DNA of 64,000 nucleotides from Leptolyngbya sp. CCY15150 (GTDB lineage Bacteria; Cyanobacteriota; Cyanobacteriia; RECH01): positions 1 through 64,000 of the forward strand of contig NZ_JACSWB010000156.1 of the NCBI RefSeq assembly GCF_016888135.1, written 5' to 3'. This document shows positions 1 through 64,000 of this stretch, piece after piece (position 1 is the first letter of the stretch; every line of letters starts with the position of its first letter). The position numbers and the translations under genes were made by a program. Below the pieces are notes generated by a model. It ran no database searches. It saw only the letters and a program-made list of their open reading frames with translations, and was not told the DNA's origin.

Positions 1-97
1 ACCACTCCGACCCATCCCGAACTCGGTTGTGAAACGCTGCAGCGGCGAAGATACTTGGGGGGTAGCCCCCTGGAAAAATAGCTCGGTGCCAGGGCTA
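1..97 (+). rRNA. rrf: 5S ribosomal RNA, 3' part (partial)
   Basis: The window begins inside a 5S rRNA gene. The opening bases match the conserved 5S core (loop A/helix III segment with the CCGAACTCGG block), and the closing GGTGCCAGGG would pair with the missing 5' end. About the first quarter of the gene lies upstream of the window. It is followed within 10 bases by a strong terminator, so this is probably the end of an rrn operon. The 3' end is placed by homology and could shift by a few bases. Confidence 0.9.
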
Positions 98-103
98 TTA
101 TTA

Positions 104-142
104 AAAACACCCCCTCTGCCCACGTGGTAGAGGGGGTGTTTT
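104..142 (+). terminator. Rho-independent terminator of the rRNA operon
   Basis: A perfect 14-bp inverted repeat (104-117 with 129-142), extended by GCC/GGT, encloses a short loop and ends in TTTT. It sits directly after the 5S rRNA end. The stem carries A on one side and T on the other, so it could act in both directions. Confidence 0.9.
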
Positions 143-224
143 GTTGAGAGTTGGAATCGCTTTCGGTGACCGTTTACGATTAAGGTGTTGATTGTAGCGT
201 GGAGCTCTGTGGCAGGGCTCTGGG

Positions 225-2765
225 TTGCTCATCTTGAGGGACAGCGTAGCCGTGGTTCAAGACATTCAAGAATTTCAGATTTCCCTGACTCCGATTGGAG
301 CGTATCAGTACCTTGTTCGCACGGAAAAGGTCTCTCCAGGCGTGCCGTTGGCGGAGGAGCAGGTGACTTGGCCGATTGATGTGTGGATGCGGCAGGCTCA
401 GCGCTGTATGGTGAGTCCTTTGCTGGGTTTGTTATCCAGTGATGCGTTGGAGCCACAGGATCTTCAAGAGACTGGAGCGGCTCATTCCTCGTCGTCGGGC
501 TTGCTGCATCTTGGGCATCAGCTCTATCAAGCTTTATTTACGGGCAGTTTGCGAGATAGCTGGGTAATTGCTCAGGGGATTGCCAATCATCGTAATACCT
601 ATTTACGGCTGCGTTTAGGTCTCAAGGGAACGGATGTGCTGGCCTTGCCGTGGGAGGTGATGCATGATGGCGATCGCGCTCGTCCTGGGGTGATCTATCC
701 TGTGGCGACAGGAGAAATTATGTTCTCTCGTTACCAGGCTGGAGTGGCTTCTGCTTCTGCTTTACGCAAGTCTTGGACGGAGCGGGATCCAATTTTGCGC
801 ATTTTGTTGGTGATTGCCTTGCCTGATGACCAGGAGCGCCTTGCCTTGGCTCAGGAAGTGCAGCATCTCAAGCAGGAGTTAGAAAACGATCCGGTGGTGC
901 CTGATGTAGGGGGCGATCGCCCTCCTGTTCAATTAACTATCTTAGAGCAACCAGATCGAGAGCAACTCACCCAAGCCTTAGAGCAAGGACAGTATGATGT
1001 GCTGCACTACTCGGGGCATAGCGATCTGGGCGAGATGGGCGGAGATTTATATCTTGTTAACCGTCATACAGGGCTAACTGAGCCGCTGAGTGGACAAGAC
1101 TTAGCGGGATTGTTGGTCAATAATGGCATTCGCCTAGTGGTGCTCAATTCTTGCCGAGGAGCCTATAGTGCTTCCGCTAATGCTCAAGGCGAAATGGGAG
1201 CCAATAATCTGGCGGCGGCGATCGTTCGCCGTGGGGTGCCGGCTGTACTGGCTATGGCTGAATGTATCCCTGATAATGTGGCGCTCACGCTCACTCAGTT
1301 GTTCTACCGTAACCTCCGGCAAGGGTATCCCATTGACTTGAGTTTGAATCGAGCCAGGCAGGCTTTGATGTCGGTGTATACATCTCACTACTTGTATTGG
1401 GCTCTGCCGGTTTTATACCTGCACCCTGATTCGGATGGCTACTTGGTATGGAACGATCGCCTGCAGATTGAGCAACCGGGGGATTGGTTGGGAGATGAGG
1501 GAGGGCTGTTGCCAGATTGGTCTGATACTCTAGAGCCGCTTTCCCCCACTGAGCCAGCTCCGTTGCCGAGCGCCAAGGACGAGACCCAGCGTTCTGATTG
1601 GGCTGATCACCGCAAACCGTTAGGTCAGGAAGGAGACAGGGATGAGATAACTGCCGTTTGGGAGCAAGAGCCTGATTTGCTGGATGAGCTACCCAATGAA
1701 GATGATGCTTTGGTGGTGTCTGACTTAATTCGGCAGCTTTCCGACTCGCCCACCCCATCGATCGCCTCCCGGCAAGATGATCAACAGCCTGACTTAGCCA
1801 CATCTGAGCAATCGCTTCCTGAGCAGCAGGCGACGGTTGAGAGACCATCTGAGAGCAAGGACATGCCGCTAGCGTCGCGGGAGACGGTGAGTGTATCGCC
1901 GTCGGTGCCAAGTATCTCACCTTGGGTGGGGTTGCAACGGGCCAACTGGCGCTGGCGGGTGATTGCCGGGGGCGTAGTTGTGCTGCTGGTGCTGGGCGTG
2001 CTGCAGTGGCAGCGATCGCCTCAAGATGTGCCTGCCGTTGTGCCTGGAGATGAGCCGAATGCCCTCAATGGTGAGGATCTGCCCGTGGATGATGCTTTAA
2101 ATCAAGAGACCCGAGAGGCGATTGAAGCTCTTCAGCAGGGAGAGATCGATCAGGCTAATCAGTTCATTACCCAGCTCTTAGATGAAGGCAACATAACTGC
2201 TGCTGCGTCTGCCTTAGAGTCAGCACCTGTAGACGATCTTAACGATCCAACCGTGAGCTTTTTACGCGGGCGACTGTCTTGGCAAGCGGCCAAGCTGGAG
2301 GATCCCAACTTTAATCCTAGTGATGCTATTTTGCTATGGCAAACGGCAGTTCAGGGGCGTCCTGACTCCGTGCTTTACGGTAATGCCTTGGGTTTTGCCT
2401 ATGCGGAGGATGGGCAATGGGAACAGGCGCTTCAGGTTTGGCAAGAGACCTTAGATCGCCAGGGGGCCGATCCGGTGGTGTTGATTGAGTCGGATGGCTG
2501 GATTGAGATCCTGGAGACTCCGTCCTTGCAAGGGTTGGCAGGGGATCGGGATCGGCTGACCACCTATGCTGGACTGGCGATCGCCCTCTATGAATTAGCC
2601 GAGCAAGGGCAGTTAGCAGAACCGGATCGAGCGGTGCAGGTGGCGATCGCTCTTCGAGAACAGATTCTGGAACAAAACCCGGCTGAGTTTCAACTGACGA
2701 GCTTAGAAGTCGATTGGCTATGGACGCCCGCAATGAGGGAACGCTGGCAGCAGCTTAGAGTCTAG
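225..2765 (+). CDS. CHAT-domain protein with one membrane segment and C-terminal TPR-like region
   Basis: This 846-residue protein has a CHAT (caspase HetF associated with TPR) peptidase-like domain around residues 185-425. The expected His is at about 265 (YSGHSD) and Cys at about 310 (LNSCRGA). An acidic, Pro/Ser-rich linker follows, then a single hydrophobic segment near residues 578-598, then a helical TPR-like region with alternating Ala/Leu/Trp helices to the C terminus. The enzyme half is N-terminal to the membrane span. CHAT proteins are caspase-like proteases, and some are activated by partner proteins; the substrate and partner here are unknown. The start is uncertain: TTG at 225 has GGCAGGG upstream, and GTG at 252 is an alternative. 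No toxin, gasdermin or CRISPR partner is adjacent, so a defence role is not supported by context. Confidence 0.85.
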   Translation: MLILRDSVAVVQDIQEFQISLTPIGAYQYLVRTEKVSPGVPLAEEQVTWPIDVWMRQAQRCMVSPLLGLLSSDALEPQDLQETGAAHSSSSGLLHLGHQLYQALFTGSLRDSWVIAQGIANHRNTYLRLRLGLKGTDVLALPWEVMHDGDRARPGVIYPVATGEIMFSRYQAGVASASALRKSWTERDPILRILLVIALPDDQERLALAQEVQHLKQELENDPVVPDVGGDRPPVQLTILEQPDREQLTQALEQGQYDVLHYSGHSDLGEMGGDLYLVNRHTGLTEPLSGQDLAGLLVNNGIRLVVLNSCRGAYSASANAQGEMGANNLAAAIVRRGVPAVLAMAECIPDNVALTLTQLFYRNLRQGYPIDLSLNRARQALMSVYTSHYLYWALPVLYLHPDSDGYLVWNDRLQIEQPGDWLGDEGGLLPDWSDTLEPLSPTEPAPLPSAKDETQRSDWADHRKPLGQEGDRDEITAVWEQEPDLLDELPNEDDALVVSDLIRQLSDSPTPSIASRQDDQQPDLATSEQSLPEQQATVERPSESKDMPLASRETVSVSPSVPSISPWVGLQRANWRWRVIAGGVVVLLVLGVLQWQRSPQDVPAVVPGDEPNALNGEDLPVDDALNQETREAIEALQQGEIDQANQFITQLLDEGNITAAASALESAPVDDLNDPTVSFLRGRLSWQAAKLEDPNFNPSDAILLWQTAVQGRPDSVLYGNALGFAYAEDGQWEQALQVWQETLDRQGADPVVLIESDGWIEILETPSLQGLAGDRDRLTTYAGLAIALYELAEQGQLAEPDRAVQVAIALREQILEQNPAEFQLTSLEVDWLWTPAMRERWQQLRV

Positions 2766-2775
2766 ATATGGGAGC

Positions 2776-3150
2776 CTACCGACGCTTGCCGCTCCGGGCA
2801 ATCATCATAGACCCTAGAACAGACGTGAAGGCGATCGCGCCTAGGGCCCAAAATGGGGATGTGGAGCGATTAGACGGGACAGCCGTGGCAGGTGGCGCAA
2901 GACCTGCATCCTCACGGGCAGGCGAGAGCGTTGTAAATAACGGATTGGATAGGAGGGCCAGAGCAATGGACGATACGATGACCGTCACTACCCAAGCTGA
3001 TCCCCACAACACCCATGGATGTTGAAGGGATGTTGATACCATTTGCCTGAGCCAAGACGATGAGGATGGCGGGCTGCTGCCATGCAGATGGAGGGGAGTT
3101 TCTACTTCATGGATCGGGGGAATTGGGCGGGACGGAGGACGACGTTTCAT
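2776..3150 (-). CDS. Small membrane protein, unknown function
   Basis: A 124-residue protein with a basic, Pro/Ser-rich N-terminal tail of about 40 residues and two hydrophobic segments (about 45-68 and 101-118) separated by an Ala/Pro-rich loop. It starts with ATG 8 bases after the stop of the DUF212 gene, so it is probably the last gene of the leftward folD-crtE-DUF212 cluster. I do not recognise the family. The spacing and the pair of clean membrane spans argue that it is real. Its end converges with the CHAT gene, 10 bases away. Confidence 0.65.
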   Translation of the reverse strand: MKRRPPSRPIPPIHEVETPLHLHGSSPPSSSSWLRQMVSTSLQHPWVLWGSAWVVTVIVSSIALALLSNPLFTTLSPAREDAGLAPPATAVPSNRSTSPFWALGAIAFTSVLGSMMIARSGKRR

Positions 3151-3158
3151 GGTTCATG

Positions 3159-3614
3159 TTAATACGCTGGAGCTGCTAGCCAGGAGATCAACAGACCAAG
3201 CAAGGAGCCGACTAGAACCTCTAGAGGGGTATGACCGAGAATTTCCTTGAGGCGATCTTCATTAAATTCGGTGCGATCGCTGAAGAGTTCGTCAATCATT
3301 TGATTAAGTAGTCGAGCCTGTTTGCCTGCTGCCTGCCGCACTCCCATTGCGTCATATAACACGATGATAGCGAACACAGAGGCGATCGCAAATTCCACGG
3401 TTTGCCAGCCGATACTTTGCCCTACTCCAGCCGCTAGAGCGGTGACCAAAGCAGAATGGGAACTGGGCATTCCTCCCGACTCAACGATGGCTCGTACGTT
3501 GAACTTTCCATGCTGAATGAGTTCAATAAACGGCTTGATGCCTTGGGCGGTAATGCAGGCCAGGAGTGCCACAATTAGAATGCGGTTATCTAGAATCGCA
3601 CTAATGTCTTGCAT
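3159..3614 (-). CDS. Divergent PAP2-family membrane protein (DUF212, YuiD-like)
   Basis: A 151-residue integral membrane protein. It has the DUF212 signature: an N-terminal hydrophobic helix, a GGMPSSHSA block (the PAP2-like histidine motif) at about residues 47-55, and further hydrophobic segments including the C terminus. The family is related to acid phosphatase/haloperoxidase proteins, but most members are functionally uncharacterised. I chose ATG at 3614 over TTG at 3617 because GAGG lies about 7 bases upstream of it. It lies downstream of crtE on the same strand, which hints at a role with isoprenoid diphosphates or lipids; that is inference from position only. Confidence 0.85.
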   Translation of the reverse strand: MQDISAILDNRILIVALLACITAQGIKPFIELIQHGKFNVRAIVESGGMPSSHSALVTALAAGVGQSIGWQTVEFAIASVFAIIVLYDAMGVRQAAGKQARLLNQMIDELFSDRTEFNEDRLKEILGHTPLEVLVGSLLGLLISWLAAPAY

Positions 3615-3689
3615 CAATTTTCCTCATGGATAGGTAGGGACGCAGTAGGGGGTAGGAACTGGAGCAAGACAGCACTCATGGATTCGTTC

Positions 3690-3722
3690 GTTACTGCGGG
3701 ACACTTAGTTACTGCGGGACAC
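3690..3722. repeat. Tandem 18-bp duplication over the crtE 3' end
   Basis: The 15-mer GTTACTGCGGGACAC occurs at 3690-3704 and again at 3708-3722. The right copy encodes the last residues of CrtE, and the stop codon falls between the copies. The left copy is therefore a non-coding remnant of the same C-terminal codons, consistent with replication slippage. Confidence 0.85.
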
Positions 3723-4616
3723 AATGTAGTCGGCTAGCGAGAGGAGGGGCGCTGCTGCAGGGCCAAAGGAGGTTAGATTAGCCTTGGCTGCATCGATTAA
3801 CTGTTGGGCCTGGCGACGAGATTCATCTAGCCCCCAGAGACTGGGATAGGTTGCCTTTTGCGCCAGCAGATCTTTACCGGCTGTTTTACCCAACTCCTCT
3901 TGCGTAGCGGTAATATCCAAAATATCATCGACAATTTGGAAGGCTAAGCCAATATTTTGCGCATACTCCGACAGGCATTGCAGTTGAGGGTCGGACGCTC
4001 CTCCCAGAATGGCACCGCAGACAACGGATGCTTCCAAGAGGGCACCGGTTTTGTGGCGATGGATAAACGTCAAGGTTTCTACCGAGACATCGGGTTTGCC
4101 TTCACACTCTAAATCTACCACCTGGCCTCCCACGAGCCCGGCAGCACCCACAGCGCGCCCCAGCCGAGCAATCACCTGCAATACTCGCTCGGCAGGCACC
4201 CCTTGCGTTTGGGTGGCGATAAACTCGAAGGCATAGGCCAGCAGCCCATCACCGGCAAGGATTGCAATATCTTCGCCATAGACCTTATGGTTGGTCAGCT
4301 TGCCGCGTCGATAGTCGTCATTATCCATGGCTGGGAGGTCATCATGGATGAGAGACATGGTGTGGATCATTTCCATGGCGCAGGCGCTGGGCATGGCCAT
4401 GGTGGTTGTCCCGCCTATGAGGTTACAGGCAGACAAGCAGAGAATTGGCCGCAGACGTTTTCCTCCCGCTAGGAGTGAATAACGCATCGCGTCATAGATT
4501 TTCTCAGGATAAACAACGGCGATCGCCTCTTCTAGGGCCGTTTCTACAACCTGCTTCTGCTCCTCTAGATACTGCTTGAGGTTGAAGGCGACGGATGGAG
4601 GGTTGTTGGTAGACAC
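3705..4616 (-). CDS. crtE: Geranylgeranyl diphosphate synthase
   Basis: A 303-residue trans-prenyltransferase. It adds isopentenyl diphosphate to allylic diphosphates to make the C20 precursor of carotenoids, the chlorophyll phytyl tail and quinones. The first Asp-rich motif ([10 protein letters not shown], about residues 92-101) and the second (VDDILD, about 227-232) are intact, as is the N-terminal GGKRLRP substrate loop. The start is GTG at 4616 with AAGGAG about 10 bases upstream. It follows folD on the same strand with an 80-bp gap. The last codons and stop lie in a short tandem duplication (period 18 bp, 3690-3722), so the extreme C terminus has been altered by slippage without damage. 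Confidence 0.95.
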
Positions 4617-4696
4617 TATCCCGAAACTCCTTGGGGTAAAACGTTGAGCGGTGTGTGGGCAAATTCAAAGGGGGATTTGAGGGGCAGGATTTGAAG

Positions 4697-5560
4697 CTAC
4701 TGAAACCGTTGCTGATAGCTCCAAACGGTATTTTGCAGCAGCATAGCGACGGTCATGGGGCCAATGCCACCGGGGACTGGGGTGATCCAGCTAGCAATGT
4801 CTTGGACGGCATCAAACTGGACATCGCCTACGAGGCGGCTTTTTCCTTGGGTATCTTCTAGGCGGTTAATGCCTACATCAATGACCACTGCCCCCGGTTT
4901 GACCATGTCTGGGGTTACCAACTCAGGACGTCCGACGGCTGCCACCAGGATATCCGCTTGGCGGGCGATCGCCCCCAGGTCTGGCGTGCGCGAGTGGGCG
5001 ATGGTCACCGTGCTATGTTCAGCCAAGAGCATCAGGGCCAGGGGTTTACCTACCAGAATACTGCGCCCTAGCACCACAGCCTGTTTACCAGCGACGGGGA
5101 GCTGATAGTGATGTAGCAATCGCATGACGCCGGCAGGCGTGCAGCTTTGTAGCCCTGGTTCTCCCCGCAGGAGGCGACCCATGTTCACAGGATGTAAGCC
5201 ATCGGCATCTTTGTCGGGATGAATTTCGTTGAGCAGGGCAACGCTGTCGAGATGATCCGGCAGCGGTAGCTGTACCAGAATGCCATCAACGCGATCGTCG
5301 GCATTCAGAGCATGGATCATCTGGGTTAACTCGGCTTGGGTCGTGCTCTTGGGAACATGTTGACCAAAGGAAGCAATACCCACGCGATCGCAGGCCCGTT
5401 CTTTGCCCCGCACATAGGCTGCACTAGCCGGGTTATCGCCCACCATCAGCACGGCTAGACCGGGCGATCGCCCAACGACGGGGGCAAGGGTGGCGACTGT
5501 GTCTTTTAGCTCCTGCTGTATGCTTTGGGCAAGGGCTTTACCATCGAGTAATCCAGCCAT
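4697..5560 (-). CDS. folD: Bifunctional methylenetetrahydrofolate dehydrogenase/cyclohydrolase
   Basis: A 287-residue cytosolic enzyme of one-carbon metabolism that interconverts 5,10-methylene-THF, methenyl-THF and 10-formyl-THF with NADP(H). Family blocks are all present: the YVRGKERAC substrate region near residue 50 with its catalytic Lys, GILVQLPLP near 93-101, GRSILVGKP near 164-172 for the nucleotide, and the C-terminal [11 protein letters not shown] block. Length is normal. It starts with ATG at 5560 and is first in a leftward cluster with crtE. A folD-crtE pairing is a recurrent cyanobacterial arrangement as far as I recall. Confidence 0.96.
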
Positions 5561-5861
5561 GGTAGAAGATAGACGTCAAGATAGGATGGAGAAACAAGGT
5601 GCTGCACCATGGAATCATGGTTAGAGTGGTGCATCATGTCCCATTAGTTTCTCAGATTTGGTTCACCCTGGGGCCGTTCAGAGGATAAATTGCCGGATTG
5701 ATGGGGCAAGATAGTGCTGGATGGCTACTAGATGGCTATCCAAAGCAGAGCCATTTCCGTCAGATAACATCAACATCCTCTAGATGCCCAACGCCATGGG
5801 AAACGTTCAGGTAAAAGAGGTGTCGGTGTCGGTTCCGTCATGCTCCAAATAGGTCATCATC
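5561..5861. other. Intergenic spacer between divergent folD and lipoprotein genes
   Basis: About 300 bases that must contain the folD promoter on the minus strand and the promoter of the rightward lipoprotein gene. I see no clear hairpin, known operator or plausible small gene. Confidence 0.6.
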
Positions 5862-6245
5862 ATGGGTAGGCAACGGTGGATGAAATGGGGATTAGGGGCG
5901 ATCGCAGCCACGATGCTGGGCTGCGGTAATCCACTGGCACTGTTGCCGGGCATGAACCTAACCATGACCATTGAGTCTATTCCTACGGATGCTGCTGGCC
6001 AAGGGCACACCGTCATTGTGCGTGGCACCGTGGGCGATCGCGTGCCGTTGATAGGAGCACAGGTTTACCAACTCCAGGATAGAACGGGAGACATTTGGGT
6101 ACTGTCATCCGATGACACCATCCAAACCGGTGAGCAGCTCAAGATTCGAGGCAGGGTAGAACACCAGCCCATCTCAGCCGTAGATGGCGACCAGAGCCAG
6201 GTTTACATCCAAGAATTGGAGCAACTAGAGCGATCGCCGCAGTAG
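5862..6245 (+). CDS. Predicted small lipoprotein, unknown function
   Basis: A 127-residue protein with a basic N terminus, a hydrophobic stretch and a lipobox ending in Cys21 (TMLGC), so it should be exported and lipidated. The mature part of about 105 residues is rich in beta-prone segments (TVIVRGTVGD, AQVYQLQD, EQLKIRGRVE, SQVYIQELEQL). This resembles a small OB-fold of the kind seen in nucleic-acid-binding-like secreted domains; that fold is a guess. It is a single gene with convergent neighbour 6269-6520. No enzyme motif is visible. Confidence 0.75.
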   Translation: MGRQRWMKWGLGAIAATMLGCGNPLALLPGMNLTMTIESIPTDAAGQGHTVIVRGTVGDRVPLIGAQVYQLQDRTGDIWVLSSDDTIQTGEQLKIRGRVEHQPISAVDGDQSQVYIQELEQLERSPQ

Positions 6246-6268
6246 CGATCGCCTCCAGCGCCCAACCG

Positions 6269-6520
6269 CTAGCCCCGGAGATCAGGGTTGAGTCGTTTGC
6301 TCACCCAACTGATGATCCCGCTCAAAAGGGCACCAATCATCAAAATGCCGATGGCTGGGGTAAAAAGCGGTTCCCAAAGGCGATACCAAAGATCTAGACC
6401 TAGGGAAACCCCAACGCCTTTGCCAATGACCGCGATCGCCAGCCAAGCAAAGCTGAATAACACGAGGAATAGATTAGCCATCAGGGCCAGGTTAATCCAG
6501 CCAAAAATTCGATCTTTCAT
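6269..6520 (-). CDS. Small two-helix membrane protein, unknown function
   Basis: An 83-residue protein with two hydrophobic helices (about residues 8-30 and 50-72) and a short basic C-terminal tail (SKRLNPDLRG). I chose the internal ATG at 6520 (MKDRIFGW), although an in-frame start at 6538 exists. There is no recognised domain. It is convergent with the lipoprotein gene, 23 bases apart. Confidence 0.65.
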   Translation of the reverse strand: MKDRIFGWINLALMANLFLVLFSFAWLAIAVIGKGVGVSLGLDLWYRLWEPLFTPAIGILMIGALLSGIISWVSKRLNPDLRG

Positions 6521-6538
6521 CACAGAGTTCAAATACAA

Positions 6539-6875
6539 CGAAGGACGCTTAACGACATCACCGCTCTAGTGTTAATTCTTAACAAAGCGATCGCCCTTTC
6601 GTACATTAGATGGCAAGCATTTTAGATGGCAAGCATTTTAGATGGCAAGCATTCTTAATGGTGGCTTGACCTAGACAGCGGCTGATCCCTGAGCCGCCGT
6701 GCAAACTATCCAGATCTCCATGGGCTAGGGCCGACCCCGACCCATAGGTGAGAGCTAGGGTCGTGAGGTTGAGTCGCGTAGCCTCCATCAACTCTCTCAA
6801 AAAATATGGCTGCATCTTGGGAAGATCACAGCCACATCTGTAGAGACAGAACAATTAAAAAAATTGTCAAGGAAT
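6539..6875. other. Intergenic spacer with a 16-bp tandem repeat
   Basis: About 340 bases between two leftward genes. It holds the three-copy repeat at 6609-6656. No supported gene; reading frames here lack a ribosome-binding site and protein-like composition. Confidence 0.6.
6609..6656. repeat. 16-bp tandem repeat, three copies
   Basis: GATGGCAAGCATTTTA occurs at 6609-6624 and 6625-6640 exactly, and at 6641-6656 with two changes near its end. It is non-coding and has no spacers, so it is not a CRISPR. Confidence 0.9.
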
Positions 6876-7073
6876 CTAGTTTCCTACTTGCTCGTCTATG
6901 AATTGCTGCAAATTATCTGGGTCTACATAGTGGCATGTGGCATCGTCAACACAAATTAATGCCCAGCCGGAGTCGTCAATACCCATGAGTTTGTAAGACC
7001 CATCTTGAATGAAAAACCCGCGATGATTACGAGTGTCAGGCTTGATACCAACAACCTCAGTGTTCGTAAACAT
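6876..7073 (-). CDS. Small soluble protein, unknown function
   Basis: A 65-residue acidic protein with no signal or membrane segment. Its segments (GFFIQDGSYKLMGID, GWALICVDDATCHYV) suggest a small beta-rich domain, and there are two Cys. A good ribosome-binding site (GGGAG, 8 bases before ATG on the minus strand) supports it. I do not recognise the family. It is flanked by non-coding stretches on both sides, so it is probably monocistronic. Confidence 0.6.
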   Translation of the reverse strand: MFTNTEVVGIKPDTRNHRGFFIQDGSYKLMGIDDSGWALICVDDATCHYVDPDNLQQFIDEQVGN

Positions 7074-7454
7074 AGAACCAACTCCCTATTTAAAAACTGA
7101 CGATCAATACTTAAAGTGGTAAGCGATGAGCAATGCTAATCTTTCACTTCACCGAATCTTATCATTAGAATCTTGGAGAATTTATTAAATTAAGTTGAGC
7201 GTTCTTGATGTTTTTGTTGTTAAAACGTAATAAACGCCTCAAGAATGGACGAAAAGTAAGATTCAGGCAGATATATACGAGTTTACGACTTGGATTGGAT
7301 TCGTAATTCTTAATATAAGACAGTCCTGTGTGAGAGATAACCGCAGGTGTAGCTGAATCATGGCATCCGGTCATGATTTAGGTTTTGGCCCACCGGAATG
7401 CATTGTTGGATGGAAGATGGTGTTCCTCATGCCGGTGGTGCTCAACGTCTCAGC
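7074..7454. other. AT-richer intergenic spacer
   Basis: About 380 bases, noticeably more A+T-rich than the surroundings around 7130-7320, upstream of the small gene at 6876-7073. It should hold that gene's promoter and the 3' untranslated region of the TPR gene. No convincing gene or RNA is visible. Confidence 0.55.
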
Positions 7455-7892
7455 CTAGCTGCCGAAAATCCAGTTATAGACGCGCTGGGCATGTTCCCAG
7501 TCTGGTTTGCGGTTCAAGCCATCGGCAAAGTTTTTCTCAACTTCTTCCTTGAGTTCGGGTACAGCCATTACCAACTGGGTAGCAACTTCAATATGTTGCC
7601 GTACGCCTTTTTGCCCTTTTTCTAGCATGGCGATCGATAAATTGACCCGTGCTTGAGGATCTTGAGGATTGAGCTTGACGGCCTTCTGGGCTGCTTTGAT
7701 GGCAGAGTTGGGCTTGTCTTCTAGCAAGTAGAGCCAAGAGAGGCACGTCCAGGCTGAGCTACTTTTGCTGGCGCGATCGCATACTTCTTTGAAAACAGGA
7801 ATCAAATCGGCTGGAGATTCCCCGGCTTGATACCGTTCTAGTCCTTGGTCAAACAGGGTATCAACGTTTAAGGTCTCAACGTTTTCCATCAT
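7455..7892 (-). CDS. TPR-repeat protein
   Basis: A 145-residue soluble protein with at least two tetratricopeptide units. The clearest is near residues 60-95 (SAIKAAQKAVKLNPQDPQARVNLS), and a preceding degenerate unit lies near 25-58. TPRs mediate protein-protein contacts; the partner is unknown. It starts at ATG 7892 or the next Met. It lies downstream of the Fe-S carrier gene on the same strand, but a terminator at 8001-8028 separates them, so they are probably separately transcribed. Confidence 0.8.
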   Translation of the reverse strand: MMENVETLNVDTLFDQGLERYQAGESPADLIPVFKEVCDRASKSSSAWTCLSWLYLLEDKPNSAIKAAQKAVKLNPQDPQARVNLSIAMLEKGQKGVRQHIEVATQLVMAVPELKEEVEKNFADGLNRKPDWEHAQRVYNWIFGS

Positions 7893-8000
7893 GGTTTTGC
7901 ATACTCTACATTGGTTTTTATCATAGTCTCAGGGGGGATCCCCACGCCTTTCTGCGGCTAGAAAGCTGAGATATCTCTCGTTGGCGGACGGATTGTCCGA

Positions 8001-8028
8001 TAGAAAAAGCCGCTATGAAAAGCGGCTT
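8001..8028 (-). terminator. Rho-independent terminator of the A-type Fe-S carrier gene
   Basis: AAGCCGCT (8007-8014) pairs perfectly with AGCGGCTT (8021-8028). Read on the minus strand, the stem is followed by a run of five T. It lies about 50 bases after the stop of the gene at 8078-8431. Confidence 0.85.
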
Positions 8029-8077
8029 AGAGGCATGATGTTACGAGGGCGATCGCTCCCGCTTGCAGGAAGGCGAC

Positions 8078-8431
8078 CTAGGAAAAGGATTTTCCACAGC
8101 CACAGGTTTGGGATGCATTGGGGTTGGTGAACTGAAAACCACCGCCGATCAGCGCATTGTTGTAGTCCAGCATCAACCCGTATAGGTACAGCATACTTTT
8201 AGGATCACAGACAACCTGAAAGCCGTCGTAGTCAAATACTTCGTCGGTTTCTTGGATATTTTCAAGGCTCTCAAAGTCCATGGTGTAGGACATGCCTGAG
8301 CAACCACCCTGACGCACCCCAACTCGCAAACAGAGGTCTTCACCCTGTTGCTCACGGAGAGCCCGAACATGGGCTAGGGCAGCATCCGAGATCATGATGC
8401 CTCGTTTAGCAGACTGAGTTGCTTGTGTCAT
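8078..8431 (-). CDS. A-type iron-sulfur carrier (SufA/IscA/HesB family)
   Basis: A 117-residue protein that carries Fe-S clusters or iron to apoproteins. The three conserved cysteines are present: Cys44 in GGCSGMSY and Cys110/Cys112 in the C-terminal CGCGKSF. Length is typical. Cyanobacteria have both SufA- and IscA-type members and I cannot assign which this is. It starts with ATG at 8431; its own terminator is at 8001-8028. Confidence 0.93.
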
Positions 8432-9096
8432 GGGATTTTAACGACTCCTTTGAGATAGCGGTAGCTGGCAGATGGACTTGATCGACGAGGGCGGCAGCCC
8501 AGGGTGACTCGTTCTACCATCTTGCCCTAGCGGTTGAGAGAGGTATGAGATTGAATAGAGTGAAGGTTACACGATGGCTTCGATTCCAGAAGATCGTAGC
8601 TGCTTCTAGCATAGGGCCGTGGTCGTTTAGCAAACTACAAACAACGGTTGGCAGGTAGCCCTAGAGGTTAGTAGGTATTGCGCTATGGCTGTGCTTAACA
8701 TCACCCTACACCACGGTTTATGGAGAGCCACCGACTGCCTAGAATGCCAAAGAATTGTTTCACGGTAGTTTCATCCATACTGTTCACCGCTGCAATTCAC
8801 TATTCTGATGGTAGCGGATTCAATGAAGTCCTGTCTTTACGTAAATCGAATGACTAGGGTAGCGATCGCTCTATTGCTTCACCCCTAACAGCGGCAACAT
8901 GAGCGGCTGTAAGAATAGACCAAGATAGCCGCAGGGACTAGGTGGCAGTCGTCATAGGTCATGTAGGACGGATCAGAATCATGGGTTCGCGCTATAAGAA
9001 AATTATTGTTCCCATCAACTTTGGCAAGCGCTACCGTTAAAAACGTTGCCTTGAAAGTTGCTTAGGTTGTCTCTGTACGCATTACTTATTAATTCT
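8432..9096. other. Intergenic spacer between divergent genes
   Basis: About 660 bases holding the promoter of the Fe-S carrier gene (minus) and of the gene at 9097 (plus). It includes one candidate micro-ORF at 8981-9040. No tRNA or recognised RNA is visible. Confidence 0.55.
8981..9040 (+). CDS. Candidate 19-residue basic micro-ORF
   Basis: ATG at 8981 opens a 19-codon frame ending in TAA at 9040. The peptide is very basic (five Arg/Lys in the outer thirds) around a hydrophobic core (KKIIVPINFGKRYR). Upstream is GTAGGACGGATCAGAATC, a weak ribosome-binding context. It ends 57 bases before the next gene, so it could be a leader peptide or a small regulatory peptide. The case rests only on composition and position; chance is a serious alternative. 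Confidence 0.25.
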   Translation: MGSRYKKIIVPINFGKRYR

Positions 9097-10728
9097 ATGA
9101 CTGCGCTGAATCGTTCAACCCGTCGCCGACTCCAGAAATTGCCTCAGTCTTCTAGTGTTTGGGAGGGCGATCGCTGTGCTCTCGGCAGTCGAGCATCGAT
9201 TGCCGATATCGGTGCCAATTCCAAGGGTGATGAATGCATTTTGTGGGTCGATGGTACCGATGCAGTGGTGCGGTCGATGGAGTTGGTGTCTAGTGATACG
9301 GGGCCTGAGGTGATCGTGCGTGGGCTGTTGCGATCGATGGAATCGCCCCATAGTCCCTCCCGTCCTAGCCGACCCAAAAAGATTTTGGTGCGCAACCGTG
9401 AAATTCAGTTTTACCTGCGCGGTGTTTTACAGGGGCTCGACATCATTGTTGACTATGTGCCTGAGCTACCGCTGATCGATGAAATCTTTCGCGGGCTGTA
9501 CGATTTTGTATCGAACCGTGCGCCCCAGTTGCCTGAGGCCTATGCTCAACCCCTCCTTGAGGTTGCGGAAGGACTTTGGCAGGATGCACCTTGGCAACGC
9601 CTGGATGAAGAGAAGATTTTAGAGATTGTGGTTAAGCAGGCGGAAGTCACAACGCTCTATGCCTCTATTTTGGGCATGGAAGAGATGGAGTATGGGATTT
9701 TAATGTACCGCTCCCTCGATTCTCTGAAGGCATTTCGTCAGCAGGTGATGACCCTATCCGATGAGTCTCCCCAGCTCTTAGAGGAGGCCTTTTTGTCCCA
9801 AGATTGCCTATTTCTCACCTACGATGTGCTGGAGGAGGATGACCTTGAGATCGTTCTAGATCCCAAGGCAGGGGAGGATGGCAGTACGGTTGAGCCTCAT
9901 TTTGGCAACCTGCATCCCTTAGAGGGAATGCGTCCGGTGCTGTATGACGAGGAAGCGGTAACGGTGCTGTTGGCCCTATCTGCCCTGCGTCGGTTCTTTC
10001 GTAACCATCTCGCAAGCCTCGCCATCGATCAGTTTCCGAAGAAAACGGGTCGCTATCGGATTCCTAATCCCACGGAGGACTCTGAAAAAGTGTTGGTGCA
10101 GGTTTCAACCTTGCCAGATGTGGCAGATGACCTAGCGGCCATGGCAGACGATCTGGCTTCAGACGATGATATCGACTCCCTACCGTTCTTGAGCAGCGAT
10201 CTCATGCCTGAGGATGCTTTTTATAGCTTGGGAGCCATGCCCTGGGAGGTTGTTGCCATGGTGCGGAAGCTGGCCCGCACCTACCAGGCAGCGACGGATG
10301 CTATTCCTGAAGCGGCGGATGGGTTGCCGATTGTGTTGATTCAAACGTCTCGACCCAAAGCGATCGCCATGATTGAAGCGTTGCAGGCTGGGGGTGGGCT
10401 GCAGGGGATTGGGTTTAGCCCTGGGGAAGATCCTTTTGTCGGGGCGCGCTATGACCTGGGTATTTTGCAAACGATTAATGGCGAAAACCATCTATTTGGC
10501 GAGTTTGTTGACGACGATCCGGTGCATATTCAGGCGCGGAAAAAATGGGATCGGCGCTGTCAACAGACCTCTGGCATGTGCGGATTGGTGATTGCTCGGG
10601 GGCTTAAGGGGGCATCTCGCGGCTCGCCGGGCATGAATGACATGATGGCCCTATTTGAGGTGCGATCGCTCTCCAAGCAAGATTTAGGGCTAGGGATGCT
10701 GCAACTCATGCCCAGGTTTGACCTTTGA
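9097..10728 (+). CDS. Conserved cyanobacterial protein of unknown function
   Basis: A 543-residue soluble, acidic protein without signal or membrane segment. The N-terminal part (about 1-85) begins with an RSTRRRLQKLP motif and reads like a small beta domain. The middle (about 95-330) is helical. A strongly acidic linker near 335-375 separates it from a C-terminal domain (about 385-543) with alternating strands and helices (PIVLIQTSRPKAIAMIEAL). I think it belongs to a cyanobacterial family annotated as DUF6930 but am not certain. I chose ATG 9097 over an upstream frame start at 9058, since the extra 13 residues look unrelated. Confidence 0.75.
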   Translation: MTALNRSTRRRLQKLPQSSSVWEGDRCALGSRASIADIGANSKGDECILWVDGTDAVVRSMELVSSDTGPEVIVRGLLRSMESPHSPSRPSRPKKILVRNREIQFYLRGVLQGLDIIVDYVPELPLIDEIFRGLYDFVSNRAPQLPEAYAQPLLEVAEGLWQDAPWQRLDEEKILEIVVKQAEVTTLYASILGMEEMEYGILMYRSLDSLKAFRQQVMTLSDESPQLLEEAFLSQDCLFLTYDVLEEDDLEIVLDPKAGEDGSTVEPHFGNLHPLEGMRPVLYDEEAVTVLLALSALRRFFRNHLASLAIDQFPKKTGRYRIPNPTEDSEKVLVQVSTLPDVADDLAAMADDLASDDDIDSLPFLSSDLMPEDAFYSLGAMPWEVVAMVRKLARTYQAATDAIPEAADGLPIVLIQTSRPKAIAMIEALQAGGGLQGIGFSPGEDPFVGARYDLGILQTINGENHLFGEFVDDDPVHIQARKKWDRRCQQTSGMCGLVIARGLKGASRGSPGMNDMMALFEVRSLSKQDLGLGMLQLMPRFDL

Positions 10729-10743
10729 TCCAGCGGCACATCG

Positions 10744-10773
10744 ACCGTCTGGAATCTAACCGTCTGGAATCTA
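10744..10773. repeat. 15-bp tandem duplication
   Basis: ACCGTCTGGAATCTA occurs twice in a row in the psaD upstream region, 118 bases before the psaD start. Likely slippage; a role in psaD control cannot be judged. Confidence 0.85.
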
Positions 10774-10878
10774 AAAACTGTTAACGACCGTAACAAGAAC
10801 CCTGAAGAACTGTTACAGATCCATACGAAGGTGAACGGTTGGTAAAACATGAGTGATAGCATTCCTTAAAAATGCTCA

Positions 10879-10890
10879 GAGTAAAAACTC
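10879..10890 (+). promoter_or_regulatory. Short hairpin abutting the psaD start codon
   Basis: GAGT (10879-10882) and ACTC (10887-10890) flank AAAA, and the psaD ATG follows immediately at 10891. An upstream AGCATT/AATGCT pair (about 10859-10876) could form a second stem. No Shine-Dalgarno sequence is visible in this leader. It may influence translation of an abundant photosystem protein; this is inference. Confidence 0.35.
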
Positions 10891-11319
10891 ATGACGGAAA
10901 CGCTTACTGGACAAACTCCTATTTTCGGTGGCAGCACAGGCGGTCTGCTCACCAAAGCTGAAGTTGAGGAAAAGTACGCTATCACCTGGACTAGTTCTAA
11001 AGAGCAGGTGTTTGAAATGCCGACCGGTGGAGCCGCCATCATGAAAGAGGGCGAAAATCTGCTCTACTTGGCTCGCAAAGAGCAATGCTTGGCGCTGGGT
11101 ACACAGCTTCGCACTAAGTTCAAGCCTAGAATCGAAGACTATAAAATCTATCGCGTTTACCCGAGTGGGGAGATCCAATATCTCCATCCCGCAGATGGAG
11201 TGTTCCCTGAGAAGGTGAATGCTGGTCGGGAATTTAATGGCAAGGTTGATCGCAATATTGGCAGCAACCCTGAGCCGGCTACGATCAAATTTAGCGGCCG
11301 TCAACCTTTTGACGCATAA
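10891..11319 (+). CDS. psaD: Photosystem I subunit II (PsaD)
   Basis: A 142-residue stromal-side subunit of photosystem I that docks ferredoxin and stabilises PsaC. The sequence matches cyanobacterial PsaD along its length: the N-terminal FGGSTGGLL block, the basic ferredoxin-docking region around residues 70-90 ([21 protein letters not shown]), [14 protein letters not shown], and the C-terminal region ending GRQPFDA. It is followed by its own terminator at 11382. trpE comes next on the same strand, the same order as psaD-trpE in Synechocystis. The leader carries tandem repeats and hairpins. Confidence 0.98.
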
Positions 11320-11381
11320 ACTGGGATGCCTTCGGGCTATGCCTAGTATTTGATCTGTAATCTAGCGTTCATAATACTGAG

Positions 11382-11416
11382 TTGGAGGCAATGGTTATAG
11401 TTGCCTCCAATTTTTT
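11382..11416 (+). terminator. Rho-independent terminator of psaD
   Basis: TTGGAGGCAA (11382-11391) pairs perfectly with TTGCCTCCAA (11401-11410), followed by TTTTTT. It lies 63 bases after the psaD stop and separates psaD from trpE. Confidence 0.93.
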
Positions 11417-11549
11417 CGTTTCAGGGGTTCTCTAACAACAGCCTGACGACAGTCTGACGACAAGTGGACTATCGTCTACCGGCTCGGTGAACCTTGAGCC
11501 AAGCGGCATGATAGATTTTTAGGACGCGATCGCCAACGAGAAGCACAGC

Positions 11550-13091
11550 ATGATTTTTCCGACGTTTGAAGACTTTTCAGCCTTGGCCCAAGAGGGAAAT
11601 TTCGTTCCGGTCTATCAAGAATGGGTCGCCGATCTCGATACGCCCGTGTCGGCTTGGTATAAGGTCTGTGCAGGGCAGCCCTATAGCTTCTTGCTGGAGT
11701 CGATTGAGGGGGGCGAAACCATTGGCCGCTATAGTCTATTGGGGTGCGACCCTGTATGGGTGCTAGAAGCAAGGGGCGATCGCACCATTCAAACCCACCG
11801 CAGTGGCGAAACTCAGATCTTTGAGGGCGATCCCTTCACCGCCCTATCAGACTGTTTGTCTCCCTATAAGCCGGTGACCTTGCCCCAGCTCCCGCCGGGC
11901 ATTGGCGGCCTATTTGGCTTTTGGGGCTATGAGCTGATTCATTGGATTGAGCCACGGGTGCCGGTGCATCCGCTCACGGATGACGACTTGCCCGATGGTC
12001 TCTGGATGCAGATTGACCATTTGCTGATTTTTGACCAAGTGCAGCGCAAGATCTGGGCGATCGCCTATGCGGATTTACGCGATCCAGACACCGATCTGCG
12101 CCAAGCCTATGATCAAGCCTGTGCCTGCGTGAATCGCTTGGTGAGCAAGCTGCAACTGCCGTTGACCAATCAAGACACGGTGCTGGAATGGACGCCGCCG
12201 TCGGATGCGTCCCGCGCTCCCCTCAACTACACCAGCAACACCGAGCCGGAGCACTATTGCCGCAACGTGGAAACGGCCAAGGCCCACATTCGCGATGGCG
12301 ACATTTTCCAAGTCGTCATCTCCCAGCGGTTGACAGCCCAATACACCGGCGATCCCTTTGCGCTATACCGTTCCCTGCGCTTGATTAATCCATCGCCCTA
12401 CATGGCCTACTTCCAGTTTGGCGACTGGCAAATTATTGGCTCTAGTCCAGAGGTGATGGTCAAGGCCGAGCGATCGGCAGAATCGACGGAGGCGATCGCC
12501 ACCCTACGACCCATTGCCGGCACTCGGCCGCGCGGCAAGACGGTGGCAGAGGATCGGGATCTGGCTACGGATTTACTCCAGGATCCTAAAGAGGTGGCGG
12601 AACACGTCATGCTCGTAGACTTGGGGCGCAATGATCTGGGGCGAGTTTGCGTAAATGGCAGCGTCACGGTGGATGAGCTGATGCTGGTGGAGCGCTACTC
12701 CCACGTCATGCACATCGTCAGTAACGTGGTTGGTGCTCTGTCGCCCAGCAAAACGGCTTGGGATTTGCTCAAGGCTTGCTTTCCGGCAGGAACCGTCAGC
12801 GGTGCGCCCAAGATTCGCGCCATGGAGATTATCCACGACCTCGAACCCGATCGCCGGGGCCCCTACTCCGGTGCCTATGGCTACTACGATTTTGAAGGAC
12901 AGCTCAATACAGCGATCGCCATTCGTACCATGGTGGTGCGCCGTCAAGCAGATGGCTCCCATACGGTCAGCGTGCAGGCTGGCGCGGGTCTGGTAGCCGA
13001 CTCGGTGCCCGAACGGGAGTATCAAGAAACCCTAAACAAGGCGCGCGGCATGTTGGAGGCGATTCGCTGCTTAGCTGGATCGGCGCAGTAA
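11550..13091 (+). CDS. trpE: Anthranilate synthase component I
   Basis: A 513-residue chorismate-using enzyme that makes anthranilate for tryptophan, working with a glutamine amidotransferase (TrpG) that is not in this window. The N-terminal feedback-binding region contains the LLES element near residue 50. The C-terminal catalytic domain has GTRPRGKT (about 325-332), EHVMLVDLGRNDLGRV (about 352-367) and GTVSGAPKIRAMEII (about 416-430). Length is normal for TrpE rather than the shorter PabB. It starts with ATG 11550 after the psaD terminator. No trp leader peptide or attenuator is evident in the 130-bp gap. Confidence 0.95.
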   Translation: MIFPTFEDFSALAQEGNFVPVYQEWVADLDTPVSAWYKVCAGQPYSFLLESIEGGETIGRYSLLGCDPVWVLEARGDRTIQTHRSGETQIFEGDPFTALSDCLSPYKPVTLPQLPPGIGGLFGFWGYELIHWIEPRVPVHPLTDDDLPDGLWMQIDHLLIFDQVQRKIWAIAYADLRDPDTDLRQAYDQACACVNRLVSKLQLPLTNQDTVLEWTPPSDASRAPLNYTSNTEPEHYCRNVETAKAHIRDGDIFQVVISQRLTAQYTGDPFALYRSLRLINPSPYMAYFQFGDWQIIGSSPEVMVKAERSAESTEAIATLRPIAGTRPRGKTVAEDRDLATDLLQDPKEVAEHVMLVDLGRNDLGRVCVNGSVTVDELMLVERYSHVMHIVSNVVGALSPSKTAWDLLKACFPAGTVSGAPKIRAMEIIHDLEPDRRGPYSGAYGYYDFEGQLNTAIAIRTMVVRRQADGSHTVSVQAGAGLVADSVPEREYQETLNKARGMLEAIRCLAGSAQ

Positions 13092-13777
13092 TTTAGGCTG
13101 GCAGCAGGAATTCCCAGTCCTCGAAGTAGTGTGCTGTTAGGAAAAGCCGTAACGCACCGTCTTGTAAAACGTTGACGCGTTAACCTACCGCATCCTCCGA
13201 ATCAATAGGGTTGTCTGCTCGTTGAATCAAAGTCCCTCGCCCGACTTGGGAGAGGGATTTAGGGTGAGGGTTACAAAAGTGAGATGCGCCTGCCCTGTTT
13301 CTTGCCTGGATCGTGGCTGCTCTTAAGTGGGTATATTAAGGGAAGAGCGAGGCGCTCAGGATGCGCCATCAACCGTTTGACAAGGGTTCTGTAATTTACC
13401 CTTGCCGTGGCTCAAGGTACATAAAACGTTACTAGATGGCTCCAGGCGGGTAGAACATGTTGGACTCAGATGCTGGATAGGCTCCAGCCATCTGGTTTGG
13501 CCATGGGCCATGCTTTGAAGCAGATCTAGGAGTCAATCGGTACGCCTGCAACCTTATGGCTGCAAGGTTTTGACTATCATGCCTATGGGAAAGTTATGTT
13601 CTGTCAGCCTCGGGCGATCGCTCCCAGTTCTTCCATAAATCACCCGGAGGAAGGGTGATCGGGGTCGCTTCTGTTGATAGGGTAATCGACAGGGCAAGAA
13701 GACCTAGTTGCTAGCGAAGTATCGTTCTAAAGCCCGCGATCGCCCCCTATTGTTGGTTTTAACGTCGTGAAACGTCC
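13092..13777. other. Long intergenic spacer
   Basis: About 690 bases without a supported gene. It contains a partial MITE-like repeat (13223-13291) and an AACCTT/AAGGTT stem with a short T run near 13552-13573 that could act as a terminator. The last part must hold the promoter of the hydrolase gene. Confidence 0.6.
13223..13291 (-). mobile_element. Partial copy of the MITE-like element at 54415
   Basis: This segment matches, with a few changes, the reverse complement of the left half of the element at 54415-54558. The shared block includes AAAGTCCCTCGCCCGACTTG, GGGAGAGGGATTTAGGGTGA, and an AAAAGTG..GATG..CC end matching the terminal inverted repeat. The other half and its terminal repeat are not recognisable here, so the copy is decayed or truncated. 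Confidence 0.75.
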
Positions 13778-15718
13778 GTGAACACGCCACCCTCCATTCG
13801 TGATCATCATCGCTTGCCCTCGGAAGAGGTGCCCCTGCCGGTAGGGGATAGATTGGTGAAGCCTGCGAGCCCGTCGTCCTCTTGGTCTCGGCGACTGCGC
13901 TGTAGACTGCGCTATGGCTGGGGCTGTTTGTTGGGTGCGGCGGTGCTGTGGAACGGTGGATCGGCGATCGCTGCTGAGCAGGTGGCAGTACGCTTAGGCC
14001 CGCTAAGACAGTCGGTGGCGATCGCTGACCTAGAAACTTTTGCCCAAACGGGAACGGTGCCCCCCTCTCTTCACCTCTATTCCGCCTTCATGGGCGATGA
14101 TGTGCGCCACACCCTAAATGGCTACCTACAGGTGGATCCAGCGGTAGGGGAAGTGCTAGTCCAAGACCTGCTCAACTCCTCAGCGGGCGATCGCCTGCTC
14201 TCGATGCTAGAGGTGATTGTTGTAGACAGCACCCCCGAGCAGTTGCAGCAAACTCTAACGACGGCTGCCCAAACCTCTAAGGGGCTGAGTCTGCTGGGCA
14301 TTCTCAAAAGCTTCCCCGAGGAAACCGTCACCCTGGATCTGCAGGCGGCGATCGCCATGGCCTCCCAGATGAGCTTGCCCTATTGGCAAAGTCAGTCGCT
14401 TCGTTCCACCCTAGAGCGAGAATTAACGGCGGAAACGGTGCCTTTTCATGGAGCCTTCGATCCCACAGAATCAGGCTACCGTCCCGTGCGCCGTCAGACC
14501 CTGAACTTGCGCGATCGCGAACGCAACCGCACGATTCCCGTCGATTTATACTGGAGCGATCGCTCTAGCGGCCCCCTCGTAGTTCTCTCCCATGGCTTTG
14601 GAGCCGATCGCCGCTTCTTCAACTACCTGGCCAATCATCTCGCATCCCATGGGCTAACGGTGGCCTCTGTCGAGCATCCTGGGAGTAGCGTCAATTGGCT
14701 GAATGACCTAGCGCTAGGGCAATTTGAGCGAGACAATAAGCCCGGAGACTTGCTACCCGCCACCGAGTTTGTCGATCGCCCCAAAGACGTCACCTTTGTG
14801 CTGGATGAACTGACGCGGCTCAACCGCTACTCCAGCATTTTGCGAGATAGGGTCAACACTAGCCAAGTTGTGGTGATTGGCCATTCCCTGGGCGGCTATA
14901 CGGCCTTAACCTTGGCCGGCGCTCCCCTCAACCTAGAGCACCTGCGGCAGTTTTGTAACGATCCTACCATTCTTGGCTTTGCGCCCTCCGATTGGCTGCA
15001 GTGTAGCGCTGCCGACCTGCCCGATCAGCAGCTTAATTTTCGAGATGAACGGGTGGCGGCGGTGATGGCCATGAACCCAGTGATGGGGCGGATGTTTGAC
15101 GAAGCCAGTTTGGCTCAGATCACCGTGCCCACGATGATTTTAGTAGGTACGGATGACCCGATTACCCCCGCCATTAGCCAGCAGTTGTTGCCCTTTACCT
15201 ACCTACAATCTGAGAAGTATTTGCTGTCGGTGATTGGCGGTACCCATTTGAGTGTGGGCGATCCGAGCAACCTCAACTATGCTCTCACCCAGAATATTTT
15301 TGTGCGAGAACGTGCTCAGCAAGACACGGAGCCGCTGCGGCATCTACTGCGAGGATTTAGCCTAGCGTTTATTAAGCAGCTAACGCCAGAAGCGGATCTC
15401 TACGCACCCTTTTTGGATGCCGCCTACGTTCAATCCTTTTCCTCGGACACGTTAAAGCTCCGGCTCAATCAAGAACTGCCAGAGGACTTGCCCACTTGGA
15501 TGCAAAAGGCGGCACCGCTAGAGCAATTGGTGGCCTCCACCCTGAGTAAATCATCCCAATCCTCCCAGGTGATGTGCCGCTCGGGACGGTGCCTATTCGA
15601 TAAACTGCCGTTGGTGATGTTGATTTTACCCGGTGGGCAATTATTGGTGGCTGGGCATCGATTCTTTAGCCAACATCGTCAGCGCCGTCGTTGGTTTGGG
15701 GGGCGATCGCGCCCATAG
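13778..15718 (+). CDS. Secreted alpha/beta hydrolase with N-terminal DUF1400 domain
   Basis: A 646-residue protein of a cyanobacterial family. A basic N terminus precedes a hydrophobic segment at about residues 48-66 ending in AIAAEQ, consistent with a signal peptide on a long leader. The DUF1400 region (about 66-220) follows. The alpha/beta hydrolase domain from about 245 has the HG oxyanion turn (LSHGFGADRRF), the nucleophile elbow GHSLGG (Ser near 371), a likely Asp in GTDDP and a His in GGTHLS. It probably hydrolyses an ester or lipid in the periplasm; the substrate is unknown. It starts with GTG 13778. A Cys-containing C-terminal patch (MCRSGRCLF) precedes a final hydrophobic stretch. 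Confidence 0.87.
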   Translation: MNTPPSIRDHHRLPSEEVPLPVGDRLVKPASPSSSWSRRLRCRLRYGWGCLLGAAVLWNGGSAIAAEQVAVRLGPLRQSVAIADLETFAQTGTVPPSLHLYSAFMGDDVRHTLNGYLQVDPAVGEVLVQDLLNSSAGDRLLSMLEVIVVDSTPEQLQQTLTTAAQTSKGLSLLGILKSFPEETVTLDLQAAIAMASQMSLPYWQSQSLRSTLERELTAETVPFHGAFDPTESGYRPVRRQTLNLRDRERNRTIPVDLYWSDRSSGPLVVLSHGFGADRRFFNYLANHLASHGLTVASVEHPGSSVNWLNDLALGQFERDNKPGDLLPATEFVDRPKDVTFVLDELTRLNRYSSILRDRVNTSQVVVIGHSLGGYTALTLAGAPLNLEHLRQFCNDPTILGFAPSDWLQCSAADLPDQQLNFRDERVAAVMAMNPVMGRMFDEASLAQITVPTMILVGTDDPITPAISQQLLPFTYLQSEKYLLSVIGGTHLSVGDPSNLNYALTQNIFVRERAQQDTEPLRHLLRGFSLAFIKQLTPEADLYAPFLDAAYVQSFSSDTLKLRLNQELPEDLPTWMQKAAPLEQLVASTLSKSSQSSQVMCRSGRCLFDKLPLVMLILPGGQLLVAGHRFFSQHRQRRRWFGGRSRP

Positions 15719-16273
15719 ACCCGATCCGTAAATATTTTTGGGTACGGATGAAGAAACCGAGAGGCGATCGCTACACTGGTTATACAGCCGATCTAGACGT
15801 GTGAACGATCTGCCCATCACGGCTGCCAACTTACCAGGTTTTCCGGATTGTTTGAAGAATTATGACGCGCTCGATAGGGGGCATGGAGCTTTTGTATCTA
15901 TGTCTAGAGGAGCGATCGTCTAGGGACGGGATCATGGGTGATGAATACGCCACAACCATGTGATCTAGCGTAAGGGCTGCTCCCACCATGATGAATATGC
16001 CATCAATGTGGGATCGCAAGTAGGAGCTGCTCCCACTTGGTTACGTTCTGATCGTCAGCTTGTTGGCGGATCATCAAACCTGTTGCCCAGGATAAGCGAT
16101 GCGTCACATATCTAGATCTGGAGGCGATCGCCCTAAGTCTGTTGGAGCCTTCGGGGTGCAGTGTATTGAACCATCACAAAAGCGCAGATGCCTTGGCATT
16201 TGACTGCTTCCCCCGAATGTATTGGACGTGAGATTGCCGCGATTTCCTCGTGCCATTCGATGGGGGACGACCT
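15719..16273. other. Long intergenic spacer
   Basis: About 555 bases with no supported gene. An ATCCGTA/TACGGAT stem (15724-15749) just after the hydrolase stop may act as a terminator, although it lacks a T run. An imperfect 50-bp direct repeat lies at 15938-16036. Confidence 0.55.
15938..16036. repeat. Imperfect 50-bp direct repeat, two units
   Basis: GATGAATACGCCA...GGGCTGCTCCCAC (from 15940) recurs as GATGAATATGCCA...GGAGCTGCTCCCAC (from 15990). The units are adjacent and about 75-80% alike by eye. Each ends in a GCTGCTCCCAC block. Confidence 0.75.
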
Positions 16274-16759
16274 GTGGATAGCCTTGATTTTTTTGAACAG
16301 TTACTGTCAAATCAGGGTCTATGGCTACTAAGTGGTTTAGCCACCCTAGCCTTAGGCTGCTTTGTAGGCGAACCGGTGATGCTGTCGCTGGGGCTTGCGG
16401 CGCTGATTACGGCGATCGCCTCAGTTCATCCAGCCTTGAGTTACAGCCTACAGATTGTAGTATGGATCATCCTTTCCATTGCCTTCACGGTTCTCATGCA
16501 GGGATTTATTCCTCGGGAGTCGGATGTGCTGCGGCTGCCTGTGGAAGCGACGGTGCATGAAGAAATACCGATCCAAGGCTATGGTCATGTTTGGTATAAC
16601 GGTGCCCTCTGGAAAGCCTGCTGTCATTTAGACTATGGGGCGATCGCTCCTGGGCAAATTGTCTTAGTGGTGGGCCGCCAAAATAATACCTTGATTGTGG
16701 TGCCGACCTATGTGCCGCTGCCGCCCTCCCGTCTTTCGTCCAACGGGGCAGAGCGGTGA
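16274..16759 (+). CDS. NfeD-like membrane protein
   Basis: A 161-residue protein with three hydrophobic segments (about residues 12-30, 33-52 and 58-78) followed by a soluble C-terminal domain. Its beta pattern (GHVWYNGALWKA, GQIVLVVGRQNNTLIVVP) fits the NfeD OB-fold. NfeD proteins pair with SPFH/stomatin proteins, and an SPFH gene lies immediately downstream, which supports the call. I chose GTG 16274 with GGGGGA about 7 bases upstream; an in-frame GTG at 16250 would add eight residues. The likely role is membrane-domain organisation or quality control. Confidence 0.75.
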   Translation: MDSLDFFEQLLSNQGLWLLSGLATLALGCFVGEPVMLSLGLAALITAIASVHPALSYSLQIVVWIILSIAFTVLMQGFIPRESDVLRLPVEATVHEEIPIQGYGHVWYNGALWKACCHLDYGAIAPGQIVLVVGRQNNTLIVVPTYVPLPPSRLSSNGAER

Positions 16760-16922
16760 TGGAGGTGGCCTGAATCCTTGTGGGATGGGAATGCTAGAAT
16801 GCGCCTAGCTAACGCTAGCTGGCTAGAGAGAGATATCTAAACCTAAATGATGGAACGAGCCACGCTGGCCCTAGCGTGTAGCCCTTACGGTTGAATCTAT
16901 GTCCTGCTGGCGATCGCCCTCT

Positions 16923-16970
16923 TTGCCCACATCCTTGCCCGCATCCTTGCCCATATCCTTGCCCGCATCC
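16923..16970. repeat. 12-bp tandem repeat, four copies, upstream of the SPFH gene
   Basis: Four units of TTGCCC(A/G)(C/T)ATCC run from 16923 to 16970, ending 19 bases before the SPFH start codon. The array is open in that frame (Cys-Pro-His-Pro repeats), but this is most likely untranslated. Confidence 0.9.
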
Positions 16971-16989
16971 TTTTACCGCAGTCTATCCT

Positions 16990-17853
16990 ATGGCTCCTGA
17001 GATTACTGTCCTTGCTGCATTGGTGCTTGCCGTTGTTGGGTATATGGTGGGCTCGGTCAAAATTATTAACCAGGGCAACGAGGCCTTGGTAGAGCGGCTG
17101 GGACGCTTCCATCGTAAGCTGACGCCGGGGCTGAATTTCATCGTGCCGGGCTTAGATAAGGTGGTGTGGGAAGACACGACCCGTGAGCAGGTGCTCGATA
17201 TTCCGCCCCAGGAAGCGATCACCAAAGACAACATTGCCTTGGGCGTTGATGCGGTGGTGTATTGGCGTATTTTGGAACTGCCGCAGACCTATTACGCGGT
17301 GGAGGACATTGAGAAAGCGCTGGCTGACCTGGTGACGACCACCTTGCGATCAGACATCGGTTTGATGGAGCTGGAGGAAACCTATTCATCCCGAGGGCGC
17401 TTAAATCAACGGTTGCTCTATCAGCTTGATGAAGCGACGGCTCCATGGGGCGTGAAGGTATTACGGGTGGAAGTGCAGAACATCACCATTCCCGAGCGGG
17501 TACGGGAGTCCCTTGAGCTAGAGCGGGCATCCCAGAGTAAAAAACGGGCAGCGATCGCTGAGGCGGAAGGGAAGAAGCGAGCCGCCATTGAAGAAGCCCA
17601 GGGTACCGTTGAGTCGATTCGCCTCATTTCCGATGCGTTGAAGGAGCAAACGAATCCCCAAGCGGTATTGCAATACCTAGTGGCTCAAAAGTACATGGAG
17701 ACCAACTACCGTTTAGGTCAAAGCAACAACGCTAAGATTCTCTTTATGGATCCGAAGGCGATGACCGAAGGCATGGCCGAGCTGATGTCTCCTGGCCACG
17801 AGCCGCCCAATGGCGGCTCCCAGCCACCGTCAGGCGAACCGTCGAATCGTTAA
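16990..17853 (+). CDS. SPFH/Band 7 (stomatin-like) membrane protein
   Basis: A 287-residue protein with an N-terminal hydrophobic anchor (about 5-26) and an SPFH domain (about 28-185). Family blocks include NQGNEALVERLGRFHRKLTPGL, DNIALGVDAVVYW and SDIGLMELEETYSSR. A coiled-coil rich in Glu/Ala/Lys (about 190-235, SKKRAAIAEAEGKKRAAIEEAQG) follows, then a Pro/Ser-rich tail. Such proteins oligomerise into membrane rings and often work with NfeD, encoded just upstream. I chose ATG 16990; the frame is open further upstream through a 12-bp repeat array that looks non-coding. Confidence 0.92.
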   Translation: MAPEITVLAALVLAVVGYMVGSVKIINQGNEALVERLGRFHRKLTPGLNFIVPGLDKVVWEDTTREQVLDIPPQEAITKDNIALGVDAVVYWRILELPQTYYAVEDIEKALADLVTTTLRSDIGLMELEETYSSRGRLNQRLLYQLDEATAPWGVKVLRVEVQNITIPERVRESLELERASQSKKRAAIAEAEGKKRAAIEEAQGTVESIRLISDALKEQTNPQAVLQYLVAQKYMETNYRLGQSNNAKILFMDPKAMTEGMAELMSPGHEPPNGGSQPPSGEPSNR

Positions 17854-17865
17854 CATAGCTAGCGT

Positions 17866-18456
17866 CTAGAGCAGCGATCGCTCTTGGGCAATGGCGCGGC
17901 GCAGAAGATTACGGTAGGCACTATCGGTGACGTTATACGCCCCAAACCGCGCTAGATGAGGATTCATCATCTGGGCATCGAAGAGCAAAAACCGTTGCGA
18001 TCGCAGCCGTTCAACCAGCTTCACCATCGCCACCTTAGAGCCATCAGGAATGCGGTAGAACATCGACTCGCCAATAAAGGCACCGCCAATCACAATGCCC
18101 AAAATGCCGCCCGCTAGCTCATCGTCTCGCCAGGTTTCAATGCTATGGGCCCAGCCAGCTTCGTGGAGCTGCTGGTAGATCTCCTTGAGTTCCTCAGAAA
18201 TCCACGTCTGGTCGCGATCGGCACAGCCATTGACGACGTCTTGAAAGGCGCGATCGATGGCCAAGGAAAAGCAGTTTTGATTCAAGACCCGCCGCAGCGA
18301 CTTGGGATAATGAAAGCGATCGTCGAGGGGGATGAGGGTGCGCTGACGGCTGGCATACCAGTTGAGGTTGTTGCCCTCCTCATCGGCCATCAAAAAATAG
18401 CCTTGGGCATAGCCGTGAATCAAGGTGGGGATGTCATACTGGGAAGAACTGATCAA
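17866..18456 (-). CDS. aat: Leucyl/phenylalanyl-tRNA--protein transferase
   Basis: A 196-residue cytosolic enzyme of the bacterial N-degron pathway. It attaches Leu or Phe to N-terminal Arg/Lys of proteins marked for ClpS/ClpAP. Diagnostic blocks are YAQGYFLMA, WYASRQRTLIPLD, FSLAIDRAFQDVV, TWISEEL, GWAHSIETW, GGILGIVIGGAFIGESMFYR and LFDAQMMNPHLARFGA. Length is typical of the shorter cyanobacterial form. It converges with the SPFH gene, 12 bases apart. A perfect 18-bp palindrome lies about 90 bases upstream. Confidence 0.95.
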   Translation of the reverse strand: MISSSQYDIPTLIHGYAQGYFLMADEEGNNLNWYASRQRTLIPLDDRFHYPKSLRRVLNQNCFSLAIDRAFQDVVNGCADRDQTWISEELKEIYQQLHEAGWAHSIETWRDDELAGGILGIVIGGAFIGESMFYRIPDGSKVAMVKLVERLRSQRFLLFDAQMMNPHLARFGAYNVTDSAYRNLLRRAIAQERSLL

Positions 18457-18772
18457 GCGCGTCTGAGCCTCACGGATGATGAAAGACTGACAACGTTGCC
18501 GATCACCCCTAGGTATGGTTCTCTAGTCACGCTCCTATGCTAATGATCAGCCGGCTGATCACCCTAGATAGGCGTAGACTCCAGAGCATCCCAGATGCGA
18601 TCGCCAAGGACTGAACCCATCATACGACCATTCAAACCTCGGCGTGGGGCTAACCTATCTGCTGAGAGCGATCGCTTGATTGGGCTGCACCTGATCAGAT
18701 TCCAGGGATGCGATCGCAGCACACCGTTTGATATGTTGATGTTGAGGTTGATGTTGAGATTGAGATCTGTTT
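18457..18772. other. Intergenic spacer between divergent genes
   Basis: About 315 bases separating aat and the gene at 18773. It holds a perfect 18-bp palindrome (18544-18561) and a run of TTGATG/TTGAGG hexamers (about 18736-18763) just before the rightward gene. Otherwise nothing is recognised. Confidence 0.6.
18544..18561. promoter_or_regulatory. Perfect 18-bp palindrome, candidate operator
   Basis: TGATCAGCCGGCTGATCA is a perfect inverted repeat without a loop, about 90 bases upstream of the aat start and about 210 bases upstream of the gene at 18773. A dimeric repressor could bind it. It contains two GATC sites, so Dam methylation could also affect it. Confidence 0.4.
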
Positions 18773-19102
18773 ATGGCTGAATCAATTCCAGCAATTACCC
18801 TACCGCCGGCTGATAATCCTCAACAGGAAGGCATTTGGCTGCAGCAAGCCTTACACCAATGGCTTGACCAAGAATTTTTGCCGGAGCCTGCCAACGAAGA
18901 GATTGCGGCTCGGGCGGCTCAGGTGTTTGTGCGCCATCGCATGGAAGGGGAAAATGATGTGGGGTCGCTGTTGATTGCCGTGCTCACCGAGATGCAGGCG
19001 TTTGACTTCTCCAATAGCTTCTACGGCGAGTTTGCCGTGGCCAACGCCATGAGCGATTTGCTGTTAGATAGCTTGGGTATCGATCGCTGCTGTGGTCAGT
19101 AG
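18773..19102 (+). CDS. Small acidic soluble protein, unknown function
   Basis: A 109-residue, largely helical, acidic protein. Notable segments are EGIWLQQALHQWLDQEF, IAARAAQVFVRHRMEGENDVGSL and a C-terminal GIDRCC. No signal or membrane span. It resembles conserved cyanobacterial hypotheticals but I cannot name a family. It starts with ATG 18773, preceded by a TTGATG-type hexamer run. Its stop is 13 bases from the convergent gene at 19116. Confidence 0.7.
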   Translation: MAESIPAITLPPADNPQQEGIWLQQALHQWLDQEFLPEPANEEIAARAAQVFVRHRMEGENDVGSLLIAVLTEMQAFDFSNSFYGEFAVANAMSDLLLDSLGIDRCCGQ

Positions 19103-19115
19103 TTGGGCATTGTCA

Positions 19116-19781
19116 TCAGAATCCGGTTATGGATCCGGTGAGGGCAGTGGCGATCGCCCAGCCATCGACGAGGAGCAGGAGTAAGGTAAGGCTCAGCAAG
19201 ATCAAATACATCCAAGGCTGGGACAGAGGCCGCACATCGCTGGTGTCGATGGTGGTGTAGGCTTCAACCTGGCGCACGAGTTCGGCAAAGCCCGCCACCC
19301 GCATGGGTAGCAGATAGGCGCGATCGCGTTCGGCGGTGACGAAGTAATACACTAGACCACCCTGCCCCGTGGTGCGCGGCTTCAGGGCTTGAATGCTGCT
19401 CCAGTTGAGCGACCAACCCCGGCGAAACAGGCTCGGCACCCAGCGAGGATAGGCCACCTGAATGGTGGTGGGCGTAATCACTACCCGCTCACTCAGGGCT
19501 GCATAAAGGGCGATCGCTCCTAGCACTAGACCCACGATGAAAACCCAAGGAGAAATAGGAGCTTGGGTGGCGATCGCCAAGATGGGTAGGGGAATAGTCA
19601 GGGCAGTATAAAAGCTGAGGAGCGTCAGCCGAATGAGCGGCGAGATCCGAAATGTTCTGGAGGTTTGCTCTTGATTTTGCCCATCTGCAACCGTGGTCAT
19701 AGACGATGTCATCTCATGAATATCCGTTTCTAGTGTAGCTAGTTTGCGATCGGGGGCAAGGCAGCTCGTATCGCTGGTCAT
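19116..19781 (-). CDS. Membrane protein with PH-like central domain, unknown function
   Basis: A 221-residue protein. Two hydrophobic helices (about 47-68 and 74-94) precede a soluble stretch (about 96-185) with strands ERVVITPTTIQVAYP and GGLVYYFVTAERDRAYLLP, followed by a third hydrophobic helix (about 190-212). The layout resembles bacterial PH-like (bPH) membrane proteins, but that is a structural guess. The start is uncertain: an internal Met at residue 24 or 28 is possible, since the first 40 residues look disordered. Confidence 0.65.
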   Translation of the reverse strand: MTSDTSCLAPDRKLATLETDIHEMTSSMTTVADGQNQEQTSRTFRISPLIRLTLLSFYTALTIPLPILAIATQAPISPWVFIVGLVLGAIALYAALSERVVITPTTIQVAYPRWVPSLFRRGWSLNWSSIQALKPRTTGQGGLVYYFVTAERDRAYLLPMRVAGFAELVRQVEAYTTIDTSDVRPLSQPWMYLILLSLTLLLLLVDGWAIATALTGSITGF

Positions 19782-20325
19782 CAGCCTCTGAATTGTTCAA
19801 GAAACGTTGAGATGGAGACCCAATCCAAGATTTCCCCTTTCATAATGGGTATCAGGGGATTGCTGATTTGAACCATGAGCCCTGTAGAGATACATCAGGG
19901 CTAAAGCCGCACGCAAAATTTGTACGAGATCTCGTTTTTGGCGTATGGGTTGCGATCCGTAGTGAGTTTACGCCTAGAGTCTCAATGGTTACACTGGAAG
20001 CCTGAGCAAGCCCATTGCTAATTGCATCGACTAGAGCAGGGTAGGGGGCGATCGCTTAGGCAAAAGGGTGCATGACTTAGATAGGTACTAGCTCAAGAGA
20101 TCTCCATGGGTGGGTTAGCCCCTTCGTCACAGGATGAGCTTGAGCGGTATTCTGGTTGCTGGATATATAGGTTGCTGGACACATATAGATGTCCCAGTCG
20201 TCACTCTATGACCATACGAGGCCTTCCGATGGGTGTGCTGGTATCGTCCTGGCCGTGACCCGTACAGCCTTGGGCAGCATGAATTGCCGACAGCCACATG
20301 ATCACTCCTGTCTTGACTATTGAAG
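19782..20325. other. Long intergenic spacer between divergent genes
   Basis: About 545 bases holding promoters for both flanking genes. A near tandem duplication of GGTTGCTGGA(T/C)A lies at about 20153-20188. No gene or RNA is recognised. Confidence 0.55.
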
Positions 20326-21174
20326 ATGTTTAATCCCACGACGACCCTGATTAATGCCTTTGTACAAGAGCTACATCAGGGCTATGAACAAAACTATGGT
20401 GGTCTGAAACCCGACTACGCCAACATCATCAGTTGGTCGGGGCGGATGGCGCTGGAAAATATCGCCAACAGCGACGCCCTCTACCACAACGTTGAACATA
20501 CCCTGTTGGTGACTCTTGTGGGGCAAGAAATCTTGCGCGGCCGGCATATCCGTGAAGGGGGTGTGTCCTGTGAAGACTGGATGCACTTCATAATTTCGCT
20601 GCTCTGCCATGATATCGGCTATGTCAAAGGGGTGTGTCGCAATGATCACAACGGTTTCTATTCCACAGGGCTAGGTACCGAACTGGTAGAAATTCCGCCC
20701 GGTGCCACCGATGCCAGCTTGGCTCCCTACCATGTGGATCGTGGCAAGCTGTTTGTGGCGGAACGATTTAGCGGCAACCGTCTCATTGATGCCGAGGTGA
20801 TTAAGTCCAACATTGAGCTGACGCGATTTCCGGTGCCGGAAGATGGCGATCATGCGGACACCAAAAATTATCCTGGCTTGGTCAGAGCGGCTGATTTAAT
20901 TGGGCAACTGAGCGATCCGCGCTATCTCAAAAAAGTAAGTGCCCTGTTCTACGAGTTTGAAGAAATGGGGTTTAATGAGCGCATGGGCTACAAGACGCCG
21001 GGTAATCTACGGCGTAGCTACCCTAAGTTTTATTGGTCTGTGGTCTACCCCTACATCAAAGACTCTTTGGGATATCTCTCGTTGACCCAAGAAGGACAGC
21101 AGGTGATCGCCAATCTCTACTCCAATGTGTTTGTGGTGGAGCATGAGGGCGAGGACGGCACGCTCCAAGGGTGA
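20326..21174 (+). CDS. HD-domain metal-dependent phosphohydrolase
   Basis: A 282-residue soluble protein. The metal-binding HD pattern is visible: His54-Asn-x-Glu-His58 in YHNVEHT, His95-Asp96 in CHDIGY, and a later Asp near 189 in RAADLIGQLSDP. The YHNxxH...HD spacing, with NDHN soon after, recalls the class I cyclic-nucleotide phosphodiesterase signature more than a generic HD protein, so a phosphodiesterase activity is possible but unproven. I chose ATG 20326 over TTG 20320. A heavily structured 3' region and repeat follow the stop. Confidence 0.82.
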   Translation: MFNPTTTLINAFVQELHQGYEQNYGGLKPDYANIISWSGRMALENIANSDALYHNVEHTLLVTLVGQEILRGRHIREGGVSCEDWMHFIISLLCHDIGYVKGVCRNDHNGFYSTGLGTELVEIPPGATDASLAPYHVDRGKLFVAERFSGNRLIDAEVIKSNIELTRFPVPEDGDHADTKNYPGLVRAADLIGQLSDPRYLKKVSALFYEFEEMGFNERMGYKTPGNLRRSYPKFYWSVVYPYIKDSLGYLSLTQEGQQVIANLYSNVFVVEHEGEDGTLQG

Positions 21175-21224
21175 GATCTGCTACCCAAACTCTTTATCAA
21201 ACGTGAGGTTAAAGGCTAGGCTCT

Positions 21225-21290
21225 GTTTAAAACCTGCTAAACCCCTTGATCTTTCGTACGAGAGAATCAGGGTTTGGATGAGTTTTAAAC
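21225..21290 (+). other. 66-nt nested inverted repeat (structured RNA or small element)
   Basis: GTTTAAAAC (21225-21233) is perfectly complementary to GTTTTAAAC (21282-21290). Inside it, AAACCC/GGGTTT and TGAT/ATCA stack with a 2-nt bulge, closing over TCGTACGA. The whole reads as one long hairpin with one internal loop. It lies 50 bases after the HD gene stop and 9 bases before the dispersed repeat. It could be a transcription terminator, a small RNA or a decayed mobile element. Confidence 0.6.
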
Positions 21291-21298
21291 CACTCCCT

Positions 21299-21419
21299 AG
21301 TACTCTGAGGCGTCAGTAACCCGCCTATGAGCTGAGACGGGAAACCTTGTGTCTCCCGGATCCTTTTCGTTTTTCTGTTTTCGTTTTTCTGTTTTCGTTC
21401 TTCTGTCTTCCGGCACTAG
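21299..21419 (+). repeat. Dispersed ~120-bp repeat, copy A
   Basis: This segment runs from AGTACTCTGAGGCGTCAGTA to CACTAG. It is closely similar along its length to the reverse complement of 48341-48462. Features shared by both copies are a CCC(G/A)CCT...AG(A/G)CGGG stem with a 7-8 nt loop (here 21320-21341), an AACCTTG block, and a pyrimidine tract of TTCGTT(C/T)TTCT-like units. It lies between convergent genes. Confidence 0.85.
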
Positions 21420-21424
21420 GGCGC

Positions 21425-21991
21425 TTAGAGACTAGGGGTGACGGGCTGAGCAAGCTCGTTTTGCACAAGGGTGCGGATGGCGCGAAACTGAGACTCGGTC
21501 AGCATGGCGATGGGATGCTGGCGGGTGACCACGGCCACGGCTTCCCATAGATCTAATCCTTGATAGAGACAGAGATAGCTGGCACAGACGGTGGGCGATC
21601 GCTCCACTCCGGCTAGGCAATGAACATAGACGGTCTGGCCGCGCTGAATGCGGGTGTGGATATGGTGAACAATATGACGCAGTTGGCGTGGATCGAGACC
21701 AAAGATGTAGCTGCTATCGGGAAGAATGAAGCGCGCATGGTCAAACTGCTGGGGGATGTCTGTGGGAATGAGCCCTTCTGAGGGGGCGCAGAGCGACACC
21801 ACCGACTGAATGCCCGCTTGATGAAGGCTGGAGTAATTTTGGGGAGTGGGGAGTGGGCCAACGGCAAGCTGTTGGGGCAGGATCCAATCTAGGGCAAGGG
21901 CAGCGATCGCTGTTCGGGGGTTAGGATGTTTGGACGGATGCGACGGTCGAAATACAGCCTGAATATGTTTCAACATAACGGTGGTTGCCAA
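21425..21991 (-). CDS. Dual-specificity (Tyr/Ser/Thr) protein phosphatase
   Basis: A 188-residue cysteine phosphatase. The P-loop HCLAGVERS (Cys125 to Arg131, the CX5R motif) and the upstream general-acid region (FILPDSS, Asp near 92) are present. The domain covers about residues 38-180. The start is ATG 21991 or the Met six codons on. Substrates are unknown. It converges with the HD-domain phosphohydrolase across a structured, repeat-bearing gap. Confidence 0.87.
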   Translation of the reverse strand: MATTVMLKHIQAVFRPSHPSKHPNPRTAIAALALDWILPQQLAVGPLPTPQNYSSLHQAGIQSVVSLCAPSEGLIPTDIPQQFDHARFILPDSSYIFGLDPRQLRHIVHHIHTRIQRGQTVYVHCLAGVERSPTVCASYLCLYQGLDLWEAVAVVTRQHPIAMLTESQFRAIRTLVQNELAQPVTPSL

Positions 21992-22317
21992 GATCTAAAA
22001 CAATAGCCATGCATCCCCAGAATGAGAGTGCAGACATCCAGCAGGGATTGTGCTGCCTTCAGGGAAGGCTATGCAGGTGCAAGCTCAAGATGATAGATGT
22101 GGCAAGTTTTGGACAGCGATGAAATGGGGCAGGATTGGCTAAGTTCCTGCGTCCAGATGCGTTCACGTTGTCCTTGCGAACAAAAAACGTGAGCCCGTTC
22201 TGCAAAAACAGCAAGGTTCACGCTTCATGCCATAGCTTTCTTTTTTCCCAGGCTAGGTATCAGATCCGGATAGTTTTCCCAACCGATGTCGCTAAACCGA
22301 CCTCGCCGTCAACTCAT
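21992..22317. other. Intergenic spacer between two leftward genes
   Basis: About 325 bases holding the probable pstB terminator (22182-22222) and, nearer 21992, the promoter of the phosphatase gene. No supported coding region. Confidence 0.6.
22182..22222 (-). terminator. Probable terminator of the pst operon
   Basis: On the minus strand CGTGAACC (22222-22215) pairs, with one mismatch, with GGCTCACG (22195-22188), and six T follow. It lies about 100 bases after the pstB stop. Confidence 0.6.
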
Positions 22318-23127
22318 CTAGCCAAAGCGACCGGTGACGTACTCTTTGGTAGATTGCTGTGCTGGGTTTTGGAAAATGGTGCTGGTTTGGTCATACTCAA
22401 CTAAGTAGCCCACCTTGCCGCCTTTGTCCGTGGCTTCCGCATTATAGAAAGCTGTATAATCTGACACCCGAGATGCTTGCTGCATATTGTGAGTGACGAT
22501 GACGATGGTATATCGTTCCTTGAGTTCATGCAGCAGTTCCTCAACCCGCAGGGTCGAAATTGGGTCTAATGCAGAGCAAGGTTCATCCATGAGAATAATC
22601 TCAGGGGAGATTGCAATGGCGCGAGCAATACACAGCCGCTGTTGTTGACCGCCAGAAAGAGATAGACCGCTCTCCTTCAGCTTGTCTTTCACTTCATCCC
22701 ACAGCGCTGACCCTCGCAGGGATTGTTCAACCAGCTCATCCATATCACCTCGGTAGCCATTAATCCTGGCACCAAAGGCAATGTTTTCATAGATGGACTT
22801 GGGAAAGGGGTTCGGCTTTTGAAACACCATGCCAATGCGTCGCCGCACTTCCACTGGGTCCATGCTTTTGGCGTAGAGATCTTGACCGTGGAAGGTAATC
22901 CGGCCTTGAACCCGAGCTGTGGGGATCAAGTCATTCATGCGGTTGAAGCAACGCAGCATGGTGCTTTTGCCGCAGCCAGATGGGCCAATAAACGCCACGA
23001 TTTTGTTTTTAGGGACATCTAGCGATACATCCCGGACAGCAAGGCTCGACCCATAGTAAACATTGACGGCCTCAGCCATGAGGGCAGGTTCAGTTGCCAT
23101 ACTGGTTGTAACAGAGTCTTGCATCAT
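22318..23127 (-). CDS. pstB: Phosphate ABC transporter ATP-binding protein
   Basis: A 269-residue ATPase that powers phosphate import by PstSCA at the inner membrane. Walker A (GPSGCGKST, about 43-51), the Q-loop ([11 protein letters not shown], typical of PstB), the signature (LSGGQQQR) and Walker B ([12 protein letters not shown]) are intact, and the C terminus ends in [10 protein letters not shown] as expected. It starts at ATG 23127 or 23124. It is last in the leftward pstS-C-A-B cluster, 143 bases after pstA. Confidence 0.97.
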
Positions 23128-23270
23128 TTTGTGTGTCAGGGTAATTCAACAGATTGCTTCTGGGGTCGGGCTTGGATAGGGCTTGTAACGTAGAACTGAA
23201 GCTTCAAGGCTAGTAATGGGTGGGGGATGGGGGAGCGATCGCTTTCCCATAGACAGGATCGACAAGACCC

Positions 23271-24200
23271 TTAGAGTCGTTGTTGAAACTTGTTGCGTAG
23301 GAAAATAGCGGTCGAGTTCATCAACAATAAGACAGCCATCAAGACAATAATCGCCGCCGCTGAGTTGACATGAAACTCTGCCTGAGGGCGAGAGACCCAG
23401 TTGAAGACCTGGATCGGTAGAACGGTGAAGGGGCTTTGAGGGCCTTCGGGCAAGAATGAGATGAAGGTGAGCGCCCCAATCATGATCAAAGGAGCGGTTT
23501 CCCCGATCGCCCGCGACAGGGCCAAAATCGTGCCGGTGAGAACACCCGGAAACGCCAAGGGCATCACCTGGTTGAGCACAACTTCCCAGCGAGTGGCACC
23601 CAGAGCAAACCCAGCCAGCCTGAGGCTGTCGGGCACCGATCGCAAGGCTTCACGGGTGGAAACGATGATAATCGGCAAAATCAACAGCGCTAGAGTTAGT
23701 GCTCCAGAGAGAATGCTACGTCCGCCTGTGATCGGCTCCATGATCCGCACAAAGACTTGTAGACCCAAGAGACCATAAATAATGGACGGAACACCCGCCA
23801 AGTTATTGATGTTGATTTCAATCGCCTGGGTGATCCAATTATCCTCTGCAAACTCTTCTAAGAAAATCCCTGCACCCACACCCAAAGGAAATGACACTAT
23901 GGCCACAATAGCCATGACCCAGATTGTGCCGACGAGTGACGATAAGATGCCTGCATCGGCCGGACGACGGGAAGGAAAGTTGGTGAAAAATGACCAATTG
24001 ATGCGCGGTAACCCATCGATCAACACATCGACTAGAAGAACAACCAAAACCAAAATGGCGATGGAGACGGCCACAATGGTGGCACCTTTAAAGATGCGGT
24101 CTAAGCGGTACCGAAACTTAATGTTGATATTGAACAATGAGCCAGCATCTGCGATGGATGACAGATTCCCAGCAGATGCCTGTGGTTCTTGCGTGGTCAT
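23271..24200 (-). CDS. pstA: Phosphate ABC transporter permease PstA
   Basis: A 309-residue inner-membrane permease with about six hydrophobic helices. The EAA loop that contacts PstB is recognisable ([25 protein letters not shown], about residues 189-213). Its ATG overlaps the pstC stop (ATGA), so translation is probably coupled. An N-terminal cytoplasmic stretch of about 38 residues precedes the first helix. Confidence 0.95.
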
Positions 24201-25171
24201 TCGTACTTCTCCCGAAACCGGCGGACAAACCAGAAGCTAAAAATATTGAGGGTTAGGGTAATGACAAATAGGGTCATGCCCACGGCAAAGATCGTTTGAT
24301 AGGCTAACGACCCGGCGGGGGTATCTCCCAAGCTAACCTGGACGATAAAGGCAGTCATTGCCATCACAGGAACCAAAGGATTGAACCCTAATGTCGGGTT
24401 TTGACCAGCCGCTAGGGTGACAATCATGGTTTCCCCGATCGCTCGGGAAATAGCCAAGATCAAGGCTGACACAATACCCGACAGGGCTGCTGGCAAGACA
24501 ACGGCAATAATCGTTTCGCGCTTGGTGCTACCCAGGGCATAGGCTCCATCCCGGAGACTACGAGGCACGGCAAACAGGGCATCCTCACTCAGTGAGGCCA
24601 CAAGCGGTGTGATGGAAATACCTAAAACAATGCCCGCACTAAGGGCATTAAATCCTTGAAGTCCTGGAATAAATTGATCCCAGTTTGGGATGATGCTTTG
24701 AAGCCAAGCGGGCGTTGCTGTTCGCAGCAATGGCGAGACAAAGAGCAAGGCAAAATACCCGAAGACAACACTTGGCACCCCAGCTAGGAGTTCGAGCGCG
24801 GGCTTGAGCACTGCGCGCACCTTAGGAGAGGCATACTCACTGAGGAAAATGGCAGATAGGAGACCCAGGGGCAGAGCAACCACAATGGCGATAAAGGACA
24901 CCATCACCGTTGCACTGATGAGCACCATGATCCCAAACTGGGCACTGGAAAATAAAGGTGTCCAGCGAGTTTCTGTCAAAAAACGCCACAGAGGAACTAC
25001 TTGGAAGAACGCAACGGCTTCAAAAATAAGCGTTAGGACAATACCAATCGTGGTTGCCACGGAGACCATAGCAAAGGCTCCGAAGATCATCTTAACGATA
25101 AATTCGGTGCGCTTGCTTACGGCTCGATTGGGCCGCCACAGGTCGGACTCTGAAGGTGTGCTAGCAGTCAT
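24197..25171 (-). CDS. pstC: Phosphate ABC transporter permease PstC
   Basis: A 324-residue inner-membrane permease, partner of PstA. Several hydrophobic helices surround the EAA loop ([25 protein letters not shown], about residues 193-217), and the ending [15 protein letters not shown] is typical. It follows pstS after 256 bases that contain a strong hairpin, and overlaps pstA by 4 bases. Confidence 0.95.
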
Positions 25172-25340
25172 GCCATGAAAAAAGTGATTGTATGGACAAT
25201 AAATTGTAGTGTGCCACTGCCTACGGCTGGTGCTCCTGAGTCTTGATGGAAGCTAGGTTTGGCGTGAGTTAGACGCTTTGCTTAATACTTAGCTGACGTG
25301 CTCAACAACGACTATAGGACAGCGACATAGGCCAAGACGG

Positions 25341-25378
25341 TGACTGCTATGGTGATGATTCATCCTCCATAGCAGTCA
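25341..25378 (-). promoter_or_regulatory. Intercistronic hairpin between pstS and pstC
   Basis: TGACTGCTATGG (25341-25352) is perfectly complementary to CCATAGCAGTCA (25367-25378), giving a 12-bp stem with a 14-nt loop. No T run follows on the minus strand. It lies about 50 bases after the pstS stop. It would fit partial termination or protection of the pstS message, allowing more binding protein than permease; this is inference. Confidence 0.7.
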
Positions 25379-25427
25379 GTATGTCATGAAAGGCTTGCTA
25401 CTAAAGGCTTGCTACTAGAGGCTACTA

Positions 25428-26492
25428 TTACAGCACATCAGCTAGCTTAACGCCTACAGCAGAACCACCTTCAAACACAGATCCGGTTGTGCCGGCTGCT
25501 AAACGCTCTTGTGCAGCCTCTAGGACGGCATCAGGCAGCGCCACATAGCCGACTTCTTCAACTAGACCTTTGTTTTCGAGAGCAATTTGATACTCGGCGA
25601 ATGCAAGCACGGCTGGGTTGTCGAGAGAGGTCGTCTTAACGTAGAAGAACTCAGGACGGGATAGGGGCTGATAGGATCCATCGCCAATGGTTTCTGGGCT
25701 GGGTTCAACACAGCCGTTGCCGTTATCAATGGCAACTAATCCGAGAGAGTCTTGGTTTTCTTCGTAGTAGGCATAGCCAAAGAAGGCTAGACCATTCGTG
25801 TCGCCGATCACCCCTTGAACCAAGACGTTGTCATCTTCGCTAGCGGTGTAGTCGCCGCGGCTTTCACCTTCAGCATCGAGCAAGGCTGCGGTGAAGTAGT
25901 CGTAGGTACCGGAGTCTGTGCCTGGGCCGTAGAGACCTAGCGTTGCATCGGGGAAGTCAGGACGAATTTGATTCCAGTTGGTGATTGTTCCTTCTGCTGA
26001 AGGCTCCCACATGGTCTTCAGCTCTTCTACCGTGAGGCACTGAGCCCAGTCGTTCTCAGGGTTAACCACGACGGAGAGGCCATCAAAGGCGATGGGAATC
26101 TCTACAAACTCAATGCCGTTTTCAGCACAGAGGTCGATTTCTTCTTGCTTGATAGGACGAGATGCGTTGGAGATGTCGGTTTCACCGGCACAGAATTTTT
26201 GGAAGCCGCCGCCCGAACCGGATACCCCAACGGTGACGCGAACGTCAGCGTTTTCCGCCATAAACTCTTCAGCCATAGCTTCAGAGATGGGGAATACAGT
26301 ACTAGATCCGTCAACCAAGACATCGCCAGCGAGCCCAGAGCCCTCGGACGATGCTGCTGTTGAGGTACCGTCTGTCCCTTCGGTACCTGCGGTATCTTGA
26401 CTGCCGCCTCCCGCACAAGACGCTGCTATGCTCAGAACCGCCATGAAAGATAAGATGCCTGCAAGGCGCTTGAAGCGGATCGTTGGTGCCAT
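25428..26492 (-). CDS. pstS: Phosphate-binding lipoprotein of the Pst system
   Basis: A solute-binding protein of about 354 residues. From the chosen Met (26492) a basic N terminus and hydrophobic stretch lead to a lipobox at Cys26 (SIAASC), then a Ser/Gly/Thr-rich linker. The mature domain begins with the PstS block [18 protein letters not shown], and contains [23 protein letters not shown] and the phosphate-contact region [12 protein letters not shown]. The frame is open to 26522, so ten more residues are possible. SphX is a paralogue that cannot be excluded. A Pho-box-like site lies upstream. Confidence 0.95.
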
Positions 26493-26522
26493 ATACATAA
26501 TAGTTGCTTTGTGTTGACTCAA

Positions 26523-26793
26523 AAGTTGGATACGACGTGATTACACGAGCCGTCCATGAGAACCTATCATCTCAACATAAAGCCTAGGTTAAGATGCCTA
26601 CGGGTTCAGAGAATTGGGTTTTTTAGAAAAGAAAATCCGAGTATTATCGTATTAAAGGGCGATCGCTTGAGCATAGTACATATTCCTGCCTCAAAACCGG
26701 TTGAAGAGGCTAATTTTTATCTAAACCTCCGAAATATGATCATCATAGGGTCTGTGTGGGACACTAGGCAGAGTAGATGAATGGGGTAGGCCG
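26523..26793. other. Divergent promoter region of pstS and the DCC gene
   Basis: About 270 bases, more A+T-rich than the genes. It includes the Pho-box-like site and should carry both promoters. Nothing else is recognised. Confidence 0.6.
26575..26593 (-). promoter_or_regulatory. Pho-box-like site upstream of pstS
   Basis: On the minus strand CTTAACCT, 3 bases, CTTTATGT: an exact match to the cyanobacterial Pho-box octamer (CTTAACCT) followed at the proper 11-base period by a weaker one (5 of 8). It lies about 80 bases upstream of the chosen pstS start. The SphR-like regulator encoded at 41628-42380 would be the expected binder. A clear third octamer is missing. Confidence 0.55.
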
Positions 26794-27231
26794 ATGCGCT
26801 ATGTCATATATGATGGCACCTGCAATCTTTGTGTGAACTGGGTGCGACTCTTGGAAGCCATCGACCAAGGTCAACGATTTTGCTACGTGCCGATGCAGGA
26901 TGCAGCTATGCTGGAGCAGTTGGACATCACGGCAGCGGATTGCGAGATGGGCATGATCTTGGTAGACGGGGCAGATGCTTCTCAGCGCTGGCAGGGCAGT
27001 GATGCGGCGGAAGAAATTGGGCGATCGCTGCCCTTGGGGGAGATGCTGGTGGCGGCCTATCGAAATGTGCCGGGGATGAAGTGGATGGGCGATCGCCTCT
27101 ATGAGCAGGTGCGCGATCATCGCTATCCATGGTTTGGGCAACGGGCCCTGTATACCTCGGCCTACGGTGCCTGTGAGACGGGAAGCTGTGGTGCGGAGTC
27201 TGCATCGCCGTCGGTGCCCCAGCCAGATTGA
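26794..27231 (+). CDS. DCC-family thiol-disulfide oxidoreductase-like protein (DUF393)
   Basis: A 145-residue protein with the family-defining YDGTCNLC motif (Cys10 and Cys13) near the N terminus, followed by the expected thioredoxin-like pattern (RFCYVPMQ, GMILVDG) and a helical C-terminal half with RNVPGMKWMGDRLYE. A Cys-containing tail (GACETGSCGAES) is not typical of the family. The physiological partner is unknown. It starts with ATG 26794, divergent from pstS. Confidence 0.87.
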   Translation: MRYVIYDGTCNLCVNWVRLLEAIDQGQRFCYVPMQDAAMLEQLDITAADCEMGMILVDGADASQRWQGSDAAEEIGRSLPLGEMLVAAYRNVPGMKWMGDRLYEQVRDHRYPWFGQRALYTSAYGACETGSCGAESASPSVPQPD

Positions 27232-27298
27232 TCTAGAATTTGTCCTGAAACCAGGGGCGATCGCTTGCAAAGAGGGATGAACATACCCAGCGATCGCC

Positions 27299-28354
27299 AT
27301 GAGTGATATTTCCCTGTTAGCGATGAGCCTTCTGACCCAGACTCAAGTGCCGGTCTGGATGTTGGAACCGCCGCCGTTGCCCCACGCATCCTTGCCGGAT
27401 GCCATGACGACTTGCCAATCATGGGGACTGTCGGATGTGATTCCGCTCACCATGGCTTGCTCCCAGGTGTTGCCGGAGACCAGTCGAGAGCGATCGCTGC
27501 CCCTGTTTAGCACTGCTGTTCAAGCCCCAGAGACCCATCCAGTTGCTTGGCAGCCGGCTGTGCAACAGGTGGCGGCGGAACCCTCCCAACTTGCGGTGGC
27601 CAGCCCTGGAACGCTGAACTGGGATGAACCCATAGTTAGCCCTCGCCCCCGCCCTAGCTCTGGGGGGCAGATGTATGTACAGCGGCGGGCGGCCCTGCGG
27701 GCCGGGCAAACCTATACGCGGCTGCCGGTGGATAGCTTTCAGAGTGATTGGCAAGGGGCGACGCTACAGCCCACCTATGAGGAATGGGTAGACTTGCTGA
27801 ATCAAGAGGCTCAGTCTATGGCGCGAGGGCAAGGCAGCAATCGTCTGACGGTGATGGTCGGCGATTCGCTCAGCCTTTGGTATCCCACGGAGCAACTATC
27901 AAGCGATCGCTTTTGGTTGAACCAAGGTATTTCTGGAGATACATCGGCGGGCGTTTTGCAGCGGCTGTCGGCGTTTGACCAAGCTCGTCCCGATCGCGTC
28001 CATGTGATGGTGGGCATTAACGACCTACGGCGGGGAGCGTCGGACGAGGAACTGCTGGGCAATATTCATCAGATTATGCAACGCTTGCGGCAACAGCATC
28101 CCGATGCGGAAGTGGTAGTGCATTCCATCTTGCCAACCCGGCTGCCTGCCTTGCCAAGCGATCGCATTCAGGGCTTGAATCAACAGATCGCCCGCTTAGC
28201 TCAGGCAGAACAGGTGAGCTATCTCGATCTCCAGATGTACTTTACAGATGCGGCGGGAGTGCTCCACCGTGATTTGACCACGGATGGCATTCATCTGAGT
28301 CAGCGGGGATATGCGGTGTGGCGCTTGGCGCTGCAGCAGTTTAACTTGGCTTAG
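27299..28354 (+). CDS. SGNH/GDSL-family hydrolase
   Basis: A 351-residue protein. The first 150 residues are Pro/Ala-rich with no obvious signal peptide. The SGNH domain then has block I (MVGDSLSLW, Ser near 189), block II (NQGISGDTS), block III (VMVGINDLRRG) and block V (TDGIHLSQRGY with catalytic Asp and His). It probably hydrolyses an ester (lipid, acyl-polysaccharide or similar). It lies 67 bases after the DCC gene on the same strand and may be co-transcribed with it. Confidence 0.87.
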   Translation: MSDISLLAMSLLTQTQVPVWMLEPPPLPHASLPDAMTTCQSWGLSDVIPLTMACSQVLPETSRERSLPLFSTAVQAPETHPVAWQPAVQQVAAEPSQLAVASPGTLNWDEPIVSPRPRPSSGGQMYVQRRAALRAGQTYTRLPVDSFQSDWQGATLQPTYEEWVDLLNQEAQSMARGQGSNRLTVMVGDSLSLWYPTEQLSSDRFWLNQGISGDTSAGVLQRLSAFDQARPDRVHVMVGINDLRRGASDEELLGNIHQIMQRLRQQHPDAEVVVHSILPTRLPALPSDRIQGLNQQIARLAQAEQVSYLDLQMYFTDAAGVLHRDLTTDGIHLSQRGYAVWRLALQQFNLA

Positions 28355-28423
28355 GGTTGGAGATATAAAGAGGGGTAAGGGTTGAGAGCAAAGAGGCGAT
28401 CGCTTGCTTAGGAATGCTAAACT

Positions 28424-28440
28424 ATTATACAAAGTATAAT
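28424..28440. promoter_or_regulatory. mazEF operator-like palindrome over a -10-like sequence
   Basis: ATTATAC AAA GTATAAT is a perfect inverted repeat ending 13 bases before the mazE start codon. It contains TATTAT and TATAAT, which resemble -10 elements. Autoregulation by an antitoxin or toxin-antitoxin complex binding such a palindrome is normal for MazEF. Confidence 0.7.
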
Positions 28441-28453
28441 TCAGCTCGGCAGT

Positions 28454-28705
28454 ATGGATATTCAACTGAAAAAGTGGGGGAATAGCCTAGGCTTACGCAT
28501 TCCCCATCGGTTGGCGGAGAGCTTTGGATGGGATGAAAACTCGACAGTGGAGATGTTGGAAGTAGATGGGGCGTTGGTGATCCGCAAGAAGGCGATCGCC
28601 ACCTCTTTGGACGAGTTACTGGCCAGTATTCCTGACGATTTTTACTACCCCACGGATGTGAACGACTTTGTGAACAGTGGGCCAGAGGGGCAGGAATTGC
28701 TCTAG
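28454..28705 (+). CDS. mazE: MazE-like antitoxin (AbrB/SpoVT fold)
   Basis: An 83-residue protein. The N-terminal swapped-hairpin DNA-binding domain (about 1-48) begins with KKWGNSLGLRIPHRLAESFG, a textbook MazE/AbrB motif, and continues with STVEMLEVDGALVIRKK. The acidic C-terminal tail (about 55-83) should wrap the toxin. It is first in a two-gene unit with mazF 14 bases downstream and a palindromic operator upstream. Confidence 0.92.
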   Translation: MDIQLKKWGNSLGLRIPHRLAESFGWDENSTVEMLEVDGALVIRKKAIATSLDELLASIPDDFYYPTDVNDFVNSGPEGQELL

Positions 28706-28719
28706 GAAAGGAGATCAGG

Positions 28720-29061
28720 ATGCAGTTGCGCCGAGGTGAAGTGATTCGCGTCAATTTGAATCCCACCCAGGGAAGAGAGCAAATGGGAGATGCTCTCTCC
28801 TGCTTAGTGTTGAGCCAGATGTCTTTTAACGCGGCTAGGGGTGGCCTGGTGATTGTGTCACCCATTGCCAGCACGGTTAGACCTGAAATTAAGACGCTAA
28901 TTCCTATTCCTGAAGGGTTTCGGGTGAGCGGGTCGGTGATTGCCGAGCAGATTCGCACCATCGATTTGAGCCAGCGCTGGTGGCGCAGTATGGATGAGCA
29001 TTTGCCTTCGGCAGTGGTTGATCAGGTTGTGGCAACGCTGAATCTCATCATTGGCAGCTAG
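28720..29061 (+). CDS. mazF: MazF-like endoribonuclease toxin (PemK family)
   Basis: A 113-residue toxin expected to cut mRNA at short sequence motifs and to be neutralised by the preceding antitoxin. The RRGEVIRVNLNPTQGREQ start with its catalytic-region Arg, a VIVSPIAST strand and the SGSVIAEQIRTIDLSQR block all match the family. The usual (R)PALVLS strand reads ALSCLVLS here. The ribosome-binding site is strong (AAAGGAG, about 7 bases before ATG), and the gap to mazE is 14 bases. Confidence 0.92.
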   Translation: MQLRRGEVIRVNLNPTQGREQMGDALSCLVLSQMSFNAARGGLVIVSPIASTVRPEIKTLIPIPEGFRVSGSVIAEQIRTIDLSQRWWRSMDEHLPSAVVDQVVATLNLIIGS

Positions 29062-29213
29062 GCGGGGGCAGTAGGAAAATTAGGTGAATAATCCCTATCG
29101 TTTCTACGCTCTGCGTGGGAATGCTCCGGTGGCGCTCTTGCACCCAGATCTCAATGGTTGTAGGAGCGCTCGAGATAGGTGTCAACGCGGGAGCATTGGC
29201 ACCATAAATCTTC

Positions 29214-30053
29214 TTAGCTCGAACGGCGTTGACCCAGCAAAATGGGAATCAGCAGCAGTTCAACGCCAACCAGTAGACAGATAGAAATCAGGAAAATCAG
29301 CGTGCCGATAGCGTTAAGAGCGGGGGTGAGGTTTGCGCCGAGGAAGGTGTAAATCGCCACGGGCAGGGTTTGCTGAAATCCAGATACAAACCAGGCAATT
29401 ACAAATTCATCGAAGGAAAAGGTGAAGGCTAGCAGCCAAGCGCCAGCGATGCCAGGAATAGACCAAGGTAAGACAACTCGCCACAGTGCTTGCCATTCTG
29501 TTGCTCCCAGATTCCAAGCGGCTTCTTCCAAATCTTTGGGCATTTGCGATAGGCGTAACCCAATCAGGGCGATCGCTGTGGGGATCAAAATCACCACATG
29601 GGTAAGAAAGATGCTGATCAGTTTGCCTTGAAGCTGCAGACCAGACAGCAGCCCCAAAAAGGCCACGCCTAAAATTAGCGGCGGGATGATGATCGGAATA
29701 ATCAGTACGATGGACAGGAGTTTTTTGCCCAGAAACTGGAAGCGATTTAGGACATAGGCCGCGCAGAAGCCTAGAACTGTGGCGGCGGCAGCGGCGGCGG
29801 GGGAAATCCATAGGCTGTAGCCGAGGGACTGGATCAAGCGTCCATCCCTAAACAGGTCGCCGTACCAGCTTAAGGTCCATCCCGTCCAAGGCAGGGTAGG
29901 AAAGCGGGAATTTTCAAAGGAGAAGATCACCAAGGTCAAAATAGGCAGCATCAGGAAGAGATACATGCCGCCGAGGTAAAGCCATCCGACTAGGCTGAGT
30001 AGATTGATGGAGCGGGTGGGACGGGCGGAGAGTTTGATGGCAGTCATGGGCAC
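29214..30053 (-). CDS. potC: Polyamine ABC transporter permease PotC
   Basis: A 279-residue inner-membrane permease with six hydrophobic helices. The EAA loop (KDLEEAAWNLGATEWQALWRVVLPWSIPGI, about residues 178-207) is clear, and FSFDEFVIAWFVSG is typical of PotC. It is last in the leftward potD-A-B-C operon, starting one base after the potB stop. The cargo is probably spermidine/putrescine by family; related transporters carry other cations. Confidence 0.9.
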   Translation of the reverse strand: MPMTAIKLSARPTRSINLLSLVGWLYLGGMYLFLMLPILTLVIFSFENSRFPTLPWTGWTLSWYGDLFRDGRLIQSLGYSLWISPAAAAAATVLGFCAAYVLNRFQFLGKKLLSIVLIIPIIIPPLILGVAFLGLLSGLQLQGKLISIFLTHVVILIPTAIALIGLRLSQMPKDLEEAAWNLGATEWQALWRVVLPWSIPGIAGAWLLAFTFSFDEFVIAWFVSGFQQTLPVAIYTFLGANLTPALNAIGTLIFLISICLLVGVELLLIPILLGQRRSS

Positions 30054-30054
30054 C

Positions 30055-30969
30055 TCAGTCGCGGGGAGGGTCGGATAGTTTCAAACCCGCTGCTAGGATC
30101 ACCAACAGCAGAATCACCAGTATGGTGGCGAGGGCGGAGGTGCGGGGTAGGTTGGTAGTGCCAGCATATTCATTGAGCACTACGGTGGAAAAGAGGGGAA
30201 TGGGGCCGAAAATCGATCGCCCGGTGCCGCCGCCCAAAACAATGCCAGATAATACATCGCCCGCACTAATGATGATGCCAAACAGGGCGCTGTAGATGAT
30301 GCCTGGCTTGCTGAGGGGCAGCAGGACGCGCCAAAAGGTTTGCCATTGGGTGGCTCCAAGGTTGCGGGAAGCTTCCAGCAGGGCGCGATCGCTGTTGCGC
30401 AACACCAGGTAAAGAATCAGGATGACGATGGGCGCTAGGTAGTGCAAAATGCCGATGCGGGTGGCTACCTGGGTAAAAATAATCGGCAGTGGCTCTTGAA
30501 TCACCTGCAGTTTTAGCAGCAGGGTGTTGAACAGGCCGTTGCGGTTGAGAATGGTTTGCCAAGCGTAGAGCCGAAGAATATAGCTGCTCCAGAAGGGGGC
30601 GATCGCCAACAGAACCGCAAAACGCTGTAGGCGTTCGGGAACACCAAACACCAGCATCAAGGCGAAGGGATAGCACAGGAGGATGGCGAGAAGCGTGGTG
30701 GTGCTAGCGACCCAGGCGGTTTGCAGCAGGGCATAGGCATAGCGCGATCGCGTGAAGAGCTGGCTGAAAATATCGATGTAGTTGTCGAAGGAAAAGCCAG
30801 GAACGGCCCGATAGTTTTCGGTCGTCCAAAAGCCAATCCAAATCAAAAACAGCAGCGGCAAGAGAAAAAAGATGCCGTTGTAGATCACCACCGGGGCCAG
30901 ACCGATGTACTTGAGACCGCTGCGTTCATTGGGGGTGGCGATGGGGCGGGTAGCAGGTGGCTGGCTCAT
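30055..30969 (-). CDS. potB: Polyamine ABC transporter permease PotB
   Basis: A 304-residue permease with six hydrophobic helices, an ALLEASRNLGATQWQTFWRVLLP EAA loop (about residues 196-218) and the PotB-like first periplasmic stretch (FWTTENYRAVPGFSFDNY). I chose ATG at 30969, whose A is the last base of the potA stop codon (TGATG), with GGAGGG upstream. The frame is open 19 codons further back inside potA. Confidence 0.9.
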   Translation of the reverse strand: MSQPPATRPIATPNERSGLKYIGLAPVVIYNGIFFLLPLLFLIWIGFWTTENYRAVPGFSFDNYIDIFSQLFTRSRYAYALLQTAWVASTTTLLAILLCYPFALMLVFGVPERLQRFAVLLAIAPFWSSYILRLYAWQTILNRNGLFNTLLLKLQVIQEPLPIIFTQVATRIGILHYLAPIVILILYLVLRNSDRALLEASRNLGATQWQTFWRVLLPLSKPGIIYSALFGIIISAGDVLSGIVLGGGTGRSIFGPIPLFSTVVLNEYAGTTNLPRTSALATILVILLLVILAAGLKLSDPPRD

Positions 30970-32138
30970 CACGCTCCCTCCAGGGATCGGGTGTCTCCCA
31001 GCAGCACCGTATCCTGGGATGACCAATGGAGGACGAGGTCGGTGTTGATGGCAATGCGCAGACTATCGCTGAAGGATTCTTGGCAAATCAGGTTCAGTTC
31101 ATGACCCGATGCGGTTTCTAGGAGATAGCTCATCTGGGAGCCCATGAACTCTCGTCCTCGCAGACTAGCCCTGAGGCTATTGTCGGTTTTTTCGGTGGGA
31201 TCAAGCCGCATTTTGTCGGCGGGGACGACCACGGTGACCATGTCGCCGATGCTGTGGTTCACCTGGCCGGGCTGGGCGCGAATTAGACCTTGGGGGCATT
31301 GGATGGTTAGGGTGTGGTCATCATTGAGCGATCGCACCTGGCCATCAAAGAGGTTGTTATTGCCGACAAATTCCGCCACAAAATGGCTTTGGGGATGGGT
31401 ATAAAGGTCGGCGGGCGAGCCAATTTGTTCAATCCGTCCACGATTCATCACCACAATGCGATCGGCCATGGCAAAGGCTTCGTTTTGATTGTGGGTGATA
31501 TAAACAAAGGCGATATTCAAGGTCTGCTGGAGGCGCTTGAGTTCCCCTTGCATCCGCAGCCGCAGATGGGCATCGAGGGCGCTCATGGGTTCATCCAGCA
31601 GCAAAATCTTCGGTTCCATCACCAAGGCTCGGGCGATCGCCACCCGCTGCTTTTGCCCACCGCTGAGCGCTCCCACCCGGCGCTTGAGAAAGTCGCTGAG
31701 GTGAACCAATTCAGCCACTTGATGCACTTTGTCTTTAACGGCAGCTCGGTTATGGGACTTGAGCGTTAGCCCAAAGGCAATGTTCTGGAAAACGTTCAGG
31801 TGGGGAAATAGGGCAAAGCTTTGCCACACCAGCGGTGTATGGCGCTGATGGACAGGCAATTGGCCAATGGGTTGCCCATGCAGCCAGATTTCCCCGGATG
31901 ACATGGACTCTAGCCCGGCAATTAACCGCAGCAGCGTCGTTTTACCGCAGCCGCTGGGGCCCATAATGGCGACAAATTCGCCAGGATCTACATGCAGGTT
32001 GATGTCGCTGAGGACGGACAGTTGATTGAACTGTTTAGCGATCGCCCGCAGTTCTAGAGCAGGAGCGCTGGAGGTCTCTGCCGTCCTTGTCTGAGCGATG
32101 GGCAAGGAGGAGGGTGGATTGGTCGAGGTTGAACTCAT
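30969..32138 (-). CDS. potA: Polyamine ABC transporter ATPase PotA
   Basis: A 389-residue ATPase with Walker A (GPSGCGKTT, about 60-68), the signature (LSGGQKQRVAIARA) and Walker B (LLLDEPMSALD), plus a C-terminal TOBE-type regulatory domain (about 265-385). I chose the Met at 32138 (MSSTSTN); a longer frame begins at 32183 with a hydrophobic, unlikely leader. It is second in the operon, downstream of potD. Confidence 0.92.
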   Translation of the reverse strand: MSSTSTNPPSSLPIAQTRTAETSSAPALELRAIAKQFNQLSVLSDINLHVDPGEFVAIMGPSGCGKTTLLRLIAGLESMSSGEIWLHGQPIGQLPVHQRHTPLVWQSFALFPHLNVFQNIAFGLTLKSHNRAAVKDKVHQVAELVHLSDFLKRRVGALSGGQKQRVAIARALVMEPKILLLDEPMSALDAHLRLRMQGELKRLQQTLNIAFVYITHNQNEAFAMADRIVVMNRGRIEQIGSPADLYTHPQSHFVAEFVGNNNLFDGQVRSLNDDHTLTIQCPQGLIRAQPGQVNHSIGDMVTVVVPADKMRLDPTEKTDNSLRASLRGREFMGSQMSYLLETASGHELNLICQESFSDSLRIAINTDLVLHWSSQDTVLLGDTRSLEGA

Positions 32139-32226
32139 CGTTAGTGTTAAACCACAGAGCAATAGGAAACAGTTACCCAGCATCTGGCTAGGTAGAGCCT
32201 GGCGAAGAAGACCGTGGGGGGGCGGT

Positions 32227-33444
32227 TTACGTGGCCTTAAATTCGTTGTAAATGTCTTGCCAAGCTTTTTCGGTTTGTTGTGTTGGAAGCTGGCGGGCGC
32301 GGGTGCGTTCTAGCTGGCTTTCTACCACCAGTTTGCTGGCGTCGTTTGGATCGGTCACATAGCCCAACAGTTGCTTTTCTTCGTCCGTGAGATGCTCGAC
32401 TACCTTGAGGTTGGGGGCAAGACCTTTATAGGCTTGGGCATAGGCTAGACGGGCCTGCACCTCAGGACGGGACATGTATTCTACCCAGTTTTGGGCTAGC
32501 TCTGGGTTGGGGCTGTCGGCACAGATCACAGCACCTTCACTCCAGCGAATCGCACCTTCCTCAGGCACAACGGCGGTAAATTCTTGGTTGCCGTCGGCGA
32601 TCGCATTTTGGATTACCCAGTCACCCACGGGGCCTGCCGTCACATCACCGTTGATGAACGCATTGACAATATCCTGCACATTGGGGGTCACCAGCGCCAC
32701 ATTGGGTTTCATGCGCAGCATCCAGGCCTTAACCTCCTCCAGTTGGGCATCGGTGAGGTCGTAGGGGTTAGGATTCTCGGGGAAGAGGGCTAAGCTAGCA
32801 TTCCCCATATTGGGCAGATACCAATCAAAGAGGGCCAGCTTTCCGGCTAAGTCTTCCCGTAACAGAAACTCCCAACTGGTGACCTCTGAGGGAGGAATAA
32901 TGCTTTGGTTGAAGGCAATGCCGTAGTTGCCAAAGCGGGTGCCCACTGCCATCATCTGCCCATCTTCGTAGAAGCCAGGAAAGTCTTGATAGACCGGATG
33001 GTAGTCGCTTAAGTTCGGCACGACGGATGGATCAATGGGGGCGATCGCGCCCAGAGCCATCAGCTTGGTGACATATTCTCCATCGGAAATCAGGGCATCA
33101 TAGGTGCCGGCGGGCGACTGGTTGAAAAATTGCAGCATTTGTTCGCCACCCAAATAGGTTTTGAACTCTACCGTGACGCCATATTCTTCTTCAAAGCCGC
33201 GAATTACCTCGGGTTCGTCATAGCCCGGCCAGGTCAGCAGGCGTAGGGTGCTGCCTGATGAACTAGCAGGGGTATCTCCGGTGGTTGCAGCCGTGTCGCT
33301 CGAAGGGCTACAGCCGATTAGGCGAGTGGATACAGCGGCTAAGGAGGCTGTGGAGGCAAATTGGATGAACCGGCGACGGGAGAAGGCTCTCAAGAGTTGA
33401 GCTTCGCGGTTGAAGCCAGCGGAAGGACGAGGTCGTTGTGACAT
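32227..33444 (-). CDS. potD: Polyamine-binding protein PotD, Tat-exported lipoprotein
   Basis: A 405-residue solute-binding protein. A twin-arginine signal (SRRRFIQFA, residues 22-30) leads to a lipobox ending in Cys45 (RLIGC), so export in folded form and lipidation are predicted. The mature domain starts TLRLLTWPGYDEPEV and has the family blocks EYGVTVEFKTYLGGEQML and YDALISDGEYV. It is first in the potD-A-B-C operon, so this start region should hold the promoter. Confidence 0.92.
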   Translation of the reverse strand: MSQRPRPSAGFNREAQLLRAFSRRRFIQFASTASLAAVSTRLIGCSPSSDTAATTGDTPASSSGSTLRLLTWPGYDEPEVIRGFEEEYGVTVEFKTYLGGEQMLQFFNQSPAGTYDALISDGEYVTKLMALGAIAPIDPSVVPNLSDYHPVYQDFPGFYEDGQMMAVGTRFGNYGIAFNQSIIPPSEVTSWEFLLREDLAGKLALFDWYLPNMGNASLALFPENPNPYDLTDAQLEEVKAWMLRMKPNVALVTPNVQDIVNAFINGDVTAGPVGDWVIQNAIADGNQEFTAVVPEEGAIRWSEGAVICADSPNPELAQNWVEYMSRPEVQARLAYAQAYKGLAPNLKVVEHLTDEEKQLLGYVTDPNDASKLVVESQLERTRARQLPTQQTEKAWQDIYNEFKAT

Positions 33445-33613
33445 AGTGATGAACCGATGGAGAAGTTATGTAGGGATGCAGCCAGATGTGAAAGGACGAA
33501 TCAGGGAACAGCGAGCTCAGGTCTCGTCAGAGGGCTGATTGTACGGTAGTGAATCGGAGACCCGGGAAAAGTTGTTTACACTACAGATCGGTCTGGACTG
33601 GTAGACGCCTAGC

Positions 33614-35674
33614 CTATCTGGGTTCTTCCGGTAAAGTGGGCAGATCAGGCACCGGCTGGAGCTGTTGCTGCCAGGATTGAATCCGCAGTTGGGCGGCGGC
33701 ATAGGCTTCGGTGCGCGGTGGCACGTTTTGGGCGATCGCAATGGCATTTTCCAGATCCACCACCGCCTGCTGCTCCGCCGCGTTGAGCAGTTGGTAGCTC
33801 CAAGTGTTGATCATTTGATCGGCTTCGGAACGGCTGCTGTTGCTAGCCGGCACCTCATTGGCCAGTTGAATGGCGGCTACCAGTCCAGATATGGTGCCGC
33901 TGCTGGCGATCGCATAGGCATCTTGCAGGGGAATTTGCCCTTCCAGGCGGTTGCGCCAGGTGGTGACCTCCGCTTGGGCATCGGCCCGCAGGGCCCGACC
34001 TTCAGTAATCTGTTGCGCGGTGGAGATGGCCCCCCGCCAGTCGCCAGCATTGGCTAATTGGCGCGCCCGGTCGAGAATTGGCTGGTCTTCCAAGCGCTGC
34101 ACCTGGGCCGTCCAAGTGGCAATCCGGTCTTGGGCCGTGCCGGAGAGGGTGCGCCCCGGCTGAATCTGCTGGGCAGTGGCGATCGCTTGCTGCAAGGCGG
34201 CGACGGTTCCCGGCTGGGCAAGCTGGTTGGCCTGGTCAAGAATCGGCTGGTCTTCAATTCGCTGGATCTGGCTTAGCCATTCAGCTTCCAGACGCTGAGC
34301 CTCGCCAGCCCGAGGGTTGCCGTCGGGAATCATCTGACTTTCAGCGATCGCTGCCCGTAGGTCAGATACAGTGCCGGGGCGAGCCACCTGCCGGGCCGTA
34401 TCCAGACGGGTGACGTCTTGGATTTCTAGCCGCCATTGGCGAATCAAGGTCTGGGCTCGGCTATAGAGAGGGCGATCGCGCCGCAGTCGCTGGGCTTGTA
34501 GAATAGCCGACTCAAGATCTAGAGCCGTGCCGCGCCAAGCCTGGCTTTGGGCGGAGGCGATGGTGAGAAAATCCTGGGCTTCTTCCCCAAGGTTGATGGT
34601 ATCGGGAATGCTTTCAATGATGGCGATCGCTCCCTCATAGTCTTCCCGGTCGAGGGCTGCTTGAGCCAGATCTAAAAAGTCTTCCCCAATGCTCTTCAGC
34701 AGCGCTTGGGCTCCATCATGGGCATAGCTGGTGCTGCCAATGCCCTGCACCAGTTGAATAGCCTCGGCCAAGCTATCTGGATCTCCCCGATCGGCTAAGC
34801 GTTGAGCCTGGCCAAGAATCTCGCCATCCTTGCGGGCAACAGTGATGACTTCCTGGAGCTGCTCATGTCGAACGGTGCGCCAGTATTCATTCTCCACGTA
34901 GAGAAGCTGGTTGGAGGTGCGGAAGGCTTCTTGGTAGCTTTGATTGCGCAGCGCCGTTTCCACCGCACGGTAAATCGCTTCGCCTTCCGACCAAATGCGT
35001 TGCCAGTCCTGCACCTGATCATCTACGAGGTCGTGGGCGGCTAGATGCTCGGGAATGCGTTCTGCGATGGCGATCGCCTCCTCCAACTCCCCAGACTGGA
35101 AGGCTTCATCACCTAGCTCAAGAATCATCATCGACCAGGTTTCAATGGAGTCCTGAATTTCCTGCTGTAGGGGATGATCCTCAGGCAAACTTTCCACTAG
35201 CTGGATGGCTTCCAGCAAATCATCCACCGTGCGCTTATTAGCCGCGATGTCGGCGCAATACATGCGCAGGGAGGCGGAGGCGGTGGGCCAAAAAATAGCC
35301 GGGCAATTGGGCAGGGCCGGAATTTTGAACAGCAGAGCAGCGGCTAACAGTCCCGTGCCGGTGGTGCAGAGGACAGCCACTGTGCCCCACACTTGCCAAT
35401 TGCGAATCCACTGCCAGCGCTGGCGTGGTGCTGGCGTGGGCGTAGGCATGGGCGGCGCAAACGGTGGTGGCGGTGGCGGCTGACGGATCTGGTGTTGCAG
35501 ATCCTGCAAGGGATTTGACGACGGCGTGGAGCGATGGCCCGCTGACTGTTGCGGTAGGGGCGATCGCGGCAGGGGCGGCGCAGGACGAGGAAGCTGCACC
35601 GGACGACTCGGCCGATCCATGGGGCGCTGGGCTTGGGGTGGATGATAGCGAGTTTTCCGGCGATCGTGTGTCAT
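33614..35674 (-). CDS. Large membrane-anchored helical-repeat protein, unknown function
   Basis: A 686-residue protein. The first 85 residues are basic and very Pro-rich (cytoplasmic). One hydrophobic segment lies at about 96-117. The rest is a helical array of Ala/Glu/Gln-rich units of about 50-55 residues. Several units share a pattern: DQPILD.A.QLA..G....AI..AQQI..GR.....AQ....TW. The best copies lie around residues 450-610. The array resembles TPR/Sel1-like scaffolds but is not a canonical TPR. I know of similar cyanobacterial hypotheticals without function. It could be a periplasmic scaffold. Confidence 0.8.
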   Translation of the reverse strand: MTHDRRKTRYHPPQAQRPMDRPSRPVQLPRPAPPLPRSPLPQQSAGHRSTPSSNPLQDLQHQIRQPPPPPPFAPPMPTPTPAPRQRWQWIRNWQVWGTVAVLCTTGTGLLAAALLFKIPALPNCPAIFWPTASASLRMYCADIAANKRTVDDLLEAIQLVESLPEDHPLQQEIQDSIETWSMMILELGDEAFQSGELEEAIAIAERIPEHLAAHDLVDDQVQDWQRIWSEGEAIYRAVETALRNQSYQEAFRTSNQLLYVENEYWRTVRHEQLQEVITVARKDGEILGQAQRLADRGDPDSLAEAIQLVQGIGSTSYAHDGAQALLKSIGEDFLDLAQAALDREDYEGAIAIIESIPDTINLGEEAQDFLTIASAQSQAWRGTALDLESAILQAQRLRRDRPLYSRAQTLIRQWRLEIQDVTRLDTARQVARPGTVSDLRAAIAESQMIPDGNPRAGEAQRLEAEWLSQIQRIEDQPILDQANQLAQPGTVAALQQAIATAQQIQPGRTLSGTAQDRIATWTAQVQRLEDQPILDRARQLANAGDWRGAISTAQQITEGRALRADAQAEVTTWRNRLEGQIPLQDAYAIASSGTISGLVAAIQLANEVPASNSSRSEADQMINTWSYQLLNAAEQQAVVDLENAIAIAQNVPPRTEAYAAAQLRIQSWQQQLQPVPDLPTLPEEPR

Positions 35675-36490
35675 GAATAGAACCTAAAATCTGGCAATAA
35701 TACTCATGGCAAGGAGCAGACGTCTAGATACCTAAGTCAGCTCATGGTTCCCAACGGGAATGGTTGCTCTATCACGATCCATGGGGGATCTGAGAGCTTC
35801 TGCCGACGCTGAACTGGGCTACAGGCTGCACGGGATCCCGCCATCACCTCTCTCGTTGGAGTTTGCCTAGGTAACGTTTCCGGTAGATCCTGTCTGGAGA
35901 TGATGGCATGGATTCTCACCGTAGACAGGCGAGTGCAGGGTGCTGGCCCAGTTGGTTAGGCTGCTAGCGGATTGACTTGATAGTAACCGTCTTCGGCAAA
36001 ACTTGGCGGCTGACAGGTTGTCTAGATCGTTGCTATCCTAACGTTCCATGGTTAGAGTCTACTCAGTTTTTCAACATTCTCATCATTCCTTGACGACGGT
36101 CGGCAGGATCGACGTCAAACAACATAATTCGATACAAAAGTGACCGGACAGGACGCGACTCTGGCCCCAAACCTAAAACTAGGCCAAAAGCTAGGTCGAA
36201 TTTCTCACAGATGTCCTTACTATAGTCAGGAGGTCTTTTTCCGGGAGCGATCGCCCTTGAGAGGCTCCGGATGCTCTCGATCGTTGTCAGCCAGCCGTGA
36301 CGATAACGCTGCGATCGCCTTGTGTCCCAACGAGGGGATCAAGCAGATCGTCTCGTTGGGCTAGGTGCCACGGTGGTCTGATCCCGACGCCTAGATGGAT
36401 GAGGGGCGATGGTTTCTATGCCGCTGCCTGCCCATCTGTCGCCGATCGAGACTGCAAAGACTCCAGTTCTTATCATCTTGGATTGAACTC
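35675..36490. other. Long intergenic spacer between divergent genes
   Basis: About 815 bases, the second-longest gap here. It should contain promoters for the helical-repeat gene and malQ. CCTA/TAGG-containing inverted segments occur near 36170-36196. I see no tRNA, no recognised small RNA and no frame with a ribosome-binding site. Confidence 0.55.
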
Positions 36491-38023
36491 ATGCCTTTTC
36501 CTCGCTCCAGTGGTTTGTTGCTTCATCCCACCTCATTTCCCGGCCCCCACGGCATTGGAGACCTCGGGGGCGCTGCCTATGCTTTTGTTGATTTTTTAGC
36601 AGCCAGTGGTCAGCAACTGTGGCAGGTCTTGCCGCTCAGCCCCACGGGCTACGGCAACTCGCCCTACATGTGCTATTCCTCCATGGCGGGCAATCCTCTG
36701 TTGATTAGCCTAGATTTGTTGGTCGATGAAGGATGGCTGACCCACGACGATCTGTCGGTGTTGCCAGACTTTCCCAGCGACAAGGTTGACTACGATCGCG
36801 TCATTGCCACCAAAACACCCCTGCTCGATCGAGCTGCCGAGCGCTTTAAGGCCCATGCCTCGGATCGACAGCGCCAAGAGTTTGATGTGTTTTGCCATGC
36901 TCGGGCTTTTTGGCTCGACGACTTTGCCTTTTTTATGGCGCTTAAACAGGCCCATGGTGGCGAAAGCTGGCACCGTTGGGATGACGCGATCGCCAAACGT
37001 GATCCTGATACCCTAAGCCGTTGGCGTAAGCAGCTTGCCAACGATATTTACCACCACAAGTTTCTCCAGTTTGAATTTTTCCGCCAATGGTCTCATCTAA
37101 AGCAGTATGCCAACGATCGCCAAATTCAGATCATTGGTGACATGCCAATCTACGTGGCCCACGACAGCGCTGATGTCTGGTCACTGCCCCACATTTTCCA
37201 TCTGGATCCAGAAACGGGGGAACCAGCCCTAATGGCCGGTGTGCCCCCCGATTACTTCAGCGACACCGGCCAGCTATGGGGCAATCCCATCTATAACTGG
37301 GAGGCGATGCAGGCTTGGGGCTTTAAGTGGTGGCTGCAGCGCTTGCAGTCCATGTTGGAATATGTGGATTTAATTCGGGTTGACCACTTCCGAGGCTTTC
37401 AAGCCTACTGGGAAGTGCCCCAAGGGGAAACCACGGCTATGAACGGTCAGTGGGTGGAGGCTCCGGGTCGAGAGTTTTTTGAGACCGTCAAGAAGGAGCT
37501 AGGCAGTTTGCCGATCTTGGCCGAAGATCTCGGGGTAATTACCCCCGAGGTGGAAGCCCTACGGGATGAGTTTGACTTTCCGGGGATGAAAATTCTTCAC
37601 TTCGCCTTCGGTTCTGGCCCAGGCAACCCCTACCTACCGTTTAATTTCGAGCGCAACTGCATGGTCTATACCGGCACCCACGATAACAACACTACGGTGG
37701 GCTGGTTTGAAAGCCTCTCAGACTGGGAAAAAGACCATATCAGCCATTACCTAGGCGATATCAGCTATGACGGGATCCACTGGGACATGATTCGCCTGGC
37801 CCTCAGCTCCCATGCCAACCAAGCCGTGATCCCCTTCCAGGATCTCTTGGGACTAGGGGAAGGTGCTCGGATGAACCTGCCTGGTGCCCCAACCGGGAAC
37901 TGGGAGTGGCGCTATAGAGATGAAGCCGTCAACCCAGAATTGGCAGGGCGGATGCATATGCTGACGGAGATGTATGGACGCCTGCCCCAGCCCCCAGCCC
38001 CCGAGGATGAGTCCGATGGGTAG
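36491..38023 (+). CDS. malQ: 4-alpha-glucanotransferase (GH77, amylomaltase)
   Basis: A 510-residue cytosolic disproportionating enzyme that transfers maltooligosaccharide segments in glycogen or maltose metabolism. GH77 catalytic motifs are intact: the nucleophile Asp in LIRVDHFRGFQAYW, the acid/base Glu in LAEDLGVI, and the third Asp in YTGTHDNNTTVGW. The N-terminal SSGLLLHPTSFPGPHGIGDLG block is typical and fixes the start at ATG 36491, although the frame is open 32 codons further upstream. It is monocistronic by context. Confidence 0.95.
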   Translation: MPFPRSSGLLLHPTSFPGPHGIGDLGGAAYAFVDFLAASGQQLWQVLPLSPTGYGNSPYMCYSSMAGNPLLISLDLLVDEGWLTHDDLSVLPDFPSDKVDYDRVIATKTPLLDRAAERFKAHASDRQRQEFDVFCHARAFWLDDFAFFMALKQAHGGESWHRWDDAIAKRDPDTLSRWRKQLANDIYHHKFLQFEFFRQWSHLKQYANDRQIQIIGDMPIYVAHDSADVWSLPHIFHLDPETGEPALMAGVPPDYFSDTGQLWGNPIYNWEAMQAWGFKWWLQRLQSMLEYVDLIRVDHFRGFQAYWEVPQGETTAMNGQWVEAPGREFFETVKKELGSLPILAEDLGVITPEVEALRDEFDFPGMKILHFAFGSGPGNPYLPFNFERNCMVYTGTHDNNTTVGWFESLSDWEKDHISHYLGDISYDGIHWDMIRLALSSHANQAVIPFQDLLGLGEGARMNLPGAPTGNWEWRYRDEAVNPELAGRMHMLTEMYGRLPQPPAPEDESDG

Positions 38024-38062
38024 CTGGGTAACTGGGGTTTGGATGCGCTTAGGCGTTAGAAC

Positions 38063-38905
38063 CTAGGGTGTGAGTGGGGGGCGATCGCCTGATACCTGTC
38101 GAAACGCGATCGCTTCCCCATCAGGCATCAGGGCCGTTGGGGAGGACGCAGAATAGGTCACTTCTGCCACCGTACCCGGTTCTCCTAAGGGCTTAGCCTG
38201 ACCATCATAGGTAACCACCAGGCCCCCAGCATTGCCGGCTAGGATCGTCAGTTGGGTATCGGCTGTCCAAGTATGGCTGCTGCCTTCGCTCAGGGTATCT
38301 TCAAAGGTCATCTCGCCATCGGAGACCACCCGCACCCAAGAAGGAGCCGTAACGCTCACATCCACCCGCACCGGACGCTGCTCCTCGGTAGCCGCGCCGG
38401 GGGCTGGTGCGGGAGTCGGCTCTGTGACTGGCTCTGTGGGAACAGGCATCGTCGTCTGTTGATTGACCAGACGCTCCTCTGCCAAGGGTGACACCGACCG
38501 GTTCATCAGATGAGATAGCCCACTGATCGCCGCCGTAATCAACAAAATATAGGCAACATACAGGTGGAGCGGCCGGAGCTGGGCTGCAGGCAGATCCCGC
38601 CATGAGATGCCGCCGCTACTGGTTTGCACCGTTGGGGTCACCGGAAAGGTGGCCGCCAGTTCAGCGCCATCTAGCCCAAGAGCATCTGCATAGCGCTTGA
38701 TTAACCCGCGAATATAAACGGGTTCAGGCAAAGCATGGATATGCCCCGCTTCAATGGCCATCAGCAGGCTAGGGCGGATCAGGGTTGAGGCGTTAATCTG
38801 ATCCAACGATAGGTGAGCATCTTGGCGAGCCTGTTGCAAATAAGCGCCAATTGCCGCCAATTGTTCGGCCTGGTGCGATTCTGGGTAATAGCCATGTCTA
38901 CTCAT
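38063..38905 (-). CDS. RodZ-like protein (HTH, membrane anchor, C-terminal DUF4115)
   Basis: A protein of about 280 residues. The N-terminal Cro/C1-like helix-turn-helix (about 15-85) has the RodZ pattern (IGAYLQQARQDAHLSLDQI, IEAGHIHALPEPVYIRGLIKRYADALGLD). A hydrophobic segment at about 127-147 and an exported region with a Pro/Thr linker and a beta-rich domain (VRVDVSVTAPSWVRVVSDGE) follow. RodZ links the MreB cytoskeleton to the cell-wall machinery. I chose the second in-frame Met (38905). The rRNA-type pseudouridine synthase gene lies just upstream on the same strand. Confidence 0.85.
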   Translation of the reverse strand: MSRHGYYPESHQAEQLAAIGAYLQQARQDAHLSLDQINASTLIRPSLLMAIEAGHIHALPEPVYIRGLIKRYADALGLDGAELAATFPVTPTVQTSSGGISWRDLPAAQLRPLHLYVAYILLITAAISGLSHLMNRSVSPLAEERLVNQQTTMPVPTEPVTEPTPAPAPGAATEEQRPVRVDVSVTAPSWVRVVSDGEMTFEDTLSEGSSHTWTADTQLTILAGNAGGLVVTYDGQAKPLGEPGTVAEVTYSASSPTALMPDGEAIAFRQVSGDRPPLTP

Positions 38906-38931
38906 AGTGCGTACCCTTGACATCAACGAAA

Positions 38932-39741
38932 CTACCTTGTGCGAACGCGATGGAGCGGAAGATGTCGGTCGGTGGGATGGTCGGTGGGATGGTTCGTGCG
39001 ATGGTTGGAAGATGGATGCAATGAATCAAGTTCACGGTGAGTCAGTTGACGGTGGTGCCCCTCAGGGAGGGGGTGGAGGGCGATCGCTCCGATAGCGGTG
39101 CGATGCAGGTGAATGACTGGATGCCCTAGCTTTTCCGCTATTCGACGAATTTGTCGATTACGTCCCTCTTGTAGAACAATCTCAAGCTGGGTGCGGTGAG
39201 CCGGATAACGCTGATGATCAAGAACTCTAACCTGGGCTGGCTGAGTACGCCGTCCTGATAGTACAACGCCGTCCCGCCATTTTTGAAGAGTGGATTGAGA
39301 AAGACAACCCTCTACCCAAACCTGGTAGGTTTTTGGAATGGTGTGGCTAGGATGGGTCAGGTGAAAGGTCAAGGAGCCATCGTTTGTGAGTACAAGAGCG
39401 CCGGTGCTCTCTGCATCTAACCGCCCGACTGGGTGTAGTCCTGTGCCATGGGATAGATGATGGGGTAGAAGATCAAGGACAGTGGTGCGATTCCAGGGAT
39501 CGTCGCAGGTGGTGACGACGCCGGCGGGTTTATGAAGCAAGATGTAGATCGGCTGGGGGCGCTGATGAGATTCAAGTGGTGTTCCATCCACGTCGATGCG
39601 ATCGCAGCTTGGGTCGGCTGTTTGTCCGAGAGAAACGATTGAGCCGTTCAGGCGAACGCGCCCGTCGAGAATCATTTGCTCTGCTTGACGACGAGAAGCA
39701 ATGCCCCACTTTGACAATAGCTTTTGAACTCGTTCAGCCAT
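38932..39741 (-). CDS. Pseudouridine synthase, RsuA/RluB/E/F family
   Basis: A 269-residue RNA-modifying enzyme. An N-terminal S4 domain (VQKLLSKWGIASRRQAEQMILDGRVRLNG, about 4-32) precedes the catalytic domain. The catalytic Asp lies in GRLDAESTGALVLTNDG (about 101-117), and QEGRNRQIRRIAEKLGHPV is present. Length and S4 domain fit an rRNA-acting enzyme, probably RluB-like; the exact site is not assignable. The last 30 residues are a low-complexity His/Thr/Pro/Asp tail encoded by short GGTGGGATGGTC repeats (about 38968-39000), probably a slippage product. Confidence 0.9.
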   Translation of the reverse strand: MAERVQKLLSKWGIASRRQAEQMILDGRVRLNGSIVSLGQTADPSCDRIDVDGTPLESHQRPQPIYILLHKPAGVVTTCDDPWNRTTVLDLLPHHLSHGTGLHPVGRLDAESTGALVLTNDGSLTFHLTHPSHTIPKTYQVWVEGCLSQSTLQKWRDGVVLSGRRTQPAQVRVLDHQRYPAHRTQLEIVLQEGRNRQIRRIAEKLGHPVIHLHRTAIGAIALHPLPEGHHRQLTHRELDSLHPSSNHRTNHPTDHPTDRHLPLHRVRTR

Positions 39742-39972
39742 AGACCTCGCACTGGAAGATCACATCAAGAACCTGGCAATAGGAATACGCACAATTGAGT
39801 ATTCCTCTAACCCTAGTTTAGTTCATGTACAAATATTACAAGATGTCTGCCCAGAACCCTATCTTTTTCACGAAAGTCTTGGGATCTGAGGTAGAGATTC
39901 AGAACCACGAGGGGCGCGTGGGCTCAAGGGCTTGGTTCCATGGGTAGGATCCATGAGGGTCAATGGGTAGAG

Positions 39973-41436
39973 TCAATGAGTAGGATCAATAGGTAGGGTC
40001 AGACGCAACCAGGCTCCATGGGTTTCAGGATGGTTGCTGGCAGTGATCTGGCCGCCGTGGGCGGTGACAATTTGTTGGACGATGGACAGCCCTAAGCCGC
40101 TACCGCTGCAGTGTGGTACGGGGGAGACTGGCGGGCGATCGCCTTCTGACAGATCGGGTTGTGTGGCCGAAACGGTGAGATAGCTCTGCCGCGATCGCGA
40201 GGGATCAGCACGGTAGAAGCGATCGAAGACATGCTCAATGGTGTCGTTGGGAAAACCTTCTCCGGCATCAATAAAGTCGATGATGATGTGGGATCCCGGT
40301 GCATCAATGTCGGTGGAGCTGGTTTGGGAACTAAGGCTTGAAGAAGATGACAGCCGGCTATCCACGGGGGGATCTGGGTCAAGAACACCTCCGGCAGCGT
40401 CAGACCGTCCGGCCGCGGCGGGATCAGGCTGGATGCTGAACTGCGCTTCTACGGCGATCGCTGCCGCCACGGGACTATATTTAATGCTGTTGTCGAAAAG
40501 ATTGATAAAGACTCGATACATGCGGGCTTCATCGACATTGGCGTAGAGTTTGTCTGGCCCGCTATAGGATAGGCGAAGTTTTTTTTTGCGTGCCAAGGGT
40601 TCAAGATTGAGCCAGGCCGTTTGCAAAAGTTGAGCTAAGTCGGTGGGGCTACGCTTCAGTTGTCGGAGCGATCGCTGCTCTAGCTGGCTGAGGTCTAAGA
40701 GATCTTGGACGAGATTGCTCAGGCGAACGGTTTCGTTAACTAAGCGCTCTGCCCAACCGTTGAGGGGGGGAGAAAGGCGATCTTGGAGGGTCTCGGCAAC
40801 CAGGCGAATGGATGTTAAGGGGGTTTTGAGTTCGTGGGCCACGTCAGAAATCCAGCGATCGCGCTGCTGTTTGAGCATGACCGCCTCTTGGCGATTTTCT
40901 AAAAACACACCCACATGGCGATTGGACAGCATCATCCCATAGCCGCGCAGAGCCCGAGGCTGGGGCTGGGAGCGAGCGTAGAGATCCGAGGAAACGGGGT
41001 AGAATACCCAGTCAGCCTGCTGGAGCCGCTCGGCGTGGCGCGTTTGGTCAATCAGCTCGTCTAAATCGTAGGAGCGTACGAGCTCTAAGAGGAGACGTGG
41101 TGGAATGCCCTCCTGTCCGGGAATATTCAGCAACTGCTCGGCTTGAGGATTGGCCCAAACCAGCCGGTTTTCATCATCCACATGCAGGTAGCCGATGGGG
41201 GCCGTGTGCAGGATGCGCTGAAAGACCTCAATCTGTTTAGCCTGCTGCTCGATTTGCTGTTGCTGATAGGTGATGGCGAGCGACAGTTTAGACTCCAGCG
41301 AAAAGGGGGAACTGGGCTCTCCCTCCGAGCGCAGATTGGATAGTAGGGTTTTGAGTTTGACGCGATCGCGCTGTCGCTGGTAGAACAGCCAGAGGAGGCC
41401 AACTACCAACCCCAAGATAAATTCCAAGATTCCCAC
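39973..41436 (-). CDS. sphS: Phosphate-sensing-type histidine kinase (SphS/PhoR-like)
   Basis: A 487-residue kinase. An N-terminal hydrophobic helix (about 3-19) anchors it, and a PAS domain (about 70-180) contains the TAPIGYLHVDDENRLVWAN block. The dimerisation/phosphotransfer helix has His201 in DVAHELKTPLTSIRL. The ATPase domain shows the N box (NLFDNSIKYSP), G1 (DAGEGFP), F box (FDRFYRAD) and G2 (GSGLGLSIV). A Ser/Asp-rich stretch of about 40 residues is inserted between the N and G1 boxes, and another shorter one before G2. It lies downstream of an OmpR-type regulator, as in SphR-SphS. The phosphate role is inferred from architecture and the pst operon nearby. Confidence 0.8.
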   Translation of the reverse strand: MGILEFILGLVVGLLWLFYQRQRDRVKLKTLLSNLRSEGEPSSPFSLESKLSLAITYQQQQIEQQAKQIEVFQRILHTAPIGYLHVDDENRLVWANPQAEQLLNIPGQEGIPPRLLLELVRSYDLDELIDQTRHAERLQQADWVFYPVSSDLYARSQPQPRALRGYGMMLSNRHVGVFLENRQEAVMLKQQRDRWISDVAHELKTPLTSIRLVAETLQDRLSPPLNGWAERLVNETVRLSNLVQDLLDLSQLEQRSLRQLKRSPTDLAQLLQTAWLNLEPLARKKKLRLSYSGPDKLYANVDEARMYRVFINLFDNSIKYSPVAAAIAVEAQFSIQPDPAAAGRSDAAGGVLDPDPPVDSRLSSSSSLSSQTSSTDIDAPGSHIIIDFIDAGEGFPNDTIEHVFDRFYRADPSRSRQSYLTVSATQPDLSEGDRPPVSPVPHCSGSGLGLSIVQQIVTAHGGQITASNHPETHGAWLRLTLPIDPTH

Positions 41437-41627
41437 AATTTGCCTTGCTGATCTGGGTGGTCTAATCGGTTAGCGCATCAGACGTCAGTTGATGCGTTTC
41501 CCCATTATCGACAGTTTTATCGGGACTGGTTGTCCCCGATCCTATGATCATACTTTTTTTATGGGATAGTCTTTCACCACCTCTAGACGCAATCGATAGG
41601 ACGGTGGTGCTCCTGAGCGATCGCGTC

Positions 41628-42380
41628 CTAGCCAAACCGATAGCCAAAGCCGCGCACGGTGAGCAAATATTCTGGATTACTAGGATTCAGCTCTAGCTTT
41701 TCCCGCAGCCAGCGGATGTGGACATCAACCGTCTTGCTGTCGCCCATAAAGTCTGGCCCCCAGACGCGCTCAATCAACTGCTCCCGCGACCAAACCCGGC
41801 GCGGATTGCTCATAAACAATTCCAAAATTCGATATTCTTTGGGCGACAGGCTGATCTCATGCCCCCGCACGGTCACCCGGCATTCTTGGGGATAGAGCGT
41901 AATCTCTTGGAAGCTGAGAACTTGAGATTGCGGTTGCGGTTGATTATTGCGATGACGCCGCAGCAATGCCCGGCAGCGAGCAATCAGCTCTCGCATACCA
42001 AAGGGCTTGGTGAGATAGTCATCCGCCCCAACTTCTAACCCCACCACCCGATCTGTTTCACTGCCCTTGGCGCTCAGCATCAGAATAGGAACGCTGTTGC
42101 CTTCGTGGCGAATTAATCGACATAGATCAAGTCCGTTCACCGACGGCAGCATCAAGTCTAGGATAATCAGATCCACAGGCTCTGCATCCGAGTCTTGAGT
42201 ACGGCGAAATTGGCAGGTGAGTTCCATGGCCATGCGCCCATCTTCAGCGGTGAGCACCTCGTAGCCTTCTTCGTTTAAAGCTAGGGCAATGGTTTCTCGG
42301 ATGAGTTCTTCATCTTCGACTACTAAGACTCGCCCTAATCGAATATCCTGAGACGGCTTTTTCGCGTCCAGCGTCAGCAT
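41628..42380 (-). CDS. sphR: OmpR-family response regulator (SphR/PhoB-like)
   Basis: A DNA-binding regulator of about 250 residues. The receiver domain has the acidic pair in VVEDEE, phospho-acceptor Asp75 in IILDLMLPS, and the Lys in YLTKPFGMRE. The C-terminal winged helix (about 150-250) has LSPKEYRILELFMSNPRRVWSREQL and KTVDVHIRWLREKLE, then the ending VRGFGYRFG. I chose the Met at 42380; the frame is open to 42473. The kinase gene follows 191 bases downstream on the same strand. It would be expected to bind Pho boxes such as the one before pstS. Confidence 0.82.
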   Translation of the reverse strand: MLTLDAKKPSQDIRLGRVLVVEDEELIRETIALALNEEGYEVLTAEDGRMAMELTCQFRRTQDSDAEPVDLIILDLMLPSVNGLDLCRLIRHEGNSVPILMLSAKGSETDRVVGLEVGADDYLTKPFGMRELIARCRALLRRHRNNQPQPQSQVLSFQEITLYPQECRVTVRGHEISLSPKEYRILELFMSNPRRVWSREQLIERVWGPDFMGDSKTVDVHIRWLREKLELNPSNPEYLLTVRGFGYRFG

Positions 42381-42473
42381 TGGAGTTGTCCTATAGTGCT
42401 GTATTCGGCAGTTCAGCTCAATCCTACCAGACTCCCATCCTGCTTTTTCCTGCCTGTGATGGGTAACTGACAA

Positions 42474-43048
42474 TTTTTAACTGTGATTTAAGTTACTAAA
42501 CCTTCCTGATCTTGATTGTAGCTAGGATAATGCTAGGCGAATCAGGAAAATTTCCCCTGAGCTTGGGGGGCGATCGCGTGGGGAGATGCCAAATTATGTT
42601 AAACCAGATACATCGCAATCCCCCGATCGTGATGCTAACGCCTGCCTCGCAACGGTATGGTGTTTCAAGACCGCGATTGAGCGATCCCCATGACGTTCTA
42701 GGGTGCTTTGGGCGTCATGCATGTCGTAGACTGTCGGCGATCGCCTGGATGCTGCGCATGATCTGGGTTCTGCGGGTGAACATGGCTTGCCGTCTTGCAA
42801 CATTTCTTAATGCAAGATACAAAAAGAGTGGGACGTGATGGAGGGCGATCGCCCCATGAGCTGGTTGGATTAGCGCGCAATCTTGGGTTTAGAGCCGTTG
42901 ATCTCGGTTGGTTTGGGACTATGAGGATGTATTTCCTTGGCAAATCGGTTGAGAATAGAGAAGTAGGTTTCTGGGATCATCATCTCCAGGGAGGGGAAGC
43001 CAGCTTGTCAGTTGTATGTTTGATCCGTGAAAGGAGAGTGGCCCGCCT
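42474..43048. other. Intergenic spacer between divergent genes
   Basis: About 575 bases upstream of both sphR and the DUF502 gene. On the minus strand, CTTAAATC-3 bases-GTTAAAAA near 42474-42492 faintly resembles a Pho box. No supported gene: the open frames lack ribosome-binding sites and read as shadow sequence. Confidence 0.55.
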
Positions 43049-43777
43049 GTGATCAAGAATTTCACCCAAGACTTGAAAAACGATTTAATTGCAGGCTTGT
43101 TGGTCATCATTCCGCTAGCCACCACCATTTGGCTGACGATTACGATCGCCAGTTGGGTGTTCGATTTTTTGACTCGAATCCCCAAACAGGTGAACCCGTT
43201 TAATGATCTCAACCCATTTTTGGGAAACCTGCTGAATTTGTCGGTGGGCTTGGCGGTGCCCCTGTCCTGCATTTTGCTGATTGGTTTGATGGCGCGGAAT
43301 ATTGCTGGGCGCTGGCTCCTTGATCTAGGAGAGCGAATCCTGCAGGGCATTCCCCTGGCTGGATCGGTCTACAAAACCCTCAAGCAGCTCCTAGAAACCA
43401 TTTTGCGAGACTCCAGCGATAAGTTTCGTCGGGTGGTGCTGGTGGAATATCCTCGGCGGGGCATGTGGGCGATCGCCTTTGTGACGGGGGCGATCGGCGG
43501 TGGCATTCAACCCCAGTTGCCCGAACCCATGCTCAGCGTGTTTATCCCAACCACACCTAACCCCACCACCGGCTGGTATGCGCTGGTGCCCGAAAAAGAT
43601 GTGATTACCTTGGCGATGTCTACAGAAGATGCCTTTAAGGTCTTGATTTCTGTGGGGATTGTGGGGCCGAGTATGGGCAATGTACAAACCAGTACCCTGG
43701 GCGATCGCTTGCAGGACGGGGCGGCCATCCCCGATCTTGCGCAGACCTATTCGATGGTGCCTGCTGACGAAGAATAA
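43049..43777 (+). CDS. DUF502-family membrane protein
   Basis: A 242-residue protein with two strong hydrophobic helices (about 12-38 and 65-88) and a soluble C-terminal region. Family blocks include GLLVIIPLATTIWL, IPLAGSVYKTLKQLLETI, FRRVVLVEYPRRGMWAIAFVTG and VFIPTTPNPTTGWYALVP. The family is widespread and without a settled function. It starts with GTG 43049, with AAAGGAGAG upstream (about 43030-43038). Confidence 0.9.
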   Translation: MIKNFTQDLKNDLIAGLLVIIPLATTIWLTITIASWVFDFLTRIPKQVNPFNDLNPFLGNLLNLSVGLAVPLSCILLIGLMARNIAGRWLLDLGERILQGIPLAGSVYKTLKQLLETILRDSSDKFRRVVLVEYPRRGMWAIAFVTGAIGGGIQPQLPEPMLSVFIPTTPNPTTGWYALVPEKDVITLAMSTEDAFKVLISVGIVGPSMGNVQTSTLGDRLQDGAAIPDLAQTYSMVPADEE

Positions 43778-44182
43778 GGGGACAAGGGTGAACGGCGGCT
43801 CTGGTCTAAGGTGAGGGGCTGGCTCAGTCGATTCGGTCAATATCCTGCCATTTAGAATCTTGCACGGCACAATGGAATGAATTCATGGGTTAGCCCACGA
43901 ACAACTCTTTTCCGCCCATCTCCTAGCCCTTGTTCCTACAAAGAGGCGTAGGAAGCAGATGCTTTCAAAGCCCCTCTCCCAAGGCGGTAGAGGGGTTTGG
44001 GGTGAGGGTCTTCGAGGTTTGTCTATTGGCCAACCTATGAGTGTCTTGATCCCGGCAGATGATCTCGGCAGAATGGATGCCAAGGGCAACTTTTTATCGG
44101 GTGTATCGGTCGGTGATACCAGAGTTAGCCATCCTGGGGCTGGCTCACTAACTATCCAGTGCTGTGAGTGTGTGGAAGCATT
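43778..44182. other. Intergenic spacer with hairpin repeat and candidate small ORF
   Basis: About 405 bases between two rightward genes. It contains a CCCCTCTCCC-type hairpin repeat (43966-44010) and the candidate small frame 44037-44186 that overlaps the next gene by ATGA. Confidence 0.55.
43966..44010. repeat. CCCCTCTCCC-type hairpin repeat
   Basis: CAAAGCCCCTCTCCCAAGGC followed by GGTAGAGGGGTTTGGGGTGA can fold as CCCCTCT/AGAGGGG. It is clearly related to the inner part of the MITE-like element at 54415 and of its partial copy at 13223, but a different subtype. Confidence 0.75.
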
Positions 44183-44186
44183 ATGA
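44037..44186 (+). CDS. Candidate 49-residue ORF coupled to the TonB-like gene
   Basis: ATG 44037 opens a 49-codon frame whose stop TGA overlaps the next gene's ATG as ATGA, the usual sign of translational coupling. The peptide looks protein-like (LIPADDLGRMDAKGNFLSGV, three Cys near the end), but no ribosome-binding site is seen before 44037. The frame continues upstream through a hairpin repeat. It could also be a decayed 3' part of a longer gene. I do not recognise it. Confidence 0.3.
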   Translation: MSVLIPADDLGRMDAKGNFLSGVSVGDTRVSHPGAGSLTIQCCECVEAL

Positions 44187-45481
44187 CTCGGTCTTTTCCC
44201 CAATGGCTACGGTCTAGAGCCATAGAGATATCTCGCCAGCCGACGGCGATCGCTGCCATTGCGTCGGTGGGCTTTCATGGTGCGCTTTGGTTTGTGATGC
44301 CCTTGCTGCCGGCTAATTCTGCCCCCGATGAGCCGGGTCTGCCAGAATCTGTAGCGATGGTGGAACTGACGCCAGAAGAGATGAGTCGGGTGCCCGATTT
44401 CAGCCAGTCTCAACGGCTGAGATTGCCGCCTGCTGGTGCTAATAGTGATCTGCCGGAGTTGGAGCAAGATTTTAACTCTGGTATCCAAGAGTTTGAGCTA
44501 GACAGTGATACGAGTCGTAACCAGAGTAGTTGGTATTCTCCCTACGACGACTACCTCTATGCGCCGCCGCCGGTCTATGTGCCATCGCCGCCGAGATCTA
44601 ATTCCTACTCGTCTGGGACAACTCAGCGGCGATCGACCAGCCCAGCCCAGCCCCAGCCCCAATCTCCAGCAACTCAATCGCCGCCTGCCCAAACCCAGAC
44701 TCCAGAGACTCAGCCTACGAACGATCCTCCAGCTTCGGCTCAGCAGCTAGAAGATAATCTGCAATATAGCGGCGAGACGACCAGCCTGCCTGATTTAATG
44801 GCGGCGAACCCCAACGACGTGGACAACGACGTGGAGGAGAGTGCTGAACCGGATGAAGCCGCTGGCGGGGATGAGGCCGTTGAGGACGATGGAGCCGTTG
44901 AGGACGATGGAGCGATCGCTGCCATCCAGGCTGAGCGAGACGCCATGAACGACGAACTCTCGGTCACGGAACTACTAGCCTATTCCGACCTAGGTACATC
45001 GCCTCAAGATGCCTCGGGGGCCTTAGGAACCTTTGTGGAGCGCTGGAGACCCACTCTAGAAGAGCAGGGCGTTGAGGAGTTTGCCCTAGGACAGTTAGAA
45101 CTTACGGGGGACTTTCCTGGGTTGGCTTGTTCCCTAGAAGCGTCGCCTTTTTCTCGCTACGGCGTGGCGCTGGATGAAGCGGGTGAGTTGCTCGATGATC
45201 CGAGGTTGATTCAAAGTTCGGGATATCCAATCTTTAATCGATCGGCGTTGGAAACGTTGATGGAGTACGAGTTTGAGCCAAGTGATACAGCCCGGATCGA
45301 GCTGGTGACGGTGGTCTTTAATTACGATGAAGAGGTCTGTGCTCAGATTGCTTTGCCTGAGGGAGAGTCAAGCGATCGCGCTGAATCTAGCGAGACTATC
45401 TCAGAGGAGACTCAGGCGACTGATGACGCTCAAGATGATGCAGGCCTTGATGGAGATGAGCAAGAAGACTCTCCAGAGTGA
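44183..45481 (+). CDS. TonB-like protein, cyanobacterial
   Basis: A protein of about 432 residues. A basic N terminus leads into a hydrophobic helix (about 22-42) containing a His-bearing ASVGFHGALW segment as in TonB. A long Pro/Gln/Ser/Thr-rich and then acidic region (about 60-270) follows. The C-terminal domain (about 275-390) has GVALDEAGELLDDPRLIQSSGYPIFNRSALE, which fits the TonB C-terminal pattern (a strand, then SSGY, then a conserved Ala-rich helix). An acidic tail ends the protein. ExbB/ExbD are not adjacent. I chose ATG 44183; four extra codons are possible upstream. Role in outer-membrane energy transfer or envelope bridging is inference. Confidence 0.75.
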   Translation: MTRSFPQWLRSRAIEISRQPTAIAAIASVGFHGALWFVMPLLPANSAPDEPGLPESVAMVELTPEEMSRVPDFSQSQRLRLPPAGANSDLPELEQDFNSGIQEFELDSDTSRNQSSWYSPYDDYLYAPPPVYVPSPPRSNSYSSGTTQRRSTSPAQPQPQSPATQSPPAQTQTPETQPTNDPPASAQQLEDNLQYSGETTSLPDLMAANPNDVDNDVEESAEPDEAAGGDEAVEDDGAVEDDGAIAAIQAERDAMNDELSVTELLAYSDLGTSPQDASGALGTFVERWRPTLEEQGVEEFALGQLELTGDFPGLACSLEASPFSRYGVALDEAGELLDDPRLIQSSGYPIFNRSALETLMEYEFEPSDTARIELVTVVFNYDEEVCAQIALPEGESSDRAESSETISEETQATDDAQDDAGLDGDEQEDSPE

Positions 45482-45531
45482 GATCTATCGTGAGTCCACC
45501 GTGAGATCTACCGTGAGAGCCCTTTTGTGAC

Positions 45532-47481
45532 CTATTCGGAACTCGATGGCTCCGGATGATCGTCCGGCTGCGGTGGATGAAAGTAGTCGTAAATCTGCTG
45601 GGCTAGCTTGGGGCCAATGCCCGATACTTCTCCAATCTGAGCGGGACTGGCCTGGCGAATGTAGTCGATGGAGCGAAAGTGGGCCAGCAGTTGCTTTTGG
45701 CGGTGGTGGCCTAGACCGGCGATGTCATCCAGGCGCGATCGCGTCATGCGATCGCTACGTTTTTGGCGATGGAAACTGACGGCAAAGCGGTGGGCTTCGT
45801 CGCGCAATCGTCGTAAAAGCTGCACGCCAGGCTGTTCTGCCTCGGTGGTCAACGGCAAGGATTCGCCAGGCAGAAAAAGCTCTTCCCGCTGTTTCGCTAG
45901 GCTGACAACCCGCACCTCATCAAGCAGGTTCATGTCTCGCAGCACCTTCACCACGGCGGAGAGCTGACCCTTGCCGCCGTCGATCATGATCAGGTCGGGA
46001 AAGTCGCTGACTTTATCGCTGGATTGATGGGGTAAGGGGGTAGGTGTGGGAGCGATCGCCCCTGGAGACTGGGCATAGCGGCGGAAGCGGCGCTGGATCA
46101 CCTCGGCCATGCTGGCGAAGTCGTCGGAATGGCCGGCCCGCACCTGGGAAGATTTGATCTTGTAGTGGCGGTAGTGCTGCTTGGCGGGCAGACCGTCTAC
46201 AAAGACGACTTGGGACGCGACGGCGTCGGAGCCTTGAATATGGGAAATATCGTAGCCTTCAATGCGGTGGGGGATATCGGGCAGGTCGAGCAGGTCGGCT
46301 AGGTCGAGGAGTGCCTGCTGGTTGCGATCGGCAAACCGCTGGGTGCGGGCCAGCTCATAGCCGGCGTTGCGTTCCACCATGTCTAATAAATCGGCTTTGC
46401 CCTGGCGCTGGGGAACGGCGATCGCCACCTTGCGCCCCCGTCGGCTGGAGAGAAATGCTGCCAGCATGTCAGCGTCAGGTAGCTCATGCTGGCAGAGGAT
46501 TTCAGCGGGAATTTCCACTGCATCTACGGTTTGGTAATGGTCTTCCAACACCCGCTGGAGAATGGCACCGGGGCTGCCAGACTGAGCATCGGCGAGGAAG
46601 CCCAACCGGCCCACTAGCCGTCCTGCCCGGATTTGGAAAAGCTGGATGCAGGCATGGTGGTCGTCGGCCATAAGGGCGATCGCATCCCGCGATACCGTAT
46701 CGTCCGATAGCGCCACCTTTTGGTCGGCTCCTAGAGACTGGAGTCCGCGAATTTGGTCGCGTAGACGAGCGGCTTGCTCAAAGTTGAGGTCTGCCGCTGC
46801 CCGTTCCATGTGCTCCGTGAGCAGGTCTTCTAGTTCACGGGTGCGCCCTTGGAAAATCATCGCCACCTTTTTGATGATCTTGCGATACTCCTCAGGAGTA
46901 ATCAGGTGCTGGCAGACGCCTGGACAGCGGCCAATATCGTAGTTGAGGCAAGGACGATCTTTAAACAGCGGTTTGGGGCGTTGCCGCAGGGGAAAGAGGC
47001 GTTTGACAAGGCTGAGGGTGCTGCGCAGCACGTAGACATCCACGTAGGGGCCATAGTAGCGATCCTTCACCTGCCCCGATCGTCGCTTGCGGGTGATGAA
47101 GATACGGGGATAGTCTTCTGCCCAGGTGATGCAGAGGTAGGGATATTTCTTGTCGTCCTTGAGCAACACATTGAAGTGGGGCTGGTGCTGCTTAATCAAA
47201 TTGGCTTCTAGGGCCAGGGCTTCGGCTTCGGTATCGGTGACAATAAACTCAATCTCCACCACCTGCATCACCATCAGGGCCGTGCGCGGGTTATGGTCAT
47301 GGCGATCGCGGAAATAGGAACGCACCCGCGATCGCAGCTTTTTGGACTTGCCGATATAGAGAATATTGTCAGCGGCATCCCGCATGAAATACACGCCAGG
47401 GGTGAGCGGAATCTCTTTGAGACGCGCTTCTAACCGCTCGGGATGTTTCACCAGCGTGGGGGTTGTGGAGCCAGTGGTCAC
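45532..47481 (-). CDS. uvrC: Excinuclease ABC subunit C
   Basis: A 649-residue nucleotide-excision-repair nuclease that makes both incisions around a lesion bound by UvrB. The GIY-YIG domain ([10 protein letters not shown]...[14 protein letters not shown], about 26-55), a Cys-rich region ([15 protein letters not shown]), the UvrB-interacting helix ([13 protein letters not shown] near 240) and the RNase H-like endonuclease domain ([20 protein letters not shown]) are present. Tandem helix-hairpin-helix motifs near the end ([27 protein letters not shown]-like) complete it. Normal length. Confidence 0.96.
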
Positions 47482-47681
47482 GGTAGGTTGAATAATCGTT
47501 GCTAGACAGTGGACAAGGGAGACTATCCTATAGCATAGCGAGAAGTGCTGCCGACCGAGGGAATCTGCATTCTGGCTGCTGCTTCCTGGCTAGATCCAGT
47601 GGTTTAGATCCAGATATCCGCAGGTTGTGGGATGCAGCACGGCCGGCTCGCGATCCTCAATCTTGTTATGGAGTATTCCAG

Positions 47682-48344
47682 ATGTCTGCGGATTCAGACC
47701 TGACCCTAACCCGGATTTTAATCGTCGAAGATGATCCCATGATGCAGCTTGGGCTAGAGCAATCGCTCTCCAGTCAGCCTACGTTGACGGTCGTAGGACG
47801 GGCAGAGGATGGCTACACGGCGATCGCCCTGGCCAAAACTCTCACCCCCGATATTGTGGTCATGGATATCGGCTTGCCCCGTCTGGACGGTATTGCGGCT
47901 ACCCAGCAGATTAAAACAGCCCTGCCGACAACGCGGGTGGTGATGCTCACCTCCCACACCTCTGAAACGGAGGTGATTAGTGCGTTGTCGAGTGGTGCGG
48001 ATGCCTATTGTGTGAAGGGTACCAGCGTTGAAAGTCTACTGGCAGCGATCGCTGCGGCAACGGAGGGGGCCAGCTATCTCGATCCCCAAGTGGCCCGCTT
48101 AGTCATGGATCATCTCAAGCCGCCGACCCAGTCCTCTAGCGGCATGATTGGCCAACTATCGCAGCGGGAAATGGAAGTGCTGACCCTGATGGTGGAAGGG
48201 CATAGCAACCCAGAGATTGCCGCCCAGCTCTTTCTCAGCCCCAATACGGTGAAAACCCACGTGCGCGGCATTATGAACAAGCTAGCCGTGGATGATCGGG
48301 TGCAGGCGGCGGTGGTGGCGCTGCGATCGGGGCTGGTGCCCTAG
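47682..48344 (+). CDS. NarL/LuxR-family response regulator
   Basis: A 220-residue regulator. The receiver domain has the acidic pair in LIVEDDPM, phospho-acceptor Asp62 in VVMDIGLPRLDG, and the Lys in AYCVKGTS. The LuxR-type helix-turn-helix (about 155-215) reads LSQREMEVLTLMVEGHSNPEIAAQLFLSPNTVKTH. I chose ATG 47682 with GGAG 8 bases upstream, although the frame is open far upstream. No kinase is adjacent, so it is an orphan. The stop codon lies at the very edge of repeat copy B. Confidence 0.92.
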   Translation: MSADSDLTLTRILIVEDDPMMQLGLEQSLSSQPTLTVVGRAEDGYTAIALAKTLTPDIVVMDIGLPRLDGIAATQQIKTALPTTRVVMLTSHTSETEVISALSSGADAYCVKGTSVESLLAAIAAATEGASYLDPQVARLVMDHLKPPTQSSSGMIGQLSQREMEVLTLMVEGHSNPEIAAQLFLSPNTVKTHVRGIMNKLAVDDRVQAAVVALRSGLVP

Positions 48345-48462
48345 TAACGCAAGATAGAAGAACGAAGATAGAAGAACGAAGACAGAAAACCGACAAGGAA
48401 TTTTAGGACGAACAAGGTTGCCCGCCTCAGCACATAGGTGGGTTACTGACGCCTCGGAGTAC
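48341..48462 (-). repeat. Dispersed ~120-bp repeat, copy B (inverted)
   Basis: Read on the minus strand this segment matches copy A (21299-21419) along its length, including the first 23 bases almost exactly (TACTCCGAGGCGTCAGTAAC), a CCCACCT...AGGCGGG stem, and the pyrimidine tract with three TTCGTTCTTCT/TTCTGTC units. It fills the gap between the response regulator (plus) and the CPBP protease (minus), so, like copy A, it separates convergent genes. Confidence 0.85.
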
Positions 48463-48473
48463 AAGTTGCTGCC

Positions 48474-50087
48474 CTAGTTGCTGCCTAAAACAAACAGGCT
48501 GAGCATGGTGGCTCCGTTCCACAAGCTGTGGAGCACCATGGGGGCGAGCATGTTGCGCGATCGCGTATAGACCACACCCAAAATACAGCCGAGCAGCGTC
48601 AGAGGGAGAACTTCCGAGAGGCTGAGGTGGGCGATCGCAAACACCAGACCGCTGACTAAAATGGCTCCCCATACGGGGAAGTAGCGCGTTAAGGATGAGA
48701 GCAAGAAGCCGCGAAACAGCAGTTCTTCAAACACGGGCGCGGCGATGGAGGCCGTGAAGAAAAAGATGCTGAGGGAGATGGGATCGCCTTCTTCGAGGAC
48801 AATTTGTAGCAGCGGATTACTGCCCCCTTGTCCCTGCCAAATTTGTTGATTGAGCAGCGACACTACAATCATCAGCGGTAGGGCCACAAAGTAGCCACCC
48901 ACGCCCCAGGCCAGCCAGCGATCGCCCAAGCTAACGCGAAACCAGTCTTTGGGCAGGGGAAAATAGCTGCGAATGGATAGATAGAGCACCAGCAACCCCA
49001 AGCTGGACATGGAGAGGTAGTAGGTGAGGGTGTAGGCGGCCTTGGCGCGGATGCCAAAGGCCAAAAAGCTGAAGCCCACTAATCTCAGCAGTAGGGGAAT
49101 GGCCAATTGCCCGACCAGGAAAAATCCTACGATCAGCACCTGCCAGATAATTTCCCAGTTCCAAGGCGTTTCCCAGGCCAGGCTACCGTTTTGGGCAAGA
49201 AGCGACTCGGATCCTTTCAAGACGCGCTGTACCACGATCACAATCAGCAGCACAATCCCAATCAAAGACCCCACCACCGGCATCAGACCAATCACCGCCA
49301 ATTTACCTAGGGTTGATTGAGCGATCGCTTGCTGGAGCGTTTGTAGCTCTGTTAAGGCCTCGGTACGCTGCTGGAGGGTGTAGAGCCGGGCAAGGGACTG
49401 GTAGCGAAACCAGCCGTCTAGATTTTTTTGTACATTTGCCTCAGCTTCGGGCAAAATTCGGGCGGGCTGGCTCCAAAGTCCTGATAAAATTTCGGCGGTG
49501 AGCCCGAGGGACGGATCCGTGGCCGCTGCGGTGGATTCAGGACTCGGCGGGGGCGATCGCTCCATCACCTGCTGCCAAAGCTCTAGGGCCGATTGGGTCT
49601 CATCTTGATTGACCTGGAGAAGGCCGATGCGAACATCTAGTTGGTTCAGCAAACTCTGCTGCTGCTGAATGGCTCGCTGCAGGGTCTGTGTTGATTCGGC
49701 GGCGGCTGGCCTGGAAGGCGTGGCGATCGCTGGTGGACTGGCACCGGCTGCATTGGTGTTGAGATCATCGAGTCGTTTCTGAAAGCCCTGTAGAGACGTT
49801 TCGGCAGACTCCCGCACCTCTTGATATTGCTTCAGCGCGGTCGCAAGGGGATTCGCGCCCACCAGCACATTTTGCACCGGCGGGACGTCGCCGGCTTCGT
49901 TGCTGCTCGATACTATGTCCAATTCAGCCGCATTCAGCAGCAGATCGGTTTGGTAGAGCTGCAATCGGCTGGTGATTTGCGGTTCATTCCAACTTGCCAA
50001 CAGTAGCGTGCTGACTTGCAGCACGACCAGTACCGTCAGAATGCCTAGAATTATTGGCCGCAACGGCATGGATCGTTGTTCCGTCAT
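48474..50087 (-). CDS. CPBP-family intramembrane protease with long N-terminal extension
   Basis: A protein of about 537 residues. The first 250 hold one hydrophobic helix (about 10-30) and a long helical, coiled-coil-like exported region. Six or more membrane helices follow. The C-terminal CPBP/Rce1-like domain has the three motifs: EELLFRGF (Glu-Glu-x3-Arg), FAIAHLSL (His) and HSLWN (His). Such enzymes cut prenylated or other membrane proteins, or act in bacteriocin immunity; the target here is unknown. I chose ATG 50087 with GGAGAGG just upstream; the frame is open to 50150. Confidence 0.87.
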   Translation of the reverse strand: MTEQRSMPLRPIILGILTVLVVLQVSTLLLASWNEPQITSRLQLYQTDLLLNAAELDIVSSSNEAGDVPPVQNVLVGANPLATALKQYQEVRESAETSLQGFQKRLDDLNTNAAGASPPAIATPSRPAAAESTQTLQRAIQQQQSLLNQLDVRIGLLQVNQDETQSALELWQQVMERSPPPSPESTAAATDPSLGLTAEILSGLWSQPARILPEAEANVQKNLDGWFRYQSLARLYTLQQRTEALTELQTLQQAIAQSTLGKLAVIGLMPVVGSLIGIVLLIVIVVQRVLKGSESLLAQNGSLAWETPWNWEIIWQVLIVGFFLVGQLAIPLLLRLVGFSFLAFGIRAKAAYTLTYYLSMSSLGLLVLYLSIRSYFPLPKDWFRVSLGDRWLAWGVGGYFVALPLMIVVSLLNQQIWQGQGGSNPLLQIVLEEGDPISLSIFFFTASIAAPVFEELLFRGFLLSSLTRYFPVWGAILVSGLVFAIAHLSLSEVLPLTLLGCILGVVYTRSRNMLAPMVLHSLWNGATMLSLFVLGSN

Positions 50088-50233
50088 TCCCTCTCCCCGT
50101 CTCACTAGATCCTGACCAATGGCGGTTCTCGGAGACCTACGCCCTGGCACTGATTGGCATTATCGCACTGTTCGCGGAAGGGTTGTTATGGCCCCAAGGG
50201 GGGATAGTGCAGTGGATAGCTCAGGATAGAGCC

Positions 50234-50264
50234 AAAAAATAGGGGCATTGCCTAGCAATACCCC
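50234..50264 (-). terminator. Rho-independent terminator of the gene at 50336
   Basis: On the minus strand GGGGTATTGC (50264-50255) pairs with GCAATGCCCC (50251-50242), allowing one G-U pair, over a 3-nt loop, followed by ATTTTTT. It lies about 70 bases after the stop of the membrane protein at 50336-50854. Confidence 0.85.
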
Positions 50265-50335
50265 CTGGAAAACTATGATGCGCCCTAAGCTGCTACCGTG
50301 ACTGGTTGGCAGCGATCGCCTTCAGCATCTATACC

Positions 50336-50854
50336 TTAAGCATCCATGGAGGGAGTGCGATGGCTGATGTTGTAGCACAGGGCCAAGAGCACACCGCCTG
50401 CAGCAAATTTCAGCACTTCTAGGACGAAGTAGCCTTGGTGCATAGCTGTCATGGCATCGGGTACGGTGGCAGCGTCAAAGAGGTTGAGATTGAGACCCAA
50501 TTGGCTCATGGCTGGAGAAAAGACGTAGGTTTCCAGCAAGCAAATGCTCACCAGTACCGATGCGAGAGCGATCGCCCATTGGCGTGTGGTCGCTTGAATC
50601 ACCTGGAGACGGGTGAGCAGCAACATGCTGGTGACCACCACGGCCGCCATGAGGAGCTCGACGCGGTTAAAAATCCAGAACATCAAATAGCCAGCGGAGG
50701 CAAAGTCAGGCTGGGTCATCATGCCCGTTAGGTAGAGGCTAGGCATCATGACCATATCGACCACGATGCTGCCCCCTAACCAAATGGCTAGAGAGGCTAG
50801 GGCCACAATGACCCAGCGGTTTGGACGAAAGGATGGTTGGGAAAGCGTAGCCAT
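50336..50854 (-). CDS. Four-helix membrane protein, unknown function (DUF4149-like)
   Basis: A 172-residue protein with four hydrophobic helices (about 14-38, 52-82, 90-111 and 137-162). Motifs such as WLGGSIVVDMVMMPSLY and FWIFNRVELLMA resemble the DUF4149/TMEM205-like group, which I assign only tentatively. It ends at its own terminator (50234-50264). It stands alone between the CPBP gene and a long spacer. Confidence 0.75.
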   Translation of the reverse strand: MATLSQPSFRPNRWVIVALASLAIWLGGSIVVDMVMMPSLYLTGMMTQPDFASAGYLMFWIFNRVELLMAAVVVTSMLLLTRLQVIQATTRQWAIALASVLVSICLLETYVFSPAMSQLGLNLNLFDAATVPDAMTAMHQGYFVLEVLKFAAGGVLLALCYNISHRTPSMDA

Positions 50855-51733
50855 AGGATATCGACTCCATAATGCCTGTGGATGGTGTGGGTCAATCCAT
50901 GCCCCATGGTTGGAGTGGAGAGATCACGGGGATGGCAAAACCTTTGATGGGATGACGGTTTCGCTCTAGCCCTCTAGTTGTACGATAGCGAAGTCATGGG
51001 TGGAAAACCGTGAATTTTCGTGTCACGCCAGTGTCCCAATGGGCTGGTATGGCTGGATTGAGTCTGATCGTTGGGCAGCGATCGCTCCGCTGCAGAATCG
51101 ACCTGGATAGCCCAATCTCAGATGTACCAGAGGCTTGACCGATTGGATCGATGTTGCTGGAGCAGGGCTAGGATAGGAGCGATCGCTTTACGCATTGTTG
51201 CGATCGCTTCATGCATCTTTAAACATGCCTTGTTAGCAAGGGGTAGCTGATTGGGGAATTCAAGGCTAGAGGGGAGCGATCGCCCCGGTTCTGATGCCGC
51301 GCATCCTCCGCGCAACTTCCCCGCAACATTGCAGATGTCTAAAATCTCGCATATCTTAGGGTGACGGACGCCTCCAGCCGGTCTAACGTCCATTCAGCCG
51401 ATGCCCCGAGGTGCTGGTCTCGTGCCGTTCCGCGATCATGGACTCCGTCAACCGTTGAGCAGATGACCCGCCCGCTCACGGCCCCCTGTGTTGCCCAAAG
51501 CTGGCTAATCTGTGTGTTCTATATCTAGGTTTTAGGGGTGGGTAGCTGAGCTACGGATCAATGCACCCATAGGATATATCGGGATCCATCCCATCGAGAT
51601 CTATGGCATCGAGATCCATCGAGGGATAAGACTACGTTGGGGCATCCCTCGCCTCAAGGTTTGACCACTGCTGTGGCGGTGCGGATATGTTTAGAGTCTG
51701 TTAACGTCTGTTGAGGTGAATTGAGTCTGCGTC
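50855..51733. other. Longest intergenic spacer of the window
   Basis: About 880 bases between divergent genes. It has several HIP1 sites, a pair of near-repeats GCGATCGCTT(T/C)A(C/T)GCAT around 51180-51217, and a GATCCATC/CATCGAGATC microrepeat at about 51582-51624. I find no tRNA, no recognised RNA family and no convincing coding frame. Confidence 0.55.
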
Positions 51734-53512
51734 ATGACTGAAGCCAACATTCCTCCCATGCATTCGTCGTCGTCCCAGGAGCAGACCTCTGCCGAGCGTC
51801 GTGATCCGGTGCAACACCATCGGGAAGCGCCCCCTCTCTCCGCCGTTGGGGATGAACCCACGGCCCATCTTGACGATTGGCAGTTGGTCGATTTTCCCAA
51901 CGCCATTAGCATTGATGCCATGGAGCGGCGAGCGATGTACGACAGCGGCGATGTGCAGCCTCGGCTGACGACGACATCCCCAAGCGATCGCCCTCGACCC
52001 TTGACGGTGTTGCCCGATCTCTCTTCAACGGCTAGCACCGCCCCGCCCTCTTCCGATCCATCGGCCAGTGAGCCCCCTGCGCCACCGGAGGTGTCGGATC
52101 TGATTGCCTTAATTCAAGATCTCAACCAGTGTAATCATGCGTTGCTGGAGCGGGTGAATCAGCTTGAGGTCGCGTTAGACGATGCCCAGACGGCGGCGGG
52201 ATTAGGGGGCGATCGCCCGGATTCTAGTTTGGAACCACCAGCCTTAGAACTAGCGGCCGATCAGCTATCCCCATCGCCTCAAGGGGAAGTGTCTCGCCAG
52301 CAGCAGCGTCAGCAGATCCGCATTGACACCCTCACGGCTCAGTTTACGAGTAGCCAGCAGCGCATTGCTGAGCTAGAGCGGGAATGTGCCCTGACCCAGC
52401 AGCGTTACCAAGCCCAGACGCAACATTTGACCGAGCTAGAAGCGGTTTGCCGAGACCTGCGATCGCGTCTCCATCGCCAGCAGCGCTATACGTTGCAGTT
52501 CAAAGTTGCTTTGGAAAAATCCCTAGAAGTGCCTCTGCCGAGCTATCTAGAAGGGGCGGAGGCCGCCGATGGCGAGGTGCCCGCGGTCTTGCAGGAAGCC
52601 AGGGGCATTCGTCCTTGGTCAGCCCAGGCCATTTCCGAGCATGTTTCCAAGATCGAAGCCCGTCTCCAGTCTGCCCTGCACGACGTGCCGCCCATCTCGG
52701 CAGAGGAGCCTCTGGATACCATGCTGCCGGTTTCGCCCCTTGTGGCTCCGCCCGCTACGCCACCGATTGATGTGTCCACGGAGTTGCCCAAGGATCTGAC
52801 TGCGACGGATCTGGCTGCCGTCTCAGAGGCTGCCAAGGCTGTGCTCAGTCCTGTCAACAGCTTCGCCCAGACGCCTCTCCCGCCCAAGTTGACAGCCCTG
52901 TCCCAGGCAAAACGCAATCCGGAAGAGCCGTCCAGCTTGTCCTTGCCTGGGGAACAAGACAAACCGGCTCCCCTCGATCCTGCCTTGCTGCTACAGCTTG
53001 ATGCGGCGGTGCAACCTTTGCTGGATTCGGTGATGGAGGTGATTAAGGCAGAGCAGCCAACCGGAGCGGCCGCTACGCCACCATCGGCTACACCGCCTGA
53101 GACGCCCAAGGCTCCGGAGGTCGAACTGGCCGTCGATGATGTACCGTTGTTTGAAGATCTCTCCGCAGACAGTACGGTTTCGCCTGAGGCAGAAGAGTCG
53201 CTGTGGCAAGATCTGGCGCGGCTGGTGGATATTTCCACCGATGATGTGGTGCAGGCGAGCCTATCGGGCAATTTTGATGCCTTTGCGGCGATTAACTACG
53301 ACGCCGTGCCGGGGGGAACGTCGTCGAAGACTACGGCACCTAAGGCTGCTGGACGTCCGTCCTTGTCCTTGCCCCAAGAACAAGCGATCGCCCCACCGCC
53401 AACTCCACCAACTCCCCCAGCTCCCCCCTCTCCTACCCTAGAAACCTCCAGCCCTCGGAAGAAGCGGACGTCCCTAGCTTCGATTGATCTCCCCACCTTT
53501 CCCCGCGCTTAG
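51734..53512 (+). CDS. Coiled-coil protein with Pro-rich C-terminal half, unknown function
   Basis: A 592-residue soluble protein. The N-terminal 110 residues are disordered and Ser/Pro-rich. A heptad-type coiled coil spans about 112-265 (ALLERVNQLEVALDDAQ; RQQIRIDTLTAQFTSSQQRIAELERE; LHRQQRYTLQFKVALEKSLE). The remainder is low-complexity Pro/Ala/Asp/Glu. It ends in a basic patch (SPRKKRTSLASIDLPTFPRA). It resembles cyanobacterial hypotheticals and could be a scaffold. Its last 39 bases overlap the birA 3' end on the other strand. Confidence 0.75.
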   Translation: MTEANIPPMHSSSSQEQTSAERRDPVQHHREAPPLSAVGDEPTAHLDDWQLVDFPNAISIDAMERRAMYDSGDVQPRLTTTSPSDRPRPLTVLPDLSSTASTAPPSSDPSASEPPAPPEVSDLIALIQDLNQCNHALLERVNQLEVALDDAQTAAGLGGDRPDSSLEPPALELAADQLSPSPQGEVSRQQQRQQIRIDTLTAQFTSSQQRIAELERECALTQQRYQAQTQHLTELEAVCRDLRSRLHRQQRYTLQFKVALEKSLEVPLPSYLEGAEAADGEVPAVLQEARGIRPWSAQAISEHVSKIEARLQSALHDVPPISAEEPLDTMLPVSPLVAPPATPPIDVSTELPKDLTATDLAAVSEAAKAVLSPVNSFAQTPLPPKLTALSQAKRNPEEPSSLSLPGEQDKPAPLDPALLLQLDAAVQPLLDSVMEVIKAEQPTGAAATPPSATPPETPKAPEVELAVDDVPLFEDLSADSTVSPEAEESLWQDLARLVDISTDDVVQASLSGNFDAFAAINYDAVPGGTSSKTTAPKAAGRPSLSLPQEQAIAPPPTPPTPPAPPSPTLETSSPRKKRTSLASIDLPTFPRA

Positions 53513-54370
53513 AGCGTTGGGCTTGGGTTCGCCTAGAGTTGCATAGCCGAGGTGGATCTCTCCTGGCTGCAGGTGGCGATCGCTCTCCGTTTCAGCTTCC
53601 CGCACCTCCAGATCTCCCTGGGGTGAAATGCCGATCACCTGCACTTGCCGATCTCCTAGGGGTACCCATTGTCCGAGATGGCTGAGGAGCTCGTGGTAGT
53701 CAGGGGCGATCGCTGCCATGCCCACCTGCTGCCATAGGCCATAGGCGCTCAGGAGTCCCCACAGGACTTGGGCTACCACCTGTTCCATGGAGGGAAGAGG
53801 CGATCGCCCTTGGTCGATCAGCCAATCCTGCAGCGCGATGCCATGGGCTGGGGTGGCGTTCCTCCAGTTGAGCCCCACGCCGACCACGGCCTGCTGTACT
53901 TGACCTTGGCGCAGACGGGTTTCTGTCAAAATGCCGGCAAGTTTGCGTCCCTCGATCACCAAATCATTGGGCCATTTAATCTGCACCGGAATCGACCCCT
54001 GCCGCAGAGCCTGGGCAATGCCCCAACTACAGCAGAGGGTGAGCTGTTGCGCGGCCTGGGCACCGCAGTTGGGACGTAGCGCCACCGAGAGATAGATGCC
54101 CCCCGCTTCAGACTGCCACACCCGCCCGCGCTGCCCGCGCCCAGACTGCTGCTGCTGGGCGATGACGACGGTGCCCTCGGCGGCCCCTTGCTGCATGAGG
54201 TCTGCTAGGAAGAGGTTCGTAGATTCTAGAGTGCTGTAGGCGTAAATCTGAGGGGCGATCGCTGCCGTAGGGGCAAATCTAGGGGAGAGGCGGGTGCCGC
54301 TACGGTAGAGATGCTCCAGCTCTGTCTGCACGATCTGCTGCTGAAAGTCTGTCCAGATGGGCTCCGGCAT
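53474..54370 (-). CDS. birA: Biotin--[acetyl-CoA-carboxylase] ligase
   Basis: A 298-residue enzyme that attaches biotin to the biotin carboxyl carrier protein. Catalytic blocks are STNLFLADLM (about 48-57), the biotinyl-AMP loop GRGQRGRVWQSEAGGIYLSVAL (about 75-96), and KWPNDLVIEGRKLAGILTE (about 133-151). There is no N-terminal helix-turn-helix, so it should not act as a repressor. The last 13 codons overlap the convergent coiled-coil gene. Immediately upstream is the MITE-like element. Confidence 0.93.
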   Translation of the reverse strand: MPEPIWTDFQQQIVQTELEHLYRSGTRLSPRFAPTAAIAPQIYAYSTLESTNLFLADLMQQGAAEGTVVIAQQQQSGRGQRGRVWQSEAGGIYLSVALRPNCGAQAAQQLTLCCSWGIAQALRQGSIPVQIKWPNDLVIEGRKLAGILTETRLRQGQVQQAVVGVGLNWRNATPAHGIALQDWLIDQGRSPLPSMEQVVAQVLWGLLSAYGLWQQVGMAAIAPDYHELLSHLGQWVPLGDRQVQVIGISPQGDLEVREAETESDRHLQPGEIHLGYATLGEPKPNALSAGKGGEINRS

Positions 54371-54414
54371 GGGTAGGGCGTTGGGATTGACGAGATGATT
54401 TAGGGCGATTTAGA

Positions 54415-54558
54415 TGGGTGCATCCCACTTTTATAGCCCTCACCCTAAATCCCTCTCCCAAGTCGGGCGAGGGACTTTGAATTCGGCTCCCCTTCTCCCT
54501 TTTTTTGGGAGAAGGGGTTGGGGGATGAGGGTCAACTTGCAAAACTGGGATGCACCCA
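54415..54558. mobile_element. 144-bp MITE-like element with TIRs and 6-bp target duplication
   Basis: Perfect 13-bp terminal inverted repeats (TGGGTGCATCCCA at 54415-54427; TGGGATGCACCCA at 54546-54558) extend, after one mismatch, by TTTT/AAAA. Both ends are flanked directly by TTTAGA (54409-54414 and 54559-54564), a 6-bp target duplication. Inside are CCCTCTCCC...GGGCGAGGG and a perfect CCCCTTCTCCC/GGGAGAAGGGG hairpin (54489-54517). It encodes nothing. Such elements move by a transposase in trans; none is in the window. The right duplication contains the dam stop codon. Confidence 0.85.
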
Positions 54559-54559
54559 T

Positions 54560-55435
54560 TTAGATTGACTGTAATGGGGGCTTGTAGGACGTGACCAGGA
54601 CTTCGGTGATCCTGCCCCGCCGCTGAGCATTGCAGTTGACCAAGCGAACCGCCGAAATGGTGTGGATATGGGCGCGATCGCAGGTGCTATAAAGGTCGCG
54701 AATGAAGGGACAGTCGGAATTGGATAGCATCACCTGGACGCCTCGTTCCGCTAAGGTGACAAAGGTTTGAAAGAGACGGCGTTGTTCGGCTTCGCCAAAG
54801 GCATAGCGGTTATAGCCGGTGAAGTTGCTGGTGGCGCTGATGGGATGGTAGGGCGGATCAAAATAGACAAAGTCGCGGGGAGATTGGGCAATGTCTAAAA
54901 CATGGTCAAAGGTCTGGCGGGTAATGATGGCTCGTTGCAGCACCGCAGAGGCGGCGTAGAGAACATCGGGATCAAAAATTCCGGGATTTTTGTAGCGCCC
55001 CATGGGTACATTAAATTTCCCTTTGGAATTCTCGCGATACAGACCATTGAAGCAAGTCTTGTTGAGATAAATCAGCCTGGCTGCCCGTTCCTCGGGCGAT
55101 CGCCCCTCGCTGGCCCGCACGTCGTAGTAATGCTCTGAACAATGGGCCCGTCGATGCTCTGCTAGGTGGTGGAGCACTTCATCCACGTTCTGCTGCACAC
55201 ATTGATAGACATTGACCAGTTCAGGGTTAATGTCAGTCAAATAGGCTTGACGCAGGTGGCTGGATAGGAAAAAAAAGACCGCCCCGCCCCCCAAAAAAGG
55301 TTCGTAGTAGGTGTCAAACTGCGTTGGGAAGAAGGCTCGATACTGCTGGAGCAACTGCCCCTTGCCGCCCACCCATTTTAAGAACGGTCGGGGCGCGATC
55401 GCAGCGGAGGAGGGACGGGGTAAGGACATGGGCAT
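54560..55435 (-). CDS. dam: DNA adenine methyltransferase, Dam type (GATC)
   Basis: A 291-residue class D12 methyltransferase. Motif I (FLKWVGGKGQLLQQY, about 18-32), the Dam-like block YYEPFLGGGAVFFFL (about 42-56) and the catalytic DPPYHP (about 196-201) are present. No restriction endonuclease is adjacent, so it is an orphan. By resemblance to the GATC methylase of Synechocystis it probably methylates GATC, which is the centre of the HIP1 octamer abundant here. The start is ATG 55435 or 55429. Its stop codon lies in the target duplication of the adjoining MITE. Confidence 0.9.
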   Translation of the reverse strand: MPMSLPRPSSAAIAPRPFLKWVGGKGQLLQQYRAFFPTQFDTYYEPFLGGGAVFFFLSSHLRQAYLTDINPELVNVYQCVQQNVDEVLHHLAEHRRAHCSEHYYDVRASEGRSPEERAARLIYLNKTCFNGLYRENSKGKFNVPMGRYKNPGIFDPDVLYAASAVLQRAIITRQTFDHVLDIAQSPRDFVYFDPPYHPISATSNFTGYNRYAFGEAEQRRLFQTFVTLAERGVQVMLSNSDCPFIRDLYSTCDRAHIHTISAVRLVNCNAQRRGRITEVLVTSYKPPLQSI

Positions 55436-55784
55436 GGCTGAGGCAGCTCAGGGTTCGGGTTTGAAGCAGGAGAGACTGGTTAAACAGTAGCGCCCTGGAG
55501 GCAGGTATGATTCGTGTTGACTGATAGACTTGAGGTACAAAACACCATGGAATCTCTGACGGCGGGCTAGTGTTCCAGGCATTCAGTCCGTACAATGGGG
55601 AGAGACTAGCGCACCATGGTTGCGGTTTAGATATTAGACTTGCCCACAGGAGCCATCATTACTTGGGTCGTCTTGAGCGCTGCTTGGGCGCTACCTGGGC
55701 GATCGCGTCTGCTTGTATTGACAGTTTGTACTGACAGTGTACTATCCCAGTGGGCACCTGCGCACTTATTTTTATCCCACGATT
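55436..55784. other. Intergenic spacer between divergent dam and DUF751 genes
   Basis: About 350 bases with the promoters of both genes. TTGTATTGACAGTTTGTACTGACAGTGTACTATCC (about 55712-55747) contains two TTGACAG/CTGACAG-type boxes and a TACTAT, so a promoter for the rightward genes is plausible there. Nothing else is recognised. Confidence 0.5.
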
Positions 55785-55988
55785 ATGCAAGACTTTTTTC
55801 AAAACGTTTCCCGCTATCCCCGTTATTTAATCACCTTTAGCCTGGGTGTGCTCTATACGTTTGTAAAGCCGTTGATTCCGCTGTTTGAACGGCCCACCAC
55901 GGCGGTGGCTCTCGTGGGGCTCATGGTCGCTTCCTTTGCGTTTCTCACCTTTACTCTGCGGGCAATGCTAGGGTTGAATGCGGGCTAG
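55785..55988 (+). CDS. DUF751-family small membrane protein
   Basis: A 67-residue protein with an FFQNVSRYPRYLITFSLGVLYTF start and two hydrophobic helices (about 12-30 and 40-60), as in the cyanobacterial/plastid DUF751 family of unknown function. I chose ATG 55785; a longer frame from 55737 adds unrelated residues. It is followed after 45 bases by rbfA on the same strand and is probably co-transcribed with it. Confidence 0.85.
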   Translation: MQDFFQNVSRYPRYLITFSLGVLYTFVKPLIPLFERPTTAVALVGLMVASFAFLTFTLRAMLGLNAG

Positions 55989-56033
55989 TAACCCACCCCA
56001 AGATTAAACCTGTACCCGTTGGGAGGGACACCT

Positions 56034-56474
56034 ATGGCAAAGAATCGTCGCGTAGAGCGCGTAGCCGAGCTGATTCGGCGCGAAGTCAGCCAGATGCTGG
56101 TTGCCGATATTAAAGATGAGCGGGTGGGGATGGGCATGGTGAGCGTCACGGATGTGGATGTGTCCGGCGATCTCCAACATGCCAAAATTTTTGTCAGCAT
56201 TTACGGCAGTGATGAAGCCCGCACGGAAACCATGGAAGGGTTGCGGTCTGCCACAGGATTTGTCCGCAGTGAACTGGGAAAACGGGTGCGCCTCCGCCGC
56301 ACGCCTGAGGTGCTGTTTGTGGAAGACCGGGGCATTGAGCGAGGCAGTCGAGTGCTGTCGTTGATCAATCAACTCAGCCAAAACCCGTCACTCCTCGACG
56401 ATGAGCCCGCAGGGGCAGAGCCGGTGGCTGTGGATGACGCTGATGGTGACGACGCTGATGGTGGTGATGATTAA
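56034..56474 (+). CDS. rbfA: Ribosome-binding factor A
   Basis: A 146-residue assembly factor for the 30S subunit. The KH-like domain (about 1-110) has the family blocks [38 protein letters not shown] and [28 protein letters not shown] strongly acidic Asp/Ala tail (about 120-146) follows. The start is ATG 56034 with GGGAGGG about 7 bases upstream. It lies in an apparent operon with the DUF751 gene before it and the GH3 gene after it. Confidence 0.95.
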
Positions 56475-56525
56475 GGGCATAGCGTTGATCGCCTATCCTG
56501 CTGCGGTCGATCGGTTGAGCCGGTC

Positions 56526-58208
56526 GTGGCGGATGATGTTGGGGGCGATCGCCCGATGAGTTTGCCGGACTGGAACAGTCTGCCGCTGCCTCAACAGGTG
56601 GCGCAGATGATTGTGGTGCGAGCATCGGGCTACTGTTTTGATCATCAAATTCAGTATCCAGCCTTAGAACCGCCTGCAGAAACCCTGCGCCACTGGATCC
56701 AAAGCCTGGGGGTGGGGGGCGTCATTCTCTTGGGTGGCAGTGCGGTGGAACTGGCAGTGCGATCGCAGCAGTTGCAGGATTGGGCCGCGGTTCCCCTCTT
56801 GCTGGCAGCAGATATTGAGGAAGGGGTGGGTCAGCGCTTTAGTGGAGCCACCTGGTTTCCGCCGCCTATGGCCCTAGGGGCGATCGCTGGTCATGATCTG
56901 CAGGGAGCGATCGCTGCCGCGACGGATTTCGGGGCAATCACGGCCCAGGAGGCCCTGGCAATTGGCCTGAATTGGATCCTGGCTCCGGTGGTGGATGTCA
57001 ATTCCAATCCCTTAAATCCGGTGATCAATGTTCGGGCCTTTGGCGATCAGGTTGAGGTCGTGGGTCGGCTGGCGGCTGCCTTTGTGCAAGGGGCTAAGCA
57101 GCAGGCCATTCTCACCACCGCCAAACATTTTCCTGGCCATGGCGACACCACCACGGATTCCCATCTCGATCTGCCGATTTTACCCCACAGCTTAGAACGG
57201 CTGCAGGCGCTAGAATTTCCGCCCTTCCAGCAAGCGATCGCTGCGGGCGTTGATGCGGTGATGACGGCCCATATTCAAATTCCGGCCCTCGATGCCAACT
57301 ATCCCGCCACCCTCTCTCCCCTGCTATTAACCCATTGGCTACGGCGGCAGTGGGGGTTTGAAGGGTTGATTGTGACCGATGCTTTGGTGATGGGAGCGAT
57401 CGCCCGCCGCTATGGGCCCACCGAGGCGGCGATCCAGGCGATTCGAGCGGGAGCCGATTGTTTGCTGATGCCCGCGGATCCGGTGGCCACGGTGCAGGCG
57501 ATTTGCCAGGCGGTGGATGCTGGGGAGCTACCCCTAGAGCAGATCCACGCATCCCTCGATCGCCTCTGGCAGGCCAAGCACCGCATCCTCGGTCATCGTC
57601 TACCGGCGGGCGATACCTCCCATCAGTGGGAAACCCTGCCACCGCCGCCGTTGGTGTTGGATGCCATCGCCACACCTCAGGCGATCGCCACGGTGCAGAC
57701 CATTCTTGAGCAGTCTGGCGATCGCCAGGGCTCGTTCCCCATAGACGGACTCAAGCCTGATGAGCTGGGCTGGAACGTAATTTTGGTGGATAGCCTGGTT
57801 CATTGTCCATTCCTAGGGCTCACCAGTTCAGCGATCGTCATACCTGAGCAACGCGGCTATGCCCTGCGGCTCATTGATCCTCACAGCCCCTGTCAGCCGG
57901 GCGCAATTCTGCCGGCCCGCCCTACCATCGTGCAGCTTTTTGTGCGGGGTAATCCTTTCCGAGGGGCAGCCGGTCTCACCCAGTTTGCCCAGCAGTGGCT
58001 GGCGGCATTGCACCAAACCTGTCCTATTCAAGCCTTGCTGATCTACGGCAGTCCCTACGGAGTTGCGGCCTGTCAATCGGCAACGAGCCCCGATCTACCC
58101 TACCTATTTAGCTATGGGCAAATGCCCCAGGCCCAGTCCCTACTCATGGGCCAGCTCTTCGGCGCTATACAGTCCAACGCAGGGCGATCGCTGCCCTTCA
58201 CCGACTAG
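56526..58208 (+). CDS. nagZ: Glycoside hydrolase family 3, beta-N-acetylhexosaminidase-like
   Basis: A 560-residue enzyme. The GH3 barrel (about 20-360) carries KHFPGHGDTTTDSHLDLP, the NagZ-type motif with the catalytic His, and the nucleophile Asp in LIVTDALVMGAI. NagZ removes GlcNAc from peptidoglycan fragments. An added C-terminal domain of about 180 residues, absent from short NagZ proteins, contains a region like the GH3 second domain. The start is GTG 56526 or ATG 56556 (MSLPDW), and the latter is equally likely. It lies 51 bases after rbfA. Confidence 0.87.
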   Translation: MADDVGGDRPMSLPDWNSLPLPQQVAQMIVVRASGYCFDHQIQYPALEPPAETLRHWIQSLGVGGVILLGGSAVELAVRSQQLQDWAAVPLLLAADIEEGVGQRFSGATWFPPPMALGAIAGHDLQGAIAAATDFGAITAQEALAIGLNWILAPVVDVNSNPLNPVINVRAFGDQVEVVGRLAAAFVQGAKQQAILTTAKHFPGHGDTTTDSHLDLPILPHSLERLQALEFPPFQQAIAAGVDAVMTAHIQIPALDANYPATLSPLLLTHWLRRQWGFEGLIVTDALVMGAIARRYGPTEAAIQAIRAGADCLLMPADPVATVQAICQAVDAGELPLEQIHASLDRLWQAKHRILGHRLPAGDTSHQWETLPPPPLVLDAIATPQAIATVQTILEQSGDRQGSFPIDGLKPDELGWNVILVDSLVHCPFLGLTSSAIVIPEQRGYALRLIDPHSPCQPGAILPARPTIVQLFVRGNPFRGAAGLTQFAQQWLAALHQTCPIQALLIYGSPYGVAACQSATSPDLPYLFSYGQMPQAQSLLMGQLFGAIQSNAGRSLPFTD

Positions 58209-58233
58209 CGCTAGGGATACCTGATCGCGAACC

Positions 58234-58944
58234 TTAAGGATGGCGGCGCATAAACATCGAGGTATCTTCAGAGCCAACGGCCGTGGAGTCTCGCGCTTCA
58301 TCCTCTTGCGATGTCCAGAGATCCTCTGCATCTTGATATTCCGGATCGAGCGGCATGGTGGGAGGTGCGTCTGCCAGGCTCACCTGGGTCAACACATCGG
58401 GAGATAGTTCACTGAGCTGCTGGATAGCTTGGGTGACAAAAAACGTAAACGTTAAGCTGCCCAAACGCACCTGATCGCCATCGGCTAGGGGGCGATGCTG
58501 ACGCAACATCTCGCCATTCACAAAGGAGCCATTGCTGCTGCCCAAATCACGCAGATAAAAGCCTTCTTGAGGAATATATTCAATCGATGCATGATATCGA
58601 GACAAACGGCGATCGCGAATGGGTACATTCACCCGGCGCGAGTCTCGGCCAATCGTCCATATATGTTGAGGCTGGGCAAAGGCTTGGCTCCGACTGCCCA
58701 CTAAATTGGTGATAATATAAGCTCGTTGCCCTAAAACCATGCCTTGCACGTAGGGAAACATGGCCCCTCGCAAAGAGCGGGCTCCAGATATTTCTAAGTT
58801 TAAAATCTCATCCAGCAGTCCTCGGTTTTGCTCATAGAGCCTTAAGAAGACCTGGTAGAGTCCCAAGCGTTGGTTGAGTTCGGGATCGGGTTGTATGTCT
58901 AGAGCTTGTATAGATTGCGATGCCAAAAATTGGGGGTCTATCAT
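58234..58944 (-). CDS. FHA-domain protein
   Basis: A 236-residue protein. A helical N-terminal region (about 1-80) is followed by a forkhead-associated domain (about 90-175) with the phosphothreonine-binding residues: IGRDSRRVNVPI, RLSRYHASI, LRDLGSSNGSFVNGE. The C-terminal 60 residues are acidic and disordered. FHA domains read phosphothreonine, so it probably serves a Ser/Thr kinase pathway; no kinase is in the window. It converges with the GH3 gene. Confidence 0.88.
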   Translation of the reverse strand: MIDPQFLASQSIQALDIQPDPELNQRLGLYQVFLRLYEQNRGLLDEILNLEISGARSLRGAMFPYVQGMVLGQRAYIITNLVGSRSQAFAQPQHIWTIGRDSRRVNVPIRDRRLSRYHASIEYIPQEGFYLRDLGSSNGSFVNGEMLRQHRPLADGDQVRLGSLTFTFFVTQAIQQLSELSPDVLTQVSLADAPPTMPLDPEYQDAEDLWTSQEDEARDSTAVGSEDTSMFMRRHP

Positions 58945-59291
58945 AGCGTCGTGGGGTTGAATGCTTCATGAAAGGGTTGACTCAGGTGAAGAACAGCGAG
59001 ACCTACGTTGCAACTCTCTGTGAAATCAAACTTGAGCGGAACTAGGTCGCGATCGCAACCTGCAAAACTCATAGCTAAATCAATCGTGCCTCTGCATGAT
59101 GGAGATCTACTTCTATTCTGTCAGTTTCTCCAGAGAGGCTCTACAGTTTGACATGTCTGCTGACAAAGAGCCGGTAGACTATCAAAAACATCAACAATTT
59201 ATGTGGTTTTCGATACAAAAGCTATGGGTGTGAGAGCGGCTACCCGAGCTGGGGGATGCTCCCCAGCCTCTAGCTTTAGACTTGCATTTCC
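58945..59291. other. Intergenic spacer between two leftward genes
   Basis: About 350 bases. A perfect GCTGGGG/CCCCAGC stem (59248-59267) lies 25 bases after the stop of the alpha/beta hydrolase gene and may end its transcript, although no T run follows. The rest should include the FHA gene promoter. Confidence 0.55.
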
Positions 59292-60197
59292 CTAAAAGGG
59301 TTGCCTTAAGAATCGGAGCAGCTCCCGATTCACGGTTTGGGGGGCTTCCTGCTGAATCCAGTGACCACACTGAGGAATTAACTTCAGTTGAAACGGTGCA
59401 TCGACCAAGGCTCCTAATCCTTGGCTCAGCCGTTTATGCAAAAAGTGGTCATCTTCTCCCCAGAGCACCAGGGTGGGGGTGGTGACAGGCTTAGGCGATC
59501 GCTCCCATTGACGCAGCCAGGCGCTAGGAGCCATGAGTTGGCGATAGTAGTTGAGGGCTGCGGAGAGTGCCTGGGGCTTAGCGAGAGCCGCGCAATAGAT
59601 TTCAGTATCTGCTGTAGTAAATGCACCTTTCCGAATGGATAGATCCTGAAACAAACGGGTGACAAACTCCCGCAGGTTTTGCTGAATAATCCACTCGGGT
59701 AGCTCTGGCACTTGGAAGGCAAGTAGGTACCAGCTTCGCCATAGCTGATCGAGGTTGCCCACGATGTCTCGGACGAATTGTTGGGGATGGGGAGCATTCA
59801 AAATCGCTAGGCGATGGAGATGCTGCGGTAGGGTTTGGGCAAAATGCCAAGCAATCACACCGCCCCAGTCATGGCCAACAATATGGGCTTTGCGATAGCC
59901 TAGTCCTTGAATGAGCCCTTGAATGTCGGCAATTAACGTGTCGAGGTCATATCCAGTCAGGGGTTTGTCTGAGTCGTTGTAGCCCCGTAGATCGGGTACA
60001 ACAACCTTAAAGTGGCGGGACAAGGCAGGGATTTGTCGCCGCCATGAATACCAAAACTCGGGAAACCCATGCAGAAGCACCACCAGCTCCCCCGTGCCTT
60101 GAGTCACGCAATGGAGGCGGATCCGGTTGGTTTCTACAAAGCAGTGATGCCAAACTGAGTTGGCTAGGGGCGGCAGCACCGCACTGGGACTGGACAT
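59292..60197 (-). CDS. Alpha/beta hydrolase, epoxide hydrolase/dehalogenase-like
   Basis: A 301-residue soluble enzyme. The HGFPEFWYSWR block (about 44-54) supplies the oxyanion hole, VPDLRGYNDSDKP follows, and the nucleophile is Asp in GHDWGG (about 114-119). The Asp nucleophile marks the epoxide hydrolase/haloalkane dehalogenase branch. An acid residue in LWGEDDHFL and the His in CGHWIQQEAP complete the triad. The substrate is unknown. Single gene. Confidence 0.9.
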   Translation of the reverse strand: MSSPSAVLPPLANSVWHHCFVETNRIRLHCVTQGTGELVVLLHGFPEFWYSWRRQIPALSRHFKVVVPDLRGYNDSDKPLTGYDLDTLIADIQGLIQGLGYRKAHIVGHDWGGVIAWHFAQTLPQHLHRLAILNAPHPQQFVRDIVGNLDQLWRSWYLLAFQVPELPEWIIQQNLREFVTRLFQDLSIRKGAFTTADTEIYCAALAKPQALSAALNYYRQLMAPSAWLRQWERSPKPVTTPTLVLWGEDDHFLHKRLSQGLGALVDAPFQLKLIPQCGHWIQQEAPQTVNRELLRFLRQPF

Positions 60198-60656
60198 AGC
60201 TTAGACCGTTAAGTTCAACAGGGTAAAAGAGCGAACTGTCACAGGTGTACGCTGAAGCTAATGCAAACGGTTTGGAATTAAACGGTTTGGCATAAACAGG
60301 ATGGATGATCAATATCAGCGAAGTTCCTATGGGCACATCTCTTGTGGCTTAGACACCCTTGACATCCATGATGTCTAGCATGGAGATGGCTGGCTTAATG
60401 GGTAGATGTTGATGCCCATCAACGGTTGAGAATTACTAAGGTTGAACCTCTCTCAACGTAATGAAGCAACTAGCCTATGGACGTATTGTTCTTTTCCAAA
60501 CTTACCATTTTAAGACCCTGTTCTCGCTCCGTACTCATGCTGAAGTTTGGGGGCTCAATCTACAACAAACGGCGGGACATTTTAAAGCGGTTGCGTCAGT
60601 CTAGCCAATATTCAATCTAGCCAATATTCAATCTAGCCAATATAGGTCAAGGTAGT
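60198..60656. other. Intergenic spacer with a 16-bp tandem repeat
   Basis: About 460 bases between divergent genes. It holds the repeat at 60601-60643 and a 47-codon frame (60461-60604) that I do not accept as a gene. I looked for a cobalamin riboswitch before the cobalamin-binding-like gene and do not see its conserved boxes. Confidence 0.55.
60601..60643. repeat. 16-bp tandem repeat, 2.7 copies
   Basis: CTAGCCAATATTCAAT occurs at 60601-60616 and 60617-60632, and its first 11 bases again at 60633-60643. The array ends 13 bases before the start codon at 60657, so it lies in the probable leader or promoter. Confidence 0.9.
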
Positions 60657-61604
60657 ATGCTCCGATCAGAGTTGCGAATTGTGTCGCTCATTCCCAGTGC
60701 TACAGAACTGGTGGCTGCCCTGGGGTTGACCGACTATTTAGTAGGACGTTCCCATGAATGTGACTACCCGCCTAGCGTCACGACGCTGCCGATATGTACT
60801 CAGCCAACGTTTGATCCCCAGGGCAATAGTGCAGTGATTCACGATCGCGTCACCCTGCTGCTGCAAAAGGCTCTGAGTGTCTATCGGGTTAAAACCGATG
60901 TGCTCGAACACCTGCGCCCTACCCATATTCTCACCCAAGCCCAATGTGAGGTTTGTGCGGTGAGCCTAGCGGAGGTGGAGCAGGCGGTGGCGGGTCTCAC
61001 CACGATTCAGCCTAAAATTTTGTCGCTGCAGCCGGCCTGCTTCAGCGATCTGTGGGACGACCTACGACGGGTGGCAGCCATGCTGGGGGTGTCGGCTGAT
61101 GCTGTGGTGGCGGCGCTGCAGGAGCGGGTGGCGGCCTGTGCGCAAACGACCCAGGATCTGGCGGAGAGCGATCGCCCCTCGGTAGTTTGCATTGAATGGA
61201 TGGAACCTTTGATGGCAGCGGGAAACTGGGTGCCAGAACAGGTGGCGATCGCCGGTGGACGCTCCTGTTTTGGCAAGGTTGGGCAGCATTCACCGTGGCT
61301 AGAGTGGGCCGATCTACAGCGGGCGGATCCGGATGTGATGGTTGTCATGCCCTGTGGTTTTGGCCTCGATCGCATCCGGCAAGATATGCATCTGCTCACC
61401 CAGCGATCGGGCTGGTCGGCCCTGCGGGCGGTGCGCCATAACCAGGTGTATCTGGTGGATGGCAATCATTATTTCAACCGTCCAGGGCCTAGGCTGGTGG
61501 ATTCGCTAGAAATCTTGGCTGAACTCATCCATCCCCAACGGTTTTCCTATGGCTATGGGCCGCAAACCTGGCAACGCTGGGAGGCGATCGCATCTCTCCC
61601 GTAA
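60657..61604 (+). CDS. Cobalamin-binding (BtuF-like) solute-binding-fold protein
   Basis: A 315-residue protein with the BtuF/periplasmic-binding fold: RIVSLIPSATELVAALGLTDYLVGRSHECDYP near the N terminus, HILTQAQCEVCAVS near 95, then a helical linker and the second lobe (DVMVVMPCGFGLDR; VYLVDGNHYFNRPGPRLVDSLEIL). It has no signal peptide, so it appears cytosolic, unlike a classical transporter receptor. Related cyanobacterial proteins are annotated as cobalamin-binding. No BtuC/BtuD is nearby. Confidence 0.82.
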   Translation: MLRSELRIVSLIPSATELVAALGLTDYLVGRSHECDYPPSVTTLPICTQPTFDPQGNSAVIHDRVTLLLQKALSVYRVKTDVLEHLRPTHILTQAQCEVCAVSLAEVEQAVAGLTTIQPKILSLQPACFSDLWDDLRRVAAMLGVSADAVVAALQERVAACAQTTQDLAESDRPSVVCIEWMEPLMAAGNWVPEQVAIAGGRSCFGKVGQHSPWLEWADLQRADPDVMVVMPCGFGLDRIRQDMHLLTQRSGWSALRAVRHNQVYLVDGNHYFNRPGPRLVDSLEILAELIHPQRFSYGYGPQTWQRWEAIASLP

Positions 61605-61735
61605 ACCACCCGACGAGATAACCAGCCCCTTTCGATTAGGATGGTGAAGGATAATGGCGCATACCCCTTACCGCCTGTCGTATCCTAAAGTCTAATCACG
61701 TCCTTGGTAGCCAACTCTATCCGCCTGTATCATCT

Positions 61736-62920
61736 ATGACCTCTGGGATCTCTCGCTCATCAACCCCGCAGTCCAGTCTGCCAGCTTGGGTGCCTCGGCT
61801 TTCGGTGATGGATCGGTACATCATGCTGGAGTTGGTGCTGCCCTTTTTGTTTGGCGTTGGGCTATTCACCTCTCTCGGCGTCTCTGTTGGCGCTGTTTTT
61901 GATTTAATTCGCCGGGTCACCGAATCTGGACTGCCAATTCAGCTTGCCCTTGAGATCTTGCTGCTGAATATGCCGCAGTTCATTGCCTATTCGCTGCCCA
62001 TGTCAACGCTGCTGGCAACGCTGATGACCTATAGCCGGCTGGCGGCAGATAGTGAACTGGTGGCCCTGCGCAGTTGTGGGGTCAGTGTGGTGCGGTTGGT
62101 GGTGCCCAGCATTATTTTGAGTTTGGTGATTACGGCTTGTACCTTTGCGTTCAATGAAATGATTGTGCCAGCGGCTAATTACCAAGCTGCTGTGACCTTA
62201 GAGAATGCCTTAAACAACGATCGCCTCCCCTTTCGGGAAGAGAATATTGTTTACCAAGAGTACAACCCGGTGCAGATTGAGCCGGGTAAGCGGCAAAATG
62301 TGCTGACTCGCTTTTTCTATGCGCGGGAGTTTGATGGTGAACGCATGGGCGGCGTGACGTATCTCGATCTCTCTCGACCTGACACGAGCCAGATTGCTAT
62401 TGCTCAGTCGGCAGAGTGGAACTTGGAAAGCAATGTCTGGGATTTTTATGATGGCACCATCTATCTAGTGTCGGCTGATGGGCGATTTCGCAACATTGTC
62501 ACCTTCGAGCAGCAGCAAATTACCCTGCCGCGCACGCCCCTCGATCTCGCCTCTCGCCGTCGAGACTATGGTGAGATGAATATCTTAGAGTCCCAAGAAG
62601 AGCTGGCGCTGGTTGAGAAAACGGGCGATACCGATCGCATTCGCAAACTACGGGTGCGGATTCAGCAAAAATATTCTCTGCCTTTTGCCTGCATAGCACT
62701 GGGCTTGGTGGGTGCGTCCTTGGGGAGTCGTTCGAGCCGCACGGGCAGAGCCACAAGCTTTGCCATCAGCGTCTTGATGATTTTTGGGTACTACCTCCTA
62801 GCCTCCATTACGGGAGCGATCGCTCAAACGGGTGCCATATCTCCTGTTTTAGGGGCTTGGCTACCCAATTTTCTAGGGATTGCTGTGGGGATCGGGTTGC
62901 TGCTGCGGTTCTCACGCTAA
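61736..62920 (+). CDS. LptF/LptG-family permease (YjgP/YjgQ)
   Basis: A 394-residue inner-membrane protein. Three hydrophobic helices near the N terminus (about 28-55, 70-100 and 115-140), a periplasmic beta-jellyroll-like domain (about 145-300) and three C-terminal helices (about 310-390) match the LptF/G plan. Blocks include RYIMLELVLPFLFGVGLFT, YSLPMSTLLATLMTYSRL, DSELVALRSCGVSV, and the positively charged RIQQKYSLPFACIALGL region. LptFG with LptB extracts lipopolysaccharide. Cyanobacteria usually have one fused-role member, so F versus G is not assigned. Confidence 0.9.
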   Translation: MTSGISRSSTPQSSLPAWVPRLSVMDRYIMLELVLPFLFGVGLFTSLGVSVGAVFDLIRRVTESGLPIQLALEILLLNMPQFIAYSLPMSTLLATLMTYSRLAADSELVALRSCGVSVVRLVVPSIILSLVITACTFAFNEMIVPAANYQAAVTLENALNNDRLPFREENIVYQEYNPVQIEPGKRQNVLTRFFYAREFDGERMGGVTYLDLSRPDTSQIAIAQSAEWNLESNVWDFYDGTIYLVSADGRFRNIVTFEQQQITLPRTPLDLASRRRDYGEMNILESQEELALVEKTGDTDRIRKLRVRIQQKYSLPFACIALGLVGASLGSRSSRTGRATSFAISVLMIFGYYLLASITGAIAQTGAISPVLGAWLPNFLGIAVGIGLLLRFSR

Positions 62921-62957
62921 CTCGATGATCTGGACGATCGGGCTTGTAGCCTATGCA

Positions 62958-64000
62958 CTAATCAAGCCTGATTTGCTCGATCACGGCGATCGCCCCCTCG
63001 TCGGTCACTGTCCAGACGTCATAGTTGCCGACCACATCGCCATACTCATCGATATCCACATTCCCGCTGGCTCCTTGGTAGTTAATCGCTGTTCCCTCCC
63101 GCAAGAGCGCTAGCCCCTCGCAAACATCACTCACCTCCACGCCATCGCCCCCAGCAACCGAGCGCAGCTCAGCCATGATCGCCTCGCCATCATGGCTGCC
63201 AGCAGCTTGGGCTGCCAAGATCAGCAAAGCACCTGCATCCCAGGCATGGGGGACAAAGGCACCGATACTCGTGTCTTGGGTTTCCTCCCACAGGGCGGTC
63301 AATGCCTCAAGACCGGTACCACTGGCCCCCGGCACAGTACCGATCGCTCCCGACACAATGTAGCTGCCGTCTGCTGTTTGCCCTACATCGTCAGGAAATG
63401 ACTCGGTTTTGACGCCATCAGTGAGCAGGAGCTGGACGCCATCGGTCAATCCCTGTTGGTAGGCCGATCGCAGCAGTAGGCTACCGGTTTCTGGATAGAG
63501 TATGGCTAGAACGGCATCGGGAGAGTCCCCAAAAGCTGCTGCGATCTCGGAGTCAAACGTGGTGGCTTTGGGGTCGTAACGCGTGGGATTGGCTTGATTG
63601 ATCACCGTGCCGCCCAGGTTTTCAAACGCATTCACAAATGCCTGCTCAAACCCTACGCCATAGTCATTGTTGATGGCGATCGTGGAGATGCGATCGTAGC
63701 CGCGATCGATCGCCAACTGGGCCAGGGCTGCTGCTTGATAGCGATCGGGGGGGGCAGTGCGGGCCCAGTAGCCCCGAAAGTCGTCTTCTTTGGCCCGCTC
63801 TGTGAAGATCGGGCTGGTGCTGCCAGGCGAAAGGAGCGGAATCCGGTTGCGCACCGCCACATCCACGGCTCCGCTGGAGACACTGCTAGCGATGGCACCC
63901 ACCACCCCATGCACTCGATTCACCTCAACCAGTTTGCTCATGGCTTCCATGCCTGACCCAGGATCGGTCTGAGTATCTTCAATGATTAAGGTGACGGGAG
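62958..64000 (-). CDS. ABC transporter solute receptor, LivJ/branched-chain amino-acid type (partial)
   Basis: The 3' part of a receptor gene that runs off the right edge. An internal Met lies at 63950, but the frame stays open to the edge with family-like sequence (VTLIIEDTQTDPGSG), so the true start is beyond the window. Visible are the LivJ-type blocks GVVGAIASSVSSGAVDVA, IPLLSPGSTSPI, FRGYWARTAPPDRYQ, YDRISTIAINNDYGVGFEQAF and ADGSYIVSGAIG. The C-terminal lobe has SGNVDIDEYGDVVGNYDVW. The ligand could be amino acids, urea or an amide; it cannot be told here. The signal peptide is off-window. Confidence 0.9.
   Translation of the reverse strand, partial: PVTLIIEDTQTDPGSGMEAMSKLVEVNRVHGVVGAIASSVSSGAVDVAVRNRIPLLSPGSTSPIFTERAKEDDFRGYWARTAPPDRYQAAALAQLAIDRGYDRISTIAINNDYGVGFEQAFVNAFENLGGTVINQANPTRYDPKATTFDSEIAAAFGDSPDAVLAILYPETGSLLLRSAYQQGLTDGVQLLLTDGVKTESFPDDVGQTADGSYIVSGAIGTVPGASGTGLEALTALWEETQDTSIGAFVPHAWDAGALLILAAQAAGSHDGEAIMAELRSVAGGDGVEVSDVCEGLALLREGTAINYQGASGNVDIDEYGDVVGNYDVWTVTDEGAIAVIEQIRLD

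Follow-up and report, generated by a model that had tools for sequence, protein, structure and literature searches.

The enterobacterial ERIC/IRU elements are 127 bp long, with 7-bp inverted ends, TA at their termini and a target duplication (PMC2229807). BrickBuilt of Porphyromonas gingivalis is described, in the part of PMC4596501 drawn on here, as a MITE with small inverted ends and a variable internal tandem array of a 23-bp unit, present in 19 copies and always 49-591 nt from coding sequences. In Streptococcus pneumoniae the repeats SPRITE, RUP and BOX are over-represented between convergent genes, and SPRITE, which lies near gene 3' ends, may be a co-opted terminator, according to the sections of PMC3049150 used here. 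ISY100, of IS630/Tc1 type, inserts at TA and duplicates it (PMC2170065), and cyanobacteria have GTAG-tagged REPs and other MITEs as small intergenic mobile repeats (PMC3733652, PMC3542288). The element described here, from the cyanobacterium Leptolyngbya sp. CCY15150, is likewise a dispersed, non-coding repeat, of 110-140 bases, and its placement is orientation-specific, at the stop codon of one gene, in tandem as well as convergent gaps.

Two copies, A and B, lie in the window, the stretch of 64,000 nucleotides that was analysed (contig NZ_JACSWB010000156.1, positions 1 to 64,000; Table 1). An earlier note on this DNA had reported two repeats that align end to end and keep a stem, an AACCTTG block and a pyrimidine tract; all of these are present in both copies, the tract as 14-mers, and the ends given there fall 2-3 bases short of the actual boundaries. 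These run from CTAG to CTAG and were fixed by collecting copies from the same genome, whose flanks are unrelated to one another beyond the CTAG. L and R denote the left end and the right, 14-mer-bearing end.

Table 1. Copies A and B and the sequence features in and beside them; positions are those of the window.
Feature	Position	Strand	Remarks
Copy A	21297..21419	+	123 bp, CTAG to CTAG, R (14-mer) end at 21419; from alignment and family boundaries
Stem-loop of copy A	21320..21341	-	arms 21320-21326 and 21335-21341
Tandem array of copy A	21364..21405	+	three 14-bp units; from sequence and the 97+14n length pattern
R-end CTAG of copy A	21416..21419		5 bp from the TAA stop (21425-21427) of the - strand phosphatase gene 21425-21991
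Copy B	48341..48465	-	125 bp, R (14-mer) end at 48341, L end at 48465
Stem-loop of copy B	48421..48442	+	arms 48421-48427 and 48436-48442
Tandem array of copy B	48355..48396	-	three 14-bp units; from sequence
R-end CTAG of copy B	48341..48344		TAG 48342-48344 (CCC-TAG) is the stop of the + strand gene 47499-48344
CTAG of the Rce1-like gene	48474..48477		contains the TAG stop (48474-48476) of the - strand gene 48474-50150; 8 bp beyond copy B

The - strand of the copy A stem forms all seven pairs, one of them as G-U, and the + strand has one mismatch; the gene near the R end of this copy encodes a dual-specificity phosphatase. Copy A is missing from both congeners, as is the CTAG-bounded repeat at 21216-21300 that directly adjoins it, so that CTAG was used twice at this site. 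This second repeat, of the CTAGGCTCTGTTTAAAACC...GGTTTTAAACCACTCCCTAG family, has relatives adjoining other copies of the element (L010, L011, C207:333712 and C147:16715) and seems to be a separate MITE with the same CTAG target. Copy B is an old insertion, common to all three species, in which its orthologs carry different numbers of 14-mers (three in the window, one and two in the congeners); its L-end CTAG, at 48465, has changed to CTTG on the - strand, and the stem is partly deleted in the ortholog of one congener (G002). It starts at a stop codon, as the earlier note had it: the CCC-TAG at the R end terminates a response regulator (Response_reg and GerE). In the ortholog of the other congener (G001), the L-end CTAG also supplies the TAG that ends the convergent Rce1-like gene, so that among copy B orthologs two convergent stops are found on the two ends of one element. 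In the window, copy B and the convergent stop are now separated by a tandem duplication of 12 bp (AGTTGCTGCCCT; 48465-48477), which G002 has as well and G001 lacks. Comparison of these sequences indicates that the ancestral CTAG most likely served both convergent stops, and that both would have survived the insertion.

The further copies for which the earlier note had proposed a search are numerous, and convergent gaps are enriched in them. A sequence model of the family scored 90, 26 and 91 hits in the window genome (G000) and the two congeners, and a 131-base query recovered 40 scored full or partial copies in its own genome at E<=3.3e-20, well beyond chance. The 150 non-redundant copies collected from the three species, orthologs included, are about 92-181 bp long, and most lengths are close to 97+14n, the commonest being 111, 110 and 125 bp. 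This periodicity reflects the pyrimidine tract, a tandem array of CTTCGTTCTTCTGT-like 14-mers in variable number. In the orientation of copy A the consensus reads CTAGTACTCTGAGGCG(T/G)AAGTAACCCGCCTA..TGCT(G/A)AGGCGGGAAACCTTGTGTGTCCTGGAATTCCTTTTCGTT(CTTCTGTCTTCGTT)n CTTCTGTCTTGCGGTACTAG, with a left end of CTAGTACT, an imperfect 7-bp stem 23 bp inside, and a right end made of the 14-mers followed by GGTACTAG. The terminal inverted repeats, CTAGTAC...GTACTAG, span only about 7 bp, target bases CTAG included, within ends of the form CTAGTACTC / GTACTAG.

Filled and empty orthologous sites were identified by comparison with the congeners, which are about 90% identical. At seven empty sites (C207:178047, C147:204321 and C207:335499 among them) one intact CTAG stands in the place of the CTAG-element-CTAG of the occupied site, and the remaining ones read TTAG or have diverged. 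Genome G189 has unrelated sites occupied by several relatives that are identical, or almost, along 110 bp, and at one place two copies abut and share a CTAG. The large number of copies, the exact empty sites and the identical copies at unrelated sites support the mobility of the element, a possibility raised in the earlier note, and with its shortness and inverted ends they place it with the non-autonomous miniature transposable elements (MITEs). We file it among the MITEs and in none of the named families, ERIC and Nezha having been compared by description; no match was found in the plasmids searched, and no published description in the open-access literature, which is weak evidence with subscription papers outside its scope. 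The target is always CTAG, and since this contains TA, duplications of two bases (TA) and of four (CTAG) look alike; a single-strand mechanism without duplication, in which the CTAG belongs to one end of the element, is also formally possible.

Gene positions were taken from our own calls by a genome-trained hexamer model, and gaps and stops in the window genome were analysed in 1.64 Mb of stretches, chosen partly for carrying copies, with the null drawn from the same stretches. The earlier note had placed both copies between convergent genes and had suggested an element confined to 3'-3' gaps. The first statement is correct for A and B, and a preference for gene 3' ends is real, but the restriction is not a rule of the family: the 40 copies in the 1.64 Mb fall into 18 convergent, 17 tandem and 5 divergent gaps, against intergenic length shares of 12%, 53% and 35%, respectively. 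The convergent enrichment arises because the R end sits on the stop codon of one gene. Across the 150 copies the R-end tetramer includes a coding-frame stop in 75 (74 TAG, one TAA) and the L-end one in only 10 (p=1.9e-13); gene stops no more than 60 bp away are found for 100 R ends and 30 L ends. The asymmetry recurs genome by genome, with 35 of 64 copies at stops by the R end and 5 by the L end in G000, and 26 of 67 and 4 in G002. The placement at stops is also evident by a measure independent of annotation: 41 of the 69 copies with an R-end TAG are preceded by at least 100 in-frame open codons, compared with 4.2% of CTAG sites generally. Of 18 loci inspected in the distant genome G154, 7 have at least 100 open codons before the R-end CTAG. 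Elements in tandem gaps are 43 times in sense and 9 times in antisense orientation when the upstream stop is no more than 40 bp away; farther off the numbers are 4 and 10.

Chance was calibrated on the CTAG sites outside elements, noncoding or at stops, of which 289 of 2480 are stop codons and 2191 other noncoding sites. With insertion and orientation both random, 5.8% of copies would have a stop codon at a given end; the L end matches this level, and the R end is nearly nine-fold above it. TAG is the commonest stop codon in these stretches of G000 (645 of 1257 called genes in 1.64 Mb). Within them 22 copies occupy stop codons, against 289 C-TAG stops that lack the element, which means that about 7% of all C-TAG genes bear the same tail. 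One explanation would be passive filtering, in which insertion is random among CTAG sites and copies persist where they do least harm, at gene 3' ends, with neither benefit nor targeting. None of the copies falls inside a called gene and few lie in divergent, promoter-bearing gaps, as such a filter predicts, and the pneumococcal repeats are so explained in the portion of PMC3049150 consulted. We regard this account as improbable for the element. Filtering by position leaves the choice of end unexplained, since CTAG, and with it TAG, flanks the element either way; either orientation restores the stop, yet the R end is found there 75 times and the L end 10 times, so that the opposite orientation would have to be markedly harmful. 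The exact stop is moreover favoured despite the many other noncoding CTAG sites available.

The ages of the copies bear on whether the pattern is produced by insertion or by retention. When copies were classed as shared or species-specific from flanking matches in draft assemblies, 20 of the 28 shared copies had the R end at a stop and 4 of the 17 species-specific ones did (Fisher p=0.0025, tallied by hand). This suggests that sense copies at stops are retained preferentially, over and above any preference during insertion. The species-specific insertions at R-end stops are still above chance (p=0.015), so that an insertion preference, or very fast selection, must act too. Other estimates of age are less telling: by nearest-neighbour identity 10 of the youngest 30 copies and 65 of the other 120 are at stops, a weak trend (p=0.065), and distance to the consensus shows no correlation with stop placement. 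Weak or absent trends of this kind would favour insertion preference over retention.

These observations give some weight to targeted insertion, in which the mobility machinery itself favours transcribed gene ends and a fixed strand, and selection plays a small part. A single-stranded element might, for example, enter the non-template strand where it is exposed near termination, its orientation reporting which strand was open. The above-chance placement of recent insertions (4/17; 10 of the youngest 30) and the flat relation with consensus distance agree with this scheme, as does an L end that is at chance and not depleted, which implies that enrichment and not removal makes the pattern; a C>T bias confined to one strand, seen in all copies at any location, would fit a single-stranded stage. 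We consider targeting as the main cause possible though unlikely, given that a position at a stop is three times as frequent among shared as among species-specific copies, that the sense bias is gone more than 40 bp from the stop, that the loci of Y1 (single-strand) transposases are without nearby copies, and that the R end has no hairpin. A broader form of the same idea, a bacterial transposition system that recognises gene ends, inserting at TAG stops on a fixed strand relative to transcription and so spreading standard 3' untranslated tails over many genes in several cyanobacterial lineages, is doubtful.

The position of the element at gene 3' ends could alternatively mean that it is not mobile DNA but a conserved structured RNA or a bidirectional terminator, the latter having been suggested in the earlier note. 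RNAalifold on the strand read from the stop, where the purine-rich part comes first and the stem after, predicts one 7-bp stem at -11.3 kcal/mol, compared with -0.8 for the opposite strand, which is almost without a consensus fold. No U-run follows the stem, UUACUUACGCC standing in its place on the sense strand, and the element is no canonical terminator. Compensatory changes among the copies, sought as support for the stem, do not exceed those in shuffles, and both window copies, in the A orientation, fold no better than their own shuffles. An apparent conservation of the sense stem (97% versus 89% of cells in 29 copies) shrank to 92% versus 88% with 150 copies, among which those at stops keep the stem no better than others. 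The strand asymmetry of the stem is the C>T bias of unpaired positions, no stronger at stops, and we do not count it as evidence for a functional RNA fold: outside the stem, in the 150 copies, C>T occurs at 0.078 and G>A at 0.021 on the strand that reads 14-mers first. Copies at stops and copies elsewhere show this bias equally; it is therefore not due to local damage by transcription, and possibly derives from a single-stranded stage or from subfamily structure. Together with the precise empty sites, the copies away from 3' ends, the partly deleted stem of one copy B ortholog and the lack of any matching Rfam family, these results make a conserved RNA or terminator very improbable. That the element is transcribed as part of 3' ends, also proposed in the earlier note, is plausible from its position and orientation.

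The explanation that we find probable is a CTAG-inserting MITE whose sense copies at stops are preferentially retained, with a weaker insertion preference probably adding to the effect. The non-autonomous element inserts into the palindrome CTAG and leaves CTAG on both sides, such that a gene with a C-TAG end keeps its stop intact. Where a single CTAG is shared by the overlapping TAG stops of two convergent genes, both stops would survive. The fact that one CTAG can be the stop of both convergent genes, and is present on both sides after insertion, accounts for the seeming confinement of the two window copies to convergent gaps. The retained orientation would place the purine-rich strand (GUACCGCAAGACAGAAGAACGAAG... 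and then the stem) in the 3' untranslated region, where the tail may be neutral or mildly useful in 3'-end processing, stability or insulation, and a weaker preference for inserting at gene ends probably contributes.

The CTAG target hints, as a guess, at an IS630- or IS5-like DDE transposase; IS630 prefers CTAG. The four IS630-type loci of the genome, fragmentary and read by eye, have no ends matching the element, and no copy of it flanks the Y1 loci in G000, G002 or G189. Matches to the left end outside known copies revealed no larger element, only diverged or truncated copies and one unrelated repeat. The search for a partner transposase covered IS630 and Y1 genes and left-end matches, and the partner may be absent from these genomes.

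Diverged relatives with common ends, a stem region and a diverged 14-mer (CATCCTTCTGCCTT) were found in two other cyanobacterial families. In distant relatives (loci L114, L127, L130 and L133; genomes G189 and G154) the 14-mer arrays are broken by a different short repeat, TGTAGGGCT(A/G)TGCCCGTGC..AGCAGG. Polypyrimidine repeats of genomes G026 and G005 were considered as homologs and are treated as unrelated, with only the low-complexity tract matching and an architecture that differs. G026, another cyanobacterium, has many TTCGTTCTTCTCTCTTCGTTCTTC tracts (L034, L039, L044, L049, L053 and L057), often after their purine-rich GAAGAACGAAAAACG complements, which look like low-complexity hairpins between genes. 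The window itself contains a further dispersed repeat, with one inverted pair of copies (13227-13290 and 54417-54480; CAAAGTCCCTCGCCCGACTTGGGAGAGGGATTTAGGGTGAGGG) that agree at 94% over 64 bp, and a 16-bp tandem repeat of about 3.5 copies (TTAGATGGCAAGCATT) at 6606-6661.

An insertion at a stop leaves the stop codon intact and, from its position, is predicted to add a ready-made tail to the message. If the tail acts, the 3' ends of dozens of genes in each genome would have been remodelled by one mobile element, and this in more than one cyanobacterial family. With an inert tail, the fixed orientation must stem from the insertion reaction, which would constitute a new targeting rule.

Compared with the systems described at the outset, the element is distinct from the GTAG REPs, which are tagged palindromes of 20-40 bp, in that its consensus has GTAA and not GTAG before the stem; in the REP/REPIN system, furthermore, the RAYT gene is flanked by copies, whereas no copies of the element lie beside Y1 genes. 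Its inverted ends are far shorter than those of IS630/Tc1-type transposons and their MITEs, including the cyanobacterial Nezha as judged by description. SPRITE is terminator-like and the element is not, and the part of PMC3049150 consulted reports no stop-codon coincidence for SPRITE, RUP or BOX. BrickBuilt has a 23-bp unit in place of the 14-bp one and, as far as the part of its description used here goes, is not located on stop codons. The likeness to ERIC/IRU lies in the short inverted ends, the terminal TA and the placement at gene 3' ends, where ERIC in Yersinia has an orientation-dependent effect on the upstream message. We know of no sequence relation between the two. The element differs from ERIC in its phylum and length, in entering CTAG instead of any TA, in its internal 14-bp minisatellite, and in the exact coincidence of its end with the TAG stop.
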